Below are positions 1 to 64,000 of a DNA stretch of 64,000 bases, one piece after another. The DNA lies in the NCBI RefSeq assembly GCF_016772315.1, contig NZ_CP053482.1:1426001-1490000 (forward strand), given 5' to 3'. Below the pieces are notes generated by a model. That model was not told the origin of the DNA. It made no database searches and worked only from the letters and a program-made list of their open reading frames with translations. The position numbers were made by a program, and so were the translations under genes. The stretch's first letter is position 1; the number at the start of each line of letters is the position of its first letter. Origin of the DNA: Thiothrix subterranea (GTDB lineage Bacteria > Pseudomonadota > Gammaproteobacteria > Thiotrichales > Thiotrichaceae).

Positions 1-498
1 TTTCATTATTTCAAGGTGGAGCTGGAACGCCGCAACCAGATGAGCATCCCCAATCATACCCTGCGGCTGGCAGTGGAAAAGCTGGCGCTGTATGCCGACT
101 TCCAACCGCTGCTGGATGAAATGGTACGCGCCTTGCGCCTGCTCTCCAACCGCGATGCAATGGGCATGGATGAGAAGCACGTCAAGGTGTTACTGCTTAC
201 CTTGTTGTACCAGACGCAAATCTATTTCGTGCAAAGCGAACGCGAACTCAACCGCAAATATCCCGATATTTTGCTGCTGGAACGCAATCCGATAGCCGTG
301 CCAACCCAACACCTGATCGAATTGAAATACAGCAAAAAAAGCGACAAGGCAGCGGGCTGGGCAGCCAAAAAGCAGGAGGGGCTGGAGCAAGTACAGGGCT
401 ATTTGCAACTGCCGGAGATTGCCGCGCTGCAAAACCTAGTCGCATGGCTATTGGTCACGGATGGCGAACAAATAGAAGTCATCAAGGTCGGCGCTTAA
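1..498 (+). CDS. C-terminal end of an AAA-ATPase/PD-(D/E)XK nuclease protein, cut by the window edge
   Basis: The reading frame is open from base 1 and ends at TAA 496-498, so only about the last 165 residues are present. They match almost residue for residue the C-terminal third of the two full-length proteins at 14814-18252. The PD-(D/E)XK nuclease core is visible as YPDILLLERN followed by HLIELKYSKKSDKA, the D...ExK arrangement. The missing N-terminus should hold the AAA ATPase-like domain (PF09820-type). Family members are common selfish or defence-associated genes of unknown role. The start lies outside the window. It is a third copy of a locally multiplied family. Confidence 0.85.
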   Translation, partial: FHYFKVELERRNQMSIPNHTLRLAVEKLALYADFQPLLDEMVRALRLLSNRDAMGMDEKHVKVLLLTLLYQTQIYFVQSERELNRKYPDILLLERNPIAVPTQHLIELKYSKKSDKAAGWAAKKQEGLEQVQGYLQLPEIAALQNLVAWLLVTDGEQIEVIKVGA

Positions 499-501
499 CT
501 C

Positions 502-529
502 GTAGGGGCGGTTCACGAACCGCCCCTAC
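502..529. repeat. GC-rich palindromic repeat
   Basis: Two 13-base arms, GTAGGGGCGGTTC and its complement, are separated by two bases. The hairpin sits 3 bases after the stop of the preceding gene and before the convergent rpiA stop. It may act as a bidirectional transcription barrier. It looks like a dispersed intergenic palindrome of the REP type rather than a classic terminator, since no T-run follows. Confidence 0.6.
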
Positions 530-563
530 ACCACTCCCACAAATCAACACATCCGATTGATTC

Positions 564-1220
564 TTAAACCAGTGTCCGCACCCCGTTCGCACCTGCCAAA
601 ATCAGCACATCCGCCGGACGAATCGCAAACAAACCGTTGGTCACAATCCCCGGAATCTGGTTCAGGCTATTTTCCAACGCCACCGCATCGGTAATTTCCA
701 GCCCATGCACGTCGATAATAATATTGCCGTTATCCGTGGTGAAGCCCGCCCGCAGCACCGGATTACCACCCAGTTTCACCATTTCCCGCGCCACCAACGC
801 CTGTGCCATCGGAATCACTTCCAGCGGCAATGGGAACTTGCCCAGCGTATTCACCAGCTTGGAATCATCGGCAATACATACAAACTTATCGCTTGCGCCC
901 GCCACAATCTTTTCGCGAGTCAATGCACCGCCGCCGCCTTTCACCAAGTGCAAATCTTCGTTGGACTCATCCGCGCCATCGACGTACAGCGACAACTGCC
1001 CTGCTTCGTTCAAATCCAACACGCGGAAACCGTGCGCTTCCAAACGGTTAGCACTGGCGATAGAGCTAGCAACCGTCGCTTCCACCTTATGCTTAATCCC
1101 CGCCAGCAAGTCGATGAAATGGTTGGCGGTCGAACCCGTGCCAATTCCCACGATCATGCCCGGTTGGACGTATACCAGCGCGGCTTCTGCTGCCGCTTTT
1201 TTCATAGCATCTTGGCTCAT
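564..1220 (-). CDS. rpiA: ribose-5-phosphate isomerase A
   Basis: RpiA interconverts ribose 5-phosphate and ribulose 5-phosphate in the non-oxidative pentose phosphate pathway in the cytoplasm. The 218-residue product has the full set of family motifs: GIGTGST at 25-31 (phosphate binding), DGADE at 81-85, and [11 protein letters not shown] at 94-104 with the catalytic Glu at about 103. The frame stays open upstream, but the start is placed at 1220 because an AGGAAAG Shine-Dalgarno lies just before that ATG and the N-terminus [11 protein letters not shown] fits RpiA length (219 in E. coli). It is transcribed divergently from ilvA, a common arrangement in gammaproteobacteria. Confidence 0.95.
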
Positions 1221-1313
1221 AAACTTTCCTGTGATGTTGTAAAAATCTTTCGCAAACCGAAGTTTGCAATATACTAGCCCACACGTAAAGGCAGAGCCGC
1301 AAAAGTTGGAATT
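1221..1313. promoter_or_regulatory. divergent promoter region between rpiA and ilvA
   Basis: The 93-base gap must carry promoters for both genes. A TATACT sequence at 1270-1275 with TTCGCA about 17 bases upstream is a plausible sigma-70 promoter for ilvA. No leader peptide or attenuator was seen. Confidence 0.4.
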
Positions 1314-2825
1314 ATGAACAAATCCCTGATCAAACGCATCCTCACCGCCCGCGTCTACGACGTGGCTATCGAAACCCCGCTGGAACGGGCGCGTAGCCTG
1401 AGTTCCCGCTTGGGCAATGAAATTTATCTCAAACGCGAAGACTTGCAGCCGGTGTTTTCCTTTAAGCTGCGCGGCGCATTCAACAAAATGTTTTTGCTCT
1501 CGCCGGAAGAACGCGCCCACGGGGTCGTCGCAGCTTCGGCTGGCAATCACGCGCAAGGCGTGGCACTTTCCGGTTCAAAACTCGGCATTAAAACCACCAT
1601 CGTCATGCCCGTCACCACGCCCGACATCAAGGTGAATGCGGTGAAAGCCTTTGGTGGCAATGCGGTGTTGCATGGCAATTCCTACGACGAAGCCTACGCC
1701 CACGCCCGCGAATTGGAACGCGAACACCAGATGACGTTTGTGCATCCCTTCGACGATCTCGACGTGATTGCGGGGCAAGGTACGATTGGCATGGAAATCT
1801 TGCGCCAACATTCCGACCCGATTGAAGCGGTATTTTTGTGCGTTGGCGGCGGCGGCCTGATTGCTGGAGTGGGCAGTTACCTCAAATACCTCTACCCCAC
1901 TATCAAAATCATCGGGGTGGAACACGAAGAAGCGCCCACCTTGCACGCCTCTTTAGCGGCAGGCGAACGGGTGCAATTGGCGCAAGTCGGCACATTTGCG
2001 GATGGTGCGGCGGTCAAACTGATCGGTGAAAACACCTTCGAGATTGCCAAACACATTGTCGATGAAGTGATTTTGGTCAGCACCGACGAAACCTGCGCCG
2101 CCATCAAGGATGTGTTTGAAGACACCCGCACATTGCTCGAACCGGCGGGCGCGTTAGCCGTGGCAGGCATTAAAAAATACGTGGCACGCGAAAACATTCA
2201 AGGTAAACACCTGATTGCAACCGCGAGTGGTGCGAACATCAACTTCGACCGTTTGCGCCACGTTGCCGAACGTGCCGAGTTGGGCGAGGGGCGCGAAATG
2301 TTGCTGGCGGTAACGATTCCTGAACGTCCGGGCAGTTTCCGCGAATTCTGCCACGACATCAGCAACCGCCCGATCACCGAATTCAACTACCGCTATGCCG
2401 ATGCGCGGGACGCACAAGTGTTCGCGGGGGTGAAGATTGCGGGTAAGCAGGAACGCGCTACGTTGCTGGGGGATTTGCGTACCAAAGGCTATTCAGTGAC
2501 GGATTTGACCGATAATGAGGTGGCGAAAATTCACCTGCGTTACATGGTGGGTGGGCATTCTAATGGCGCGGAGCATGAAGTGCTGTACCGTTTCACCTTC
2601 CCCGAACGCCCAGGCGCGTTGCTGCATTTCCTCACCAGCATGAGCGCGGGGTGGAATATCAGCTTGTTCCACTACCGCAATCACGGCTCGGATTTCGGAC
2701 GCGTGTTGGTGGGAATGCAAGTGCCAGAACAGGAACGCGGCGAATTTTGCCAGTTTCTGGAGAAGCTGGGGTATGAGTATTGGGATGAGACGGAGAATTC
2801 GGCTTATCAGCGCTTCCTCGGATAA
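1314..2825 (+). CDS. ilvA: threonine ammonia-lyase, biosynthetic long form
   Basis: IlvA deaminates threonine to 2-oxobutanoate, the first committed step of isoleucine synthesis. At 503 residues it matches the biosynthetic form (about 514 in E. coli). The PLP lysine lies in FSFKLRGAF near residue 51, with SAGNHAQG and the PLP-phosphate loop GGGGLIAG downstream. Two ACT-like regulatory repeats (from about 330 and 425, each starting near PERPG) should bind isoleucine and valine for feedback control. The start ATG at 1314 is 93 bases from the rpiA start. An IS-like element begins 8 bases after the stop. Confidence 0.95.
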
Positions 2826-2833
2826 ATCATTCT

Positions 2834-3750
2834 TTAAATGTGAATTAAGGGCAAACAACAAGCCATAGTGAAAGCCATTATCATCCACGTATACTGCCTG
2901 ATAGACGACTGGCTGAAGAAACTGCCGGTTATTTTGCGCCACCGTGGTTTCAGCCCGGTCTTCAGTGATGCCGAAGTGCTGACATTGGAGGTGGTGGCTG
3001 AATTTATGGGATATGAAGAGGACAAACAGGCTTGGGAGTATTTCCGTCGCCACTGGCTGGAGTGGTTTCCCAAGCTTCCCAGCCGTAGCACTTATGTCCG
3101 CCAAGCGGCACATTTGTGGCGGGTAAAGCAGCAGCTTCATGCTGACCTGTGCAGGGAAATGGGTGTGATGGGAAACGGCGTGCACCGCGTGGATGGTTTC
3201 CCCCTGAAGCTGTGTAATTTTCGGCGTGCTAACCATTGCCGTTTGTTCGCGGGATTGGCGGGCTACGGCTACTGTGCATCCAAAGACCAGCACTACTATG
3301 GTTTTCAGGCCGTCTTGTTGGTGAGCGGTTGTGGTGTGGTCACGGGCATCAACGTGATGGCAGCCAATCATGATGAAGCTGACGGCATCTGGGAATGCCT
3401 GCATGGACAAACGGGCCTCATGCCGGGGGATAAGGGGTTTATCCGACCTATCCACCAAGCAGGGTTGCAAGCCATCGGCCTGAATTTGCAAACGCCACTG
3501 CGCCGCAATATGCAAGATGATCGCCCCAAGGAATATGTCCGGGAACTCATGCGGGAGCGGCGTTTGGTCGAGACGGTCATTGGGCAATTGACGGAGCGTT
3601 TCCATATCCAGCGTGTCCGGGCACGGGATAGGTGGCATCTGACCGTCAGGATTTTTCGCAAAGTGTTGAGCCATACCGTGGCAGTATTCCTGAATAGAAT
3701 GCTTGGCAACTCATCGTTACAGTTGGTCAACTTGCTGGTGTAACGGCGGG
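2834..3750 (+). mobile_element. IS982-like element A, right end not defined
   Basis: The left end carries the same 21-base terminal sequence (starting TTTAAATGTG) that bounds the element at 11245-12235, and about 50 bases continue to match the right end of that element, including the first codons of the transposase. No matching inverted repeat was found after the transposase stop at 3743, so the right end is lost or different. Confidence 0.55.
2868..3743 (+). CDS. DDE transposase, IS982-like
   Basis: This 291-residue protein has the IS982-type N-terminal block FSDAEVLTLEVVAEFMG and a DDE core with VDGFPL, DKGF and a C-terminal ...RLVETVIGQLTERFHIQ helix. It starts at GTG 2868, just inside the left terminal sequence, and reads to TAA 3743 without interruption. 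It is probably full length but may be orphaned from its right end. Family assignment is from motif resemblance; an IS4-superfamily neighbour is the alternative. Confidence 0.7.
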   Translation: MKAIIIHVYCLIDDWLKKLPVILRHRGFSPVFSDAEVLTLEVVAEFMGYEEDKQAWEYFRRHWLEWFPKLPSRSTYVRQAAHLWRVKQQLHADLCREMGVMGNGVHRVDGFPLKLCNFRRANHCRLFAGLAGYGYCASKDQHYYGFQAVLLVSGCGVVTGINVMAANHDEADGIWECLHGQTGLMPGDKGFIRPIHQAGLQAIGLNLQTPLRRNMQDDRPKEYVRELMRERRLVETVIGQLTERFHIQRVRARDRWHLTVRIFRKVLSHTVAVFLNRMLGNSSLQLVNLLV

Positions 3751-3817
3751 AGGAAACTAAGCGACTTCATAATTTACTGCCAACCGGCGGTACAATTCCC
3801 TAATGTGTCCGATTCGG

Positions 3818-4259
3818 GGGAATCGACATCAGATCAATGTTGCACACGGCGTTTATCTCGTCTTGCAGCGCATCCAGTTTTTTTAATCTCTACTCGGCGT
3901 TCCTGCACCAACGCTTCATCCTTGCGAGAATTTTGTTTCTCAGTACAGTGATAACTCATGCCGCCTGCGTACAATAAGTCGTAGTAAGATTGTTTGGATT
4001 GTTAGGTGATGCCGTAATTCACTTCCAAGTAACTGCACAGTTCTTCCAAACGCAGGCTTTCGTGTTGACCAATCCAAGCGAGGACAACTTCCCTCTGGGC
4101 ATCCGTTAGAAAGCTTTGGCTACCCCGATAAGCAACACGCAAGCACACCACACCTTCATTTTGGAAACGGTGTTTCCATTTGCTCACGTACTGCGGGGAG
4201 ATACCCAATGACTCGCAAATTTGGGGCGTGGATACACCTATTTGTGCCAGTTTTATACT
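3818..4259 (-). pseudogene. IS630-family transposase remnant, 3' portion of the N-terminal DNA-binding region
   Basis: Read on the minus strand from 4259 the frame begins KLAQIGVSTPQICESLG and runs through a helix-turn-helix typical of IS630 OrfA-type proteins. An in-frame TAA at about 4002 replaces what should be a Tyr-like codon after NYGIT. The same frame then continues QSKQSYYDLLYAGG and RKDEALVQERRVEIKK before being lost at a poly-A run. The N-terminal codons were separated by the insertion that starts at 4260 and are found at 10175-10247. The catalytic DDE domain is absent, so this is a dead fragment. Confidence 0.75.
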
Positions 4260-5255
4260 TAACCTGAGTTCGGGATAAGGTAAGGCGCAGCCTTTCATGG
4301 GAGAATGTGAGTAACCACACACCACATTGACCCCACTAAAGGCTGCTACTGAGATGCTAACACGGTTATTCTGTGCCATTGACGATTTTTGTCAGGACTT
4401 TCATCCCGAATGGAACAAAACGTTATTGACCCCGAAAGGCGGGCATCGTCGTCGCCACAGTGGTCTTGGCGATAGTGAAATTATGACGATTTTGGTGCAT
4501 TACCACCAAGTGGGGTATCGTACTTTCAAGTGGTATTATGAGCGTCATGTCAAAGTATTTCTTAAGGGTTATTTCCCGCAACTCCCTAGTTATCAACGTT
4601 TTATTGAGTTAATGCCGCGTGTTCTTTTGCCACTAACCCTGTTTATGCAGCACCGCTGTGAAACGGGACGAGGTATTGCCTTCATAGACTCTACCCCCTT
4701 GAAAGTCTGTGAAAATTTGCGTATTCCACGTCATCACACCTTTCGCAAAGACGCAGGGCGGGGTAAATCGTCAACAGGCTGGTTTTATGGGTTCAAACTT
4801 CATTTGGTCGTGGATGACTGCGGCAATATTTTATCGTTTGCCGTTACTTCGGGTAATACCGATGACCGTAAGCCCGTTCCCACGTTGCTGAAAAAAGTGG
4901 TCGGCAAAGTCTTTGGTGATCGTGGCTACATTTCCAAGGCATTGACAGAATCGTTGGCAGAGCAAGGGGTTGAATGGATTACCTCGCTGAAGAAAAACAT
5001 GAAACCCGTGGCGCGTGACACGTTCGATACACTGATGTTGCGTAAACGAAGCATCATCGAAACCATCAATGATCAGTTGAAAAATATTTCACAAATTGAG
5101 CATTCACGCCACCGTTCACTCACTAACTATATGATTAACATCATTGCTGGCTTGGTGGCTTATGCCTATCAAGATAAAAAATCAGCACTGGATTTAAAAA
5201 CATCAGCATTGGTTGTGATCTAAATCGAGGGATGGCTTATCCCGAACTCAGGTTA
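4260..5255 (+). mobile_element. IS982-family insertion sequence, copy 1 (complete)
   Basis: The 996-bp element has terminal inverted repeats TAACCTGAGTTCGGGATAAG (4260-4279) and its complement at 5236-5255. TACT occurs immediately before (4256-4259) and after (5256-5259), consistent with a 4-bp target duplication. It interrupts the IS630-family remnant. See the finding on 4260-10174 for the wider structure. Confidence 0.85.
4354..5223 (+). CDS. IS982-family transposase (copy 1)
   Basis: Intact transposase with the classic IS982 signatures: IDDFCQDFHPEW at the N-terminus, SEIMTILVHYHQVGYR, FIDSTPLKVCENLRI (first Asp), GKSSTGWFYGFKLHL, FGDRGYIS (second Asp) and RSIIETINDQLKNISQIEHS (Glu). ATG 4354 is chosen because the protein then begins MLTRLFCAIDDF as family members do; a TTG 27 bases upstream is also in frame. 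The nearly identical copy 2 at 7873 is interrupted. Confidence 0.85.
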   Translation: MLTRLFCAIDDFCQDFHPEWNKTLLTPKGGHRRRHSGLGDSEIMTILVHYHQVGYRTFKWYYERHVKVFLKGYFPQLPSYQRFIELMPRVLLPLTLFMQHRCETGRGIAFIDSTPLKVCENLRIPRHHTFRKDAGRGKSSTGWFYGFKLHLVVDDCGNILSFAVTSGNTDDRKPVPTLLKKVVGKVFGDRGYISKALTESLAEQGVEWITSLKKNMKPVARDTFDTLMLRKRSIIETINDQLKNISQIEHSRHRSLTNYMINIIAGLVAYAYQDKKSALDLKTSALVVI

Positions 5256-5300
5256 TACTACAAAAACCAATCAACGATGACCCACCAAAGGAGTACCACC

Positions 5301-5753
5301 ATGCGCACCATTTACCGCGACATTCAGGACTTGAGCTTGTCGGGTGTGCCGGTGGAAGGCGAAGCGGGGGTGGGTTATCACCTGCATTATTCGCTGGATA
5401 TTCCGCCGCTGATGTTTAGCGCCGCTGAAATCGAAGCACTGGTTGTCGGGGCGCGGATCTTGAAAGCGTGGGGTGGCAGCGAACGCCATGCGATTGCGCA
5501 ACGCCGTTATCTGCGGCTGAATTACCAACGCGCTGACCACGAATCCAGCCAGCGCGACGTCAAACCGCTGGGGCTGTTTTTCTAGGGCAATGTGTGGACG
5601 CTGACTGCTTGGTGCGAATTGCGTAACGATTTCCGCACTTTTCGTCTTGACCGCATCCGCTGGCTCGATACGCTGGAACGTGACTTTGAGGAATTGCCGG
5701 GGCAAACCTTGGGCGATTTCGTCAGGCTGATGCAGCAGTCAGAGCATTACTGA
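5301..5753 (+). pseudogene. YafY/DeoR-type WYL-domain transcriptional regulator, truncated and with an amber stop
   Basis: The frame opens MRTIYRDIQDLSLSG, the end of the winged-helix domain of YafY-like regulators, and continues GEAGVGYHL and PPLMFSAAEIEALVVGARI, typical of the family. Most of the helix-turn-helix N-terminus is missing. TAG at 5583-5585 lies where family members have Trp (GLFF-W-GNVWTL). The same frame then continues for 55 codons (LTAWCELRNDFRTFRLDRI... to TGA 5753), the C-terminal WYL core. A linker of roughly 70 residues before RRYLRLNYQRAD also seems missing. An AAAGGAG Shine-Dalgarno precedes ATG 5301, so a short peptide may still be made. Confidence 0.75.
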
Positions 5754-5942
5754 ACCTAGCGCGACTGGGTAGCTTGCCAACAGGTTGTTGATGTTTTCCG
5801 ACACAACCAATTATCCAAAAAAGCGTAGAGTGCCAAAAGTCTTATGGTAGCATTCATCTGTCACTAAGCAATTCATAACGCAGAAAATTCAGTTTTTTGT
5901 TTTATGAATCATGTTATTAAAAATAAATGAGTGTCTCTATAC

Positions 5943-6173
5943 ATGATCAAAATTAACCAATTAATGGGAGCTTCGGTGCTGTTGTCTCTCGTCACTGGGT
6001 GCGCGACCCCTGTTGCACCTGAAATGACACAAGCACAAGCTGAAACCAATCGCCAATACATTGACCAAATTGATGCCAGCGACCGTGACCGTGCTCACGT
6101 TGAGCGTATGCGCGAAGTGGAAGCCATTGAGCGTATCAATCGCAGTGCTCCCCCGCTGGTTATTATTAAGTAA
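5943..6173 (+). CDS. small lipoprotein
   Basis: A 76-residue product with a lipoprotein signal (MIKINQLMGASVLLSLVTGC) whose lipobox LVTGC predicts lipidation of a Cys near residue 20. The mature part is short, Gln/Glu-rich and probably helical (QAQAETNRQYIDQIDASDRDRAHVERM is seen around 31-58 in several pieces). ATG 5943 is preferred over an in-frame GTG at 5931, which would put polar residues before the signal core. It is followed 45 bases later by a second lipoprotein gene with a similar QAQAE...NRQ segment, suggesting related partners in one operon. Function unknown. Confidence 0.7.
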   Translation: MIKINQLMGASVLLSLVTGCATPVAPEMTQAQAETNRQYIDQIDASDRDRAHVERMREVEAIERINRSAPPLVIIK

Positions 6174-6218
6174 CCCCCTCGTCTCCTCATTTTAATCTAA
6201 CAACAAAGGATTCAATTT

Positions 6219-6542
6219 ATGAAAACCATCCATTTTTCACCTGTTCTTTTAGCCTCTGTTTTGCTGTTTAGCGGTTGTGCTTCTACGGGTGGTAACAACA
6301 TTACGGCGACCAGTATTAATAGTGCCGCGAGCAAACCCGGTGCGATTATGTCTCAAGCTCAAGCGGAGCAGATTAACCGCCAGCAAGTAGCGCGAATGAA
6401 TGAAGCCGAAACGCAAATGGCCGGTAATGCCGCAGCCCGTGATGGCGTAGATACTTCACTGCACGGCATCAATGCCGTGGCTGAAACCGCAGTGAATGTT
6501 GGCTCTTCGCTCAAGGCACTGGAATTATTGAACCGTTTCTAA
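6219..6542 (+). CDS. small lipoprotein
   Basis: A 107-residue protein with a signal ending LLFSGC, so Cys near 20 should be lipidated. The mature part contains SQAQAEQINRQQVARMNEAE, similar to the segment in the preceding lipoprotein. An AAAGGA Shine-Dalgarno precedes ATG 6219. The pair probably forms one transcription unit ending at the hairpin at 6585-6611. No function can be assigned. Confidence 0.7.
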   Translation: MKTIHFSPVLLASVLLFSGCASTGGNNITATSINSAASKPGAIMSQAQAEQINRQQVARMNEAETQMAGNAAARDGVDTSLHGINAVAETAVNVGSSLKALELLNRF

Positions 6543-6584
6543 GGTACAGCTAGCCAAGCTGAATGGTTTGGCGAGTCATTTACT

Positions 6585-6618
6585 AAAAGGGTGAAGAGAT
6601 TTCACCCTTTTACTTTTT
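6585..6618. terminator. bidirectional intrinsic terminator
   Basis: An 11-base stem, AAAAGGGTGAA (6585-6595) with its complement (6601-6611) and a 5-base loop, is followed by a T-rich stretch on the plus strand and by A/T on the other. It lies between the lipoprotein stop and the convergent nat stop, which it overlaps. Confidence 0.8.
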
Positions 6619-7380
6619 AAAGTGTTTGATACCGAAATGTTCCGCCAATACCGCAGTCTGTTCGTGTAGGGCAAGGGTGCGTTGCGTAGTAATACCTTCC
6701 TTCACTTGTTTGAAACTGTCACCAAACAGGATGTTGCGCCCACTGACCGTGAAGCGCACCACCAACGGTTTCTGGGTAAACACCGCGTCAGGATGGGTAG
6801 AGTTCAACCAGTTTGCCGGAGCAAAATCAATCCACTCGACTGGGCAACGATTAAAGCCGTATTGCTTCACCCATGCACCATCCACTTGCGCTTTGAGGAC
6901 AATATCGCCACCTTCCTCACTCAGCATGAAAGTGTCGCAACCTTGAGGGATTGGCGTTTCCAGCACATCCAGCCGCAGCGGTGCGCGGATGCCGTAACTG
7001 CCAAAACCCAAATCACACAGCCATTCCACTCCGTCCAGCGTGACCAGCAAGGCCATGTGGGTACGCGGGCGTTTCATGGGGTAAAACATCGGGCGGGCGG
7101 CAACGAATTGATAAGGGATTTGCAACGCTTGCAGTGCCATTGCAAACAGCCCGTTGACTTCGTAGCAGTAGCCGCCGCGCTGCTTGCCAACGATTTTCGC
7201 TACGATGTCGGCGGGGTTGAGGGAAATGGGTTTGCCTGCCAATACATCCAGATTTTCAAAGGGTACACTGCGCAACTGGTGTTGCATCAAGGCTTGCACG
7301 GTGGCAAGGTCGGGGCGTAATTCACCCGTGTAGCCGATGCGCTGGCAGTAAGCAGTGAGGTTGAAGGTTTCGGCAATCAT
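6610..7380 (-). CDS. nat: arylamine N-acetyltransferase
   Basis: NAT transfers an acetyl group from acetyl-CoA to arylamines or hydrazines. The 256-residue product carries the catalytic triad: Cys72 in RGGYCYE, His108 in RTHMALL and Asp123 in LCDLGFG. FENLDVLAGKPISL at 41-54 is the usual N-terminal NAT block. Length is slightly below the typical 275-280, with a short C-terminal domain. The gene faces the two lipoprotein genes and shares their terminator. It belongs to the block bracketed by two IS982 copies, so it may be horizontally acquired. Confidence 0.92.
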   Translation of the reverse strand: MIAETFNLTAYCQRIGYTGELRPDLATVQALMQHQLRSVPFENLDVLAGKPISLNPADIVAKIVGKQRGGYCYEVNGLFAMALQALQIPYQFVAARPMFYPMKRPRTHMALLVTLDGVEWLCDLGFGSYGIRAPLRLDVLETPIPQGCDTFMLSEEGGDIVLKAQVDGAWVKQYGFNRCPVEWIDFAPANWLNSTHPDAVFTQKPLVVRFTVSGRNILFGDSFKQVKEGITTQRTLALHEQTAVLAEHFGIKHFKK

Positions 7381-7486
7381 CGGTATTCCTCAAAATCTGT
7401 GGTCAGTGGCGGCAGTATAGGCGGTACGCGGGAGGCGATACAGATGCAGATTTTGGTTAAATGAGCGGTACAGAGGCACGACGACG

Positions 7487-7786
7487 ATGCAAATAGTAGA
7501 AATTCAAGACCCTGCTGACGAGGATATAGCGCCTATCCTGCAAGGCGTGATGGACTATGGCCTATCCCAAATACAGGGCGTTCTTCCCGTCAGGAAGGCT
7601 TTTCACTTGAAGGTAGATGGACGGCTTATTGGAGGGGCAACTGTAAAAATCCACTTCACTAAATGTTATCTGGACAATATGTGGGTAGATGAAAAATACC
7701 GAGGCAACGGATATGGCGCGTGTTTACTCGAAAAAGTAGCAGAATGTGCGGCAAATCATGCGTGCAATGCCATCTATTTAACCTGA
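7487..7786 (+). pseudogene. GNAT-family acetyltransferase, 3' end removed by IS982
   Basis: The first 95 or so residues form the start of a GCN5-type acetyltransferase: strand pairs up to LDNMWVDEKYRGNGYG, where RGNGYG is the acetyl-CoA pyrophosphate loop. The frame runs into IS982 copy 2 at 7779 and stops within its terminal repeat (TGA 7784-7786), so the C-terminal half of the fold is missing. No continuation was found to the right of the IS cluster. Confidence 0.8.
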
Positions 7787-7872
7787 GTTCGGGATAAGGT
7801 AAGGCGCAGCCTTTCATGGGAGAATGTGAGTAACCACACACCACATTGACCCCACTAAAGGCTGCTACTGAG

Positions 7873-8687
7873 ATGCTAACACGGTTATTCTGTGCCATTG
7901 ACGATTTTTGTCAGGACTTTCATCCCGAATGGAACAAAACGTTATTGACCCCGAAAGGCGGGCATCGTCGTCGCCACAGTGGTCTTGGCGATAGTGAAAT
8001 TATGACGATTTTGGTGCATTACCACCAAGTGGGGTATCGTACTTTCAAGTGGTATTATGAGCGTCATGTCAAAGTATTTCTTAAGGGTCATTTCCCGCAA
8101 CTCCCTAGTTATCAACGTTTTATTGAGTTAATGCCGCGTGTTCTTTTGCCACTAACCCTGTTTATGCAGCAACGCTGTGAAACGGGACGAGGTATTGCCT
8201 TCATAGACTCTACCCCCTTGAAAGTCTGTGAAAATTTGCGTATTCCACGCCATCACACCTTTCGCAAAGAGGCAGGGTGGGGTAAATCGTCAACAGGCTG
8301 GTTTTATGGGTTCAAACTTCATTTGGTCGTGGATGACTGCGGCAATATTTTATCGTTTGCCATTACTTCGGGTAATACCGATGACCGTAAGCCCGTTCCC
8401 ACGTTGCTGAAAAAAGTGGTCGGCAAAGTCTTTGGTGATCGTGGCTACATTTCCAAGGCATTGACAGAATCGTTGGCAGAGCAAGGGGTTGAATGGATTA
8501 CCTCGCTGAAGAAAAACATGAAACCCGTGGCGCGTGACACGTTCGATACACTGATGTTGCGTAAACGGAGCATCATCGAAACCATCAATGATCAGTTGAA
8601 AAATATTTCACAAATTGAGCATTCACGCCACCGTTCACTCACTAACTATATGATTAACATCATTGCTGGCTTGGTGGCTTATGCCTA
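7873..8687 (+). pseudogene. IS982-family transposase (copy 2), interrupted near its 3' end
   Basis: The protein is almost identical to copy 1 up to GLVAYAY, then the frame runs into the inserted IS630 element and ends at 8718 with a foreign tail. Remaining codons (QDKKSALDLKTSALVV) resume at 9829 after the insert. The catalytic residues are all upstream of the break, so a protein lacking only the last 18 or so residues could still be produced. A few substitutions separate the copies, for example Gly to His in FLKG(Y/H)FPQ and RG to WG before KSSTG. Confidence 0.75.
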
Positions 8688-9825
8688 TACCAATCAGTGC
8701 CATAAAATGGCTTTCTAGTAATCAAGTAAATATGGTTAACTGACGGTCAATAAAGGCAACTATGAGTAATGTATGACATTAAAAATCACCTTCACTGATG
8801 ATGAGGTAGCGGAGCTGTTCTACTGGAAGGAGCGCCACCCTCATCCCAGAGTCCGTAAGAAAATGTCCGTGCTGTACCTGAAATCCCAACAGTTGACGCA
8901 TAAGGAAATCAAACGATTGGAAAGGATTACAGAAGCCACGCTGCTTGCCTACCTAAACGCCTACCAACAACCTAACGGTTTAGAAGCTCTTAAAGAAATA
9001 CGCTTCAATAAACCAAAGAGTGATTTGATGGCATATAAAGACAAGATTGAGACCTATTTTCGTGAATATCCACCCGCGACCAGCAAGGCAGCAGCCGCCA
9101 AGATTGAGGAGCTGACAGGCATCAAACGCAGCGAGGACAGGGTACGTATCTTTATGAAGAAAATAGGGATGGACATCCGTAAAGTGGGGATGATACCCGC
9201 CAAAGCTGATGTGGAAGCACAAGAAAAGTTCTTGGAAAATGAACTTAAACCGCGCATTCAAGAGGCTCAAGAAGGTAAACGCGCCCTTTTTTTGTCGATG
9301 CCGCCCACTTCGTTTTAGCACCGTTTCTGGGATTTTTGTGGTCATTTTCCCGCGTATTCATCAAAGCGCCCTGTGGTCGACAACGTTACAACGTATTGGG
9401 CGCACTCAATGTGATAACACTGCAACTGATCACCCTCACTAACGATACCTATATCAACGCTGGCAGCGTGTGTGAATTATTGGAAAAAATTGCAGCGTTA
9501 GCACTCAAAATACCGATCACGTTGGTCTTGGATAATGCCAAGTATCAACGCTGTGAAGCCGTGTTTGCCTGTGCGAAAAGGCTCAATATTGAACTATTGT
9601 TTTTACCGACCTATTCACCCAACCTCAATCTGATTGAACGGTTGTGGAAGTTCGTCAAGAAAAAATGCTTGTACTCGAAGTACTATGATAAGTTTCCCGC
9701 TTTCAAGTCGGCCATCACCAACTGTCTCGACAAGCTGGATACTGATCACAAGAAAGAACTGGCACAGTTGATGACAACAAACTTTCAAACCTTTAAAAAT
9801 GTTCAAGTCTTGGCGCTGTGAGGTA
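8688..9825 (+). mobile_element. IS630-family insertion sequence with TA target duplication
   Basis: The 1138-bp element is flanked by TA at 8686-8687 and 9826-9827; removing the element and one TA restores the IS982 reading frame exactly (GCC-TAT-CAA). Its ends, TACCAATCAGTGCC and (complement) TACCTCACAGCGCC, are imperfect inverted repeats. TA duplication is the hallmark of the IS630/Tc1/mariner superfamily. Confidence 0.85.
8773..9821 (+). CDS. IS630-family transposase made by -1 frameshifting
   Basis: The first frame (8773-9318) encodes the helix-turn-helix region; the DDE domain continues in the -1 frame to TGA 9821. The frames meet at seven T residues, 9287-9293, forming the slippery heptamer T-TTT-TTT. 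Slipping back one base gives ...GKRALFFVDAAHFVLAPFLG with the first catalytic Asp in FVDAAHF, the second in LVLDNAKYQR and the Glu in NLIERLWK, the IS630 pattern. Programmed frameshifting occurs in this family, so the element may be active. A plain one-base deletion is the alternative. Confidence 0.75.
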
Positions 9826-9827
9826 TA

Positions 9828-10171
9828 TCAAGATAAAAAATCAGCACTGGATTTAAAAACATCAGCATTGGTTGTGATCTAAATCGAGGGATGGCTTATC
9901 CCGAACTCAGGTTAACTATATGATTAACATCATTGCTGGCTTGGTGGCATATGCCTATCAAGATAAAAAACCAGCACTGGATTTAAAAACATCAGCACTG
10001 GTTGTGATCTAAATTGAGGGATGGCTTATCCCGAACTCAGGTTAACTATATGATTAACATCATTGCTGGCTTGGTGGCATATGCCTATCAAGATAAAAAA
10101 CCAGCACTGGATTTAAAAACATCAGCACTGGTTGTAATCTAAATCGAGGGATGGCTTATCCCGAACTCAGG
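9828..10171 (+). repeat. tandem 130-bp repeats of the IS982 right end
   Basis: After the interrupted copy 2, the last 130 bases of IS982 (from ACTATATGATTAACATC to the terminal CTCAGG) recur as exact-length units 9912-10041 and 10042-10171, following a partial unit 9828-9911. Units differ at only a few positions (for example CATTGG/CACTGG and TGTGATC/TGTAATC). Each retains a complete right terminal repeat, so three right ends lie in tandem. Confidence 0.85.
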
Positions 10172-10174
10172 TTA

Positions 10175-10247
10175 TACTTAAGGCACGGCGATACTCCCGC
10201 ACATCTTTGGTTGTTTCGATAAAACTTTCGAGGCTCTGGCATTCCAT
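10175..10247 (-). pseudogene. N-terminal codons of the IS630-family transposase split by the IS982 composite
   Basis: From an ATG at 10247 the minus strand reads MECQSLESFIETTKDV and then REYRRALSI, the standard start of IS630 OrfA proteins. It stops exactly at the IS982 right end. Joining it to 4259, with one TACT removed, gives ...RRALSI-KLAQIGVS in frame, the normal family sequence. Confidence 0.8.
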
Positions 10248-10299
10248 TTGCTGCTTCCATCATTGTCTAATGGGATACACACTTTACACGAATGAGAGC

Positions 10300-11016
10300 G
10301 GATTCCTATATGGCGTGCTCAAAATGACAGTGCATTTGCATACACTAGGACATATGGTGAACGTAAAGCGGGTGAGGCGGTTATTACGCACGATGGGTTT
10401 GGAAGCGGTTTACCAAAAGCCCAACACCAGCAAACCCAACCCTGAACATGAGATTTTCCCTTACCTGCTGCGGGGTTTGGTGATTAATCGCTGCGATCAA
10501 GTGTGGAGTACTGACATCACCTATATTCGGCTGACACACGGCTTTGTCTACCTGATGGCAGTGATCGACTGGTACAGCCGTTATGTATTGGGATGGGCAA
10601 TCAGTACCACATTGGAAGCTGATTTTTGCATTGAAGCGGTTGGTGAGTTGCTAGATAGCGGATCGTGTGAAATCTTCAATACTGACCAAGGCGCACAATT
10701 CACGACACCTCGTTTCACTGCGCCGCTGCTCAACAAAGGTATCCGTGTCAGTATGGACGGACGAGGACGCGCACTGGACAATATTTTTATTGAACGGCTG
10801 TGGCGAACAATCAAATATGAATATGTTTATTTGCAGGACATACAGACGGTGCAGGAGGCAAGGACAGGTTTGCAGGACTACTTCCAATTCTACAACCACC
10901 GACGCTTGCACCAGTCTTTGGACTATCGCACACCTGCTGCTGTGTATTTTTTAGGACGGCAGGATGGGCAGGAGAAGACAGATTTTTATCAACCACCCGT
11001 TATCTTAATTTCTTGA
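10300..11016 (+). pseudogene. IS3-family transposase OrfB, 5' truncated
   Basis: The rve integrase core is intact: WSTDITYI (Asp), FNTDQGAQF (Asp), DNIFIERLW (Glu), ending with HRRLHQSLDYRTPAAVY. Upstream, VKRVRRLLRTMGLEA matches the pre-core helix of IS407/IS2-like OrfB, but OrfA and the start of OrfB are missing; codons before about 10300 do not fit the family. No inverted repeats were identified. The remnant lies directly right of the IS630 fragment. Confidence 0.75.
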
Positions 11017-11044
11017 GATTGTAGTCTTGACAATGGGGAGTACC

Positions 11045-11233
11045 TTAGTTCATTACCGTGACGTAAACGCTGCCAAGAATTTGCAAGCGTATGCTTCGGC
11101 TACGCTCAGCAACCACGCCGTGAGTTCCACTGTGTCGGCCTGTGGAGGGGAAGGCTCTGGTCTTGGGCACAAGCCGAAGACGAAACCAGCCCCAATGAAG
11201 CAGAAATTTAACTGCAAACTTGACCTTGGTTAA
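11045..11233 (+). pseudogene. C-terminal fragment of a TnpB (IS200/IS605 OrfB) protein
   Basis: The frame reads HYRDVNAAKNLQAYASATLS, then VSACGGEGSGLGHKPKTKPA. This is the RuvC-proximal DRDVNAAKN block and Gly-rich tail of IS605-type TnpB (RNA-guided nuclease family). The zinc finger and the RuvC and N-terminal regions are absent, so no nuclease can be made. The RNA that a TnpB element would produce from its right end was not located. Confidence 0.65.
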
Positions 11234-11244
11234 GTTTGCATAAG

Positions 11245-12235
11245 TTTAAATGTGAATTAAGGGCATTTTCGTAGCTGATTCCAGAAAAACAGAGCGGCAG
11301 CTAATCGTCCAAATACATGAACGAGCAATCCTTGGTATGAACGTACATTTGAGGCAACTTCAATACCGGTTTTCCTCTCAATCCAAGCAAACAGCGTTTC
11401 AATCGGTTGGCGTACTTGTGACACAGCGGTTGACAGCCATTGCTCATCGGCATCCAGATAGCGTTGTCCCTTTTTCTTTTTGACCGGTGTGAGCACGGTC
11501 AGTTGCTGGGATTGTTCAACATCGGCAGCATCCGGTCGCTGATACGCTTTGTCACCGAAGACTTCCTCCTGCTTCAGGACAGGTCTAATTTGGTCAAACA
11601 CTTTGCCATCCGGTGCGCTGGCAGGCAGCAAACCGATGTATTCGGGTGTGGGCAACGTTCCCGCTTGTTTACGTCCAATGACATGAACACGTACCCCATA
11701 AAAATACAGTTTTTTCGTCGCACAGTAGCCATGATCAGCAATATTGGCAGCGACACAAGCTTTGAAGCGATGCCCCTGTCTTGCCAACGCAACGGGGAAA
11801 GAGTCCACTAGCAGTTTGCCATCCGTTGGAGGAACCTGAGACTGGATGCGCTCCAATAGCGGGGCGAACAGGTCAGCCAAACGGTTCAGGCGCATCACAT
11901 AAGCAGGATAACTCGGCAACGCGGGGAACCAGTCCCGTAAATGGCGATCGGCATAAGTATGAATCTGTTTGATGCTGCGATGACCGTCCAGCAAGCCAAA
12001 CCAGTACAGCGTAATGACTTCCTCATCAGTCAGTTGTCATTCAACATGGGGAGAGAAACGCTGTACACACGCCCAAAGATCCGCTTTATATTGCTTGCAA
12101 AGGTACAGATAAATCGCTATCAATTGATCTTGCCAGTCCATAGTGAGAGTCCAGTACATCCGAGAAAAGTAGAGAGTTCACGTATGATAATGGCTTTCAC
12201 TATGGCTGGTTGTTTGCCCTTAATTCACATTTAAA
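11245..12235 (-). mobile_element. IS982-like element B
   Basis: A 991-bp unit bounded by perfect 21-base inverted repeats (11245-11265 and 12215-12235, starting TTTAAATGTG). The transposase stop codon lies inside the left repeat. The right 50 bases equal the left end of element A at 2834, including its first codons, so the two elements share ends although their transposases differ. It truncates the Fic-like gene to its right. Confidence 0.75.
11257..12141 (-). pseudogene. DDE transposase of element B, interrupted by a TGA codon
   Basis: The full frame starts at ATG 12141 (MDWQDQLIAIYLYLCKQY), meets TGA at 12037-12039 (codon 35, after FSPHVE) and continues in the same frame with QLTDEEVITLYWFGLLDGHR. 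A long downstream ORF begins at TTG 11994. The DDE core (LVDSFPVALA, GDKAYQ, RQPIETLFAWIERKTG) and the C-terminal VHVFGRLAAALFFWN are intact. The stop probably inactivates the element unless read through or reinitiated. Confidence 0.75.
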
Positions 12236-12981
12236 GGAACGGAATGGCTGCGGCTTTGCAAAGGTAACGTCGGCCTATCCGCAAATGGGTCTTGCTCGCT
12301 AACGCTGTAACCGGCACTGCGGAGGGTGGCAAGTAGATTATCGGCGATGGCATCCCGCCCGATATTGCGAAACGCGCCAGCCAAACGCCCTGCCACGACA
12401 CTATTGCCGCCTTCCAACAAATGCCGTAACAGGTTGGACGCATCGGGCAACATTGCCAACGCTGCCCGCATTTCAATCGGGTTGGCGCTGAACTGGCGCG
12501 GTAAGCATTGGATGAGTGCGACTTCCAGCCGCATAACGCGAATACCGTCAAGGGTTTGGATGTATGCAGGGGCGGGAATCTCTAAGCGCAAATCCAGCAA
12601 TGATGTGCCATGCAAGAGTGCTGTCGGCTTATTGCCTGCCTTAGGGGAGCGTACCAGCAATTGCCGGGGAATTGTCCAGTTGCCGACGTGCAGACTGATG
12701 GATTGTTCTGCGCCCAAACACCATTCAGTGCCAAAGCGGGTATTTAGATAATCGTGACAGAAACCCCAGAAGGATGCGTACCAAGAAGTGCTTTCACCTT
12801 GGCGTTCATCCGGGCGGGTGGGGATGAACCAGCCCTTCATGACTTCGCGCAGGAAACCTTGTTGCAGCAGGCGTTCGCGGTGGGTGCGGGTTAGCTCGCT
12901 GCTTTGGATGCCAACGCGCTGTTGGTCTTGCAAGGCTTTCAAGACACTCAGGGATTGTGCCAGTTTGTCGGCTGGGGACAT
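12220..12981 (-). pseudogene. N-terminal half of a Fic-like protein, truncated by element B
   Basis: The product starts MSPADKLAQSLSVLKALQ and contains RTHRERLLQQGFLREVMKGW and WYASFWGFCHDYLNTRFG, which I recall as the N-terminal region of a class of Fic-family (AMP-transferase) proteins of about 500 residues. The catalytic HxFx(D/E)GNxxR loop is missing, because native sequence ends at about 12236 where the IS begins; the last codons are IS-derived. Family call is moderate. Three 24-bp-spaced direct repeats lie upstream of its start. Confidence 0.5.
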
Positions 12982-13012
12982 GGGGGTACTCGCGGGCTGT
13001 GACAGACAATCT

Positions 13013-13074
13013 TTAGGTTATCATGCTATGCCATTATTAGGTTATTGTGTTGTGCGATCTTTAGGTTATTGTGC
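13013..13074. promoter_or_regulatory. three direct repeats at 24-bp spacing upstream of the Fic-like gene
   Basis: TTAGGTTAT recurs at 13013, 13037 and 13061, exactly 24 bp apart, each followed by a TG(C/T)T(A/G)TG-like stretch. They lie 32-80 bases upstream of the ATG at 12981 and could be an operator iteron. On the minus strand a 39-codon frame from about 13147 (MIDHQKFQLVRLKKY...) crosses them; it has no recognisable match and is not called a gene. Confidence 0.5.
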
Positions 13075-13159
13075 TTTTTTCTAATGCCCTGACCCGTTAA
13101 ATATTTCTTCAAACGTACCAACTGGAATTTTTGGTGGTCAATCATGAGGGTTGTTATCT

Positions 13160-14077
13160 TTAATACTCTAACGAAGCAGCGTGACTTAATTCATGCGCCA
13201 TATACCGCGCCCACAACATCATAGTGTTTTTTCGTTGAGTAGGCGTGAGATCAAGTTTTTGCATGGCGGTAATGTATTCAAAAAAGTCGATAACGGTGAA
13301 GCCGCTTTTGAGCATTTTACCAAACTCATTACCCACATTTTTGGCATTTTCGTCATCAGGTGAACAGAAGAGTGCCGTTTTCACAAATTGATAATGACCC
13401 TTTTGCAGTAATGCTTCGGCAATGAGTTGATTTCTATAGAGCTGATTGAATGTGCTACTGGTCAACACCTCATAACTGGCAAGAAAATTATTGCTCGCAT
13501 TGTGGATATTTTCATAGTCAGACTTTCTGTACTCGTGCGGAGAAAACGGTTCAGTATACTTGCATTCAATCCCAATGAGACCTTGTTGATCACCGATGGA
13601 TACCTCCAATGCAACGTCAAAAGCTGAATTGTCATTGGTGTATTCTTCCTTTGGTGATGGCGCATATTCAAATTTTACGCCTGAAAATCCCGTTATTTCG
13701 GGAAAAAAAGCTTTAATGGTTTTCAGACCAAGCTCACGGTCTAGTGCTAGAAGCCCAAAGAAATTGAAACACAGCGGTTGGCTGGAAAGTAGGTTGGTTT
13801 TCAGGCGATTCATTTCCATCATTCCGGCAGACTTTGTGTTGTTATGTTCTTTTGCTGTACGTTCAGCCAGATCACCGATACTTTCCGTTATAAAATTGCT
13901 ATAGCCAGCCGTTTGAACGGGTAATACATTGCATACCGTCATATCTTTTTTGATAGGATGTTGTCCGGCGGGTTGCTTTAGGACGAAGGCTCGCCACCAA
14001 CCCTGATGGATACGCGCTCGTTTGGTTCGAGAGCTATCGGATGTGGAAATATTGCCAATAAAGTCTTTAATATGCAC
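13160..14077 (-). CDS. putative PD-(D/E)XK restriction endonuclease, PGN_0703 type
   Basis: A 305-residue protein with a nuclease-like core: FDVALEVSIGDQQGLIGIECKY gives the D...ExK catalytic pattern near residues 155-175, preceded by an LKTNLLSSQPLCFNFFG block. These features resemble the PGN_0703 family of putative stand-alone restriction endonucleases. No methyltransferase is adjacent. The neighbourhood (Fic-like gene, AAA/PD-(D/E)XK pair) is defence-like. Start ATG 14077 follows an A/T-rich promoter-like stretch (14078-14156) shared with divergent alkB. Confidence 0.6.
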   Translation of the reverse strand: MHIKDFIGNISTSDSSRTKRARIHQGWWRAFVLKQPAGQHPIKKDMTVCNVLPVQTAGYSNFITESIGDLAERTAKEHNNTKSAGMMEMNRLKTNLLSSQPLCFNFFGLLALDRELGLKTIKAFFPEITGFSGVKFEYAPSPKEEYTNDNSAFDVALEVSIGDQQGLIGIECKYTEPFSPHEYRKSDYENIHNASNNFLASYEVLTSSTFNQLYRNQLIAEALLQKGHYQFVKTALFCSPDDENAKNVGNEFGKMLKSGFTVIDFFEYITAMQKLDLTPTQRKNTMMLWARYMAHELSHAASLEY

Positions 14078-14156
14078 AAATTTCCCCTAAAAATGTAAAA
14101 AGTTGAAAAATTAATGAATGTCTCGATTTTGCACATCAAATCGTTAGAATACCAGC

Positions 14157-14804
14157 ATGAACCTCGACCTCTTCAACACCCCGCCCGAACCGTGGACTGA
14201 ACCCTTAAGCCCCGGTGCGCTGGTATTGCGCCAATACGCCACCGCCCACACCGACAGCTTGCTGGCAGGCATCCACGCCATTGCTGCCCACGCCCCGTTC
14301 CGGCAGATGCAAACGCCCGGCGGCTATACGATGTCGGTGGCGATGACCAATTGCGGCACGGCGGGCTGGATCACCGACCGCAAAGGCTACCGCTACAGCA
14401 CCACCGACCCGCTGAGTGGGCAAGCGTGGCCTGCGCTGCCAGCGGATTTCCGCAGCTTGGCGCAAGCCGCAGCACTGGCGGCAGGTTTCCCCGCATTCCA
14501 GCCGGATGCTTGCCTGATCAACCGCTATCCGGTGGGGGCGAAAATGGCACTGCATCAGGATCACGACGAACGCGACCTGACCGCGCCGATTGTGTCGGTG
14601 TCGTTGGGTTTGCCCGCAACATTCTTGTGGGGCGGATTGCAGCGCAGTGACAAGGCGGTGAAAGTGCCATTGCTGCACGGCGATGTGGTGGTGTGGGGCG
14701 GGGCAGCGCGGTTGGTATTCCACGGCATTGCGCCACTCAAGGCGGGGCAACATCCGCTGCTGGGTGAAGTGCGTATCAACCTGACGTTTCGGCAAGCGTT
14801 GTGA
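14157..14804 (+). CDS. alkB: DNA oxidative demethylase AlkB
   Basis: AlkB removes methyl groups from 1-methyladenine and 3-methylcytosine using Fe(II) and 2-oxoglutarate. At 215 residues it matches E. coli AlkB (216). The iron ligands are visible in LHQDHDE (HxD) and RLVFHGI (distal His), and the 2-oxoglutarate-binding Arg residues in EVRINLTFRQ. PFRQMQTPGGYTMSV is the conserved substrate-lid segment. It is transcribed divergently from the nuclease gene and ends 9 bases before the convergent AAA/nuclease gene. No Ada box was identified. Confidence 0.93.
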   Translation: MNLDLFNTPPEPWTEPLSPGALVLRQYATAHTDSLLAGIHAIAAHAPFRQMQTPGGYTMSVAMTNCGTAGWITDRKGYRYSTTDPLSGQAWPALPADFRSLAQAAALAAGFPAFQPDACLINRYPVGAKMALHQDHDERDLTAPIVSVSLGLPATFLWGGLQRSDKAVKVPLLHGDVVVWGGAARLVFHGIAPLKAGQHPLLGEVRINLTFRQAL

Positions 14805-14813
14805 AATTCTGTT

Positions 14814-16502
14814 TTAGAACGTCACCACTTCCACCCGCTCGCCATCCGTCACCAGCAGCCATGCAACGAGGTTTTGCAACGCGGCAATTTCTGGCAGTTG
14901 CAAATAGCCTTGCACCTGCTCCATGCCTTCCTGCTTTTTGGCTGCCCAACCCGCTGCCTTGTCGCTTTTTTTGCTGTATTTCAGCTCAATCAAATGCTGG
15001 TGAGGCACCGCGATGGGGTTGCGTTCTAGCAGCAAAATGTCGGGGTAACGGCGGTTGAGTTCACGTTCGCTTTGCACGAAATAGATTTGCGTCTGGTACA
15101 ACAGCGTCAGCAGCAACACCTTGACGTGCTTTTCATCCATCCCCATCGCATCGCGGTTGGAAAGCAGTTGCAAAGCACGCACCATTTCATCCATCAAGGG
15201 CTGAATGTCGGCGTACAGCGCGAGCTTTTCCACTGCCAGCCGCAATGCCTGATTGGGGATGCTGATCTGGTTGCGGCGTTCCAGTTCCACTTTGAAATAA
15301 TGGAAGTAGAATTCGCGGATGGCGTAATTGGGAATGACGAATGTTTCGCCCGCCAAGGTTTCATTTTGTAGGGTCACAAAGCCCATGTAGGCGAGTAAGC
15401 TGATGAAATCATCGCGATCAAAACCTTTGTCGAATTCAAATTTGCGGCGTTGTGAAGCCTGCACTGCGCCCTGATTAATCAGCTCATCCAGCACTGCGAA
15501 ATTTTCATCACGATTACCAATACTGAACATGCCCATGATTTTGCCGTAATCGGAGGCAATATTTTCATCCATCATTGGCTTGGGATAAGTACAACGGCGC
15601 AGATCAAAATTCTTCACGAAATACAGCACCATATTGGCGTTGTAAACCGTTTCAGGGGCTTTGATGTTGAAACGGTAGCCGTTGTACCAGCGGGTTACGT
15701 CCGCCAGCAACTGTTCCAACGCCACCGGGCAACTGTCTGCCAACGGTTGCAACAGGCTGCTGACTTCTGTTTTGGTAAAACCAATCGCTTCGTTGAAAGC
15801 TTCATGCAGCGAGAGATTTTGCCCAATGTTAAAACCGCTGGTCATGCTATCCAGCATAATGGGGGTAACGCCGGTGACGAACAGCCGATCCAGCGTACCG
15901 CGTTGTGTAGCGGTTTTGAGCGTTTCGTAGAAGCTGCGCACAAAGCCACCCTTGCCCATGACCCGCAAGAACAGTTTCATATCAGCGGCGAGAATGCTGT
16001 TAGCAAAATGGTCGTATTCGTCGATCAGCAGCAGCAGTTTTTGCCCGGACATTAAGTCCCAGAAATGCTGCATTTTGGCAGCGGGTGAGGTTTTTGCCAG
16101 CACTTCGCGTTGAAACGTTTCAGGATAAGAATAACGCCGCAAAAAATGTTGCAGGTGGCTATCCAGTTTCTCATTGATGCGCTGGAGAATCGTGTCATGT
16201 CCCTCATCGGTATCAATGCCGCTGAAATCCATAAACAGCACCTGATAGCTGTTGTGCAACGGCGTGGGATTCTGCCCAATAGCCAACCGACCAAACAGGT
16301 TATCGAATTCCTCCCGATACGCCACGTCGTAATAATATTCGAGCATCGATAAAAACAGGCTTTTACCAAAACGGCGCGGGCGCAGCAGAAACAGGTATTT
16401 GCCTGCTTCTTCCAACTGGGTAATTGTCGCAGTCTTGTCGACATAAACATAACCACCGCTGATGACGGTTTTGAAATTGCTTTCGCCGTAGGGGATTTTC
16501 AT
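14814..16502 (-). CDS. AAA-ATPase/PD-(D/E)XK nuclease family protein (tandem copy A)
   Basis: A 562-residue protein with an N-terminal AAA ATPase-like domain (PF09820-type): Walker A-like LLRPRRFGKSLFLSM at about 38-52, Walker B LLLLIDEYDHF near 180. The C-terminal PDDEXK_9-type nuclease domain has YPDILLLERN and LIELKYSKKS around 500-530. It is nearly identical to copy B upstream at 16561-18252 except for residues about 12-35 (KTVISGGYVYVDKTATITQL). The role of the family is not established; phage defence and selfish recombination have been suggested for relatives. Confidence 0.85.
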   Translation of the reverse strand: MKIPYGESNFKTVISGGYVYVDKTATITQLEEAGKYLFLLRPRRFGKSLFLSMLEYYYDVAYREEFDNLFGRLAIGQNPTPLHNSYQVLFMDFSGIDTDEGHDTILQRINEKLDSHLQHFLRRYSYPETFQREVLAKTSPAAKMQHFWDLMSGQKLLLLIDEYDHFANSILAADMKLFLRVMGKGGFVRSFYETLKTATQRGTLDRLFVTGVTPIMLDSMTSGFNIGQNLSLHEAFNEAIGFTKTEVSSLLQPLADSCPVALEQLLADVTRWYNGYRFNIKAPETVYNANMVLYFVKNFDLRRCTYPKPMMDENIASDYGKIMGMFSIGNRDENFAVLDELINQGAVQASQRRKFEFDKGFDRDDFISLLAYMGFVTLQNETLAGETFVIPNYAIREFYFHYFKVELERRNQISIPNQALRLAVEKLALYADIQPLMDEMVRALQLLSNRDAMGMDEKHVKVLLLTLLYQTQIYFVQSERELNRRYPDILLLERNPIAVPHQHLIELKYSKKSDKAAGWAAKKQEGMEQVQGYLQLPEIAALQNLVAWLLVTDGERVEVVTF

Positions 16503-16560
16503 GCCGTTATAATCCGTCGGGTTGATAGAGGAAGTTTAGCATAAGCCGTGCCGCCAATAG

Positions 16561-18252
16561 TTAAGCGAACGTAACCACTTCCACCCGCTCGCCATCCGTC
16601 ACCAGCAGCCATGCAACGAGGTTTTGCAACGCGGCAATTTCTGGCAGTTGCAAATAGCCTTGCACCTGCTCCATGCCTTCCTGCTTTTTGGCTGCCCAAC
16701 CCGCTGCCTTGTCGCTTTTCTTGCTGTATTTCAGCTCAATCAAATGCTGGTGAGGCACCGCGATGGGGTTGCGTTCTAGCAGCAAAATGTCGGGGTAACG
16801 GCGGTTGAGTTCACGTTCGCTTTGCACGAAATAGATTTGCGTCTGGTACAACAGCGTCAGCAGCAACACCTTGACGTGCTTTTCATCCATCCCCATCGCA
16901 TCGCGGTTGGAAAGCAGTTGCAAAGCACGCACCATTTCATCCATCAAGGGCTGAATGTCGGCGTACAGCGCGAGCTTTTCCACTGCCAGCCGCAATGCCT
17001 GATTGGGGATGCTGATCTGGTTGCGGCGTTCCAGTTCCACTTTGAAATAATGGAAGTAGAATTCGCGGATGGCGTAATTGGGAATGACGAATGTTTCGCC
17101 CGCCAACGTTTCATTTTGTAGGGTCACAAAGCCCATATAGGCGAGTAAGCTGATGAAATCATCGCGATCAAAACCTTTGTCGAATTCAAATTTGCGGCGT
17201 TGTGAAGCCTGCACTGCGCCCTGATTAATCAGCTCATCCAGCACTGCGAAATTTTCATCACGATTACCAATACTGAACATACCCATGATTTTGCCGTAAT
17301 CGGAGGCAATATTTTCATCCATCATTGGCTTGGGATAAGTACAACGGCGCAGATCAAAATTCTTCACGAAATACAGCACCATATTGGCGTTGTAAACCGT
17401 TTCAGGGGCTTTGATGTTGAAACGGTAGCCGTTGTACCAGCGGGTTACGTCCGCCAGCAACTGTTCCAACGCCACCGGGCAACTGTCTGCCAACGGTTGC
17501 AACAGGCTGCTGACTTCCGCTTTGGTAAAACCAATCGCTTCGTTGAAAGCTTCATGCAGCGAGAGATTTTGCCCGATGTTGAAACCGCTGGTCATGCTGT
17601 CGAGCATAATGGGGGTAACGCCGGTGACGAACAGCCGATCCAGCGTGCCCCGTTGTGTGGCGGTTTTGAGCGTTTCGTAAAAGCTGCGCACAAAGCCGCC
17701 TTTGCCCATGACACGCAAGAACAGTTTCATATCAGCAGCCAAGATGCTGTTGGCAAAATGGTCGTATTCGTCGATCAACAGTAGCAGCTTTTGCCCGGAC
17801 ATCAAGTCCCAAAAATGCTGCATTTTGGCAGCGGGTGAGGTTTTCGCCAGCACTTCACGTTGAAACGTTTCAGGATAAGCATAACGCCGCAAAAAATGTT
17901 GCAGGTGGCTATCCAGTTTCTCATTGATACGCTGGAGAATCGTGTCATGCCCCTCGTCGGTATCAATGCCGCTGAAATCCATGAACAGCACCTGATAGCT
18001 GTTGTGCAACGGGGTGGGATTTTGCCCAATAGCCAGGCGACCAAACAGGGTAGCGAATTCATCCCGATACGCCACGTCGTAATAATATTCGAGCATCGAC
18101 AAAAACAGGCTTTTACCAAAACGGCGCGGGCGTAGCAGAAACAAGTGGCTGCCGATGGTTTCCAAGGTTGTGATGTAGTGGGTTTTGTCGATGTAGACAA
18201 AACCGTCCGTCATGACTTTTTTGAAATTGCTTTCGCCGTAGGGGATTTTCAT
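16561..18252 (-). CDS. AAA-ATPase/PD-(D/E)XK nuclease family protein (tandem copy B)
   Basis: A 563-residue paralogue of copy A in the same orientation, 58 bases upstream of it. Domains and motifs are the same. From LFLLRPRRFGKS to the C-terminus only a few residues differ, but residues about 12-35 are clearly different (KKVMTDGFVYIDKTHYITTLETIG). Upstream leaders are also alike (both read GTTGATAGAGG-AGTTTAGC), so the duplication included the promoter or ribosome-binding region. The C-terminal fragment at 1-498 is a third family member. Confidence 0.85.
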   Translation of the reverse strand: MKIPYGESNFKKVMTDGFVYIDKTHYITTLETIGSHLFLLRPRRFGKSLFLSMLEYYYDVAYRDEFATLFGRLAIGQNPTPLHNSYQVLFMDFSGIDTDEGHDTILQRINEKLDSHLQHFLRRYAYPETFQREVLAKTSPAAKMQHFWDLMSGQKLLLLIDEYDHFANSILAADMKLFLRVMGKGGFVRSFYETLKTATQRGTLDRLFVTGVTPIMLDSMTSGFNIGQNLSLHEAFNEAIGFTKAEVSSLLQPLADSCPVALEQLLADVTRWYNGYRFNIKAPETVYNANMVLYFVKNFDLRRCTYPKPMMDENIASDYGKIMGMFSIGNRDENFAVLDELINQGAVQASQRRKFEFDKGFDRDDFISLLAYMGFVTLQNETLAGETFVIPNYAIREFYFHYFKVELERRNQISIPNQALRLAVEKLALYADIQPLMDEMVRALQLLSNRDAMGMDEKHVKVLLLTLLYQTQIYFVQSERELNRRYPDILLLERNPIAVPHQHLIELKYSKKSDKAAGWAAKKQEGMEQVQGYLQLPEIAALQNLVAWLLVTDGERVEVVTFA

Positions 18253-18304
18253 GCCGTTATTATCCTTCGGGTTGATAGAGGGAGTTTAGCATAAGCCAGC
18301 CCCT

Positions 18305-18889
18305 TCAAGGGTGAGTGGTACACGGCGGAATCAGGGTCGCTAATTCCTTGCCATCCACCTTTTGGCGCAAATCGTAATCGACCAACAAAGGCAGATACCC
18401 CGATTCTCGATCCAGTTGCAGGAACGTGGTGGCGGGTATTTTGCCTGCGGGCAGTTCGGTCTTGCGACACGCATCCACCCCGACACCCATTGAAGTTTCC
18501 GGCTTTTTGCCACCGTCGGCTTTTTTCGCCTTCAGCGTGTCGCGGAAGTGTTGCAAGCGCGGAATATCCGCCGGTGCAAGCCGGTACGCATACAGTTGAT
18601 AGCCCGGTTTGGCATTATCGGCAAGCGTTTTACTTTCCAGTGCCAGCGGTACAGCTTCGAGGTTGAAGCGTTCATTAACCGGCGTTTCACCCTCGCGCTT
18701 CATGCCGAGTTCCAGCTTGACCCCATCAGGGCGTGGCGCAACCCAATCCGGCATTTGTGCGGCAACCCGTAAAACGCTCGGATCAACCGTCATCAGGTCA
18801 GCGGTGGCAAGTTTGTAGAGCGTTTTGACGGGGATGGACGTACATGCGCCCAGCATGACGGCGGCGGCGATGGGGAGGAGTCGTTTCAT
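18305..18889 (-). CDS. lipoprotein of unknown function
   Basis: A 194-residue product with a lipoprotein signal MKRLLPIAAAVMLGAC; the lipobox LGAC predicts lipidation at Cys16. The mature part (VKTLYKLATADLMTVDPSVL..., NERFNLEAVPLAL, QLYAYRLAPADIPRLQ) is a compact soluble domain without repeats. It resembles uncharacterised proteobacterial periplasmic lipoproteins; no function is assigned. Divergent from the DUF2975 gene across 76 bases of A/T-rich sequence. Confidence 0.75.
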   Translation of the reverse strand: MKRLLPIAAAVMLGACTSIPVKTLYKLATADLMTVDPSVLRVAAQMPDWVAPRPDGVKLELGMKREGETPVNERFNLEAVPLALESKTLADNAKPGYQLYAYRLAPADIPRLQHFRDTLKAKKADGGKKPETSMGVGVDACRKTELPAGKIPATTFLQLDRESGYLPLLVDYDLRQKVDGKELATLIPPCTTHP

Positions 18890-18965
18890 GGTTTAATACC
18901 GTTTTGGTTGAAAAAATTATTGTAATACAGTAATATTTTTTCATGCAACATGAAATGAGGTTACT

Positions 18966-19496
18966 ATGAAATTCAATACTTCCCACCTGAAACATTGGCT
19001 GGCACCGGCGGCAAAAGTAATTGCGGCATTGCTGCTCTTATCCAACGCGCTGCTGTGGTGGCTGCCCGATGGACAAGCACTTGTCGTTAAACATTTTGCC
19101 ACCTTGACCACGGAAACTTTGCAGTTGACCCCGTTCGCGCTGGGTATGGGGTGGGGCGTTTCCACGCTGCACCTGTTGATTATGGTCTTTGGGATTTGGG
19201 CGATGGCGGGCGTGTTTCGCTTATTGGCGCAACGCGATTATTTCCACCCAGACATTGCGACGGAATTGCAGTGTTTCGCGTGGATGTTGGTGGTGTTTGG
19301 CGTGACCAGCCCCGTGGCGCGGCTCTTGACGGTGTTGGTGCTAACGCTTGAAAATCCCGAAGGGCATCAGGTGATAGCAGTTAGTTTTGAGATGAATGAT
19401 GTGCTGCTGGTGTTAATCGGGGCGTTAATGGTGATGCTTGCCCATGCCTTGCAAGCCGCCGCCGCGATTGCCGACGATAACCGCCAGATTGTGTGA
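18966..19496 (+). CDS. DUF2975 family membrane protein
   Basis: A 176-residue inner-membrane protein with about four hydrophobic helices (near 13-34, 65-85, 104-128, 140-160) and the DUF2975 pattern VFRLLAQRDYFHPDIATELQ between helices 2 and 3. It is followed 4 bases later by a YozG-type Cro/CI HTH gene, the usual partner of DUF2975 proteins. The pair is thought to be a membrane sensor plus small regulator, but no signal is known. Confidence 0.8.
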   Translation: MKFNTSHLKHWLAPAAKVIAALLLLSNALLWWLPDGQALVVKHFATLTTETLQLTPFALGMGWGVSTLHLLIMVFGIWAMAGVFRLLAQRDYFHPDIATELQCFAWMLVVFGVTSPVARLLTVLVLTLENPEGHQVIAVSFEMNDVLLVLIGALMVMLAHALQAAAAIADDNRQIV

Positions 19497-19500
19497 CCTC

Positions 19501-19716
19501 ATGCCTATAATTGTGAACCTTGATGTGATGCTCGCCAAACGCAAAATGCGCTCGAAAGAGCTGGCGGAACGCATTGGCATTACCGAACAGAATGTGTCCT
19601 TGCTCAAATCGGGCAAGGTGAAAGGCATCCGCTTTGACACGCTAGAGAAGATTTGCGAAGTGTTGCAGTGCCAGCCGGGGGATATTTTGGCGTTTGAGTC
19701 GGAAACTGGAGAGTAA
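19501..19716 (+). CDS. small Cro/CI-family (YozG-like) transcriptional regulator
   Basis: A 71-residue protein that is essentially one HTH domain: KRKMRSKELAERIGITEQNV and SLLKSGKVKGIRFDTLEKIC, then VLQCQPGDILAFE. ATG 19501 is chosen because the upstream extension of the frame overlaps the DUF2975 gene. The start lies 4 bases after the DUF2975 stop, so the two are probably translationally coupled. Confidence 0.85.
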   Translation: MPIIVNLDVMLAKRKMRSKELAERIGITEQNVSLLKSGKVKGIRFDTLEKICEVLQCQPGDILAFESETGE

Positions 19717-19729
19717 AAGGAATACCACC

Positions 19730-20314
19730 GTGACTGCTGTTACACATGACACCACCCCGTGCCGTTGCGCGTGGGTAGACCTGAGCAAACCCGATTACGT
19801 CGCCTACCACGACGAAGAATGGGGCGTACCTGTCCACGACGATCGCAAGCTGTTCGAGTTCATTGTGCTGGAATCGGCGCAAGCAGGCTTGAGTTGGTAC
19901 ACCATCCTGCGCAAGCGCGATAGTTACCGCCAAGCTTTCGACGATTTCGACCCCGAAAAAATCGCGCTTTACGATGCTGCCAAAGTCGAGGAATTGCTCG
20001 GCAATGCCGGAATTATCCGCAATCGCTTGAAAGTGTTGGCAACCATCAATAACGCGCAACGCTTTCTGGCAGTGCAGGCAGAATTCGGCAGTTTTGATGC
20101 GTATTTGTGGCAGTTTGTCGGCGGCAAACCCATTGTCAACCACCGAAAAACCTTGGCAGAATATACCTCCACCACCCCGGAATCGGATGCAATGAGCAAG
20201 GATTTGAAAAAGCGTGGCTTCAAATTCATGGGGTCTACCGTGTGTTATGCGTTTATGCAGGCGACGGGGATGGTGAATGATCACATGCTCGATTGCTTCC
20301 GGCGGGAGGTTTAA
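19730..20314 (+). CDS. tag: DNA-3-methyladenine glycosylase I
   Basis: Tag excises 3-methyladenine from alkylated DNA. The 194-residue protein has the HhH-superfamily Tag signatures: CRCAWVDLSKPDYVAYHDEE with a zinc-binding Cys near the N-terminus, ESAQAGLSWYTILRKRDSYR, and a C-terminal VCYAFMQATGMVNDH followed by LDCF. GTG 19730 is taken as the start, behind an AAAAGG Shine-Dalgarno and 13 bases after the HTH stop. With alkB nearby the region holds two separate alkylation-repair genes. Confidence 0.93.
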   Translation: MTAVTHDTTPCRCAWVDLSKPDYVAYHDEEWGVPVHDDRKLFEFIVLESAQAGLSWYTILRKRDSYRQAFDDFDPEKIALYDAAKVEELLGNAGIIRNRLKVLATINNAQRFLAVQAEFGSFDAYLWQFVGGKPIVNHRKTLAEYTSTTPESDAMSKDLKKRGFKFMGSTVCYAFMQATGMVNDHMLDCFRREV

Positions 20315-20344
20315 CGTGTGGCAGACAAGTGAAAATCATGCTGT

Positions 20345-21511
20345 TCACATGGCCTGCAAGCGTTGCATCAATCCATACAACCCGATTTGCGTGGTGTGTT
20401 CATCCAGCGGAAACACTTTCTCTTCCGGTGTCACCACGTAGCTGTGTTGCGGTTGGAGGTCTTGCTGTGAAATGTAAAATCCCTTGCTGAGTTTAGGGCG
20501 TGGGTTGCGTTTGATTTCCATCGCCAGCTTGCTTTGGTCAGGAAACAGTAGAATCAAATCAATCTCCGCGCCTGCACTGGTGCGGTAAAAAAACGGGATG
20601 ACACCTTCGGGGGCAACCGCCAGCAAGTTTTCGATCACAAAGCCTTCCCAACTTGCGCCCGCAATCGGGTGAGTAATCAAGGTATCCCAGTGCTGAATCG
20701 TCAGCAGCGCGTGTAATAAACCACTGTCACGAATGTACAAAAACGGTGTTTTGACCAAACGTTTGCCGATATTGGCGTGAAACGGTTGCAGGCGGCGCAC
20801 CAGCATCAGATCTACCAGCAAGTCGGTGTAGGCGATGACTTTGCGGTAATCCAGCCCTAAATTTTCCGCTATCTGGCTGGCATTGAAGGGTTGACCCTGC
20901 AAATGTGCCAGCATCAGCCACAGACGTTGCATGGTTTCCTGCGGCACACTGCGGTCGAAAAACGGGATGTCTTTTTCCAGATAGCTGCGGATCAGGTATT
21001 TGCGTTTGCGAAAACTTTCTTCATCGCTGGCACTGAGGTAACTTTGTGGGAAACCGCCGCGTGTCCAGAGTGTTTCGACGTTTGCCTTGCCGACTTCGAG
21101 AGCGTGTAACGGGGTCATGTCCAGATACGCTACGCGCCCCGCTAAGCGTTCTCCCGCTTGCTTGACCAATTCCAAGGAGGCTGAACCTAGCAGCAGAAAT
21201 TGTCCCGCTTCACGCCCTTCGCGCCGCCGTTGGTCAATGATACCGCGTAACACGGGGAATAAATCTGGGGTGTTTTGGATTTCATCGAAAATGATTAGCT
21301 CATCTTTGTGCTGTTCACAAAACAGTTTGGGATTTTGCATGACTCCAGCGCGTTCGATGTAATCTTCCAAATCCACATAGAGGGCTTTGTGTGTGGTGAG
21401 CAGTTGTTGTGCCAGCGTGGTTTTGCCCACCTGACGTGCGCCAAGCAGCACGACCGCTGGCTGGTATTGTAGTGCTTCAAGGAGAGCTTGGGTGAGAGTT
21501 CGGGCTATCAT
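20345..21511 (-). CDS. AAA ATPase with DUF4143 domain
   Basis: A 388-residue protein of the ATP-binding/DUF4143 family. Walker A is GARQVGKTTLAQQ near 24-36, Walker B ELIIFDEIQN near 71-80, and sensor LLLGSASLELV near 105. The C-terminal DUF4143 part (RDSGLLHALL, GASWEGFVIENLL, TSAGAEIDLIL, LAMEIKR) contains a nuclease-like E...D...ExK array. The family is widespread and of unknown role, often with a companion repressor-like operator. A perfect 16-bp-arm palindrome overlaps its start codon. Confidence 0.85.
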   Translation of the reverse strand: MIARTLTQALLEALQYQPAVVLLGARQVGKTTLAQQLLTTHKALYVDLEDYIERAGVMQNPKLFCEQHKDELIIFDEIQNTPDLFPVLRGIIDQRRREGREAGQFLLLGSASLELVKQAGERLAGRVAYLDMTPLHALEVGKANVETLWTRGGFPQSYLSASDEESFRKRKYLIRSYLEKDIPFFDRSVPQETMQRLWLMLAHLQGQPFNASQIAENLGLDYRKVIAYTDLLVDLMLVRRLQPFHANIGKRLVKTPFLYIRDSGLLHALLTIQHWDTLITHPIAGASWEGFVIENLLAVAPEGVIPFFYRTSAGAEIDLILLFPDQSKLAMEIKRNPRPKLSKGFYISQQDLQPQHSYVVTPEEKVFPLDEHTTQIGLYGLMQRLQAM

Positions 21512-21550
21512 CCTAGCAAATTATCATTTTTCACGATAATTTGCTAGGAT
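21510..21550. promoter_or_regulatory. palindromic operator overlapping the DUF4143 ATPase start
   Basis: Arms ATCCTAGCAAATTATC (21510-21525) and its exact complement (21535-21550) are separated by 9 bases. The inner-strand arm begins at the ATG itself (21511-21509). Position and symmetry suggest autoregulation or a translational hairpin. Confidence 0.6.
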
Positions 21551-21582
21551 TAAGTAATTATTAAGTCCCGACAGATTACATG

Positions 21583-23097
21583 CTACGGTTTTGCGACCCC
21601 TTTACTGCGGTCAGAGTAGGGCGAAAAGCTGGAACTGTTAAAGGCACGGATTTGATAACGGTATTCCGTTCCAGCCTGCAAGCCCGTGTTCGTAAAGGTC
21701 AGCACATTGGCACCCACCGAGGCGATTTCTGCAAAGTTGGTACAACTAGCGCCCGTACACCGTTCGATCTTGAAGCCAGTTTCGGTCGTGTTAGCATCTT
21801 TCCAATTCAACCTGATTTGCTTGCCAGCCAAAACCGTCGTTTTCAAACTGGTCGGTTTGGTCAGAGGTTTGGGGGTGGTTTGCGCATTCACAATGGTGGT
21901 ATAGCTGGAATACAGCGTTCCTTTGAAAGCCCGTACCCGATAACGGTAAACCGTACCGGCGGTCAGCCCCGTGTTGTTGAATGCCACCACATTAGCGCCA
22001 GTGGATTTGATCACGGCGAAATTGGTACACGTTGCACCGGCACAGCGTTCGATCTTGAATCCCGCTTCGTTGCTGCTGTTGTCTTGCCACTTCAAATTGA
22101 TTTGAGTGCCGGAAACCACCGTAGTCATAAGATTACTGGGTGCTGTCAGTACATTTGATGGCGGCGGTGGTGGTGGTGGTGGTGGTGGCGGTGGTGGCGG
22201 CGTACCGTCGCAGATACCCGCAACGCGGACAGGCTGGAACGATTCGCGGAAACGGTAAAATTTCAAACCTTTGTTGTGAGCGTAGAGGATGATTTCTAAC
22301 AAATCGGCTTTGGGAATACCCAATAAACCTTTGCCGAGGTCTTCGCCCGTTAAGATGCGATGCCCGTACAACGTAATGACTTCATCATTATTACTGGCAC
22401 GATCCAAGGCGGCTTTAATTTCCGCCACGCTGTTGTCATACCCGAAGTCGATACCATCACCAATCAAGTGCGGGCGGCTTGCGCCTAACTTGTGGTAAAT
22501 AGCGTCGGTGTTTTGCAGGGGTTTTGAGCGATCTTCCAGTGTGCCGCGTAAATACAGCAGGCTATTTTTATCCTTGATGGTGTTGTCATAAACGTTCAAG
22601 CCACTGCCATATGGGTAGGAATAACTGGTGGGTGTGAATGAAACGTCTGAATTATTATCAAATGCTGAATTTGTTGTGGGATCGCCCCCCGCCATATTGC
22701 TTAGCGTTGGCTCTACTTCATCCGCGTAATATTGTGCGGCTTTGTCACAAGCCAAGGCGTAAGGTGCTTGTCCTGCATCGAGGTGATTAACACTGTGTGA
22801 GGCAATTTCATGGCCTGCATTTTCAAGTTGTTTGAGTTTGACATAATGGCTGTCGCCCCCCATTTTCCCTTGGTCGAAACCTTTGATGTCACTGCGCCAA
22901 TGGGCGACGAAAAAGGTGGCGTGTAAATCAATCCCATTGAGTTCGGGGGGTCGAGTGGCTGGGTTCACAAAAAAATCATGCCATTGGTCAACAAACCAAT
23001 CGTCAAAAGTAAGTACCACCCCGCCTGCGAATAATTGAGCAGGCATAAGGGTCAACAACACTAACAAACCCGCAAGTCTGTTTAGAAAACGCCGCAT
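21583..23097 (-). CDS. secreted polysaccharide deacetylase with two fibronectin type III domains
   Basis: A 504-residue exported enzyme. Signal peptide MRRFLNRLAGLLVLLTLMPA; NodB-type deacetylase domain about 27-290 with VVLTFDDW (catalytic Asp pair) and EIASHSVNHLD (HxxxH metal site); a run of 14 prolines near 305-320; then two FN3 repeats (about 325-415 and 417-504), each with NLKWQDNS/RLNWKDAN and a CxxxxCTNFA pair. It probably deacetylates an envelope or extracellular polysaccharide. The Pro run is encoded by a CCA/CCG/CCT-type repeat that could slip in length. ATG 23097 gives a standard signal peptide. Confidence 0.85.
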   Translation of the reverse strand: MRRFLNRLAGLLVLLTLMPAQLFAGGVVLTFDDWFVDQWHDFFVNPATRPPELNGIDLHATFFVAHWRSDIKGFDQGKMGGDSHYVKLKQLENAGHEIASHSVNHLDAGQAPYALACDKAAQYYADEVEPTLSNMAGGDPTTNSAFDNNSDVSFTPTSYSYPYGSGLNVYDNTIKDKNSLLYLRGTLEDRSKPLQNTDAIYHKLGASRPHLIGDGIDFGYDNSVAEIKAALDRASNNDEVITLYGHRILTGEDLGKGLLGIPKADLLEIILYAHNKGLKFYRFRESFQPVRVAGICDGTPPPPPPPPPPPPPPSNVLTAPSNLMTTVVSGTQINLKWQDNSSNEAGFKIERCAGATCTNFAVIKSTGANVVAFNNTGLTAGTVYRYRVRAFKGTLYSSYTTIVNAQTTPKPLTKPTSLKTTVLAGKQIRLNWKDANTTETGFKIERCTGASCTNFAEIASVGANVLTFTNTGLQAGTEYRYQIRAFNSSSFSPYSDRSKGVAKP

Positions 23098-23331
23098 ATC
23101 ATGTCTCCGTCTTGCAACAGCCCTTGCGTATCCCCAGAGATCTAAACGCAGTCACGGTAATAATTAGACATATTTTTAATAAAATGCGCGTGACTACGGA
23201 TAAATTAAACTTACTTCATAAGCGTAGTTAAGCTTATTGATAAATTCAAGGCGATGCTTAAATGTTGATTGCCTTACAGCGTATTGGCAATGTTACCATC
23301 TTGTCTCTGTTACCCTGCGAAAGAGAACACC

Positions 23332-24861
23332 ATGCCCTTAACGATCCCCACATTGCTCACTCAACTCGATGCCCAGCCCGACACCCTCGATTTCGCCAGC
23401 GTGATTGCCAGTATTGACGCGCATTACACCTACACGCCTCAAACCTTTCACAACGGTTGCGGCGACGATTGCATCACCAGCCCGGCGGGGACAAATGCAG
23501 GCTCGTGCAAGGTGTTTGCGTTCGGGCAATTGCACGGGCTTTCCGAGGCGCAAACGCTGGCGTGTTTTGCCGAACATTACCGCAAAGTCTTGGCAACACC
23601 GCACGAAGCTGACCATGCCAATATCCGTACTTTCCTGCGTCACGGCTGGGCGGGCATTCGCTTTGAAGGCGTGGCGTTGTCGAAAGCAGGCTTTTCCACC
23701 CGCGCCATTCACCACGCTTACGACGCTTACGCGGGTACAGGCGACTTGAATCCGCCGGTACACCTGAGTTCCACCTACACTTTCCCCACGGTGGAAGATG
23801 GCAGCGCACGGTTTGCAGGTGAGCAGCAAGGCTTTGTCTATTCCCGCGTTGGCAACCCCACCACGGTCTTGCTGGAACAACGCCTCGCTGATTTGGAAGG
23901 CGGGGAAGCAGCGTTGGTAACAGCCTCCGGCATGGGCGCAACCGCCGCTTTGCTGTGGACGCTGCTCAAACCGGGCGACGAAATCATTGCGGATAAAACG
24001 CTGTACGGTTGCACTTATGCGTTTTTTAATCACGGGCTGGCGAAGTTCGGCGTAACCATTACTCACGTCGATATGGCTGACCCCGCCAATCTTGCGGCTG
24101 CGATTAGCACGAAAACCCGCATCGTGTTCTTTGAATCGCCTGCCAACCCGAATATGCGCTTGGTGGATATTCCGGCGGTTGCCGCCATTGCCCATCAGCA
24201 CGACAACTGCAAAGTGGTAGTCGATAACACTTATTGCACACCGTATTTGCAACGTCCGCTGGAATTGGGTGCGGATTACGTGGTGCATTCCGCCACCAAA
24301 TACCTCGGCGGACACGGCGACCTGATTGCCGGGGCAATTGTCGGCGATGCGGAAACGCTGACCCAAGTACGCTTCTACGGCATCAAGGATATGACCGGCG
24401 CGGTGATGTCATCGCAGGATGCGTTTCTGGTATTACGCGGTCTGAAAACCCTCGCGCTGCGGATGGATCGGCACTGCCAGAATGCGCAAGCGATTGCTGA
24501 ATTCCTTGCCAATCACCCCAAGGTCGAAGTCTGCCATTACCCCGGTCTGGCAAGTTTCCCGCAATACGCTTTGGCACAGCGGCAAATGGCGCAACCGGGC
24601 GGCATGGTGGCGTTTGAACTCAAGGGCGGTTTTGCAGCGGGTTGCCGTTTCATGAATGCCTTGAACTTGATCACCCGTGCGGTGAGTTTGGGCGATGCGG
24701 AAAGTTTGGCGCAACACCCTGCGAGCATGACGCATTCCACTTATACGCCGGAAGAGCGAGCAGAACACATGATCAGCGAAGGGTTGGTCAGGTTGTCGGC
24801 GGGGTTGGAAGATGTGGCGGATTTGCTGCGGGATGTTGAGCAGGCGTTGGTGTTTGCCTGA
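23332..24861 (+). CDS. HopJ-domain/methionine gamma-lyase fusion
   Basis: A 509-residue protein with two parts. Residues 1-115 match the HopJ type III effector family (PF08888): LDFASVIASIDAHYTYTPQ, GTNAGSCKVFAFGQL and NIRTFLRHGWAGIRFEG. Residues about 120-509 match methionine gamma-lyase closely: FSTRAIHHAYDAY, YSRVGNPTT, TLYGCTYAFFNHG (the MGL-specific Cys), SATKYLGGHGD with the PLP Lys, and AVSLGDAESLAQHPASMTHS. The lyase splits methionine to methanethiol, ammonia and 2-oxobutanoate. ATG 23332 is preferred over an earlier in-frame ATG because it matches HopJ N-termini. The fusion is unusual. Confidence 0.85.
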   Translation: MPLTIPTLLTQLDAQPDTLDFASVIASIDAHYTYTPQTFHNGCGDDCITSPAGTNAGSCKVFAFGQLHGLSEAQTLACFAEHYRKVLATPHEADHANIRTFLRHGWAGIRFEGVALSKAGFSTRAIHHAYDAYAGTGDLNPPVHLSSTYTFPTVEDGSARFAGEQQGFVYSRVGNPTTVLLEQRLADLEGGEAALVTASGMGATAALLWTLLKPGDEIIADKTLYGCTYAFFNHGLAKFGVTITHVDMADPANLAAAISTKTRIVFFESPANPNMRLVDIPAVAAIAHQHDNCKVVVDNTYCTPYLQRPLELGADYVVHSATKYLGGHGDLIAGAIVGDAETLTQVRFYGIKDMTGAVMSSQDAFLVLRGLKTLALRMDRHCQNAQAIAEFLANHPKVEVCHYPGLASFPQYALAQRQMAQPGGMVAFELKGGFAAGCRFMNALNLITRAVSLGDAESLAQHPASMTHSTYTPEERAEHMISEGLVRLSAGLEDVADLLRDVEQALVFA

Positions 24862-24895
24862 GCGCATTTCAGTGTAAGCGAGAGAAACCATCATC

Positions 24896-25392
24896 ATGAA
24901 TGATGCGGCCTTTTTGCTCTACGCACTCAGCGGCATTATGGCGATGTCGTTCGGATGGGATGGCTTCAAAAACCGTTATTTACCGATTGCCCGACCGTTT
25001 ACCGCACAGGTCTATTTCATGGCTATCTTTGTCAGTTTGCGTGTGCTCGAACTGTTTGCATGGGATAATGGGCAATTGATCGGTCAGGTTTTACTGGATT
25101 TTGATTTTTTGCTGGCATCCTTAATTTATCCGATCTGGGTCTGGATGTTGCTGGAATACCAACAGGAACGGAAGATTGCCGTAACTGATTTCAGAATCCT
25201 GATCTTTCTGATTCATCCTTTGCTGCAATGTCTGCTGGTGGTTTTTGATATGGTTGCCCATGGTTATTTAAGTCGGGCGTCAACCGTTGCATTGATAGAC
25301 CCTGAGCAACGGCTCGGCAGTTATCTCATTGTTCGGTATATCTATGCGTGGAGTACATTATTGCTATTAACGGTGCTTACGCTTTATCTCCG
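24896..25392 (+). pseudogene. membrane protein, 3' end replaced by argS sequence
   Basis: The frame runs 24896-25450 (184 residues) but native sequence ends at about 25392; the last 19 codons are argS DNA read out of frame. The product has about five hydrophobic segments (near 5-20, 35-55, 65-90, 100-125, 145-165). This resembles the multi-TM sensor region seen at the N-terminus of some histidine kinases and cyclases, so a signalling output domain may have been lost; that is a guess. Confidence 0.55.
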
Positions 25393-25917
25393 GAGTTGGG
25401 TAAGACGGAACGTCATGACATCGCTCGCACGGTTGGCATTGGCGCGGTGAAATACGCCAACCTGTCCAAAAACCGCAACTCTGATTATATTTTTAATTGG
25501 GAAACCATGCTGAGCTTCGAGGGCAATACCGCGCCGTATTTGCAGTATGCGTATGCGCGGATTAAGAGCATTTTCCGTCGCGCAGAAGAAACCCCTCCCG
25601 GCCTCCCCTTATCAGGGGAGGTGAATGTTTCCCTGCAAGAATCCGCAGAACGTACCCTGGCGATGAAGCTGCTGCAATTCACCGAGGCGACGGATAGCGT
25701 GGCGAAAGAGGGTTTGCCGAACCATCTTTGCACGTATTTGTACGAATTGGCGGGCAATTTTATGAGTTTCTATGAAGCCTGCCCGATCCTCAAAGACGGG
25801 GTGGTGGAAGAGGTGCGTAACAGCCGTTTGCAACTGGCGAATCTGACCGCACAAACCCTGCAAACCCTGCAAACCGGCTTGGGCTTGCTGGGGATTGGGG
25901 TGTTGGAGCGGATGTGA
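25393..25917 (+). pseudogene. argS: 3' fragment of arginyl-tRNA synthetase
   Basis: From 25393 the frame reads [53 protein letters not shown] and ends [10 protein letters not shown], the anticodon-binding C-terminal third of ArgS. The catalytic HIGH/KMSK region is absent. The start is fused to the preceding membrane gene, so this is a rearranged fragment and a functional argS must exist elsewhere. An in-frame hairpin (25604-25623, CCTCCCCT-TATC-AGGGGAGG) encodes the odd stretch LPLSGE. Confidence 0.85.
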
Positions 25918-25927
25918 TGGAATATTA

Positions 25928-25956
25928 AAAAAGGCCGGAGCAAGTCCGGCCTTTTT
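25928..25956. terminator. bidirectional intrinsic terminator
   Basis: A 12-base stem, AAAAAGGCCGGA with its complement and the loop GCAAG, is flanked by A- and T-runs on both strands. It serves the argS fragment and the convergent secreted-protein gene. Confidence 0.85.
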
Positions 25957-25966
25957 ATTTCAACGT

Positions 25967-28484
25967 TTAAAACGTAGCAGTAGTACTCTTAAACATTACT
26001 TTTGTTTTGGCAAGTTTAAGAGTTGTTTCTACAGCGTTAGCTGACCGGTTTGAAGATCTATGCCTGACTTGCACGGTATCCCCACTCTTAACAACTCCTG
26101 CTTTCTTGATGTAGTCCCCGCCATTAATTCGGTATTCACCATTAACCACAGAAATATCGATTGGAACATTGATCCCTGTCACGGTAATGATGTTGGACTC
26201 AACTGGCGTAGCAGGTGCAACCCCTGTTGCTTCAGTAAAACTGACACTATCAGGGGAAATGTCAAATACAAGTGTGGTACTCGTAAACTTCAGCTTCGTC
26301 TTGCCGAGTATGAAAGTAGTGGTTACTGACTTTTCTGACTGCTTGGAAGATGTATGTCTTACTTGCACTATATCGCCATTTTTGATGGTGCCTCTTGCCC
26401 TTTTGGTATAGGGACTACCATTAAGACTGTATTCACCACCAGATATGGAAAATCTGCTCTCAGCACTCAGGCCACTAATCTTGATCTTGTCAGATTCCAC
26501 CGTAACATTGGGTTGTACATTGGTTTTATTAATGAACATTGTTCCCAAATCATTCACAGTGACACTAACTGTTGCTGCATCAGAACCTTCATTCCCATCA
26601 GTAATACTGTAGCCAAAACTGTCCACACCTACAAATCCCGCTTTAGGCGTGTATGTGACCGTGCCATCGGCATTGTTTTTGATAGAACCGCCTTGAAGCG
26701 AAGCAGAATCTACCGTACTAATAGTAATGGTGTCTTCGTCCTCATCCACGTCATTGGACAATACGCTGATGGTCACTGGTGTGTCATAACCAGTTGTAGC
26801 TGTATCATCATTGGCCACAGGTGCATGGTTAACAGAAGAAATTACCTTCGCTGAAACCATTGATGTGGCAATAGCGTTCTGTCCGCCAGTAGCTGATAGC
26901 GTAATACTTGCATCATGTTGACCCGTAGACAGATTAGTGAGGTCAACCGACATGGTGATTGCTGCTCCTGCTTCCATAATGACCGGGAAACCAGTTGAGG
27001 TATTCGCGGTAAAATCGCTAGAACTCACATTTGAACCAGTCAATACACAACGTGCTGCTCCTGTATTGGTTACAGTAAGCGTTTGTGGGCTGGGCGCTGC
27101 TGGCAGTATTGTATCAGGGAATGCCACATCATTTACTGTCAGTGTGCAAGGCACAAAACCAACAAACTGATTAATGGATGGCGTGTTGATCTCTGCAATG
27201 GTATCCAGTGATAGTGTGGAATCACCATACAATAAGAAACCACCTAAAATGAAAGGTTCATCCATCGCATTCGGACCAATTTGGGAGGCATCGAATTCCA
27301 ACGTCAGTGTGCCATCTCCCGGAGAAACCGTTCCACTATTTGCCGCCTGGGATACTTGAATTCCCGCTGAATCATAGAGAGATGCTGTCCATTCATAGTA
27401 AGCATTCGACGCATTGCTAGAAACCACCGGGATAGAAACTTGGATACGATCTAACATACCATCACTATTGCTATCAATGGCGTTACTGGTTACTGGCTTA
27501 CTTGCGTCAATAGAAACTGCATCATGCTGGAATGAATTCACTGCATAACTGGATGTTGTATAAGTCATTGCACCTGCATCAATCAGCTTTGAAAAGACTT
27601 CATCTGAATAAGAATACAAAATCAAATTTTCGATCGTGTATGGGCCATCTTCGCCAGTAGCATAAATGCTTTTTCCATCAAACAGCAGGTCAATCGAACC
27701 TGTCCCGGCACTAAGGTCAGCTTCTGCCGAGGCATCAATGGTTTTTCCTGATGATGTCCGCAATGTTCCTGTCAGGCGGTAATGCATAGCATCATCCACT
27801 GTTATTGGAACCGTTACCTTCAAGCTATCATATAGTCCGTTCGTAGGGTTGGAAACACCGGCATCAGCGGTTGGAGAGCCGATTGCATCCTTGCCTTGTA
27901 TGACATTTATTGATACGCCTGCGTAACTGGTACGCCCGCTGTATACAACTTCAATTTGCCCTTCATAGATTCCTTCCGCTGGGAAGTTCACTGATGCCGA
28001 ATAAATACCTGATCCAGTTTCTGTTAAAGCAATGTCCCCACTAGCAAGTTTCAAAGTAGCTTGAGCACCTTTAAGTGGGCTAGAACCATCTTGCAAAGTA
28101 ACTGCTACAGTTCCGTTATGCCCCGCTTTCAAAATACCTGGCGCTTGTGAGAATGTCCCTGACAAACTATTTGCATTATCAATCACTAATGCAGAAATAT
28201 TTGCTTGACTATATGAGCCAGTATTTGTAATTGAGTATGAAACACTCCAAGTACCTTCTACCGCACTTGCCGCATCTAATGTCAATACAGTTTCGTTACC
28301 GAAAAATCCCTCTCCTTGTTCTATAGTAATGCCATTTGCTGATTGAACGATAGAACCATCGGGTCTCTTGAAAACGGCTGTAAATTCTGCATTCTCACTA
28401 AAAACCAATACTGTAGAAGGCTCGGATTTGTTCAGCCAAAATTCAAGACTACCCACACTGCCAGAGGTAATTGTTGAACTATTA
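25967..28484 (-). pseudogene. large secreted multi-domain protein, C-terminal portion (IS-split)
   Basis: About 839 codons remain. In order: beta-rich domains with LEFWLNKSEPSTVLVF and GIYEGQIEVVYSG (CARDB/vWA-associated style), an ASPM-SPD2-Hydin-like segment (PSPQTLTVTNTGAARC), a cadherin/Ig domain (NHAPVANDDTATTGYD ... NADGTVTYTPKAGFVG), then two copies of a module V(E)S(D/N)xIxIxG...GEYxxNGxxYxKxxGxIKNGDxVQVRHxSS. The same module occurs in the metalloprotease at 31897. The ATG at 28489 lies inside the IS terminal repeat and is not the real start; the native frame continues at 29545. Confidence 0.8.
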
Positions 28485-29544
28485 GACATTATTCCAAAAT
28501 CTCAACTTATTGATGGTTAAATGAATTCAGTAGTTTTTGATTCGCATGGCAGTGCGCAAATTGTGCAAACCACAAGCGATTTCCATCACTAAATCATCAA
28601 AATCTTCCACGTAGTTGCGGAAAATATCTTTGACGCACCGACACCGTTTGATACCGCTGTTCACATGTTCAATGACCACCCGAATGCTAGAAATGGCACG
28701 ATTATGCGCTTTATCCTTATCACTCAAGGGTTTACCTCGTGGCTTTTTCTTGGGTTGGTGGACAACTGCCCCGTCACCCGAATTATGCCCCAGATAGCCC
28801 AAATCCCGGTAAATCTCATACCCTTCTGGCACTTTCACGCCTTCCTCATCCGCGATACGTTTGTCATGGTCTTTGCCGCGTCGTGTTTCTCCCAAGTATT
28901 TGATTTCACGATCTTCTAAGCCTGCTATTATGTTATTCTTCACCGAATGGAATTTTTTTTCCACTGTAGTATTCCTCCTGAACCCCAAAGTCAGTCGGAC
29001 GTTGGATACGGCGTTCTGTCGCATCCAAGCCCAGCGCTTGCGGCATTTCATGCGAAAGGCGTTCCAATACCTCTTCGGGGAGTCTGGCCGGGGAATGTCC
29101 CATGCTTTTTAAGCTCGACTGCAAAACGGGACACAGGCGATGTATCCACCGATTGGCTAACCCTTGGGACATATTGAAGGAGTAGCCCAACACTTCTTGC
29201 AGTGGGTAAGTCTTCAAATAATACAGAATAAAGAACAACTTATCTTCGATCGTTGTCAGGTTGCCGGGGCGACCTCGCTTCGTTTCACTCTCATGACCAT
29301 CAACAATCAACTGCGCCGTGTATGCCCGTTGAAAATGGGGCAACAGTTTGGTGAATTCACCCAGATCTATGCCTGTCATGGCGCGGAAGGTTTTGCTCTT
29401 GCCTTTGAGCGCATGGTAGCTGTACTCTGTCATGGGTGTTCCGTTCCCTTGGTGAAAATGATGATCATAGGTTGTAGCGCATTCCCGTTGATTTTTCACA
29501 TGATTTGTTGACTAGGGACAAGTGCGAGATTTTGGAATAATGTC
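28485..29544 (-). mobile_element. IS5-family-like insertion sequence
   Basis: A 1060-bp element with inverted ends GACATTATTCCAAAATCTC (28485) and its complement (to 29544), flanked by TA at 28483-28484 and 29545-29546. Removing the element and one TA joins the two parts of the secreted-protein gene in frame (GAT-AAT-ACT-AAT-AGT). Confidence 0.85.
28527..29433 (-). pseudogene. DDE transposase of the IS5-like element, frameshifted
   Basis: The N-terminal frame (MTEYSYHALKGKSKTFRAMT, HTH_Tnp_4-like, ending VQEEYYSGKK) and the C-terminal frame (KFHSVKNNIIAGLEDREI, DLGYLGHN, IRVVIEHVNSGIKRCR) meet at eight A/T residues, 28953-28960. One base less would restore a single frame reading DFGVQEEYYSGKKKFHSVKN. 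Either the element is inactivated by one inserted base or it relies on slippage at the run. DDE motifs resemble IS5-family transposases with DDE_Tnp_4 domains. Confidence 0.75.
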
Positions 29545-29800
29545 TAGTATTATCGGAGGCTTCACTTGGTTCAAACGGTGACGTGCGAGGGCCGGTAGCT
29601 GACGCAACGGCTTTAGGCAAATTGCTGTGTCCTGACATCTGCATTTGCTCACGGTCTGTGAGAGCCATAGCAGGCAAGCTACTGATAATGGATAAGAATA
29701 GCAGAATCCATATAAGGTATTGAATAGTAAGGCTTTTGGTTTGATGCCCCGAACCAAATATATTGGTATGAGGCCAGATATTCCTGTTGACAGAAATCAT
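29545..29800 (-). pseudogene. N-terminal part of the IS-split secreted protein
   Basis: Begins MISVNRNIWPHTNIF and has a signal peptide (YLIWILLFLSIISSLPAMA near 28-47) followed by a Ser/Pro-rich spacer (PRTSPFEPSEASDNT). At 29545 the frame enters the IS. Together with 25967-28484 this rebuilds a secreted protein of about 920 residues. Truncation leaves only an exported stub. Confidence 0.8.
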
Positions 29801-29932
29801 AGTGCAAATCCCCCGTTAGACGATTAATGAAGTATAGTAATTAACAAGTACCGTTTATCACCATAACAGAAAGCGTGTAATGACGGGTTTACATTTGATA
29901 AGTTTTTTTGATTGATTTTTCGATCAACTAAT

Positions 29933-29963
29933 AATGATCAATTGATAGAATAAATTGATCATT
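29933..29963. promoter_or_regulatory. palindrome between pilU and the secreted-protein gene
   Basis: AATGATCAATT and its complement are separated by 9 bases, in a stretch with several more TGATCA/GATCAA half sites (29909-29926). It lies downstream of pilU and upstream of the promoter of the 29800 gene. It could be an operator or a weak terminator; no T-run follows. Confidence 0.4.
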
Positions 29964-29977
29964 GTGCGGAGAGTGAG

Positions 29978-31156
29978 TTACGTCAACTCCACTTCCGGCT
30001 TCGGCTGTAACGACAGTTTCGCCATGAAATCCTCATCTGCCACCTTGGGCTTTGCCTCTGGCGCAGGTGCGGCAGCCGTCGGACGCGGCTTATTCAAATT
30101 CCCCGACAGGTTGATCTTCAGCTTCAAGTTGCTAGGTGAATCGGCATTGCGCAAGGTTTCCGCCAGTGAAATTTGCCCAGCCAGATACAGTTTGTAGAGG
30201 TGGCTGTCGAAGGTTTGCATCCCCTGTTCTTCGGACTTTTCCATGATTTCTTTGATGGCGTGAACGTCGCCTTTCATGATCAGGTCACGCACCATTGGTG
30301 TGCCGAGCAGGATTTCGATGGCGGCAACGCGCTTGCCATCCACGGTGGGGATCAGGCGTTGCGAGACGAAGGCTTTGAGGTTGAGGGATAAATCCATCAG
30401 CAATTGGTGGCGGCGTTCTTCTGGGAAGAAATTGATAATGCGGTCGAGCGCTTGGTTGGCGTTATTGGCGTGCAGGGTGGAAAGGCACAGATGCCCGGTT
30501 TCAGCGAAGGCTAGGGCGTGTTCCATCGTTTCTTGGGCGCGAATTTCGCCGATTAAAATCACGTCGGGGGCTTGGCGCAGGGTGTTTTTGAGTGCGTCTT
30601 CGTAGCTGTCGGTGTCAACGCCGACTTCGCGCTGGTTGATGATACATTTTTTGTGGGGATGCACGTATTCCACAGGGTCTTCGATGGTGATGATATGCCC
30701 GTCTGCACTGGCGTTGCGGTGGTCGATCAGGGCGGCGAGTGAGGTGGATTTGCCCGAACCTGTGCCGCCGACGAAGAGGATTAGTCCGCGTTTTTCCATG
30801 ATCACGTCTTTCAAGACTTGCGGTAAACCGAGTTTGTCAGCGTTGGGGATGTCGGTTTTGATATTGCGGATCACCATTGCGATTTTGTGGCGCTGCTTGA
30901 ATATATTGACGCGGAAACGCCCGATGCCTTCTTCGCTGATGGCAAGGTTCATTTCCGGTTTCTTTTCAAACTGTTGCTGTTGTTCAGGGTTCATCAATTC
31001 GTAGGCCATCGCTTTGAGTATTTCCGGCGTCATGATCACTTTATCGACGGCTTTGAGTTTGCCTTGGAATTTGGCTTTGGGTTCGAGATCGGCGGTCAGG
31101 TACAGGTCGGAACCGTCGTAATGGGCGAGGATGCGTAGATATTCTTTGAGTTTCAT
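29978..31156 (-). CDS. pilU: type IV pilus twitching motility ATPase PilU
   Basis: PilU is the accessory retraction ATPase of type IV pili, acting with PilT at the inner-membrane base. The 392-residue protein has Walker A GGTGSGKST near 135, the Asp and His boxes (IITIEDPVEYVHPHK), Walker B APDVILIGEIR and the His box HLCLSTLHANNANQ. The C-terminus EDFMAKLSLQ resembles PilU rather than PilT. ATG 31156 is chosen because MKLKEYLRIL is the normal start. No pilT is adjacent. Its start faces rsuA across 52 bases. Confidence 0.9.
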   Translation of the reverse strand: MKLKEYLRILAHYDGSDLYLTADLEPKAKFQGKLKAVDKVIMTPEILKAMAYELMNPEQQQQFEKKPEMNLAISEEGIGRFRVNIFKQRHKIAMVIRNIKTDIPNADKLGLPQVLKDVIMEKRGLILFVGGTGSGKSTSLAALIDHRNASADGHIITIEDPVEYVHPHKKCIINQREVGVDTDSYEDALKNTLRQAPDVILIGEIRAQETMEHALAFAETGHLCLSTLHANNANQALDRIINFFPEERRHQLLMDLSLNLKAFVSQRLIPTVDGKRVAAIEILLGTPMVRDLIMKGDVHAIKEIMEKSEEQGMQTFDSHLYKLYLAGQISLAETLRNADSPSNLKLKINLSGNLNKPRPTAAAPAPEAKPKVADEDFMAKLSLQPKPEVELT

Positions 31157-31208
31157 GGGTGTTGCCTTTATTGTTGTTGGTTTTTTCCAGTATAGCAGTA
31201 ACCCTATC

Positions 31209-31910
31209 ATGCGTTTAGATCAGTTCGTCAGTCAGTCCGCCGCGCTCACGCGGGTGGATGCACAAAAAGCCATTCGGTGTGGATGGGTGGAGGTGGATGG
31301 TGCGCGTGTGACGAAAACGTCTACGCACATTGAGCCGACCACGGCGGTAGTGACGTTGGATGATGCGCCGCTGACCTTGCCAGGGGATATTTATCTGATG
31401 TTGCATAAACCCGCAGGCGTGGTGAGTGCGCGAGAAGACCCTGAGCATCCCACGGTGTTGGATTTGATTGATCATCCGCACCGCAAAACGCTGCATGTGG
31501 TGGGGCGGCTGGATAAAGATACGACGGGTTTGTTGTTGCTTACCAATGATGGTGATTGGTCGCACCGGATTTCTGCGCCGAAACACCATGTGCCGAAAAC
31601 CTATCTGGCGACGTTGGCGTGGGAATTGTCGGAGGCGGGGGCGCAAGCCTTGCGTGCTGGAGTGCAATTGCATGGGGAGAAGGGGCTGACCAAACCGGCG
31701 GAGGTGGAGGTTTTACCGGAGAATCAGGCGCGGATTACGATTTCTGAAGGGAAATACCATCAGGTGAAGCGCATGTTGGCGGCGGTGGGGAATCGGGTGG
31801 AAGCGTTGCATCGGGAGCGGATTGGTGGGCTGGTGCTGGATGTGGAACTCCCGCCGGGTGAGTGGCGGGAGTTGACGGTAAGTGAGAACAAGCTACTTAC
31901 TGGGATGTAA
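31209..31910 (+). CDS. rsuA: 16S rRNA pseudouridine(516) synthase
   Basis: RsuA modifies U516 of 16S rRNA. The 233-residue protein has an N-terminal S4 RNA-binding domain (MRLDQFVSQSAALTRVDAQK) and the catalytic motif GRLDKDTTGLLLLTNDGDW with the nucleophilic Asp, then KTYLATL and EGKYHQVKRMLAAVGN. Length agrees with E. coli RsuA (231). ATG 31209 is the S4-domain start; the upstream extension overlaps pilU. The 3' end overlaps the convergent metalloprotease gene by 14 bases. Confidence 0.92.
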   Translation: MRLDQFVSQSAALTRVDAQKAIRCGWVEVDGARVTKTSTHIEPTTAVVTLDDAPLTLPGDIYLMLHKPAGVVSAREDPEHPTVLDLIDHPHRKTLHVVGRLDKDTTGLLLLTNDGDWSHRISAPKHHVPKTYLATLAWELSEAGAQALRAGVQLHGEKGLTKPAEVEVLPENQARITISEGKYHQVKRMLAAVGNRVEALHRERIGGLVLDVELPPGEWRELTVSENKLLTGM

Positions 31911-34188
31911 ATTCAGCCGATACATTTTTCGTTTCTGATAGGGTTGTTTTGCAGGTGGTTTTTGTCCCTGAACACCCTTCCGACCAAGCAACAAATTTCT
32001 TGCCTTTATCTGCCTTGGCTGTCAGGGTGACTTTGGTATTTTCCAGAAAATCTTCTGTGCAGTCAGCGCCACAATTGATACCGGCTGGTTGGCTTTTGAC
32101 AGAGCCAGTACCTGTACCTGTCTTGGTGACACTCAGATTGAATAATGGTGTGAAGTTGGCAGTGACATTTTTAGCTGCTGTCATATTGAGGCGGCAAGTA
32201 TTGGTTTTATTGGTACAGGCATCTGACCAGCCAGTGAACTGGTAGCCGTCATCTGCTGATGCAGTTAGGATCACGCGAGTATTGGGTAGGTAGCTTTCGT
32301 CACAATCGGTTCCGCAATCAATACCTGTTGGTGCACTGGTGACATTGCCACCCTTCGCGTTTGTGACGGTTAGTTTGTGGGTGATTAGGTTGAAATCGGC
32401 AGTGACATCAGTGACACCTGCTACTGCTACCGTACATATTCTGTTGAGGCCACTACAATTTCCTGACCAGCCGGTAAAGACGGAATTGCTGGCTGGTGTA
32501 GCGGTTAATTTGATAGTTTGTCCGTCTGTTGCATAAGTTTCATTGCAATCAGTACCGCAGTTAATGCCTGCTGATTTGTTAGTATCTGAAAATATTCCCC
32601 TGACAGTGCCAACCCCTTCCCCGGTCTTGCTGATATTGAGAGTAGACGACTCGGAAAGCGTTGTGCTGGTAAAGGTATCCTCAATTCCACCGACGTTTAG
32701 GATGGTGTCCGTCTCAACCGCATAGTTAGCAGATGAAGTATGGCGTACTTTAACCTTATCACCATTCTCGATAGTGCCATCTCCATCGGTATATATGCCA
32801 TTATTGATGCTGTATTCTCCATCCGACACCGTGATATTGGTCGTGGTGTTAATGCCGCTAATGGTTATTTCATCCGATTCAATCACACTGGAGAGTGCAA
32901 CGTTAGATTGATCGGTAAAATGGAAATTGGAAGGGGTTGTGTCTACTCCTGTCTGCCGGAAGTTAGCTACAGTAAAAGCGACATCATTCAATACGCGATG
33001 ATTATCTGCCGTTGATTCATCACCCATCGGTACAGTATTTTTTAAAATATTGGGATTAGAAAAATATTGTAGGCGTTGGCAGTTTTTCCCTTGTGCTTCA
33101 CACACACTGTTGTATGCCATAATGGTGCGCCAGCTATCCGCAGGATAGGCGTACCCATGAGCATGTGGATAGGGAACCTCTTGTGGTTCTACATAGGTGT
33201 CATGATTTAATCCCATGTTATGACCTAACTCGTGTCCAAAACTGTAGTATCCAGTTGCACAGTCTTTGTCTACAACATTGAAGCCCCAATCCGCAAAAGC
33301 TGGGGAAATGGAATCCATCAGCCAAGCTATTCCACAGTAGTTGCCACCATTTTTTACCCAGAAGCTCACTAGGTCAGCTTTGTGGGTATTTCTGAGCGTA
33401 TGAATACTGTCCAAACAATTATCATTAGATTCAGTAATACAATTTAGATCAGTTTCTAGGTTGCCAGATTCTGCATAAGACATTTCCTGGGTGTGGACTA
33501 GCCTGAGTTGTGGTGCAACCGCGCTTTGCGTATACGCATGGTTGGTTTCTGCAATAGCCAAGTCAATCAGTGTCTGCATGGCTGCTGTACCCCCAACGGC
33601 TGAACTTGCGTCATCACTGTAGACGACCATCACATCAATCATTGTGCCATCGTCAGCGTGTGCAGGATCTAATGCTGGTGTGGTAAGGCGTTTTGGTGAT
33701 GGAACCGGTACGGAGGGTTCATCTTCGGGATATTTTGTCACATCAATTTCCTGAATCGCATGGATATCCCTGTCAACAAAGCGGAGATGGTAACGTTTTG
33801 TACCTGCTGAGGTGATATTACCCGCTATGTTTTCCCCATTAGCCACGATGATAACTTGACTCAGTGGTTTGTTTTGTAAATGCCCTATCCAAACGATACC
33901 TCGTGGGGTTTTTTCAGTGCGTTCATGTACGGCAACGACATTGGTATCGTCAAAGAGGTTGAGTGTTAACAAGGGAGCAGTAGAGGTCAGTAAGTTCTTA
34001 TCAACTTTGACAAAGCGTGATCTGGTTACGGTATTACCGGGTGTGTAAGGCATATCCCCCAGCGCGGGCGGTGTGAAAAATAAAGCGGATGGTGGAGAGT
34101 TATTTGCCCACACACTGCTTGATATGAAAATAATCATAAATCCCAATGCTTTGAGATGACGCATCGTCAGTTTTAGCAAAATACTCAT
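31897..34188 (-). CDS. secreted metzincin zinc metalloprotease with C-terminal repeats
   Basis: A 763-residue exported protease. Signal sequence MSILLKLTMRHLKALGFMII... then a propeptide-like region, a reprolysin-like catalytic domain about 180-420 with HELGHNMGLNHD (HExxHxxGxxHD zinc site) and TIMAYNS (Met-turn). Next comes one GEYSINNGIYTDGDG...NGDKVKVRHTSS module shared with the 25967 protein, and three divergent InlB-type repeats (each with CGTDC...T, FTGWSG/D and a ...TAxF end). ATG 34188 is chosen over an upstream in-frame ATG because a GGGGAAA ribosome-binding site and the signal peptide follow it. Confidence 0.85.
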   Translation of the reverse strand: MSILLKLTMRHLKALGFMIIFISSSVWANNSPPSALFFTPPALGDMPYTPGNTVTRSRFVKVDKNLLTSTAPLLTLNLFDDTNVVAVHERTEKTPRGIVWIGHLQNKPLSQVIIVANGENIAGNITSAGTKRYHLRFVDRDIHAIQEIDVTKYPEDEPSVPVPSPKRLTTPALDPAHADDGTMIDVMVVYSDDASSAVGGTAAMQTLIDLAIAETNHAYTQSAVAPQLRLVHTQEMSYAESGNLETDLNCITESNDNCLDSIHTLRNTHKADLVSFWVKNGGNYCGIAWLMDSISPAFADWGFNVVDKDCATGYYSFGHELGHNMGLNHDTYVEPQEVPYPHAHGYAYPADSWRTIMAYNSVCEAQGKNCQRLQYFSNPNILKNTVPMGDESTADNHRVLNDVAFTVANFRQTGVDTTPSNFHFTDQSNVALSSVIESDEITISGINTTTNITVSDGEYSINNGIYTDGDGTIENGDKVKVRHTSSANYAVETDTILNVGGIEDTFTSTTLSESSTLNISKTGEGVGTVRGIFSDTNKSAGINCGTDCNETYATDGQTIKLTATPASNSVFTGWSGNCSGLNRICTVAVAGVTDVTADFNLITHKLTVTNAKGGNVTSAPTGIDCGTDCDESYLPNTRVILTASADDGYQFTGWSDACTNKTNTCRLNMTAAKNVTANFTPLFNLSVTKTGTGTGSVKSQPAGINCGADCTEDFLENTKVTLTAKADKGKKFVAWSEGCSGTKTTCKTTLSETKNVSAEFTSQ

Positions 34189-34310
34189 CGTATTATTTCC
34201 CCAATTTTTGTCGAATCCTGTTCCTGTAAAATAGTATATTTCTATTGACTCATCAATATTTTTTGTAATATTAAGCATTCATTCACTTTTCTTATAGGGA
34301 TGGGGGTTTT

Positions 34311-35495
34311 ATGAAAGGTTTATCTTATGTGTTGTTATGCGGCAGCTTTGTAGTGACTTCATCGGCATTAGCGGGTGAAGTGGTCAGCGTGGATAAAAAG
34401 GGTTCATTGGCAGTTGCCAAGCTGGGGAGTAAGGATTCAGCATTGGACTATGCCAATGCTAAACCTATACCCCTGCCTGAGGCATCCAATCGACCTTCTA
34501 GGTCTCTGCCTGTAACCGGGGGGGCTGCCGACCTTGCACCGAAAAAATCGCGTGTTATTCCGGGTGGGATGGGTGATGGAAAAGAAACACCTGTCCAGTT
34601 GTTCACGGATAAGGTTGGTGATCAAGGAATGGGAATGTCATTGGATAGCCCAGGATATGGGTATGAGTATAGTGAGGATATTTTACCGTTTTCAACCTCA
34701 CGGGTTGATATCCAGAAAGTTAAGCCTGCTCACCCAACGCAACTTTCCAAATCTTACCCTTACTCGGCGGCAGGCAAGCTGTTTTTCAAGGTTGATGGCG
34801 ATACCTACGTGTGTTCAGCATCCTTGATTCGACCAGGTTTAGTAGTGACAGCAGCACACTGTGTAGCTGGTTTTGGTGAAGACCGATTCTATGATAACTT
34901 TGAATTTATTCCCGCTTACTACAATGGCAAAGCGCCTTATGGCAAGTGGACAGCTGAGGATGTTGTTGTTTTCAGTAGTTATTTGCAGGGTACAGCTAAC
35001 TGTATTGATGGAGTCGTTTGTGATAACGATATAGCTGTCATGCAAATGAAACCTGCTGGCAAAACTTACCCTGGCAACAAGGCAGGTTGGTATGGCATCG
35101 GTGTAGATGGTTACAGTTATCTTGATGGGATTGTGCAGATTACCCAGCTTGGCTACCCAGTTTCCCATGATCAAGGAAAGCTGATGCAACGAACCGATAG
35201 TGTGGGTATTGTTGATAGCGACAATATTGACAATACTTATATTGGTTCTCGCCAAACAGGTGGTTCAAGTGGTGGGCCGTGGTTAGTCAATTTCGGTCAG
35301 GTCGCATCGTTAGGCCAAGGTATCAATGTCGGTTACGATGCTTGGTCAAATGTCGTCGTTGGTGTGACCAGTTGGGGTTGGGGGAATGGTAATGTATACA
35401 AAGCACAAGGCGCATCACCATTCACTAGTGATAATATTCTACCCCTAGTGGACTGGTTCTGCCCAGAAGGTGATACCAGTAAATTGTGTAAGTAA
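34311..35495 (+). CDS. secreted trypsin-like serine protease
   Basis: A 394-residue protein with a signal peptide (MKGLSYVLLCGSFVVTSSALA), a long proregion and a chymotrypsin-fold domain from about 145. The triad is His183 in VVTAAHC, Asp240 in DNDIAVM and Ser320 in TGGSSGGPW. It is divergent from the metalloprotease across 122 bases, so the two extracellular proteases may be co-regulated. A strong terminator follows. Confidence 0.88.
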   Translation: MKGLSYVLLCGSFVVTSSALAGEVVSVDKKGSLAVAKLGSKDSALDYANAKPIPLPEASNRPSRSLPVTGGAADLAPKKSRVIPGGMGDGKETPVQLFTDKVGDQGMGMSLDSPGYGYEYSEDILPFSTSRVDIQKVKPAHPTQLSKSYPYSAAGKLFFKVDGDTYVCSASLIRPGLVVTAAHCVAGFGEDRFYDNFEFIPAYYNGKAPYGKWTAEDVVVFSSYLQGTANCIDGVVCDNDIAVMQMKPAGKTYPGNKAGWYGIGVDGYSYLDGIVQITQLGYPVSHDQGKLMQRTDSVGIVDSDNIDNTYIGSRQTGGSSGGPWLVNFGQVASLGQGINVGYDAWSNVVVGVTSWGWGNGNVYKAQGASPFTSDNILPLVDWFCPEGDTSKLCK

Positions 35496-35507
35496 TGGTT
35501 GGACAGC

Positions 35508-35552
35508 AAAACACGACAATGCTGGTGGTTAAGATTGTCGTGTTTTCTTTTT
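35508..35552 (+). terminator. intrinsic terminator of the serine protease gene
   Basis: Stem AAAACACGACAAT (35508-35520) and its complement (35534-35546) with a 13-base loop, followed by TCTTTTTT. Confidence 0.85.
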
Positions 35553-35724
35553 TATTAAAAAATAAGAAAATCTTATGTATTCTCATAATAAATATAAATT
35601 AATTACCTTTACTATAAAATTATTTGATTTATAATTTATTTCAGTAGGTGAAAAAGCCAAAGTTGTAAACACATATTAATAAATGCAGATAACCATCTAT
35701 TTGCTCCGAGTGGTAGTATTGCAC

Positions 35725-36693
35725 ATGGGACATGACACCGCTGTCGTTGCAGCCGCCGTTACCGTCCGCGCTGTCCTCGACAACGCTCTGAGTGCCGCCG
35801 AACAGGAACAGGTACTGACGGTACTTAACAGCGGACGCTTTGCTGACCAACCACCCGCCGAAGTGTATGCCACCTTGTTGAGTGAGGGCATCTATTACTG
35901 CTCCGTCAGCACCATGTACCGCCTCCTGCGCAAAGTTCGGCAAACCGGGGAAGGCCGTCACCAACGTCAACCCCAAACGCACGCCATGCCGTGCCTGCGA
36001 GCCACGCGCTCCAACGACGTGTGGACGTGGGACATCACCAAATTAGCGACTGAACAGCGCGGTGTTTACCTGTCACTGTACGTTATGCTGGACTTGTACA
36101 GCCGCTTCATCGTCGCCTGGATGGTCTCCCGCAAGGAGAACAGCCACCTTGCCAAACAACTGATGCAGGAAGCCAGCACCCGTTACCGCACTGGCTTGGG
36201 GGAACTCACCCTGCACCAAGACCGGGGCGCACCCATAACGGCTCACGGCTACCTCGACCTGATGGCAGAACTGGAAATCACCTGTAGCCACAGCCGCCCA
36301 CGGGTCAGCAACGACAACCCCTTCAGTGAAAGCCAGTTCAAGACCTGTAAGCAACAACCCGACTACCCCGGACGCTTTGCCAGTGTCAGCCATGCGCGGG
36401 AATGGTTTGCCGACTACGTGGAATGGTACAACTTCGGCCACCAACACAGTGGCTTGGCTTTCTTTACCCCGGCACAAGTGTTCACGAATCGGGTGGGCGA
36501 AGTGGCTATCTGCCGCCACACAGCTCTGCAAACCGTTTATGAGACCAATCCAAAACGGTTCATCGACGGTGCGCCTGTCGTCAAGTTGCCGCCCAAGGAA
36601 GAGTGGATCAATCCAGCACACCCTGATGAAGCAGATGAAAATATACCGGTAAATTTTCCAACATTGACTGCCGCTAAAAAAGCCATTTTGTAG
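35725..36693 (+). pseudogene. IS3-family transposase OrfB, element incomplete
   Basis: The rve core is intact: VWTWDITKLA (Asp), LHQDRGAP (Asp) and NDNPFSESQFKT (Glu), with LNSGRFADQPPAEVYATLL upstream as in IS3 OrfB proteins. No OrfA precedes it and the first codons are poorly matched. A right end finishing in TTGACA occurs at about 36731, but no matching left end was found, so the element is a remnant. It removed the 3' part of the convergent DUF4143 gene. Start codon uncertain; an upstream ATG at 35683 is in frame. Confidence 0.75.
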
Positions 36694-36716
36694 TTTTATT
36701 TTTTAACAGACTGGTC

Positions 36717-37355
36717 TCAATTTGCTTGACACGTTCCGCTATCGAGATTGCGGATATTGCCCATATCGTGCAAATCGCGCTCAATGTAAGTGCGAATATA
36801 CGAACTGAACCACAACATGCGCGTTTTAGCGTGTGCAATCGTCTGCACTTCGGGAAACCCGCCCTTGAGCAAATGCGGCACAATATCCGTCACTTGCGCC
36901 ACCGCCGGAAATGCCGCGCCAGAAAACACATGGTCGATGAAATTGAAACTGCGCCCGTACAACTCGCTGAGGTTCAAGGCATACAAATCCACAATCCCAA
37001 TACGCCCCGCCAGCGAATCTGAAATGTCGCGAAAACCCTGCAAGCTGCTCGAACCTGTCAGCACAAACCGCCCCGGCGTGCGGTCAAGGTCAATCTGTTC
37101 CTTGATGGCAACGAACAACTCCGGCACACGCTGCACCTCATCAATCACCACCGGCTTGGGCAGGCTGAGCACAAACCCTTTCGGGTCAGCCTTGGCACTT
37201 TGGTAAGTAGCAATGTCATCCAACGTGACGTAGTGCTCAATCCCCAACTGCAACGCCAGCGTGGATTTGCCCACTTGCCGTGCGCCCGTGATCAGCAAGG
37301 ACGGGAAATGCGCGAGATAGGCTTGTACATCAGCGGCAATATTGCGGTTTAGCAT
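36717..37355 (-). pseudogene. AAA ATPase with DUF4143 domain, 3' truncated by IS3 remnant
   Basis: The first 205 residues match the family: Walker A GARQVGKSTLALQLG near 22, DEVQRVPELF near 72, and FVLTGSSSLQG. The protein breaks off after YIERDLHDMGN, about where DUF4143 begins, and ends in IS-derived codons (GTCQAN). Full family members are near 390 residues. A 22-base-arm palindrome lies 3 bases upstream of the ATG, as in its relative at 20345. Confidence 0.85.
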
Positions 37356-37358
37356 GAG

Positions 37359-37406
37359 CTACTCCTGTAAATCTAAGGATCATAATCCTTGAATTTACAG
37401 GAGTAG
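37359..37406. promoter_or_regulatory. palindromic operator upstream of the truncated DUF4143 ATPase
   Basis: Two 22-base arms (37359-37380 and 37385-37406, beginning CTACTCCTGTAAAT) are complementary at 20 of 22 positions with a 4-base spacer. They sit 3 bases before the start codon. Confidence 0.6.
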
Positions 37407-37500
37407 CCTTGTATCTATCAACCTCGCCGCAAACGCCACGCCACTAAGCCACCTAGCAGGAGCAATATCATCTGTGCAAGCGTGGTTCAGTTAATGAAAA

Positions 37501-38241
37501 CTACATCGCCCGATGCAACCACCGAATCTTCAACAAATCGCTAAACATCCGCAGCGAATCCTTAATCGGGTCAACCTTAGAACCGTCCATGTGTTCCCAC
37601 TTCACCGCCACTTCCTTGATTTTGAAGCCTTGCTTGCGGGCGATGTACAAATGCTCCACGTCAAACCCAAAGCCGTAAATCCGCTGCAATAACGCAATCC
37701 GCTGCGCCGCTTCCCGCCGATACGCCTTAAACCCGCACTGCGTATCTTTAATCCCCGGCACTGACAATGTGCGTACTGCCATATTAAAGATCAAACTCAT
37801 CGCATCTCGATACCACGGCTTTTTTTCCACCTCGGAATCCGCCAGTTTGCGCGAACCAATCACCACATCGAAACCTTGCTCAAAATACGGCAACAGCTTC
37901 TCGATTTCCTCAATCGGCGTGGAAAGATCCGCATCGCTAAATAGCACGATGTCGCCGGATGCTTTGATCATGCCGCGTGCAATCGAAAAGCCTTTGCCGA
38001 CGTTTTTGATGTTTTCCATCAACTGGCCTTCTTCCTGCTCCTTGGTTTCCTTGCCGTAGATGTCGATGAATTTCACCACTTCGGTAGTCAAATCACGGCT
38101 GCCATCGTCTACCACAATGATTTCGCTGCGATACGGCTGCTGCGAGAGGTAATCTTTCACCTTGTACAGCGAATCGGCAATCCGGCTTTGCTCGTTGTAC
38201 GCCGGAATGATAATGGACAGGTAAGGTCGTTCGTTATTCAT
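37501..38241 (-). CDS. family 2 glycosyltransferase, dolichol/polyprenyl-phosphate glycosyltransferase-like
   Basis: A 246-residue cytoplasmic GT-A enzyme: LSIIIPAYNEQSRI at the nucleotide-sugar site, IIVVDDGSRD, and SDADLSTP as the DxD metal site, then GIKDTQCGFKAYRR typical of polyprenyl-phosphate glucosyl/mannosyl transferases (ALG5/DPM1-like). It likely charges undecaprenyl phosphate with a sugar. It is the last of five overlapping minus-strand genes (43036-37501); its start overlaps the preceding gene by 8 bases. Confidence 0.85.
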   Translation of the reverse strand: MNNERPYLSIIIPAYNEQSRIADSLYKVKDYLSQQPYRSEIIVVDDGSRDLTTEVVKFIDIYGKETKEQEEGQLMENIKNVGKGFSIARGMIKASGDIVLFSDADLSTPIEEIEKLLPYFEQGFDVVIGSRKLADSEVEKKPWYRDAMSLIFNMAVRTLSVPGIKDTQCGFKAYRREAAQRIALLQRIYGFGFDVEHLYIARKQGFKIKEVAVKWEHMDGSKVDPIKDSLRMFSDLLKIRWLHRAM

Positions 38242-38632
38242 GATTATTTGCCTTCGTCGGAGTTGCCACCAGCGCCACACCCAGCATGATCAGCACAATT
38301 CCCGCTGTTTTTTCCAGCGTGAACGCCTCACCAATCCGAGGCCACAGCACCGCGCCTAAATACACCAAAATATACCCCACACTCAGTAAAGGGTACGCCA
38401 CGCTCAGTTCAAAATGCCCAAGCACATAAATCCACACCAGCATTGCTATGCCGTAACACACAATGCCCGCCATCACCCACAGCACGCCAAACCACTGTTC
38501 CGTGCTCACTGAGCCAGATTGCAACGCCGGGAAAAACGCCGCCAACGCCCCCACCGACTGCATTCCCGCCTTCATGAACAATTGCCCCAATGCGCCGCAA
38601 ATAATGGACGTTGCCATCAGTAGCCATTTCAT
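38234..38632 (-). CDS. EamA/SMR-type small membrane protein (ArnF-like)
   Basis: A 132-residue four-helix protein: MKWLLMATSIICGALGQLFM, VLWVMAGIVCYGIAMLVWIY, LSVAYPLLSVGYILVYLGA and AGIVLIMLGVALVA. The pattern HFELSVAYPLLSVGY is that of ArnE/ArnF subunits, which flip undecaprenyl-phosphate-linked aminoarabinose. It probably pairs with the similar upstream protein to flip the lipid-linked sugar made by the adjacent GT2. Start ATG 38632 overlaps the upstream stop (ATGA). Confidence 0.75.
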   Translation of the reverse strand: MKWLLMATSIICGALGQLFMKAGMQSVGALAAFFPALQSGSVSTEQWFGVLWVMAGIVCYGIAMLVWIYVLGHFELSVAYPLLSVGYILVYLGAVLWPRIGEAFTLEKTAGIVLIMLGVALVATPTKANNHE

Positions 38633-38994
38633 AACACGCCTCCCACCAGCAGCGAGATACCTGCCATAATGAACGCCGTTCCCAACCAGCGACGCGGCGG
38701 AATGGTTTCGTGAAACAGCCAACGCGCCGCCAGCATCACCACCACGTACCCCATGCTCAACATCGGGTACGCGACGCTCAATTCCAGCTTGCCCAACACC
38801 ACCAGCCACAACAGCAAGCCCGTGCCGAGAAAGAAAATGCTCAACAAAATATTACGCTTCAACAGCAGTTGCAGCGGCGAACCGCGATGCGTTGCCAAAT
38901 CCTGTGCCGCGAGTTTCTGGAAAATTTGCGCCGCACTGCTGCACCCAATCGACACGACCAGCAACACGTAAACCCATGCGGGAACGTTAGCCAT
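38629..38994 (-). CDS. EamA/SMR-type small membrane protein (ArnE-like)
   Basis: A 121-residue protein with four predicted helices and the ArnE/F-like block GKLELSVAYPMLSMGYVVV. It is related to its downstream neighbour, as expected for a heterodimeric flippase. ATG 38994 lies within the TGATG overlap with the GH31 stop, so translation is probably coupled. A drug-efflux SMR role is the alternative but fits the glycosyltransferase context less well. Confidence 0.75.
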   Translation of the reverse strand: MANVPAWVYVLLVVSIGCSSAAQIFQKLAAQDLATHRGSPLQLLLKRNILLSIFFLGTGLLLWLVVLGKLELSVAYPMLSMGYVVVMLAARWLFHETIPPRRWLGTAFIMAGISLLVGGVL

Positions 38995-41522
38995 CACTTT
39001 TTCTCCTGCGCTGCATAGCGAATCTCGATGTGGTGCGCTTGTTTGGCTGCCAACGCTGGCAAGCGCACGTTCAAGGTATTGGAATTGCTGCGTTGCCAAC
39101 CGAAGCCGGATTTATCCGCTGCGGGTACAGGCTTGCCATCCACCAGTACGGCTGCAACTTGCGCAATTTCTGCCAGCACTAACTGTACTTCACGCTGCGC
39201 TGGCGCACCTTGATAATCGCCTTGCGCCGCCTCAATCCAAACATGCTGAAGGTCAGCATCACGCTGTTGGCGGATACGGGTAGTGCGGGCTTTGCCCTGT
39301 GTGTAGGCGGTGGTTTCGCCATCGTCTTCATACAAGGTAAATGTGCTGGCTTGGCGGTGCGGGAAAACTTTCAGCTTCAATAATGCGGGTTTCTCCATGC
39401 TGCCCGGCTTGCGACCAAAGGCATCGACGCTGCTATCACCCACCTCCAACAATGGAATAATCGCCCCCGCCCGCGCATACAGCGGCAAGCGGTACAGCTT
39501 ATCGTGGAACAGCGGCACATCTTCCAGCCATTCGCCTTTGCTGCTTTGCCATGCGTGGCTGTGGTAATCAAACCATTCGCCTTTGGGCAGGTAAACCCGC
39601 ATGGTTTTACTATCCGGGCGCGTTTCCAATGCTGCCAGCAATTTGTCACCAATCAGCTTTTGTGCTCCCATGCCACGCAAGGTCGGGTCGGCTTCATCCG
39701 CATAAATCGCCGGAGCAATAATCGGATCGCCCACCCGATTCGCCCGATGTGCCAGCGAGTAGTAATAAGGAATCAGCTCATAACGCAGCCGCGTATTGGC
39801 AAGATTGCTGGCAATATCGCCCACTTTGTCGGGTGCGGTCTGGTAGCAATTGCACACATTATCCGCGTGCGGGCGTAATGGCAGGTCGATCAATGCGGAA
39901 ACGGCAAACCAGCGCGTGTACAGTTGATCATAATCCTCTGGCTTACCGTCAAACGAATTGCGGTAAAATCCGCCGGTATCCGACCCGAAATAATCGACAC
40001 CGGATAAACTCATCTGCATCTGCGCATTCAAATGGGAGGCAAGGTTTTTCAAGCGTGCCGGAATATCCCCCGACCACATCCCCGCGCCGTAACGCTGCAT
40101 CCCTGCGCCACCTGCGCGTGACAACATAAACGGGCGTTGTTCGTGGTGATGACGCTGATAACCGTCGAAAATCGAGCGATGCCACAGTAAATTGTAGAGG
40201 TTATGCACATCGGCATGGCGTGTTTTACCGGGGCTGAAACCGTGATAAACCCCATCAGCGGCAAAATCCATTGGTTCGCCCAAATCCGTCCAATGCCCCA
40301 GAACTCCCATGTCCACCAGCGGTTGGCGTTTCCAGTCATGCCAGAATGCGCCCGCTGCCGGATTGCTCCAATCCAACATTCCGCCTTTGCCCCACCAGGG
40401 TTTTTTCGCCAGATACACCGGCTGACCGTCAGGCTGTTTCACCAGAAAACCTTTGTCGTGCAGCTTTTGGTGTTCGGGCAAGCCTTTGCTGATGTAGGAT
40501 TCCTCAATCAACATCACCCCAAGGTGCTGGTCTTGCGCCAGTTGTTTGAGCTTGGCAGCAGGTTCGGGGAAATGGCTTTCATCCCACGTCAATTTGCCCA
40601 TGCTGCTGTTGTCGGAATTATCGCGGATACCGCCAAACCACTGCAAATCCATCACCATGCCATCCAGCGGGAAAGCGTTTTTCTGCAAGGATTGGCTCAC
40701 GCCTTCCAGTTCCGCCCAATCGTCGTAACCAAATTCCGACACCCACAACCCAAACAGCTTACGATTAGGAATCAGCGGCTTGCCCACCAATTGCATGTAG
40801 CCACGCCGCAAATCCGCCAGTGAATCCCCCACTCGCACGTAAAAACGCAAGTCATCGCCACCGTTTACCCCGACTTTGAACGGGTCGTGCTGGAAATCCC
40901 AATTTTGCGGGTAACTGTTATCCAGAAACAACGCCCACGGGGTCGCGTCCTTGCCCAAGGCATACAGAATCGGAAACTGGGTATTGCCCACCAAACCGCC
41001 TTGTGCATCCACCATTTGATTCCCGTATTGGCTGCCCGCTACCCGCTTACCCCGTTGTAACCAATCCCCATCGCTGATCCCCGGTGCGGGGTGTGATTGC
41101 CCTAAACCGTACAGTTGTTGGGTGTTGCCTTTTGCCATTGCCAGCGTCAGCCAACCCTGTTCACCCGTGCCGGGGCAGAACTGGCTTACCTCGCGTTGTT
41201 TGGCTTTGTCATACAGGGTTAAACAGAGTGACGCCTCATCCAAGGTCATGCGCAGACGTTTGCTTTCGCTGATTTGTTTGCCGGATTCGCGACGGCTTTC
41301 TGTTTTGAGCGGTTTTTGGGTGGCATCCAGCACGTAAGGGCTGGCGGGAAAGGCGGCTTGCTCACACGCTGCGCCCGTGCGGTAACTGGCTCGCAACCAG
41401 CCGGATTCCAACAGTTCCGCCGTCAAACATTCGGTGCCGTGACGCGCCGACAACGGCGAGGCTGCCGCTGTCCCTGCCCATAACAGCAAGAGTGGTGCTA
41501 TCCAATAAATTTTCATGCCCAT
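38994..41522 (-). CDS. secreted family 31 glycoside hydrolase
   Basis: An 842-residue exported enzyme with a signal peptide (KIYWIAPLLLLWAGTAAA). The GH31 barrel is recognised by LFGLWVSEFGYDDW, DGMVMDLQWFGG, the nucleophile region GHWTDLGEP and the acid/base region MWSGDIPARL with YFGSDTGGF. The C-terminal beta domains follow (LPLYARAGAIIP, FTLYEDDGE). Activity would be alpha-glucosidase or alpha-xylosidase-like on a periplasmic or surface glycan. ATG 41522 overlaps the upstream TGA; ATG 41516 is an alternative. Confidence 0.85.
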   Translation of the reverse strand: MGMKIYWIAPLLLLWAGTAAASPLSARHGTECLTAELLESGWLRASYRTGAACEQAAFPASPYVLDATQKPLKTESRRESGKQISESKRLRMTLDEASLCLTLYDKAKQREVSQFCPGTGEQGWLTLAMAKGNTQQLYGLGQSHPAPGISDGDWLQRGKRVAGSQYGNQMVDAQGGLVGNTQFPILYALGKDATPWALFLDNSYPQNWDFQHDPFKVGVNGGDDLRFYVRVGDSLADLRRGYMQLVGKPLIPNRKLFGLWVSEFGYDDWAELEGVSQSLQKNAFPLDGMVMDLQWFGGIRDNSDNSSMGKLTWDESHFPEPAAKLKQLAQDQHLGVMLIEESYISKGLPEHQKLHDKGFLVKQPDGQPVYLAKKPWWGKGGMLDWSNPAAGAFWHDWKRQPLVDMGVLGHWTDLGEPMDFAADGVYHGFSPGKTRHADVHNLYNLLWHRSIFDGYQRHHHEQRPFMLSRAGGAGMQRYGAGMWSGDIPARLKNLASHLNAQMQMSLSGVDYFGSDTGGFYRNSFDGKPEDYDQLYTRWFAVSALIDLPLRPHADNVCNCYQTAPDKVGDIASNLANTRLRYELIPYYYSLAHRANRVGDPIIAPAIYADEADPTLRGMGAQKLIGDKLLAALETRPDSKTMRVYLPKGEWFDYHSHAWQSSKGEWLEDVPLFHDKLYRLPLYARAGAIIPLLEVGDSSVDAFGRKPGSMEKPALLKLKVFPHRQASTFTLYEDDGETTAYTQGKARTTRIRQQRDADLQHVWIEAAQGDYQGAPAQREVQLVLAEIAQVAAVLVDGKPVPAADKSGFGWQRSNSNTLNVRLPALAAKQAHHIEIRYAAQEKK

Positions 41523-43036
41523 CACTTAAACATCGCATCGTCGTTGGTCGGAATGCGCGGCGGTCGGGTACTTTTGTACAGCTCTAATACCCCGCTGTTC
41601 CGGCTACTCATCACGGGCGCAGTCCGCCAAGGGATTTCCACAAGCTTTTCATAACCTCTGCTGAGCATAACCCCGCGTAGATCCTGATTGGCTTTGGGTT
41701 GAATCAGGTTATTGAGGAAAACATAGCTAAACTTGCTGTCCCAAACCGCTTCGATCGCATCTTTTTTCTCGTATTTGCCATCCCGATTGTTGTCGATCCA
41801 GCCCAATTCTTTAATGTGATTCTGCGGCAATTGGCCAAACGCGAGGTAACGCATTAAATACGGATCTTCGCTGGCAATGGTGACATTTTCATCCAATGGC
41901 TGCGCCGCCATTGCCGCAATGATCGGGCGCACGTCCGGGTAAGCGGTTTCCATCTCACGCAAAAATCCATGATTCAGCCACACCATCCCCAACACCAAAA
42001 CCGCGCCAAAAGCTTGCGCCGCCGGTTTGAACCGGAAGTGTTGCAGCCCCTGCCACAACCACCAAGCCATCACCGGCGTGAGGAAAAACAGCGCGTACAC
42101 CAGATGCTTAAACAGCGAAATCATATTCTGCCCGTGCAAGTGGTAAGCCGCCAAGGGTAATGCCAACACCAGCAACACCAACAAAATCAGCGTGATACGG
42201 TCACGCAAGGCTTGCGCACGCCACCGCCACACCTGCCAACCCAATGCACCCAGCCACAACAACAGGGGCAGTGCCAAATACAGCGTTTCCATCCGCAAAA
42301 TGAACGCATAATTGGCATTAACCCCGTGCGTGCCTTGGATCTGGACACGGTATAACCCCTGCAAATCCTGCCAATGCCACCCGACATACGCGCCCAACAC
42401 CACGCTCATCCCCAAGCCAAACCAAACGCCCACCACCGGGGATAGCCACAACGCCACCAAAGTCAGCAACGGCACATACACCACCACAATGTATTTACTG
42501 GTGACAGCCAATGCACACAACACTGCCGCTGCCAACAACGCCAGATAACGCGCCCGACCTTCCTGACGGCACGCCAGCAATAAGGGGGCAAGCGACAAGC
42601 TGAAAAACGCCAAGGCAATAATGTCGTAAGTAGCGAACTTACTGATGAAAATATGCGTTGCCTGTATCGCCAATAACACCACACTCAACCAAGCCACCGC
42701 CACGCTATCGAACAACTGACGCGCAAACCGATACATGCCCACCAATGACAATAACCCAAACAACCCGGCTACGGCTCGCGCCCCGCTTAACCCGCCGAGA
42801 GATTCACCGATACCGAGGATGTACCAGTTCAAATTCGAGCCAAAAATGTAGAAATACGTCCCCCAAGCTTCACCTGCCAGCAATTGCTTGCCGACAAACA
42901 AATAATCGTATTCGTCGATATGCCCGCCGTTAAAACTGAGCATCAAACGCATGGCGACAGAAAACAACACACCGCACGCAATGGCGATGAAAAACACATA
43001 AGGCGTATTGCTGGGCTTTGGGGTTGCCACAAGCAT
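41522..43036 (-). CDS. GT39/ArnT-like membrane glycosyltransferase
   Basis: A 504-residue protein with about 11-12 hydrophobic helices and the early periplasmic-loop motif GGHIDEYDYL, the acidic pair that GT-C enzymes (ArnT/PMT, GT39/GT83) need. Such enzymes move a sugar from a polyprenyl phosphate donor to lipid A, protein or glycan on the periplasmic side. It heads the five-gene unit with GH31, two Arn-like flippase subunits and a GT2 charging enzyme, which together would make, flip, transfer and trim one sugar. Confidence 0.8.
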   Translation of the reverse strand: MLVATPKPSNTPYVFFIAIACGVLFSVAMRLMLSFNGGHIDEYDYLFVGKQLLAGEAWGTYFYIFGSNLNWYILGIGESLGGLSGARAVAGLFGLLSLVGMYRFARQLFDSVAVAWLSVVLLAIQATHIFISKFATYDIIALAFFSLSLAPLLLACRQEGRARYLALLAAAVLCALAVTSKYIVVVYVPLLTLVALWLSPVVGVWFGLGMSVVLGAYVGWHWQDLQGLYRVQIQGTHGVNANYAFILRMETLYLALPLLLWLGALGWQVWRWRAQALRDRITLILLVLLVLALPLAAYHLHGQNMISLFKHLVYALFFLTPVMAWWLWQGLQHFRFKPAAQAFGAVLVLGMVWLNHGFLREMETAYPDVRPIIAAMAAQPLDENVTIASEDPYLMRYLAFGQLPQNHIKELGWIDNNRDGKYEKKDAIEAVWDSKFSYVFLNNLIQPKANQDLRGVMLSRGYEKLVEIPWRTAPVMSSRNSGVLELYKSTRPPRIPTNDDAMFK

Positions 43037-43192
43037 TCTCCCTTGGATTATCGTTATAAAGTATTCACGGGATCGGCAATAGCGGGTAGCATCACGCCCT
43101 TGCTTAGGGTCATACTAATTAACAATACAGATAATCGCGATATAAAAACTGATGAATGGTGATGCAATTTCGGCACAGGAAAACCTAATCCC

Positions 43193-43660
43193 ATGAACGC
43201 AACTAATAATATAGAATTCCACTGTAACCGCCTCGAAACCCTGTCTCCCCTCCAACTCCACGCCATCATGCTGGCGCGACAAACCGTTTTCATCGACGAA
43301 CAACGCATCTGCTGCGCCGACACCGACTGGCACGACCTGCACGCTTGGCATTTAACCGCTTGGCACGAAGGCAAGCTCGCCGCCTACCTGCGCATCCTCG
43401 ACCCCGGCAAAAAATACCCCGAACCCGCCATTGGCAGAGTTCTCACCACCCACGCATACCGGCGCATCGGTCTCGGTAAGCGCATTATGCAAGTGGCAAT
43501 CGACCATTGCACCCGTCTCTACCCCGGACAAGCCATCCGCATCAGCGCCCAAGCCCACCTCGAAACGTTCTACACCCGCCTCGGCTTTATCACCCTTGGC
43601 GAGCAATATTTGGAAGAAGGCGTTCCCCACTACGCCATGCTGCACCCCACCGAGGCATAA
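43193..43660 (+). CDS. ElaA-family GNAT acetyltransferase
   Basis: A 155-residue GCN5-type protein with ElaA features: LHAIMLARQTVFIDEQR, DWHDLHAWHL, LRILDPGKKYPEPAIGRV, the acetyl-CoA loop YRRIGLGKRIM and LETFYTRLGF. Substrate unknown. It stands alone between the sugar-transfer operon and the fad cluster, with a spaced promoter region of 156 bases upstream. Confidence 0.85.
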   Translation: MNATNNIEFHCNRLETLSPLQLHAIMLARQTVFIDEQRICCADTDWHDLHAWHLTAWHEGKLAAYLRILDPGKKYPEPAIGRVLTTHAYRRIGLGKRIMQVAIDHCTRLYPGQAIRISAQAHLETFYTRLGFITLGEQYLEEGVPHYAMLHPTEA

Positions 43661-43764
43661 ACCATAACATCACAAATACCGCATTGATTTGACGCAACTA
43701 ATGCCGAGTTCTAGTATCAACAATAACAAGTAAAAAATAAAACCGTACCGATGGAGGAACAAGC

Positions 43765-44892
43765 ATGAAGAGCGTTGTGATTGCCGGGTACGCCCGCACT
43801 CCCTTTACCCCCGCCCACAAAGGCGCATTCGCCAAAGTTCGCCCCGACGATTTAGCGACCGCCGCCATTCGTGGTTTATTAGCCCAAACCGACCTAGACC
43901 CCCACGCCATCGAAGACCTGATTCTCGGTTGCGCGTTTCCCGAAGGCGAACAAGGCTTCAATATGGCACGGCTGGTCGCGCTGATGGCCGATTTGCCGTT
44001 CGCCATTGGCGGTGTCACCGTCAACCGCTTTTGCGGCTCGTCGATGCAAGCCATCCACCAAGCAGCGGGGGCCATCCAGATGAATGCTGGGGACGTGTTC
44101 CTCTGTGCTGGGGTCGAATCCATGACTCGCATCCCCATGACCGGCTTCAACCCCTCCCCCAACCCTGCCTTGTATGCCAAGCTGCCCGCTGCCTACATCA
44201 GCATGGGGCAAACCGCCGAAAACCTTGCCAAACGCTACGGCATTTCCCGCGCAGAACAAGAAACCTTCGCCGTTACCAGCCAGCAAAAAGCCGCTGCTGC
44301 CCAAGCTGCCGGACATTTTAACGCTGAAATCATCCCCGTTGGCGCAGTCACACAAGACGGTTGCATTCGCCCCGACACCACCGCTGCAACGCTTGCCGGT
44401 CTGAAACTGGCGTTCGATGCACACGGTACGGTAACAGCCGGAACCGCTTCCCCGCTCACCGACGGCGCATCCGCCACGCTGGTATGCAGCGAAACCTTCG
44501 CCCGTGCACACGGCTTACCTCTGTTAGCACGGATTCGCAGCATCGCCATTTCCGGTTGCGCCCCAGACATAATGGGCATCGGCCCGGTGCTTGCCACGCA
44601 AAAAGCCCTGCAACGTGCCGGTTTAACGCTTGCCGATCTCGACATTATCGAACTCAACGAAGCTTTTGCCTCGCAATCTATCGCTTGCATCCGCGACCTT
44701 GGGCTGGATGAAAGTAAGATCAACCTCGACGGCGGCGCGATTGCCTTAGGTCATCCACTCGGTGCAACCGGCGCACGCATTACCGGCAAAGCCGCTGCCC
44801 TGTTACAACGCGAAGGCAAACAATTTGCGCTTGCCACCCAATGCATCGGCGGCGGGCAAGGCATCGCCACGATTCTGGAGGCAGTGTCATGA
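43765..44892 (+). CDS. fadA: acetyl-CoA acyltransferase (beta-ketothiolase)
   Basis: FadA carries out the thiolytic cleavage that ends each beta-oxidation round. The 375-residue thiolase has its nucleophile Cys90 in NRFCGSSMQ, ELNEAFASQ, GGAIALGHPLGATG with the catalytic His, and TQCIGGGQG with the proton-relay Cys. A GGAGG Shine-Dalgarno precedes ATG 43765. Its TGA overlaps the start of the downstream dehydrogenase gene (ATGA), so the two are probably made as one complex. Confidence 0.92.
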   Translation: MKSVVIAGYARTPFTPAHKGAFAKVRPDDLATAAIRGLLAQTDLDPHAIEDLILGCAFPEGEQGFNMARLVALMADLPFAIGGVTVNRFCGSSMQAIHQAAGAIQMNAGDVFLCAGVESMTRIPMTGFNPSPNPALYAKLPAAYISMGQTAENLAKRYGISRAEQETFAVTSQQKAAAAQAAGHFNAEIIPVGAVTQDGCIRPDTTAATLAGLKLAFDAHGTVTAGTASPLTDGASATLVCSETFARAHGLPLLARIRSIAISGCAPDIMGIGPVLATQKALQRAGLTLADLDIIELNEAFASQSIACIRDLGLDESKINLDGGAIALGHPLGATGARITGKAAALLQREGKQFALATQCIGGGQGIATILEAVS

Positions 44893-47180
44893 ACATCCAA
44901 AAAGTCGCCGTCATCGGCGCGGGTGTCATGGGTGCAAGCATTGCCGCACACATCGCCAATGCCGGTATTCCGGTGCTGCTACTCGACCTCACCCCCCCCA
45001 CCCTCGACAACTTGCTGAAAGCCGACCCCGCGCCCTTCATGCACCCTAAAAATGCCCGGCTGATTACAACAGGCAATATTGAAAACGACTTGCCCGCCCT
45101 CGCGCAATGCGATTGGATTATTGAAGCGATTGTCGAACGCCTCGCCATTAAGCAAGATTTATACCGCAAACTGGCAAACGTGCGCCGTGCCGATGCAGTG
45201 GTTTCATCCAACACCTCCTCGATTCCGCTGCACGAATTGGTCGCAGGCTTGCCGGAAGATTTCGCCGCGCATTTCATCATCACGCACTTTTTCAATCCGC
45301 CGCGCTACATGCGTTTGCTGGAAATCGTCAGCAGTGCGCAAACCGATCCAGACGCACTGGCAACCATCACCCAATTTTGCGACCACAAACTCGGCAAGGG
45401 CGTGGTTGCCTGCAAGGATACCCCCGGATTCATCGCCAACCGTATCGGCATTTTCTGGATACAAACCGCGATACAGGAAGCGATTGCACTGGGATTAACG
45501 GTGGAAGAAGCCGATGCGGTGGTCGGCAAACCCATGGGCATTCCCAAAACCGGCGTATTCGGGCTTTCCGATTTGGTGGGGATTGACCTCATGCCGCACC
45601 TAATGCGCAGCATGAACCGCAGCCTACCCGCTGGCGATGCCTTGCTGGAAAAAGCCACTATCCCGCCCCTGATTCAAACCATGATCGACACCGGTTATAC
45701 CGGGCGCAAAGGCAAAGGCGGTTTCTACCGGCTCAACCGTGACGGCGGCACAAAGATCAAAGAATCCATTAACCTGCAAACCGGCGAATACCACGTCTCG
45801 CAACCCGCCAAACTCGACAGCGTGAAAGCTGCCCGCGACGGTGGCTTACCCGCCTTGATTGCGCACCCCGACAAGGGCGGACAATATGCATGGCGCGTAC
45901 TCTCGCAAACCCTGCGCTACGCCGCCGCGCTCGTGCCTGACATTGCTGACGATATTTGCGCCGTCAATACCGCGATGAAACTGGGTTACAACTGGAAATT
46001 CGGGCCGTTTGAGCTGATCGACCAGTTGGGAGCAGAGGCATTTGCGCAACGGCTTGCAGCGGATGGCGTGAGTATTCCGCCACTGTTAGAAAAAGCGCGG
46101 GAACAGGGTTTCTATCGGCATGACGCAAACTCAACCCACTACCTCCAACCCGACGGCACGTATCACCCGCTGCAACGCCCTCCCGGTGTCCTGCTACTCG
46201 CTGATCTCAAACGCCATGCCGAACCCTTGCTGAGCAACGATGCCGCCAGCCTGTGGGACATTGGCGATGGCATAGCTTGCTTGGAATTCCACAGCAAAAT
46301 GAATTCCCTCGACCCGCAAATACTGGAAATGATCGAGGAAACCGTCGCCTTCATCCCGCAACACCACAAGGCACTGGTGATCTACAACGAAGGCAGCAAT
46401 TTTTCCGCCGGAGCCAACCTCGGTTTGCTCATGTTTGCGGCTAAACTGGGCGGCTGGGATGAAGTCGATAATATCGTCCGTGCCGGGCAACGCGCTTACC
46501 AAGCCCTCAAATACGCCCCCTTCCCCGTGATTGGCGCACCGTCTGGCATGGCATTGGGCGGCGGCTGTGAAATCCTGCTGCACTGCGACGCGCTGCAAGC
46601 CCACGCCGAAACCTACGTCGGCTTAGTCGAAACCGGCGTGGGGCTGATTCCAGGTTGGGGCGGCTGCAAAGAAATGCTGCACCGTTGGACACAGTTCCCC
46701 AAACGCCCAGGTGGATTCCTGCCCCCCGTATTGAAATGCTTTGAAATCATTAGCATGGCAACCGTGGCGAAATCCGCGCAAGCCGCCCGCGATTACCTGT
46801 TCCTGCGCCCCGACGATGGCATTACCATGAACCGTGATCGGCTGCTTGCCGATGCCAAAGCCCGTGCGCTGGCAATGATCGACGGCTACCAACCGCCTGA
46901 ACCACCCGTATTCCACCTACCCGGCGCAACCGCCCGTGTCGCCATGGAAATGGCAGTGAATGATTTCATCACGCAAGGCAAAGCCACGCCTTACGATGCG
47001 GTCGTCGCACACGCCTTAGCCACTGTGCTCAGCGGCGGTGAGACCGACATCACTGAAACGCTGAGCGAAACCGACATGCTGGCATTGGAACACGTACAAT
47101 TCATGCAACTGGTGCGCAACCCTGAAACCTTGGCGCGAGTCAGTCACTTATTAGAAACGGGCAAACCGTTGCGGAATTAA
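44889..47180 (+). CDS. fadB: 3-hydroxyacyl-CoA dehydrogenase/enoyl-CoA hydratase fusion
   Basis: A 763-residue bifunctional beta-oxidation enzyme. The dehydrogenase comes first: Rossmann loop VIGAGVMGASIA at 7-18, SSNTSSIPL, HFFNPPRYMRLLEIV and FIANRIG near 170. The crotonase domain is C-terminal (about 455-650: FSAGANLGLLMF, GGCEILLHCDA, VGLIPGWGG). This order is the reverse of E. coli FadB and matches the FadN/FadB2-type proteins. ATG 44889 is set by the 4-base overlap with fadA. Confidence 0.9.
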   Translation: MNIQKVAVIGAGVMGASIAAHIANAGIPVLLLDLTPPTLDNLLKADPAPFMHPKNARLITTGNIENDLPALAQCDWIIEAIVERLAIKQDLYRKLANVRRADAVVSSNTSSIPLHELVAGLPEDFAAHFIITHFFNPPRYMRLLEIVSSAQTDPDALATITQFCDHKLGKGVVACKDTPGFIANRIGIFWIQTAIQEAIALGLTVEEADAVVGKPMGIPKTGVFGLSDLVGIDLMPHLMRSMNRSLPAGDALLEKATIPPLIQTMIDTGYTGRKGKGGFYRLNRDGGTKIKESINLQTGEYHVSQPAKLDSVKAARDGGLPALIAHPDKGGQYAWRVLSQTLRYAAALVPDIADDICAVNTAMKLGYNWKFGPFELIDQLGAEAFAQRLAADGVSIPPLLEKAREQGFYRHDANSTHYLQPDGTYHPLQRPPGVLLLADLKRHAEPLLSNDAASLWDIGDGIACLEFHSKMNSLDPQILEMIEETVAFIPQHHKALVIYNEGSNFSAGANLGLLMFAAKLGGWDEVDNIVRAGQRAYQALKYAPFPVIGAPSGMALGGGCEILLHCDALQAHAETYVGLVETGVGLIPGWGGCKEMLHRWTQFPKRPGGFLPPVLKCFEIISMATVAKSAQAARDYLFLRPDDGITMNRDRLLADAKARALAMIDGYQPPEPPVFHLPGATARVAMEMAVNDFITQGKATPYDAVVAHALATVLSGGETDITETLSETDMLALEHVQFMQLVRNPETLARVSHLLETGKPLRN

Positions 47181-47212
47181 AGCGCCCGGTACACGGGCAA
47201 GAGGAGGAGGAA

Positions 47213-48877
47213 ATGGAAAAGTTATGGCTACAAAGCTATCCCAAACACGTTCCGGCAGCGATTGACACCCATCAATACCGATCGCTGGTGGATCTGTTTC
47301 AGCGCAGTGTGGCGCAATACCGCGACCGCCCTGCCTACAGCAATATGGGTAAAATCCTAACGTATGCGGAAGTTGACCGCCTGACGCAACAGTTTGCCGC
47401 TTACCTGATCCACGGTGCGGGGCTGAAACCCGGCGACCGCATCGCCCTTATGATGCCCAACCTGCTGCAATACCCGATTGCGCTATTCGGGGCATTGCGA
47501 GCGGGCTTGGTAGTGGTCAATACCAATCCGCTCTACACCGACCGCGAGCTTGAACACCAGTTGAAAGATTCTGGCGCAAAAGCCATTGTTATCCTCGCCA
47601 ATTTCGCGCATACGCTGGAAAGCGTGATGGACGAAGTGGGCATTAAAACCGTTATTACCACCGAAATTGGCGATTTGCTGGGTTTCCCCAAATCGCTGCT
47701 GGTGAATGCGGTGGTGAAATACGTGAAAAAAATGGTGCCTGCATTCACCTTGCCGGAAGCCATCACCTTCAACCAAGCGCTGACACTCGGCAAACAATAC
47801 GCGCACAACTTCACCGATACGCAACCGCAACACGAAGATGCCGCGTTTCTGCAATACACGGGCGGTACGACTGGCGTTGCCAAAGGCGCGGTACTGACCC
47901 ACCGCAATATGATTGCCAATATGCTGCAAGCGGAAGCGTGGACGACGGAAGATTTGATTTCAGGCACCGAAGTCTTCATTACCGCCCTACCGCTGTACCA
48001 TGTGTTTGCGCTGACGGCGAATGCCCTGTTTGCCTTGAAAATGGGTGCGAAGAATGTGCTGATCACCAATCCGCGTGACTTACCAGCTTTCATCAAAGAC
48101 TTGGCACACGAACCGTTTACCTTCATCACCGGCGTGAACACGCTCTACAATGCGCTGCTGAATCAGCCTGATTTGCAAAAAGTGGATTTTTCGCGCCTAA
48201 AAATTGCATTGGGCGGTGGCATGGCAGTGCAAAAATTCGTCGCCGAACGCTGGAAAGCCTTAACCGGCGTGACCTTGCTGGAAGCTTATGGCTTGACCGA
48301 AACTTCCCCTGCCGTGTGCATTAATCCCGTCGATTTAACGGACTACAATGGCATGATCGGCCTACCCATTCCGTCTACCGACATCTCCATCCGCGACCTT
48401 GACGGCAATGAATTAGACGTGGGTGAAGCAGGCGAATTGTGGGTACGCGGCCCCCAAGTGATGCAAGGTTACTGGCAACGCCCCGATGAAACCGCCAATA
48501 TTATGTCCGGCGACTGGTTACGCACCGGTGATGTCGCCGTTATCAATGAACGCGGCTTTATTAAGCTGGTGGATCGCTTAAAAGACATGGTGTTGGTTTC
48601 CGGTTTCAACGTTTACCCCAACGAAGTCGAAGACGTGCTGGCAAGCCACCCCAAAGTATTGGAAGCCGGTGTCATTGGTGTAAAAAATGAACATTCCGGC
48701 GAGGTGGTCAAAGCCTTCGTGGTCAAAAAAGACCAGAGCCTGACGCTGGAAGAACTCAAAGCCTATTGCCGCAAAGAACTTTCCGCGTACAAATGCCCGA
48801 AACAAATCGTGTTTGTGGAATCATTACCCAAAAGCAATGTGGGTAAGATTTTGCGGAAAGAGTTGCGGAATTGGTAA
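47213..48877 (+). CDS. fadD: long-chain fatty acid-CoA ligase
   Basis: FadD activates fatty acids to acyl-CoA for the adjacent beta-oxidation enzymes. The 554-residue protein (561 in E. coli) has the AMP-binding P-loop YTGGTTGVAKGAVLTH, GGMAVQ, EAYGLTETSP, and the C-terminal GRLKDM-type hinge DRLKDMVLVSGFNVYPNE with KSNVGKILRKELR. GAGGAGGAA before ATG 47213 is a strong ribosome-binding site, 32 bases after fadB, so it belongs to the same operon. Confidence 0.92.
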   Translation: MEKLWLQSYPKHVPAAIDTHQYRSLVDLFQRSVAQYRDRPAYSNMGKILTYAEVDRLTQQFAAYLIHGAGLKPGDRIALMMPNLLQYPIALFGALRAGLVVVNTNPLYTDRELEHQLKDSGAKAIVILANFAHTLESVMDEVGIKTVITTEIGDLLGFPKSLLVNAVVKYVKKMVPAFTLPEAITFNQALTLGKQYAHNFTDTQPQHEDAAFLQYTGGTTGVAKGAVLTHRNMIANMLQAEAWTTEDLISGTEVFITALPLYHVFALTANALFALKMGAKNVLITNPRDLPAFIKDLAHEPFTFITGVNTLYNALLNQPDLQKVDFSRLKIALGGGMAVQKFVAERWKALTGVTLLEAYGLTETSPAVCINPVDLTDYNGMIGLPIPSTDISIRDLDGNELDVGEAGELWVRGPQVMQGYWQRPDETANIMSGDWLRTGDVAVINERGFIKLVDRLKDMVLVSGFNVYPNEVEDVLASHPKVLEAGVIGVKNEHSGEVVKAFVVKKDQSLTLEELKAYCRKELSAYKCPKQIVFVESLPKSNVGKILRKELRNW

Positions 48878-48924
48878 CGGGGTAATACGCTGAATGCCCT
48901 TTATTGCTGGATGTTGCCGTGCCA

Positions 48925-49686
48925 ATGGATAATGTCGCCCTTAACCGACCAGAATTCGTCAAACCACCCAAATCCCTGCTGAGCAAAGTCGGCAAAGCCA
49001 TCGGGGAATACCAGCTCATCCGTGAAGGCGACCGCATTTTGTTGGGGCTATCCGGCGGCAAAGATTCGCTGGCATTGCTGCACTTGCTCAACCATTTTCA
49101 GCGCCACGCGCCGATCAAGTTTGAATTTGCGGCAGTCACGATTGATCCACAAGCCGATACGTTTGACCCCTCGCCACTGATTCCCTACATGGAAAGCCTG
49201 GGCATTCCCTACCACTACGTGCGCGAACCGATTGTGAAGTTGGCGGAAACCCACATGGATAACAGTTCCTATTGTGCGTTTTGTTCACGCATGAAGCGCG
49301 GTTTGATGTACCGTACCGCCCGCGAACACGGCTATAACGTCTTGGCACTGGCGCAACATTTGGACGATTTGGCAGAAAGTTTCCTCATGTCAGCCTTCCA
49401 CGGTGGCAAACTCAAAACCATGAAAGCGCATTACCGCATTGATGCGGGGGATTTGCGCGTCATCCGTCCACTGGTGATGGCACGCGAACGCCAAACCGCC
49501 GATTTCGCCAAAGCCGCTGCTTTGCCGGTGATCGTGGAAAATTGCCCCATGTGTTTCGATATGCCAACCCAACGTCAACACATGAAAGAATTGCTGGCAG
49601 GTGAAGAACAGCAAAACACCAACCTGTTCAAGAGCTTGCTGACCGCGATGCAACCCCTAATACGCGAGGGTTTGGAAAATACGTAG
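48925..49686 (+). CDS. ttcA: tRNA 2-thiocytidine biosynthesis protein TtcA
   Basis: TtcA thiolates C32 of certain tRNAs. The 253-residue protein has the PP-loop LSGGKDSLALL near 42-52, CAFCSRMKRG with two Cys of the iron-sulfur site (near 117 and 120) and a third in VENCPMC. It is shorter than E. coli TtcA (311) at the C-terminus. ATG 48925 is preferred; upstream GTG 48919 and TTG 48904 are also in frame. It follows fadD by 47 bases and may be read from the same transcript. Confidence 0.88.
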   Translation: MDNVALNRPEFVKPPKSLLSKVGKAIGEYQLIREGDRILLGLSGGKDSLALLHLLNHFQRHAPIKFEFAAVTIDPQADTFDPSPLIPYMESLGIPYHYVREPIVKLAETHMDNSSYCAFCSRMKRGLMYRTAREHGYNVLALAQHLDDLAESFLMSAFHGGKLKTMKAHYRIDAGDLRVIRPLVMARERQTADFAKAAALPVIVENCPMCFDMPTQRQHMKELLAGEEQQNTNLFKSLLTAMQPLIREGLENT

Positions 49687-49845
49687 AAGAAACCTGAATT
49701 GTTGACAATTATAGGCTTTTTCTACCATTCGGCTGGACACTTGCCCCAGATTGTATAAAGATATGACCCAATAATAAGGTGGCATCAGCTACTGGATTTA
49801 ACACCGCAGCAGAATTACCCGACTAGAGATGAGGAGTCTTCCAGC

Positions 49846-51792
49846 ATGACAGAAATGAAAATCTTCCCAGTACCCGCCGAATTTGCTGCCCAAGCAAACA
49901 TCAATGCCGAACAATACGCCACGATGTACCAGCAATCGGTTGACGATCCGTCAGCGTTCTGGGGCGAACAAGCCGAAAAATATTTAAGCTGGTCAAAGAA
50001 GTGGGACACGGTTCTCGACTGGAGCTTTGGCGCAGATGACCTGCATATCAACTGGTTCACTGGCGGCAAACTCAACGTTTCCTACAACTGCCTTGACCGT
50101 CACCTCGACACCCGTGGCGACCAAGTAGCGATCATTTGGGAAGGCGACAGCCCGAACGAAGACCGCAAAATCACTTACCGCGAACTGCATACCGAAGTAT
50201 CTAAATTTGCGAACGTGCTGAAAGGCCGTGGCGTGAAAAAAGGCGACCGCGTATCCATTTACCTGCCAATGATTCCAGAAGCAGCCGTGGCAATGCTGGC
50301 GTGTGCGCGTATCGGCGCAATGCACTCCATCGTATTCGGCGGTTTCTCACCGGATGCACTGCGTGACCGTATCCAAGATGCGGAATGCGGCGTGGTCATT
50401 ACTTCTGACCAATCCATGCGCGGCGGCAAAAAAGTGCCATTGAAAGGCAACGCTGACAAAGCGATGGATCAATGCCCAACCGTTCACACCTGTATCGTGG
50501 TACAACGCGGTGGCGATCCGGTTAAATGGAACGACACTCGTGATATTTGGTATCACGACGCGGTAGCGGCGGCTGATGCGGATTGCCCGCCGGAAGACAT
50601 GGAGGCGGACGACCCACTCTTCATTCTCTACACTTCTGGTTCTACCGGTAAGCCTAAAGGCGCGTTGCACACCACTGGCGGCTATCTGCTGCAAGCGGCA
50701 ATGACCCACAAAACCGTGTTTGACTATAAAGACGGCGAAGTTTACTGGTGTACGGCCGACGTGGGCTGGGTAACAGGTCACTCTTACATCGTGTACGGCC
50801 CGCTGACCAACGGCGCAACCACGCTGATGTTTGAAGGCATCCCCACTTACCCAGATGCTGGGCGTTTCTGGGATGTGTGCGACAAGCACGACGTTTCCAT
50901 TTTCTACACCGCCCCAACCGCTATCCGTATGTTGATGGGGCAAGGCGAAGAGCTGGTTAACCGCGCTAAACTCGACAAACTGCGCTTGCTGGGTACGGTC
51001 GGTGAACCCATCAACCCCGAAGCATGGCATTGGTACAACCGCGTTGTTGGTCGTGGTCGTTGCCCAATCGTGGATACTTGGTGGCAGACTGAAACCGGCG
51101 CACACATGCTGACCCCATTACCGGGTGCAACCGCATTGAAACCGGGTTCGGCAACTACCCCATTCTTCGGCGTACAACCTTGCCTGTTGGATGACAAAGG
51201 CGTGGAAATCGAAGGCAATGGCGTGGAAGGCTTGCTATGCATCAAAGCCCCGTGGCCTTCCATGATGCGCACCATTTACGGCGACCATAAGCGTTTCTAT
51301 GAAACCTATTTTGCGATGTATCCGGGTTACTATTTCACTGGCGACGGCGCACGTCGTGACGAAGACGGTTACTACTGGATCACTGGGCGCGTGGATGACG
51401 TATTGAACGTTTCCGGGCATCGTCTGGGTACGGCGGAAATCGAATCTGCGTTGGTACTGCACCCGAAAGTTGCGGAAGCAGCGGTTGTTGGCTACCCGCA
51501 CGAGCTGACCGGTCAAGGCATCTACGCTTACGTCACCTTGATGGCGGGCGAAGAAGGTACGGATGAGCTGAAAGCTGATCTGAACAATCTGGTGCGTAAG
51601 GAAATTGGCCCGATTGCCAAGGTTAATATCATTCAATGGGCACCGGGCTTACCGAAGACCCGTTCCGGTAAAATCATGCGCCGGATTCTGCGTAAGATTG
51701 CCGCAAATGAAATTGACGGTCTGGGCGATACCTCCACACTGGCTGACCCAAGCGTGGTGGATAACCTGATCGACTGCCGCGAAAACAAGTAA
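49846..51792 (+). CDS. acs: acetyl-CoA synthetase
   Basis: Acs converts acetate, ATP and CoA to acetyl-CoA. At 648 residues it matches E. coli Acs (652). Motifs: [16 protein letters not shown] (P-loop), [32 protein letters not shown] and the acetylatable lysine in [13 protein letters not shown] near the C-terminus. A GAGGAG Shine-Dalgarno lies before ATG 49846. A 159-base leader separates it from ttcA, so it probably has its own promoter. Confidence 0.95.
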
Positions 51793-51803
51793 GACTAGTT
51801 TTC

Positions 51804-51838
51804 AAGAGTTGGGGAAGCGTTTGTCTTCTCCAACTCTT
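51804..51838 (+). terminator. hairpin after acs
   Basis: AAGAGTTGGGGAAG and CTTCTCCAACTCTT pair with one G-U wobble around a 7-base loop, starting 12 bases after the acs stop. No strong T-run follows, so termination may be incomplete. Confidence 0.6.
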
Positions 51839-51857
51839 ACTTAACGCTCACTTCAGC

Positions 51858-52068
51858 TTAATGCTGGACGCGCAGTTTTTGGACTTCTTCCAACGATAAA
51901 CCTGCAATGCGGGCAATGTCTGCCTCAGAGATAACCCCCAACTGCAAAAGACCACGTGCCACTTCTTGGGCTTTCTTTAACTCACCCTCTAATCTGCCCT
52001 TCTCGATACCGGTCAGGCGTTCTTTACCGATGTAGCTCAGGTGCTTCGGAGCGTTTGCCTCTTGTTAA
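51858..52068 (-). pseudogene. C-terminal fragment of an Rpn-type PD-(D/E)XK nuclease/transposase-like protein
   Basis: The minus strand reads APKHLSYIGKERLTGIEKGR, then EGELKKAQEVARGLL and a helix-turn-helix-like tail EADIARIAGLSLEEVQKL to TAA 51860-51858. This is the usual end of Rpn family (recombination-promoting nuclease/putative transposase) proteins. The nuclease domain is absent; upstream lies the Phd-Doc promoter. The frame has no start codon. Confidence 0.6.
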
Positions 52069-52100
52069 AATCACATAAAAGTGTGATAATTTAATCACAT
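52068..52100. promoter_or_regulatory. operator/promoter of the phd-doc module
   Basis: Three half sites lie in a row: ATCACA, TGTGAT and ATCACA (52069-52099), forming the near-palindrome TGTGATAATTTAATCACA at 52082-52099. Phd-type antitoxins repress by binding such sites. The stretch is A/T-rich and lies 25-58 bases before the antitoxin start. Confidence 0.55.
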
Positions 52101-52125
52101 TTAAGTACACATTATCGGTGGCATT

Positions 52126-52374
52126 ATGCAAACCCTGCTTACCCGCAAAACCATCTCCATGACCGAGTTACGTGAACCCGCCAAAGTATTCAATCAGGCT
52201 GGGGATAGCCCTATCGCTATTTTGAACCGCAATCAGGTAATCGGCTATTTTGTCCCCGTGGCTGCGGTTGAAAATATCCAGACCCGCGCCGCAGGGCTGG
52301 ATGTCATCAAACAGGCTTTTGCCCAACAAAAAGCACGGCTTGCCCCTGCTTTGGTTTATCTTCGGGATAAATGA
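52126..52374 (+). CDS. Phd/YefM-family antitoxin
   Basis: An 82-residue antitoxin: ISMTELREPAKVFNQAG is the DNA-binding N-terminal motif and PIAILNRNQVIGYFVP the dimer strand pair. The C-terminal half (QKARLAPALVYLRD) should wrap the toxin. The gene overlaps the toxin gene by 4 bases, which ensures coupled synthesis, and probably autorepresses through the operator at 52068-52100. Confidence 0.82.
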   Translation: MQTLLTRKTISMTELREPAKVFNQAGDSPIAILNRNQVIGYFVPVAAVENIQTRAAGLDVIKQAFAQQKARLAPALVYLRDK

Positions 52375-52751
52375 TGGAGTTCGTGCTGCTAACGGTGGAG
52401 GATGTGGAATACCTCCACGAACAAGTGCTGTATCCGGGTGAACTGGCGGGGTCGGCTGGTGATAAGTCGCTGGCTGGCGTATTGGCAAGAGTGGAAAACC
52501 GTCTGGCTTACGGGATGATTAGCGATGCCTATGAACTGGCTGCTACCTATGCCGTGGTCTTGGCGGTCGGTCACGTATTCAACGATGGTAATAAGCGCAC
52601 CGCTTTTACATGCATGAATATCAGTCTAGCCCTGAACGGCATTGAACCCACCTTTGATGTAATGAAAGCCGCTGATCTGATCATTGAAGCCGCCCAAGGT
52701 CGGGTGGATGAAGCCGCTTTAGCAGAATGGCTACGCCAAACTGCTACTTGA
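52371..52751 (+). CDS. doc: Doc-family toxin (Fic fold)
   Basis: A 126-residue Doc protein with the Fic motif HVFNDGNKRTAFTCM around residues 64-78 and the N-terminal VEDVEYLHEQVL. Doc phosphorylates elongation factor Tu and blocks translation. Start is ATG 52371 or the adjacent ATG 52374. The last-residue AEWLRQTA is typical. The gene converges with the TumA-like gene. Confidence 0.88.
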   Translation: MMEFVLLTVEDVEYLHEQVLYPGELAGSAGDKSLAGVLARVENRLAYGMISDAYELAATYAVVLAVGHVFNDGNKRTAFTCMNISLALNGIEPTFDVMKAADLIIEAAQGRVDEAALAEWLRQTAT

Positions 52752-52815
52752 ACTACACCGCGAGGCACGAAACCCATCATCCCCCAACACCATCAACACA
52801 ACCACACGCTGAAGA

Positions 52816-52846
52816 TGGTGGGATTCGCAGGCTCATCCCACCCTAC
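52816..52846. repeat. 31-bp hairpin repeat, copy 1
   Basis: Identical to 53566-53596. The core GGTGGGAT is complementary to ATCCCACC across a 10-base loop, so each copy is a hairpin. It lies 65 bases after doc and before the convergent TumA-like gene. Confidence 0.75.
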
Positions 52847-52879
52847 AAAACATTATTCGAGTTTGACCCTTTCGGTTTC

Positions 52880-53239
52880 TTACGCTGCTTTTTTCAGCGT
52901 GAAATCGGTATGAATCGCCACGTAAGGTGTGCTGATGCCGTTTGCACCCTGCTCAATGACACCTTCGGCGAGCAAGACATCCAAGTCTTCTTGCAGATGC
53001 TGGGTACTCGCCCCCATTAAGCGGGATAATTCGGGCAAGCTGACGGGCTTGGTTTGTTGTTGCAAACACGCAATGATTTCCCAACGCTTCAGGGTAAATA
53101 CTCTAAACAGTTGGGCAGGGGTGGCATAGGTTAATGCTTCGCCTTGATATTCAACGGTTTTCCATGCACGGATGGCACTTTGACGCATATCTCGCATGGC
53201 ACTTTGTGAGTCCATGAGACTAATCGTTAAGGTTCTCAT
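52880..53239 (-). CDS. HVO_A0114-type winged-helix protein, TumA-like antitoxin
   Basis: A 119-residue protein with a winged HTH near 60-110 (FTLKRWEIIACLQQQ, LPELSRLMGASTQHLQ, DLDVLLAEGVIEQ). This matches the HVO_A0114 family of putative DNA-binding proteins, which act as antitoxins when paired with DUF6516/TumE proteins. It overlaps the upstream gene by 4 bases. Order toxin then antitoxin is that of TumE/TumA modules. Confidence 0.7.
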   Translation of the reverse strand: MRTLTISLMDSQSAMRDMRQSAIRAWKTVEYQGEALTYATPAQLFRVFTLKRWEIIACLQQQTKPVSLPELSRLMGASTQHLQEDLDVLLAEGVIEQGANGISTPYVAIHTDFTLKKAA

Positions 53240-53523
53240 AGGTCATCTCTCCGTTTGGCAATGTCGTCATAAAAATCTTGCAGAAGCTGCTCGATATTGG
53301 TGAATTGATACGCTTCCTCGTGATCGCCGTAATGCCGATGATCACCTTTGGGTCGTTCATTATCATAACCAACCGTGCGTTCTCGGCTATCACCGTAAAA
53401 CAAACGGTACTTATAACAGTGGGGACTGCCCAACACTGGCTGAGGCACCTCCCAAATGACCATTTCCATCTTTTTACCATCGGCAAAAGTGTGGCGTTTA
53501 CGGTGAATTAATGTTGCTGTCAT
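53236..53523 (-). CDS. DUF6516 protein, TumE-like toxin
   Basis: A 95-residue protein with family blocks RKRHTFADGKKMEMVIWEVP, HCYKYRLFYG, TVGYDNERPKGDHRHYG and EQLLQDFYDDI. These are those of DUF6516, annotated as TumE-family toxins. ATG 53523 is used because the ORF extends upstream only by chance codons. It is followed by the HTH gene with a 4-base overlap. Confidence 0.7.
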   Translation of the reverse strand: MTATLIHRKRHTFADGKKMEMVIWEVPQPVLGSPHCYKYRLFYGDSRERTVGYDNERPKGDHRHYGDHEEAYQFTNIEQLLQDFYDDIAKRRDDL

Positions 53524-53565
53524 GTACCCAATAGTGGCAACAGCAATCCGGGTTGTCAATGAAGC

Positions 53566-53596
53566 TGGTGGGATTCGCAGGCTCATCCCACCCTAC
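53566..53596. repeat. 31-bp hairpin repeat, copy 2
   Basis: Second exact copy of the repeat at 52816-52846, in the same orientation, 43 bases upstream of the TumE-like gene. The two copies bracket that module. Confidence 0.75.
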
Positions 53597-53725
53597 GTAT
53601 TCGCTGCCAGCCAGCTTAACGCTTTTGCCAATGCATCCTCTGCGGTGGAGGCATTGCCGACCAACGCCCAGCCTGCATACGCGACGTAGGCATCCCTGCT
53701 GTAGCTGTTTCATTTCACGTCGGTA
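53594..53725 (-). other. possible broken small gene after the first DGR target
   Basis: Behind an AGGAG Shine-Dalgarno, a GTG at about 53722 opens MK then a TGA, and the same frame continues NSYSRDAYVAYAGWALVGNA to a stop at 53594. The codons look gene-like (AEDALAKALSWLAANT) but there is no recognised family, and the third-codon TGA means it may be non-functional. This is the only content seen between 53524 and 53759 besides the hairpin repeat. Confidence 0.3.
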
Positions 53726-53759
53726 CTCCTGTTGATTGAAAGGAAGGCAAAAAGCAAAA

Positions 53760-54302
53760 TCACTGACCGGAACGAACTAACCGCACCGCAACATCAGCGT
53801 AACGGTCGTCCCAAACGTCACTACCGTCGTCGAAGTAGACAAACCAAGCGTCGGACGCATAATCTGGATAATTTACCACCGGACTGCTGCTCCAGACCCA
53901 ATAGGAGCCACTGCCGGGAAACACCTCGGTATTAATGGCAGGGTCAACCCGGCAATGTTCCACAATACTACTCAATTCCTTCTGGTCGGGTACACGCCAG
54001 CCCTGCCCAGCGGTTTGTGCCAGATTTAACGCCGCTGCCCACTCCATGCCGTTGGGTTGCCCGGTACATTGGTCGTCCAGATAATGGGTTGCTGTGCCGT
54101 TGTCAGTAAAGGTTTGCCCTTCCAGACAGCGTTTCCACACCAGCCCCGTCATCTGATGCGTGGCAGTACCATCGCTGTTGAAGGTAAAGGCACTGGTCGG
54201 GGTGCTTTGCTCCATTGCGGTGTTGGTGCAGGTTTGGGCGGTTGCCAGCCCTGACAGCAATAGCCCACCCAGCAGGGCGCAGCTTAAAAGTCGTTGGTTC
54301 AT
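53760..54302 (-). CDS. secreted DUF1566 protein with a DGR variable repeat (target protein 1)
   Basis: A 180-residue protein with signal peptide (MNQRLLSCALLGGLLLSG, cleavage near ATAQ) and one DUF1566/Lcl-type domain of C-type-lectin-like fold: GLVWKRCLEGQTF, MEWAAALNLA, GWRVPDQKELSSIVEH. The C-terminal 32 codons from ASDAWFVYF to VRLVRSGQ are a variable repeat relative to the template at 55240-55335. DUF1566-type domains are typical DGR targets because the fold tolerates surface residue change. It likely binds a ligand at the cell surface or outside. Terminal stop is shared in context with target 2. Confidence 0.85.
   Translation of the reverse strand: MNQRLLSCALLGGLLLSGLATAQTCTNTAMEQSTPTSAFTFNSDGTATHQMTGLVWKRCLEGQTFTDNGTATHYLDDQCTGQPNGMEWAAALNLAQTAGQGWRVPDQKELSSIVEHCRVDPAINTEVFPGSGSYWVWSSSPVVNYPDYASDAWFVYFDDGSDVWDDRYADVAVRLVRSGQ
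53763..53858 (-). repeat. DGR variable repeat 1 (VR1)
   Basis: A 96-base segment at the 3' end of target 1. Against the template it differs at 21 positions (hand count), 18 of them where the template coding strand has A. The invariant 3' stretch GCGGTGCGGTTAGTTCGTTC is the likely initiation-of-mutagenic-homing (IMH) site. After the stop, VR1 and VR2 share TGATTTTGCTTTTTGC, which the template lacks. Confidence 0.85.
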
Positions 54303-54490
54303 TTCTCGTCTCCTGTTTCAAATTGATTACCCCTCACCCCAACCCCGCACCCAGCCGCTTACAGCGTCGTCCCTCAAGGGGAGAGGGGCTAAGAGAGGTT
54401 CATTCCGTTTCTGCGGTGCGTTTCAGCCAGCCGCACGCTTGTTTGCCTACCCGTACCGCTCCCGTCATATTCCTTTTGCTGCGATTTTAA
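54303..54490. other. spacer between target 1 and the DUF559 element
   Basis: 188 bases with no full gene. On the minus strand a short frame ends GKQACGWLKRTAETE before a stop at about 54397; it could be the end of the deleted reverse transcriptase or of a small accessory gene, but neither can be shown. A CTCAAGGGGAGAGGGG-type hairpin of the dispersed kind occurs at 54330-54390. Confidence 0.35.
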
Positions 54491-55095
54491 GTATCTACAC
54501 AAGTTTGGGATACCTCTTCACTGCATCACTCCGAACGTCCCCCCATCCCCAGCCTTTCCCCCACAAGGGGTGAAGGGGGCAAGAGGTGCTGCCTATCGGT
54601 GAATATTGCGTGGCAGGGCTAAGTTGTCGACACTGGTGGGATGGAAAAACAAAACAACAAGATACATCGTGACCTTGCCCGAAATCTACGCAAGAACATG
54701 ACCACACCAGAGCAGCAGTTATGGGAAGCCTTGAGAAAACGCCAACTCGATGGCTACCGTTTTCGCCGTCAAACCCCATTGGGACGTTATATTGCTGATT
54801 TTGTTTGCTTGGAAGCACGTTTAGTGATTGAACTGGATGGCAACCATCATCATGAGCAGCAAGGTTACGACCGCGAACGCGACCATTGGATGCAACAACA
54901 AAATTTTCAGGTGCTACGTTTCTGGAATCACGAAATTCTGAACCATCAGGAAGTCGTTTTACAACAAATCTACCACGCTTTACACAGACAGCCGTAGCAT
55001 CTCTTACCCCCTTCACCCCTTGTGGGGGAAGGGCTGGGGATGGGGGGACGTTCGGAGTGATGCAGTGAAAAGGTATCCCAAACTTGTGTAGATAC
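54491..55095. mobile_element. 605-bp element with 100-bp inverted repeats encoding a DUF559 endonuclease
   Basis: Arms 54491-54590 and 54996-55095 are complementary over 100 bases with 4 mismatches, starting GTATCTACACAAGTTTGGGA. Each arm contains a further CCCTTCACCCCTTGTGGGGG-type palindrome. The element carries one gene and lies exactly where the DGR reverse transcriptase reading frame breaks off. No target duplication was seen. It matches no insertion-sequence family that I know. Confidence 0.75.
54641..54997 (+). CDS. DUF559 (Vsr-like) endonuclease
   Basis: A 118-residue protein of the DUF559 family: ARNLRKNMTTPEQQLWEALR, DGYRFRRQTPLGRYIADFVC with the catalytic Asp, LVIELDGNHH and the helix EVVLQQIYHAL. 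The fold is that of the very-short-patch-repair/PD-(D/E)XK nucleases. It fills the element between the inverted repeats, and its stop lies in the right arm, so it may promote spread of the element much as homing nucleases do. That role is inferred. Confidence 0.85.
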   Translation: MEKQNNKIHRDLARNLRKNMTTPEQQLWEALRKRQLDGYRFRRQTPLGRYIADFVCLEARLVIELDGNHHHEQQGYDRERDHWMQQQNFQVLRFWNHEILNHQEVVLQQIYHALHRQP

Positions 55096-55231
55096 CTATG
55101 GACAAGGTAGTCAGTTCATCCAGCAGTTTGCGTTCAAACTGCAACACCCCCGCCGACTTGCGCTTGTAACGGCGGCAAACCTTGTAAGCGTGGTAGCATT
55201 GTTGAAAACTGCCGAATTGTTCGCTTTCCAT
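55096..55231 (-). pseudogene. DGR reverse transcriptase, N-terminal fragment
   Basis: From ATG 55231, 6 bases after the template frame's stop, the minus strand encodes MESEQFGSFQQCYHAYKVCR, then YKRKSAGVLQFERKLLDEL and TTLSI, before running into the DUF559 element. An aromatic start, AYxxCRRxKR and FExxLLxEL are the usual first 45 residues of DGR-type reverse transcriptases. Fingers, palm (YxDD) and thumb are absent. The family call rests on this short match and on its position directly after the template repeat, the normal DGR layout. Confidence 0.6.
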
Positions 55232-55239
55232 TTCTCTCA

Positions 55240-55335
55240 CTCACCGGAACGAACTAACCGCACCGCATTATCATTGTTACGGTTGTTTTGTGTGTCATTA
55301 CCGTTGTTGAAGTTGACATTCCAAGCGTTGGACGC
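55240..55335 (-). repeat. DGR template repeat (TR)
   Basis: A 96-base copy of the variable repeats in which every variable codon is A-rich: AAC or AAT at 11 codons plus ACA, CAA and GAT. Conserved codons (GCG TCC, GCT TGG, GTC, TTC, GGT, CGT, and the last eight codons) are identical in all three copies. As protein it would read SNAWNVNFNNGNDTQNNRNN. About 30 of 96 bases are A. It lies immediately before the reverse transcriptase start and lacks a host gene. Confidence 0.85.
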
Positions 55336-55558
55336 TAACCCGCGCACTTCCCACCACCCCGCATAGCCTAACGGTGACACGGGGCAGCCTATTCATGCAC
55401 ATTGGCGGCGCGGGCACTCAGTGAGAAGGGTCACTTGCCAAGCCGCCACGGGCTGGCAATTCTGCCCCCACCGCTGGCGAGGGGGACAAAGCCAACCTCA
55501 CCAGCCGATGTAACACCAATAACAACCTTCGGCTCCTAAACCATTGCAAAAAGCAAAA
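55336..55558. other. spacer between template repeat and target 2
   Basis: No supported gene. The minus strand upstream of the template reads LGYAGWWEVRGLAS, loosely like the region before the VRs, so the template may derive from a decayed third DUF1566 gene. Several short GC-rich inverted stretches occur (for example GCCCCCACCGC near 55465). Confidence 0.4.
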
Positions 55559-57190
55559 TCACTGACCGGAACGAACTAACCGCACCGCACTACCACTGTC
55601 ACGGTCGTACCAACCGTCAACACCGCTGTAGAAGCTGACATACCAAGCGTAGGACGCATAACCTGCATACGGTGTTCCCGACCAATACCACCATGAATTC
55701 GTATTCGGGAAGTAAGCCGTATCAATGGAAGGATCGCTGCGTGACAGATCGGCGATGGAGCGCAACTCGGTCACGCTCGGCATCCGCCAGCCGCTGCTTG
55801 CACCACACCAGCCTGCCGTATTGACCGCCTGCACGTAACCTTGTGTGTCGCATTGGCTGGTGGCGGGGCTACCACAACTACCGCCATTGGGTGTGCCTGC
55901 ACCCCCACCGTTTTTGGCGTTATCTGTGTTGTACCAAGTGTATGTCCAGTCCTTGTCGTGCAAACCGCTATCATCGGTTTTCACTTCCCAGATCAAGCCA
56001 GTGACATTATCTTTCACACAAGCCCACGGGGTGCTGGCATAAGCGGCAGACTGGTCAGCCAGCGCCACCCCAGCGGAATCCAGCTTGGTAAAATTGAAAC
56101 CCCGATGACCATCGGCATCATTATTGGTGGCTTGGGTGGCATCGCGCCCGGTTTCGGCATCCTGCCCCGGAAAACCCGCCTGTGGGCAAGCAGCGTTTGC
56201 TGAGGCATTACCGCATTGGGTAATGCCTGTGTCGTTGAGTTTGGCAGTGAGAGTGGGGGCAGCATTGACGGTGACAACCACCGTATCTTCCCCGCCCGCC
56301 CCGTTGTTATCCCGTACCACCAGCTTAAAAGTCAGGATTTCATCCGCCGTCACATCCGGCAACACCACTGTCGGGGTGGCGGTGGTAGCATCCTGCAATA
56401 CCGCTGGCGTACCCCCAACCTGCTCCCAAGCATAGCTGACGATATTGCCATCCTCATCACTGCTGGCACTGCCATCCAACAACAACACTGCCTTTTCAGC
56501 CGCTGCAAAATCCTCACCGGCATTCGCCAGCGGAGCGGTGTTTTCTGCACGTACCACCACCGTGATTTTCCCCGGCTTGCCCGGTGACTTGCCATCGCGG
56601 ACGGTGAAATTGAAAGAATCCTTGCCCACAAAGCCCGTTTTCGGCGTATAGGTGACAACATTGCCGCCCTTCAGCACCACCGTGCCGCCTTTTTTGCTTT
56701 TCTTATCCGGCTTATAGCTCAGGGTATCACTATCAACATCCGACCCAGACAGGGCAATCTCCCGTGCCGTGCTTCTGACTGCCAAGACTTCGCTGCTTTG
56801 CGCCAACGGCTTATCATTGCTGGCCTGCACCGTGATTGACACCGTGGCGGGCGACGAATCAAGTTGCCCGTCATTGGCTTTGAAGGTGAAACTGTCCGGC
56901 GAACCCTCTGGGCTGAAATAATCCGGGTCGGGGGTGTAAACCATCGCCCCGCGTTTCAGCGCAAGCTTGCCGTGGGCAGGCGGGCTAACGATGCTAAAGG
57001 TCAGTTTCTGCTTTTCCGGGTCAACCCCCTTGAGGGTAACGGGCTTGGGCTTATCTTCCTTGGTGATTAAATTCGCTGCGACGGCAACGGGCTGCTGGTT
57101 CTCCGCAGCCCAACCCATACCCGGCAATAACAATATTGCCGCCAAAAACACCCCAAGCCATTGGCTAAGTGAATACCCTGCTTTCTTCAT
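55559..57190 (-). CDS. secreted cadherin/PKD/DUF1566 protein with a DGR variable repeat (target protein 2)
   Basis: A 543-residue protein: signal peptide (QWLGVFLAAILLLPGMGWA); two cadherin-like Ig repeats about 30-125 and 128-215 (FTFKANDGQLDSSPATVSIT; GKDSFNFTVRDGKSPG); a PKD domain about 217-308 (ANAGEDFAAAEKAVLLLDGS, EDGNIVSYAWEQVGG); and a DUF1566 domain about 310-543 (GLIWEVKTDDSGLHDKDWTY, SGWRMPSVTELRSIADLSR). Its last 32 codons, ASYAWYVSF to VRLVRSGQ, form variable repeat 2. The Ig and PKD repeats look like a stalk that displays the variable domain. It lies upstream of the template on the same strand. Confidence 0.88.
   Translation of the reverse strand: MKKAGYSLSQWLGVFLAAILLLPGMGWAAENQQPVAVAANLITKEDKPKPVTLKGVDPEKQKLTFSIVSPPAHGKLALKRGAMVYTPDPDYFSPEGSPDSFTFKANDGQLDSSPATVSITVQASNDKPLAQSSEVLAVRSTAREIALSGSDVDSDTLSYKPDKKSKKGGTVVLKGGNVVTYTPKTGFVGKDSFNFTVRDGKSPGKPGKITVVVRAENTAPLANAGEDFAAAEKAVLLLDGSASSDEDGNIVSYAWEQVGGTPAVLQDATTATPTVVLPDVTADEILTFKLVVRDNNGAGGEDTVVVTVNAAPTLTAKLNDTGITQCGNASANAACPQAGFPGQDAETGRDATQATNNDADGHRGFNFTKLDSAGVALADQSAAYASTPWACVKDNVTGLIWEVKTDDSGLHDKDWTYTWYNTDNAKNGGGAGTPNGGSCGSPATSQCDTQGYVQAVNTAGWCGASSGWRMPSVTELRSIADLSRSDPSIDTAYFPNTNSWWYWSGTPYAGYASYAWYVSFYSGVDGWYDRDSGSAVRLVRSGQ
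55562..55657 (-). repeat. DGR variable repeat 2 (VR2)
   Basis: A 96-base segment at the 3' end of target 2. By hand count it differs from the template at 20 positions, 17 of them at template adenines. The three other differences (C in ACA, C in CAA, G of the last codon GAG) occur at the same sites in VR1, so they are fixed template/target differences rather than mutagenesis. Confidence 0.85.
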
Positions 57191-57391
57191 GACAACAACC
57201 CCTAGTCAAAAAACATACTAATCAGTCTATAAGACAAACCGCCCAATCGTCTTGACACTTCATCATTATTTTTTGACAAATATAAATTTATTCACATTTT
57301 TTTATGATGGCGGTTAAAACATACAATCATGCTACAATTTCGCTGTTAAAAATGGGTATAATGCGTAACACTCAGCATTTCAGGATACATT

Positions 57392-58051
57392 ATGGCTGCC
57401 CTTGACCTTGCCGAATATTTGCGCCAACAAATGGAAAAATCCGGCATCAGCGTGACGGAACTTGCCCGCCGTTCCAACCTATCCCGCCAATCCATCTACA
57501 ACATGCTCAACGCCGAACTAGAACAAGCCCGTTTAACCACCTTTATCCAGCTAGCCAATGCGCTAAAAATTCACCCGCTAGATCTGATGCGCGTTTTCTT
57601 CTCCCGCTGGGAATTCCCGACCAACACCCCCACCCGTACCAAATCTCTTGTCAACGGCGATGATATTGGTTTTATTGGGGATATTACGATACCCGACCAC
57701 TCCATCCTTGCACCGGGGCAAACCTTTGAAAAAATCTGGGAAATCCGCAATGTGGGTGCTATCCCTTGGCAAAACCGCCGGATTGTCTGCTTAGATCAGC
57801 AAATCGAAGTGCGCTTTCAAAATGGTGAAAAACTCGATACCTACAAGTATGGTCTTATGCCGCTGGACGGGCGTGAAATTTGCGTCCCCGACATCCACCC
57901 CGGACAAAATCACCGAATCAGCATCTGCTTTCTTGCTCCCGAAGTTGCCTGCACCACCATTTCCTATTGGAAAATGGTCGATGCAGAAAACACCATACTG
58001 TTTCCCGATATGACGGGATTGTATTGCTTAGTACAAGTAATGCCCCTATGA
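57392..58051 (+). CDS. HTH regulator with an NBR1-type Ig-like domain
   Basis: A 219-residue protein. Residues 8-70 form a Cro/CI HTH (LRQQMEKSGISVTELARRSN, LSRQSIYNMLNA, ANALKIHPLDLMRVFF). Residues about 95-219 match the NBR1 Ig-like (four-Trp) domain: ILAPGQTFEKIWEIRNVGAI with PW, CVPDIHPGQNHRISI and TTISYWKMVD. Known bacterial examples join HTH and NBR1-Ig domains, but their ligand is not known. Divergent from target 2 of the DGR across 201 bases that hold several TTGACA/TATAAT-like sequences. Confidence 0.82.
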   Translation: MAALDLAEYLRQQMEKSGISVTELARRSNLSRQSIYNMLNAELEQARLTTFIQLANALKIHPLDLMRVFFSRWEFPTNTPTRTKSLVNGDDIGFIGDITIPDHSILAPGQTFEKIWEIRNVGAIPWQNRRIVCLDQQIEVRFQNGEKLDTYKYGLMPLDGREICVPDIHPGQNHRISICFLAPEVACTTISYWKMVDAENTILFPDMTGLYCLVQVMPL

Positions 58052-58486
58052 ATGCTCTATCAATCTATCGGACGGTTTCCCCAGCATCTCCCCCAACGCC
58101 ATCCGCGACGTTGCCGCCACCAGCGCACGACTCAGTTTTCGCGGCGCAAACAATACGTTTTCCACAAACTCCTGATTGCTAAACACAATGTCATCCGCTG
58201 TTGGTGCATAAGCACTGCCGCGACTAATACGCGCCACACGCCCCAAATTCACCCCACGCCCATCATCCAAAATCAACAGATGCGGGCAAAGCTGCCGGTA
58301 CGGGTCAGGTCGGGGAAAATCCACAATCGCCAGCAACACCAATGGCTTACCCGGAAAGTGCACGCCCGCGTTGATTTCGGTCGAATGGATTTCCACCACA
58401 TGCAGCGGCTGCCCAATCAAACCCCGTAATTGTTCCACTTGTTGGTGATAAGCCGTTGACGGCCACAATTCTTCAGAATCGCTCAT
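58046..58486 (-). CDS. conserved protein of unknown function
   Basis: A 146-residue protein (MSDSEELWPSTAYHQQVEQL..., FPGKPLVLLAIVDFPRPDPY, HLLILDDGRGVNLGRVARIS, RALVAATSRMALGEML). No family recognised; no signal peptide or membrane segment. Its end overlaps the convergent HTH/NBR1 gene by 6 bases and it is divergent from amgK. It could be a partner of cell-wall recycling genes but nothing shows that. Confidence 0.6.
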   Translation of the reverse strand: MSDSEELWPSTAYHQQVEQLRGLIGQPLHVVEIHSTEINAGVHFPGKPLVLLAIVDFPRPDPYRQLCPHLLILDDGRGVNLGRVARISRGSAYAPTADDIVFSNQEFVENVLFAPRKLSRALVAATSRMALGEMLGKPSDRLIEHS

Positions 58487-58581
58487 GAATTTTGCCGATT
58501 TAATGTTCAATTTACAGAAAGCCTAGCATGTTAGGATACACTATTCATAACCTATCAATACGCTAGGAAACGCCGAGATTT

Positions 58582-59589
58582 ATGACACAGGATACACGTC
58601 TTGAGCAATTAACTCAGTGGGTCAACAGCCTGCCCAACTGGGAGCACGCCGTCTTAGAACCTGCTTCGGCAGATGCCAGCTTCCGGCATTATTTTCGCGC
58701 CCGTGGCACCGACGGTACCGCCATTTGCATGGATGCCCCGCCCGATAAAGAAGACATCCGCCCGTTTGTGGAAGTGACGCATTTGCTGAGTGCGACCGGC
58801 GTTCATGCCCCGCAATTATTGGCGCAAAATTTGCTGGATGGCTTTCTGCTGCTGGAAGACTTAGGCAATACCAGCTACCTGAGCCAGCTTACCCCCGCTA
58901 CTGTTAAAGACTTGTATGCCGATGCCCTGCACGCGCTGTTGCAACTTCAGCAAGCCGACTGTGACCATTTGCCGGTTTACAACGAGCGTATCTTGCGCCG
59001 TGAAATGGAATTAATGCCGGAATGGTTCCTGAAAACCCACCTAGGCTTCAGCGATGAGCAGATTCCACACGAACTGATTCAACAAACCTTTGAAGACCTG
59101 ATCGAATCGGCTATCGGGCAACCTGTCGCCTTTGTTCACCGCGATTACCACAGCCGCAATCTCATGGTCACAACCGCCAATAACCCCGGCATTATTGACT
59201 ATCAGGACGCGGTATTAGGGCCTGCAACCTACGATCTAGTGTCCTTGCTGCGTGACTGCTACATCGTTTGGCCACAAGCGCAAGTCGAATGGTGGGTCGA
59301 TTGCTACCGCAAAGAAGCCATTGCTGCGGGGGTGCTACCGCCAGTAGATCAGCAAACCTACCAGCAATGGTTTGACCTCATGGGGTTGCAACGCCACCTT
59401 AAGGTGCTGGGGATTTTTGCCCGCCTTAATCACCGTGACGGTAAACCGGGCTATCTGGATGACCTGCCTCTGGTGCTGAGTTACGTGCTGGAAGTCGGCT
59501 CACGCTACCCCGAAACCAGCGAGCTAATCGAATGGATGCGGCGGGCAGGCATTCCCGAACGCATCGGCACTGTCCACATTCCCGCCTGA
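58582..59589 (+). CDS. amgK: N-acetylmuramate/N-acetylglucosamine kinase
   Basis: AmgK phosphorylates the anomeric carbon of MurNAc and GlcNAc in the recycling route that bypasses de novo UDP-MurNAc synthesis. The 335-residue protein has the aminoglycoside-phosphotransferase fold: FVHRDYHSRNLMV (catalytic Asp), GIIDYQDAVLGPATYDLVS (metal-binding Asp). The stop overlaps the murU start (TGATG), the standard pairing. Confidence 0.9.
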   Translation: MTQDTRLEQLTQWVNSLPNWEHAVLEPASADASFRHYFRARGTDGTAICMDAPPDKEDIRPFVEVTHLLSATGVHAPQLLAQNLLDGFLLLEDLGNTSYLSQLTPATVKDLYADALHALLQLQQADCDHLPVYNERILRREMELMPEWFLKTHLGFSDEQIPHELIQQTFEDLIESAIGQPVAFVHRDYHSRNLMVTTANNPGIIDYQDAVLGPATYDLVSLLRDCYIVWPQAQVEWWVDCYRKEAIAAGVLPPVDQQTYQQWFDLMGLQRHLKVLGIFARLNHRDGKPGYLDDLPLVLSYVLEVGSRYPETSELIEWMRRAGIPERIGTVHIPA

Positions 59590-60284
59590 TGACGATGATG
59601 AAAGCCATGATTCTCGCCGCTGGGCACGGCACACGGATGCGCCCATTAACCGACCACACCCCGAAACCCTTGCTACCTGCTGGCGGCAAGCCGTTGATCG
59701 TGTGGCATATCGAAAAACTCGCCCGCGCGGGCTTTCGCGACATTGTAATCAATCTGGCCTGGCTGGGCTGGAAAATCCCCGAAGCCTTGGGGGATGGTTC
59801 ACGTTGGAATGTCAATCTGCACTATTCCGACGAGCAGCAAGAGGGCGCATTGGAAACGGCGGGTGGCATTATCAAAGCACTACCGTTATTAAGTGACGCG
59901 CCGTTCTTGGTGGTGAATGGCGATGTATGGTGTGATTACCCGTGCCTGCCTTTCCACTTAGCGGAACACGATCTGGCGCATTTGGTGCTGGTTGCCAATC
60001 CGGTACACCATCCGCAAGGCGATTTCGGCTTGAATCAAGGGCGGGTTAGCAGCAGTGGCGAACCGCGTTACACCTTCAGCGGCATTGGTTATTACCGCCC
60101 CGAACTGTTCGCCGGATTGCCACTAGGTAAACACCCACTCGCCCCTTTGCTACGCCAAGCGATGCAGGCACATCAAGTCAGCGGGGAATATTTTGCGGGC
60201 GACTGGCGCGACATCGGTACACCCGAACGGTTGGCAGAATTAGACCAAGATTTATCCAAAAATCCACCCTCACCGACACCGTAG
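59589..60284 (+). CDS. murU: N-acetylmuramate alpha-1-phosphate uridylyltransferase
   Basis: MurU converts MurNAc-1-phosphate to UDP-MurNAc. The 231-residue nucleotidyltransferase has MILAAGHGTRMRPLTDHTPK at its N-terminus, FLVVNGDVWCDY as the metal site, and GDWRDIGTPERLAEL at the C-terminus. ATG 59589 overlaps the amgK stop. The 3' end overlaps the convergent idi gene by 15 bases. Confidence 0.9.
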   Translation: MTMMKAMILAAGHGTRMRPLTDHTPKPLLPAGGKPLIVWHIEKLARAGFRDIVINLAWLGWKIPEALGDGSRWNVNLHYSDEQQEGALETAGGIIKALPLLSDAPFLVVNGDVWCDYPCLPFHLAEHDLAHLVLVANPVHHPQGDFGLNQGRVSSSGEPRYTFSGIGYYRPELFAGLPLGKHPLAPLLRQAMQAHQVSGEYFAGDWRDIGTPERLAELDQDLSKNPPSPTP

Positions 60285-60818
60285 AGACGCAAAATTTTGC
60301 GTCTCTACCAGCGCATCCAGCAGCGCGGTTTCTAATTTGCACCAAGGCGAATAATGACCAGCCACATCCGCCACCAATATTTGTTTGAAATCTTCCCACG
60401 CAATCCAGCGCGTAGCGGCGACTTCGAGCGGATTGGGTATTGGCTCATCCACAGTACGCGCCAACCACACCGGGCAGATTTCGTTTTCAACCACACCGCC
60501 GTATTCGCAGCGGTACTGGAAATTGGGTAAGGCTTCGCACAAATCATACACCTGCATCCCCAACTCCAACGCCACTCGCCGCTGGATGGCTTCAGCAACC
60601 GATTCGCCCAACGCCGGATGCCCACAGCACGAATTCGACCAAAAACCGGGCCACGTTAGCTTACTGAAACTGCGCTGTTGCAGCAGCAGTTCCCCCGCCT
60701 GATTAAAGATAAACACCGAAAACCCCCGGTGTAACGGGGTTTCCAGCGTATGCACGTGGCTTTTCGGCACAGTTCCCAGCACCGCATTATGCTGATCGAC
60801 CAACACCACGTGTTCCAT
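60270..60818 (-). CDS. idi: isopentenyl-diphosphate delta-isomerase (type 1)
   Basis: Idi interconverts isopentenyl and dimethylallyl diphosphate. The 182-residue Nudix-fold protein has the catalytic Cys in WSNSCCGHPALGES and the Glu in VVENEICPVWLA. Start ATG 60818 lies 9 bases downstream of the folE2 stop (60826), so the two genes are an operon; frames extending upstream overlap folE2. Confidence 0.88.
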   Translation of the reverse strand: MEHVVLVDQHNAVLGTVPKSHVHTLETPLHRGFSVFIFNQAGELLLQQRSFSKLTWPGFWSNSCCGHPALGESVAEAIQRRVALELGMQVYDLCEALPNFQYRCEYGGVVENEICPVWLARTVDEPIPNPLEVAATRWIAWEDFKQILVADVAGHYSPWCKLETALLDALVETQNFASLRCR

Positions 60819-60825
60819 CCAGCTA

Positions 60826-61815
60826 TCAGGTGGGGTGGACGTATTCACGCGGATCGTCACGGTAGCCCCCTTCCACACCTTTAACGACAACGGCGACCGC
60901 ATCGTGAGCGTGCAAGCTTTCCATGTGATTGACACGCAACCAGAAATCGCGCACCGAAATATCGTCGTTCAAAGCATTTTTCAGGCGACGTGCCGCGTCT
61001 TCGCAGAACATCAGATTCGCCGCATTCAAACGCGCAAACTCTTGCTCATCTTCGCGTTTCACCGTGGCTTGTACCGGGGTTTTCAGCGCCGCTTCCACCC
61101 GGTCAATCAGGCTGGTAATGGGCAGTATGCGTACTTTTTCTGCCAATTTTACCCGTACTTGCGCAATGCTGCGTTGGCTATGCGGGGTCGCCCGAATCCC
61201 GTTGCTTGTTCCTAACCAGTCGAAAACGGTGTTCGCATCCACGACGGAAGCGTCGCCGAACGTTTCGCGGAAACCTTCTTGAATCAATTGCCGCGCTAAT
61301 GCTGCCGAACACGGGCAAGTGGAAGAATAAGGCACTTCCACGCTGACTTCGGTGTCAATTTGCCCGTTACGCAAAGTAGCAGCGACTTTTACGGGGTAGT
61401 TTTTCCAACCACTGTTAGCGCTCAGCAAGGAATTGCGGCGCTCGAAATAGTCAAAACGGCATTCCAAATAAGCGGCATCACTCAAACCACCATGGGTATC
61501 AACGAATTGCGCAATGGTGGCACGCAACACTTCAGGTGTCAGATCATTCATGCCGAGGAGTGTGTCTAGCGCCACGTATAAGCGCGACATGTGAATGCCC
61601 TTGCTGTTAGGGTCGATCAAATTAACGTAAGCCTGAACCCGTGCCAGTGTTTGCACCCGCTCACCGTTGGGGCTGCGCAGAAAGACTGGCAGCTCAATCT
61701 GACTCATTCCCACCCAATTGAGCGTTCCTTTAGCACCTGCGAGGGGTTGCTTGGCAACATCCGGCATAGCGGCAACCGCACAGGGCAATTCCTGGCAGGC
61801 ATTTGTAGACATCAT
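60826..61815 (-). CDS. folE2: GTP cyclohydrolase FolE2 (type IB)
   Basis: FolE2 makes dihydroneopterin triphosphate for folate, using metals other than zinc when zinc is scarce. The 329-residue protein has YSSTCPCSAALARQ with the metal-binding Cys, ATPHSQRSIAQVRVKL, and an N-terminal GTLNWVGMSQIELPV. The first two codons are both ATG; the second would be at 61812. It is followed by idi. Confidence 0.9.
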   Translation of the reverse strand: MMSTNACQELPCAVAAMPDVAKQPLAGAKGTLNWVGMSQIELPVFLRSPNGERVQTLARVQAYVNLIDPNSKGIHMSRLYVALDTLLGMNDLTPEVLRATIAQFVDTHGGLSDAAYLECRFDYFERRNSLLSANSGWKNYPVKVAATLRNGQIDTEVSVEVPYSSTCPCSAALARQLIQEGFRETFGDASVVDANTVFDWLGTSNGIRATPHSQRSIAQVRVKLAEKVRILPITSLIDRVEAALKTPVQATVKREDEQEFARLNAANLMFCEDAARRLKNALNDDISVRDFWLRVNHMESLHAHDAVAVVVKGVEGGYRDDPREYVHPT

Positions 61816-61905
61816 GTGAATTCCTCTTAGTCAAGGCTTGGCTCTATGGCTACCACAGTAGCAAAATGCGCGGCGCTATGACAATTTACCTAGAGCAGGC
61901 GTTGA

Positions 61906-62400
61906 TTAAAGGGCTTTTCGCTGTACATGGAAATACCCCAGCAGGGAGTGGAAAACCGGCCAAATCGCAATGCTGCTGAGTAATGGTGCCCAATACAACC
62001 AACCGCCCGTGCTACCAGCGCCTACCACCCGCAATATCCACAGATTAGCCAGCATGTATGCCCCCAAAATCACAAACAGCAGTGCCAATTGCTGCATAAA
62101 CGCTTCGGGGGTCATGCGCAAACTCAAGCGCACCGCAAGATACGTGACCAGCACATACCCCAAGGCATGTTGCCCTAATAATGATCCGGGTAAAGTTGTG
62201 TCTACGATCAGGCCAATCGCGAATACCACCACCAAACTGACGCGATCACGGATAATTAACGCCCAATGCACTAACGTCAGCGCGATCCATTCGGGACGCC
62301 ACAAACTCAATACATCGCCCAAGGGGATAAGCGACAACACCATCGCCAGAATCAACGTTACCAATACAGCGCCGGGGAAACGCGGGTCTTTAACGGGCAT
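61906..62400 (-). CDS. mreD: rod shape-determining protein MreD
   Basis: MreD is the small membrane subunit of the elongasome. The 164-residue protein has about five hydrophobic helices (VLVTLILAMVLSLIPLG, RPEWIALTLVHWALI, FAIGLIVDTTLPGSLLGQHA typical of MreD, LALLFVILGAYMLANL). ATG 62400 is used; its start overlaps the mreC stop by 11 bases. No other function fits. mre genes run in the order B-C-D on the minus strand. Confidence 0.88.
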   Translation of the reverse strand: MPVKDPRFPGAVLVTLILAMVLSLIPLGDVLSLWRPEWIALTLVHWALIIRDRVSLVVVFAIGLIVDTTLPGSLLGQHALGYVLVTYLAVRLSLRMTPEAFMQQLALLFVILGAYMLANLWILRVVGAGSTGGWLYWAPLLSSIAIWPVFHSLLGYFHVQRKAL

Positions 62401-63241
62401 CAGCATCACCCGTATTTTTCCACACCAATAGCACCTCGCGCACGGCTTCGTAGTCCACCGCAGGCATGGCTAACACCGTGGCAAATGGGTCGCCCTGTTT
62501 CACATCGACGCCACCGGGTAATACGGTAGCGACTTCGTAGCCAGCCGCAAACAAGCCACCCAGCCCCGATGAGACAAATACATCACCCGGTTTAACGGTA
62601 CTGCTGGCTGGCAAATTTTCAATCTTTATCGGTCGTCCACGTCCGTCGCCATTCGCAAGCCCGCGTTCGCCGGTGCGTTTGCTTTCCACGGGAATCGAGT
62701 GACCTATGTCAATTAACTGCATCACATTGGAGGTAAGCGGAGTAACACTAACGACTTGTCCGTAGATTTTATTGCCATGCAATACCACTTGGCTTTCCTG
62801 AACGGCATCATTGCTGCCTTTATTGAGCGTCACCAAGCCACGCACCGGGTCTTGCGCAATTTCCAGAATTTCAGCCATGGTAAACGTGTAGGTTTCACGC
62901 GGGGCGGCATTGAGCATGGTGCGCAAGCGCTGATTTTCAGCCATGACCTTATCCAAATCCTGTTGCTGTGCTGAAAACACACCGACTTGCTGCCGCAGGA
63001 TAAGATTTTCATCCGCTAATTGTTGTTGATTGGTTAAAAATCCGCTGGAACGTTGATAAGCCTGTTGCGGAAAATCAACGCTGTACAGCAATGGATAAAC
63101 CATCATAGTTGCCACGGTGCGCACAGCGGACAATGACGCTGGATTACGATTATCCACCGCCATGAGCACTAATGCACATAAAATCAACAACATGAACCGA
63201 AACGAAAATCCCGGCGTGGCATGATAATTGGTGTCGTTAAT
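62390..63241 (-). CDS. mreC: rod shape-determining protein MreC
   Basis: MreC is the periplasmic scaffold of the elongasome. The protein has an N-terminal membrane anchor (FSFRFMLLILCALVLMAVD), a coiled-coil (RSSGFLTNQQQLADENLIL) and the MreC beta-barrel core (DPVRGLVTLNKGSNDAVQES, GVDVKQGDPFATV). The first ATG is at 63193, but this leaves almost nothing before the anchor. ATT 63241 is preceded at 5 bases by GGAGG and gives MNDTNYHATPGFSFRF, so it may be the real, rare start. Confidence 0.8.
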   Translation of the reverse strand: MNDTNYHATPGFSFRFMLLILCALVLMAVDNRNPASLSAVRTVATMMVYPLLYSVDFPQQAYQRSSGFLTNQQQLADENLILRQQVGVFSAQQQDLDKVMAENQRLRTMLNAAPRETYTFTMAEILEIAQDPVRGLVTLNKGSNDAVQESQVVLHGNKIYGQVVSVTPLTSNVMQLIDIGHSIPVESKRTGERGLANGDGRGRPIKIENLPASSTVKPGDVFVSSGLGGLFAAGYEVATVLPGGVDVKQGDPFATVLAMPAVDYEAVREVLLVWKNTGDADAR

Positions 63242-63278
63242 GGTCGCCTCCGCTGCTGCTTGTCATTCCGCTTGCTGA

Positions 63279-64000
<722 letters not shown>

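Follow-up and report, generated by a model that had tools for sequence, protein, structure and literature searches.

The locus at positions 53,760 to 57,190 of the window (the whole 64,000-nucleotide stretch of Thiothrix subterranea DNA analysed here) is very probably a recently inactivated diversity-generating retroelement (DGR) of the Avd type, which has lost its reverse transcriptase (RT) and Avd genes and now carries a DUF559 element in the resulting gap. Along the minus strand, target gene 2 comes first, then the template repeat (TR) and roughly the first 45 codons of the RT; a 611-bp element with inverted-repeat arms and a DUF559 gene separates these from a 16-codon piece of Avd, beyond which lies target gene 1. 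The first-pass annotation had described a DGR; the TR, two variable repeats (VRs) and DUF1566 targets bear this out, but the system is incomplete now. A complete DGR combines an adenine-specific TR/VR pair, which is present, with an RT and an accessory gene (Avd or HRDC), which are reduced here to remnants of RT and Avd; a nearly intact TR/VR with a disrupted RT is what has been described for inactivated DGRs (PMC3521204, Fig. 4 legend).

The divergence of the repeats is revealing of their origin. The three 96-bp copies, at 53763..53858 (VR1, ending target gene 1), 55240..55335 (TR, with adenine at 30 of 96 positions) and 55562..55657 (VR2, ending target gene 2), all lie on the minus strand exactly where the first-pass annotation had placed them, and alignment reproduces its hand counts of 21 and 20 differences, 18 and 17 of them at adenines. 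More specifically, 21 of the 96 sites distinguish VR1 from the TR, comprising 18/30 template adenines versus 3/66 other bases (Fisher one-sided p = 5e-9), and VR2 differs at 20 of 96 (17/30 versus 3/66, p = 3e-8), which upholds the interpretation of this pattern as DGR mutagenic homing. As a control, the adenines of the VRs are never mismatched (0/12 in VR1 and 0/13 in VR2) and the direction is therefore from TR to VR. In the comparison for IMH/IMH*, the TR ends in GAG-TGA, both VRs end in CAG-TGA followed by a common TGATTTTGCTTTTTGC, and the VRs of an intact relative (G054, described below) have similar T-rich ends downstream. A DNA search of the same genome, at E up to 1, gave eight matches, with no further template of this type among them; besides TR, VR1 and VR2, a single match spans the repeat, a weaker one that resembles a VR, at C1:528439-528535.

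Both target genes are intact, and the outer repeats do end DUF1566 genes as first annotated. Target gene 1 (53760..54302, minus strand) encodes 180 aa with an Lcl_C (DUF1566) domain identified by Pfam, and target gene 2 (55559..57190, minus strand) encodes 543 aa in which a domain search finds bacterial Ig/cadherin-like repeats, a PKD domain and a C-terminal Lcl_C (DUF1566); in each the VR occupies the 3' end of the gene. The targets are surface-type proteins. Lcl_C/DUF1566 has the C-type lectin fold according to the section cited of PMC6642488, target 1 matches C-type lectins weakly (E 0.09), and both proteins presumably display ligand binding in a C-type-lectin-like manner. By eye, the N-terminus of target 1 resembles a signal peptide.

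The RT-like start that had been noticed beside the TR is real, but its homology stops after about 45 codons. This remnant (55100..55231, minus strand) corresponds to codons 2-45 of the G054 RT with 80% identity, in an open frame that is then cut; a second comparison with the same RT gave codons 2-50 at 73% identity. The Avd remnant (54415..54462, minus strand) corresponds to codons 102-117 of the G054 Avd (14/16 identical), and 1,687 bp of the intact locus are absent here. The (I/V/L)GxxxSQ and YxDD motifs that mark RTs of the DGR clade are absent from the remnant, and no open reading frame at the locus has an SQ motif. A whole-genome RVT_1 search found three RTs, none of them close to the G054-type subfamily, the rest of the locus RT was found nowhere in the assembly, and a whole-genome bAvd search (best E 0.39) found no Avd gene. 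One chance SQ match, at 2834-3091, is distant from the locus and has no YxDD.

The key check of the first-pass annotation was a relative in which this template still adjoins an intact RT, and such a relative exists in G054 (contig C391, locus L033), which belongs to another genus of the same family and holds a whole target2-TR-RT-Avd-target1 locus in the order found here. Neither its RT (508 aa) nor its Avd (131 aa) is truncated. The RT scores above the Pfam RVT_1 cut-off, matches a PHROG RT family (3e-101) and has the motifs IGNLTSQ and YVDD; the Avd clears the bAvd threshold of Pfam and hits 'Avd protein of DGR' in PHROG (2e-23), while its 49.9 bits against the NCBIfam model DivGenRetAVD fall short of the 80 set as cut-off. 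The two loci share target domains and locus order, their TRs are identical at 82/96 positions, and the G054 VRs are likewise adenine-specific, with 17/28 adenines changed in each against 2/68 and 5/68 other bases. In contrast to the window locus, G054 has whole RT and Avd genes, no DUF559 element between them and a TR with AATTGG. The G054 RT matches PDB chain 8ub7_A (E 1e-32), an entry titled only 'Reverse transcriptase' which we take to be the RT of the Bordetella phage BPP-1 DGR. The BPP-1 system has an Avd-type RT, TR/VR with adenine mutagenesis and a C-type-lectin-like target; unlike the window locus it is phage-borne and complete and has a single target. The placement of targets on both sides of the template, which had been thought notable, is not special, as relatives whose RT is complete (L033, L107, L192) share it, and so do remnant loci (L106, L115); in L191 both targets are on the same side. 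Multiple VRs were counted in 271 of 948 DGRs in the section cited of PMC6642488. Three other relatives have lost most of the engine and retained their target genes.

Among the few differences at bases other than adenine, a changed TR hexamer gives the order of events without reads, namely last homing and then TR change. As first annotated, three such differences are common to both VRs; two lie in one TR hexamer and one at the repeat end. The hexamer is ACACAA in the TR (55288..55293, minus strand) where the G054 TR has AATTGG, and in both window VRs it ends in TTGG, unlike the window TR. If the G054 hexamer is substituted in the TR, mismatches fall at 16/28 adenines versus 1/68 other bases in VR1 and at 15/28 versus 1/68 in VR2, the sole remaining non-adenine change being GAG/CAG at the repeat end, where G054 differs too. 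Judged from this one intact relative and both VRs, the TR hexamer appears to have been altered after the last homing. The VRs do not have the present hexamer and thus the present TR was never written into them.

In a working form such as that of G054, and by analogy with known DGRs, the RT with Avd would reverse-transcribe TR RNA with errors at adenines, and the cDNA would replace the 3' ends of the DUF1566 genes on either side. Some 1.7 kb of RT and Avd sequence has gone from this lineage, and the 611-bp element (54488..55098) fills almost the whole gap between the remnants. Its arms (54488-54616 and 54970-55098) form an inverted repeat of 129 nt that is 87% complementary, and the DUF559 (Vsr/REase-like) gene within it (54641..54997, plus strand) encodes 118 aa (Pfam E 4e-42). 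The simplest route would be a deletion between two repeat-flanked copies of the element, one in the RT and one in Avd; a second copy or footprint of the element was not found. Matches of at least 300 bases to the element, with 80-87% identity, occur in 9 of 56 other genomes, at other loci where read. Fragments of the arms are dispersed across the genus. Folded as single-stranded DNA, the left arm forms a stem no stabler than shuffled sequences, 172/200 of which fold at least as well. Without an engine, the targets should keep the variants last written into them and the TR can drift; both targets look frozen in those variants.

It is unlikely that the DGR is still active, whether in trans via an HRDC-type RT or via a population fraction with intact RT and Avd. 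Thiohalocapsa PB-PSB1 is a described case of trans diversification and of intact and disrupted RT forms existing side by side (PMC10907252), and since the sample is one genome per species, intact-engine cells could coexist with the sequenced form. The same genome also has a DGR of HRDC/FGE type (C1:3871427-3875014), at which an HRDC gene is located; it looks intact, with 12/33 template adenines changed versus 0/89 other bases over 122 aligned bases, and its RT might conceivably serve the window locus in trans. However, this RT is of a different subfamily (28% identity to the G054 RT over 285 aa) and has its own TR, unrelated to that of the window, the bAvd search found no Avd gene and the DNA search no further template of this type, and the window VRs are without the present TR hexamer. 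The inactivated DGR remains the preferred reading, and the locus presumably lacks present activity. Far less credible is an assembly artefact with an intact real genome behind it: assemblies can collapse at repeats, and parts of the element arms are dispersed in the genus, but the window lies within a 4.04-Mb contig of a four-contig genome rated 100% complete, the remaining RT was not found in the assembly, and the TR itself has drifted, as expected without an engine. That the repeats are merely paralogous DUF1566 gene ends, as the 16 neighbouring gene pairs of the genus (the window's included) might suggest, is refuted by the adenine specificity; the lack of third-codon-position differences, the match of the RT remnant to an intact DGR RT and the low VR-zone similarity of RT-less genes also count against it.

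The codon positions of mismatches between paired VRs are 9, 8 and 0 (positions 1, 2 and 3) for the 17 mismatches in the window, 9, 8 and 0 in L107, 10, 9 and 3 in G054, and 16, 15 and 17 in the RT-less pair of L091. The VR zones share 73 of 90 bases in the window, 68 in G054 and 73 in L107, versus 33-42 in five comparisons of RT-less genus genes (L037 three, L091 one, L092 one); these comparisons were ungapped, so that an indel would lower the score, and the script recognised just 23 genes by their C-terminal motif, with most pairs outside the comparison. Typing 84 of 125 genus DUF1566 rows, the weaker ones being dropped, gave 22 neighbouring domain pairs, six within one open frame, leaving the 16 gene pairs. 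An RT trace within 8 kb accompanies the window pair alone, among the 84 typed rows and 18 RT places (the RT rows of G009 were omitted and inspected by eye only). Paired DUF1566 genes as DGR fossils are unsupported for the genus genes compared.

Inactivated DGRs are a known kind, to which this locus adds a new case. Loss of the RT through insertion is reported in the parts cited of PMC3521204 and PMC10907252, and inverted-repeat arrays standing in its place are among the cases. The inactivated DGRs of the DiGReF survey, in the part cited (PMC3521204), similarly have an RT broken by a stop, frameshift or insertion element and TR/VR pairs with changes at adenines only; here, in contrast, the RT and Avd are mostly deleted rather than just interrupted, and the TR hexamer is changed. 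DGR 4 and 5 of Thiohalocapsa PB-PSB1, as presented in the part cited of PMC10907252, likewise have an inverted-repeat (MITE-like) sequence in place of the RT gene, but these are repeat arrays and a sister DGR with matching TR acts in trans, whereas in the window element two arms enclose a DUF559 gene, and the search gave no TR of a sister DGR. The locus is a clean end-state of a DGR in which both targets, the template and the RT and Avd stumps are readable and the intact relative reveals the loss. Together with the three other engine-less loci of the clade, it makes the fate of a diversified repertoire after engine loss testable by strain comparison. It is conceivable, if rather doubtful, that the two-target DUF1566 DGRs of this clade repeatedly discard the engine soon after use and keep the new targets, as a one-off repertoire followed by freezing, one tool of which would be mobile elements with inverted repeats like the DUF559 unit.

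A scan of 25 loci for adenine-biased repeats found pairs in L033, L039, L106 and L107 and none in the other 21, including L108 and L115; the scan is blind to gapped or weaker pairs, and L034 and L190-L196 were left out. The DUF1566 gene of L034 (C1:528439) was rejected as a third target and looks like a frozen relative. Against the TR with the G054 hexamer substituted, its VR-like end differs at 13/28 adenines and 10/68 other bases (p = 0.0015), and the gene as a whole differs from the G009 copy at 2/1068 sites with an identical VR, while the nearby recA differs at 22/1056; these results suggest that it is not a current target. Its N-terminus appears TIR-like by eye. Among other VR-like ends of the genus in the same comparison, that of G010, a genome with no match in the RT search, differs at 18/28 adenines and 4/68 other bases (p = 4e-9), that of G003 at 17/28 and 14/68 (p = 2e-4), and the two ends in G007 at 12/28 and 20/68 (p = 0.15) and at 18/28 and 19/68 (p = 0.001).

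Three 96-nt copies of one sequence lie exactly where the first-pass annotation placed them: the A-rich template repeat (TR, 55240-55335, minus strand) and two variable repeats, VR1 (53763-53858) and VR2 (55562-55657). The A-specific divergence that it read as the signature of a diversity-generating retroelement (DGR) is confirmed. Of the 96 sites, 21 separate VR1 from the TR, and 18 of these fall on the 30 template adenines (one-sided Fisher p = 5e-9); for VR2 the figures are 20 and 17 (p = 3e-8). In the reverse direction, 0 of 12 and 0 of 13 adenines of the VRs are mismatched. Mismatches between VR1 and VR2 fall 9, 8 and 0 on codon positions 1, 2 and 3, the pattern left when AAY codons become NNY. 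Along the minus strand the order is target2 (DUF1566 gene, 543 aa, 55559-57190), the TR, a short reverse transcriptase (RT)-like ORF (55013-55240), a DUF559 element and target1 (DUF1566 gene, 180 aa, 53760-54302). The element spans 611 bp, its two arms are inverted repeats of 129 nt (54488-54616 and 54970-55098), and its DUF559 gene reads on the plus strand at 54641-54997.

An intact RT beside the same template was found in one relative, G054, a genome of the same family and another genus. Its match, 83% over 247 bases, was the only long one outside the own genome when the TR and RT start were searched as DNA against 115 genomes, the own one among them. The complete locus lies on a 19.8-kb contig (L033) and reads, in order, target2 (553 aa), TR, RT (508 aa), Avd (131 aa) and target1 (236 aa). 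The RT carries IGNLTSQ and YVDD; among solved structures it matches best to 8ub7_A (E 1e-32), which we take to be the RT of the Bordetella phage DGR. Both RT and Avd are identified as such by Pfam (above cut-off) and PHROGs, and Avd matches the NCBIfam Avd model below that model's cut-off. The G054 VRs are likewise A-specific, with 17 of 28 adenines changed in each and 2 and 5 of 68 non-A sites; they mismatch each other at 10, 9 and 3 sites by codon position.

In the window, RT codons 2-45 of G054 are retained in an open frame (80% identical), as are Avd codons 102-117 (14/16 identical); between these remnants 1,687 bp of G054 are absent and 637 bp stand instead, nearly all of them the DUF559 element. 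Three RVT_1 matches were found in the own genome (4 contigs, 4.08 Mb); two of them (L001, L002) are not DGR-like by eye. A bAvd search of that genome gave nothing better than E 0.39. The third RVT_1 match belongs to a different DGR (G000:C1:3871427-3875014, L003; VR 3909-4030 and TR 5750-5871 in L038), which looks intact, with a 345-aa RT, an HRDC-domain partner and an FGE-type target (by eye). In its TR 12 of 33 adenines and 0 of 89 non-A sites are changed, and its RT shares 28% identity over 285 aa with that of G054. With RT and Avd reduced to stumps and no replacement of their kind found in the genome, the window DGR is, as judged from sequence, a remnant; of the earlier claim the repeats with A-specific homing stand, and a complete system does not.

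The three non-A differences shared by both VRs, also noted in the first pass, are real. One is the last repeat codon (GAG in the TR, CAG in both VRs), which differs in the same way in G054. The other two fall within the TR hexamer ACACAA (55288-55293); G054 reads AATTGG there, and in both window VRs the hexamer finishes in TTGG. The VRs and G054 thus agree against the TR, which indicates that the window TR was altered after the last homing, with no later rewriting of the VRs. With the hexamer read as in G054, VR1 is changed at 16 of 28 adenines and 1 of 68 non-A sites, and VR2 at 15 of 28 and 1 of 68. The window and G054 TRs differ at 14 of 96 sites; because the remaining non-A sites all agree, the last homing is recent relative to the split from G054.

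The simplest account of the loss is that the engine would have been removed by deletion between two copies of the DUF559 element. No target-site duplication is visible by eye at its window junctions. Matches to the element of at least 300 bases (80-87% identical) occur in at least 9 of 56 other genomes, all of the same genus, among the 10 or fewer candidates scored in each genome; pieces, mostly of the arms, match as many as 33 times in a single genome. The element-bearing loci differ among genomes (ORFs judged by eye), and the units sit in different defence or intergenic loci of the genus. Their neighbours are presumably type I restriction genes on both sides in G010, BREX-like or restriction genes nearby in G002, G003 and G011, and a CHAT-type gene on one side and recQ on the other in G004, G007 and G012. 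The DUF559 gene between REP-like inverted repeats (window 54488-55098, L096-L104) behaves, within the genus, like a mobile unit of small size. We know of no description of it as a mobile element, and a limited search by title and abstract start for DUF559, repeat and mobile elements found none of this unit.

Target2 as query found 16 named loci, 4 of them with a trace of Avd or RT. A Desulfobulbales MAG (L107) has a full RT. Thiobaca trueperi (L106) lacks RT codons about 125-345 and retains both targets, with A-biased repeats (13 A versus 2 non-A and 15 A versus 3 non-A differences). A Methylobacter MAG (L115) has the Avd start only, flanked by two targets; the VR zones of these targets differ at 6, 8 and 0 sites by codon position. 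A further MAG (L108) has target2 and an Avd tail, with a TR and RT tail by eye, on a contig that ends soon after. At E 1e-5 the genomes of L106, L108 and L115 (two being MAGs, possibly incomplete) gave no further RT of the window/G054 family. Full-length RTs with both motifs occur at L033, L039, L107, L190 (DUF1566 match weak, E 0.008), L191 and L192, and the RT frame of L159 is interrupted, possibly by sequencing error. The 11 loci inspected, a non-random sample, thus comprise 6 full RTs, 4 remnants (the window included) and 1 interrupted frame; L193-L196 (partial RT matches, no DUF1566 match) and the FGE-type DGRs L094 and L095 are omitted from this count. At L107 (9167-11728) the RT and the following DUF1566 target form a single 853-aa open frame with the TR upstream within it, a possible RT-target fusion. 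At L106 (8735-9103) the Avd frame continues directly into the TR, which is translated as the Avd tail.

Searches on DGRs in Thiothrix or Methylobacter and on degraded or orphan DGRs found no description of the window locus; inactivated DGRs as a kind are already known. PMC3521204 describes DGRs in which an insertion element, a stop or a frameshift disrupts the RT beside fresh TR/VR pairs, and PMC10907252 an RT gene replaced by inverted-repeat arrays, in a population that also has intact variants, and activity in trans. According to PMC6642488, 271 of 948 DGRs have more than one VR, and the most frequent target domain is DUF1566.

Between acs (49846-51792) and the gene at 58582-59589, G005, G011 and G015 have an interval of just some 540 bp, and G003, G007, G009 and G012 carry other genes there, so the DGR locus sits in an insertion hotspot. 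The G007 cargo includes a DUF1566 pair without an RT between. Beside the DGR locus (52126-53586) lies toxin-antitoxin-like cargo: a Fic/Doc gene and its small partner, together with a TumE-like toxin accompanied by an HTH gene. Among 84 rows from the 16 genus genomes (G000-G015) there are 22 neighbouring DUF1566 pairs, including 6 whose members share a single open frame; such neighbouring domains are common without an RT nearby. One gene (L034 2438-3505, L036 4939-6006), its N-terminus TIR-like by eye and its DUF1566 end resembling a VR, differs at 2 of 1068 sites between two species, against 22 of 1056 in the nearby recA. Set against the window TR with the G054 hexamer in place, the end of the DUF1566 gene at L035 5821-6789 (G010) is changed at 18 of 28 adenines and 4 of 68 non-A sites; G010 has no match to the window/G054 RT family, and this end appears to be a further VR without an engine. 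G009 has 18 RT matches, several of which share one score, and they resemble multi-copy group II introns.
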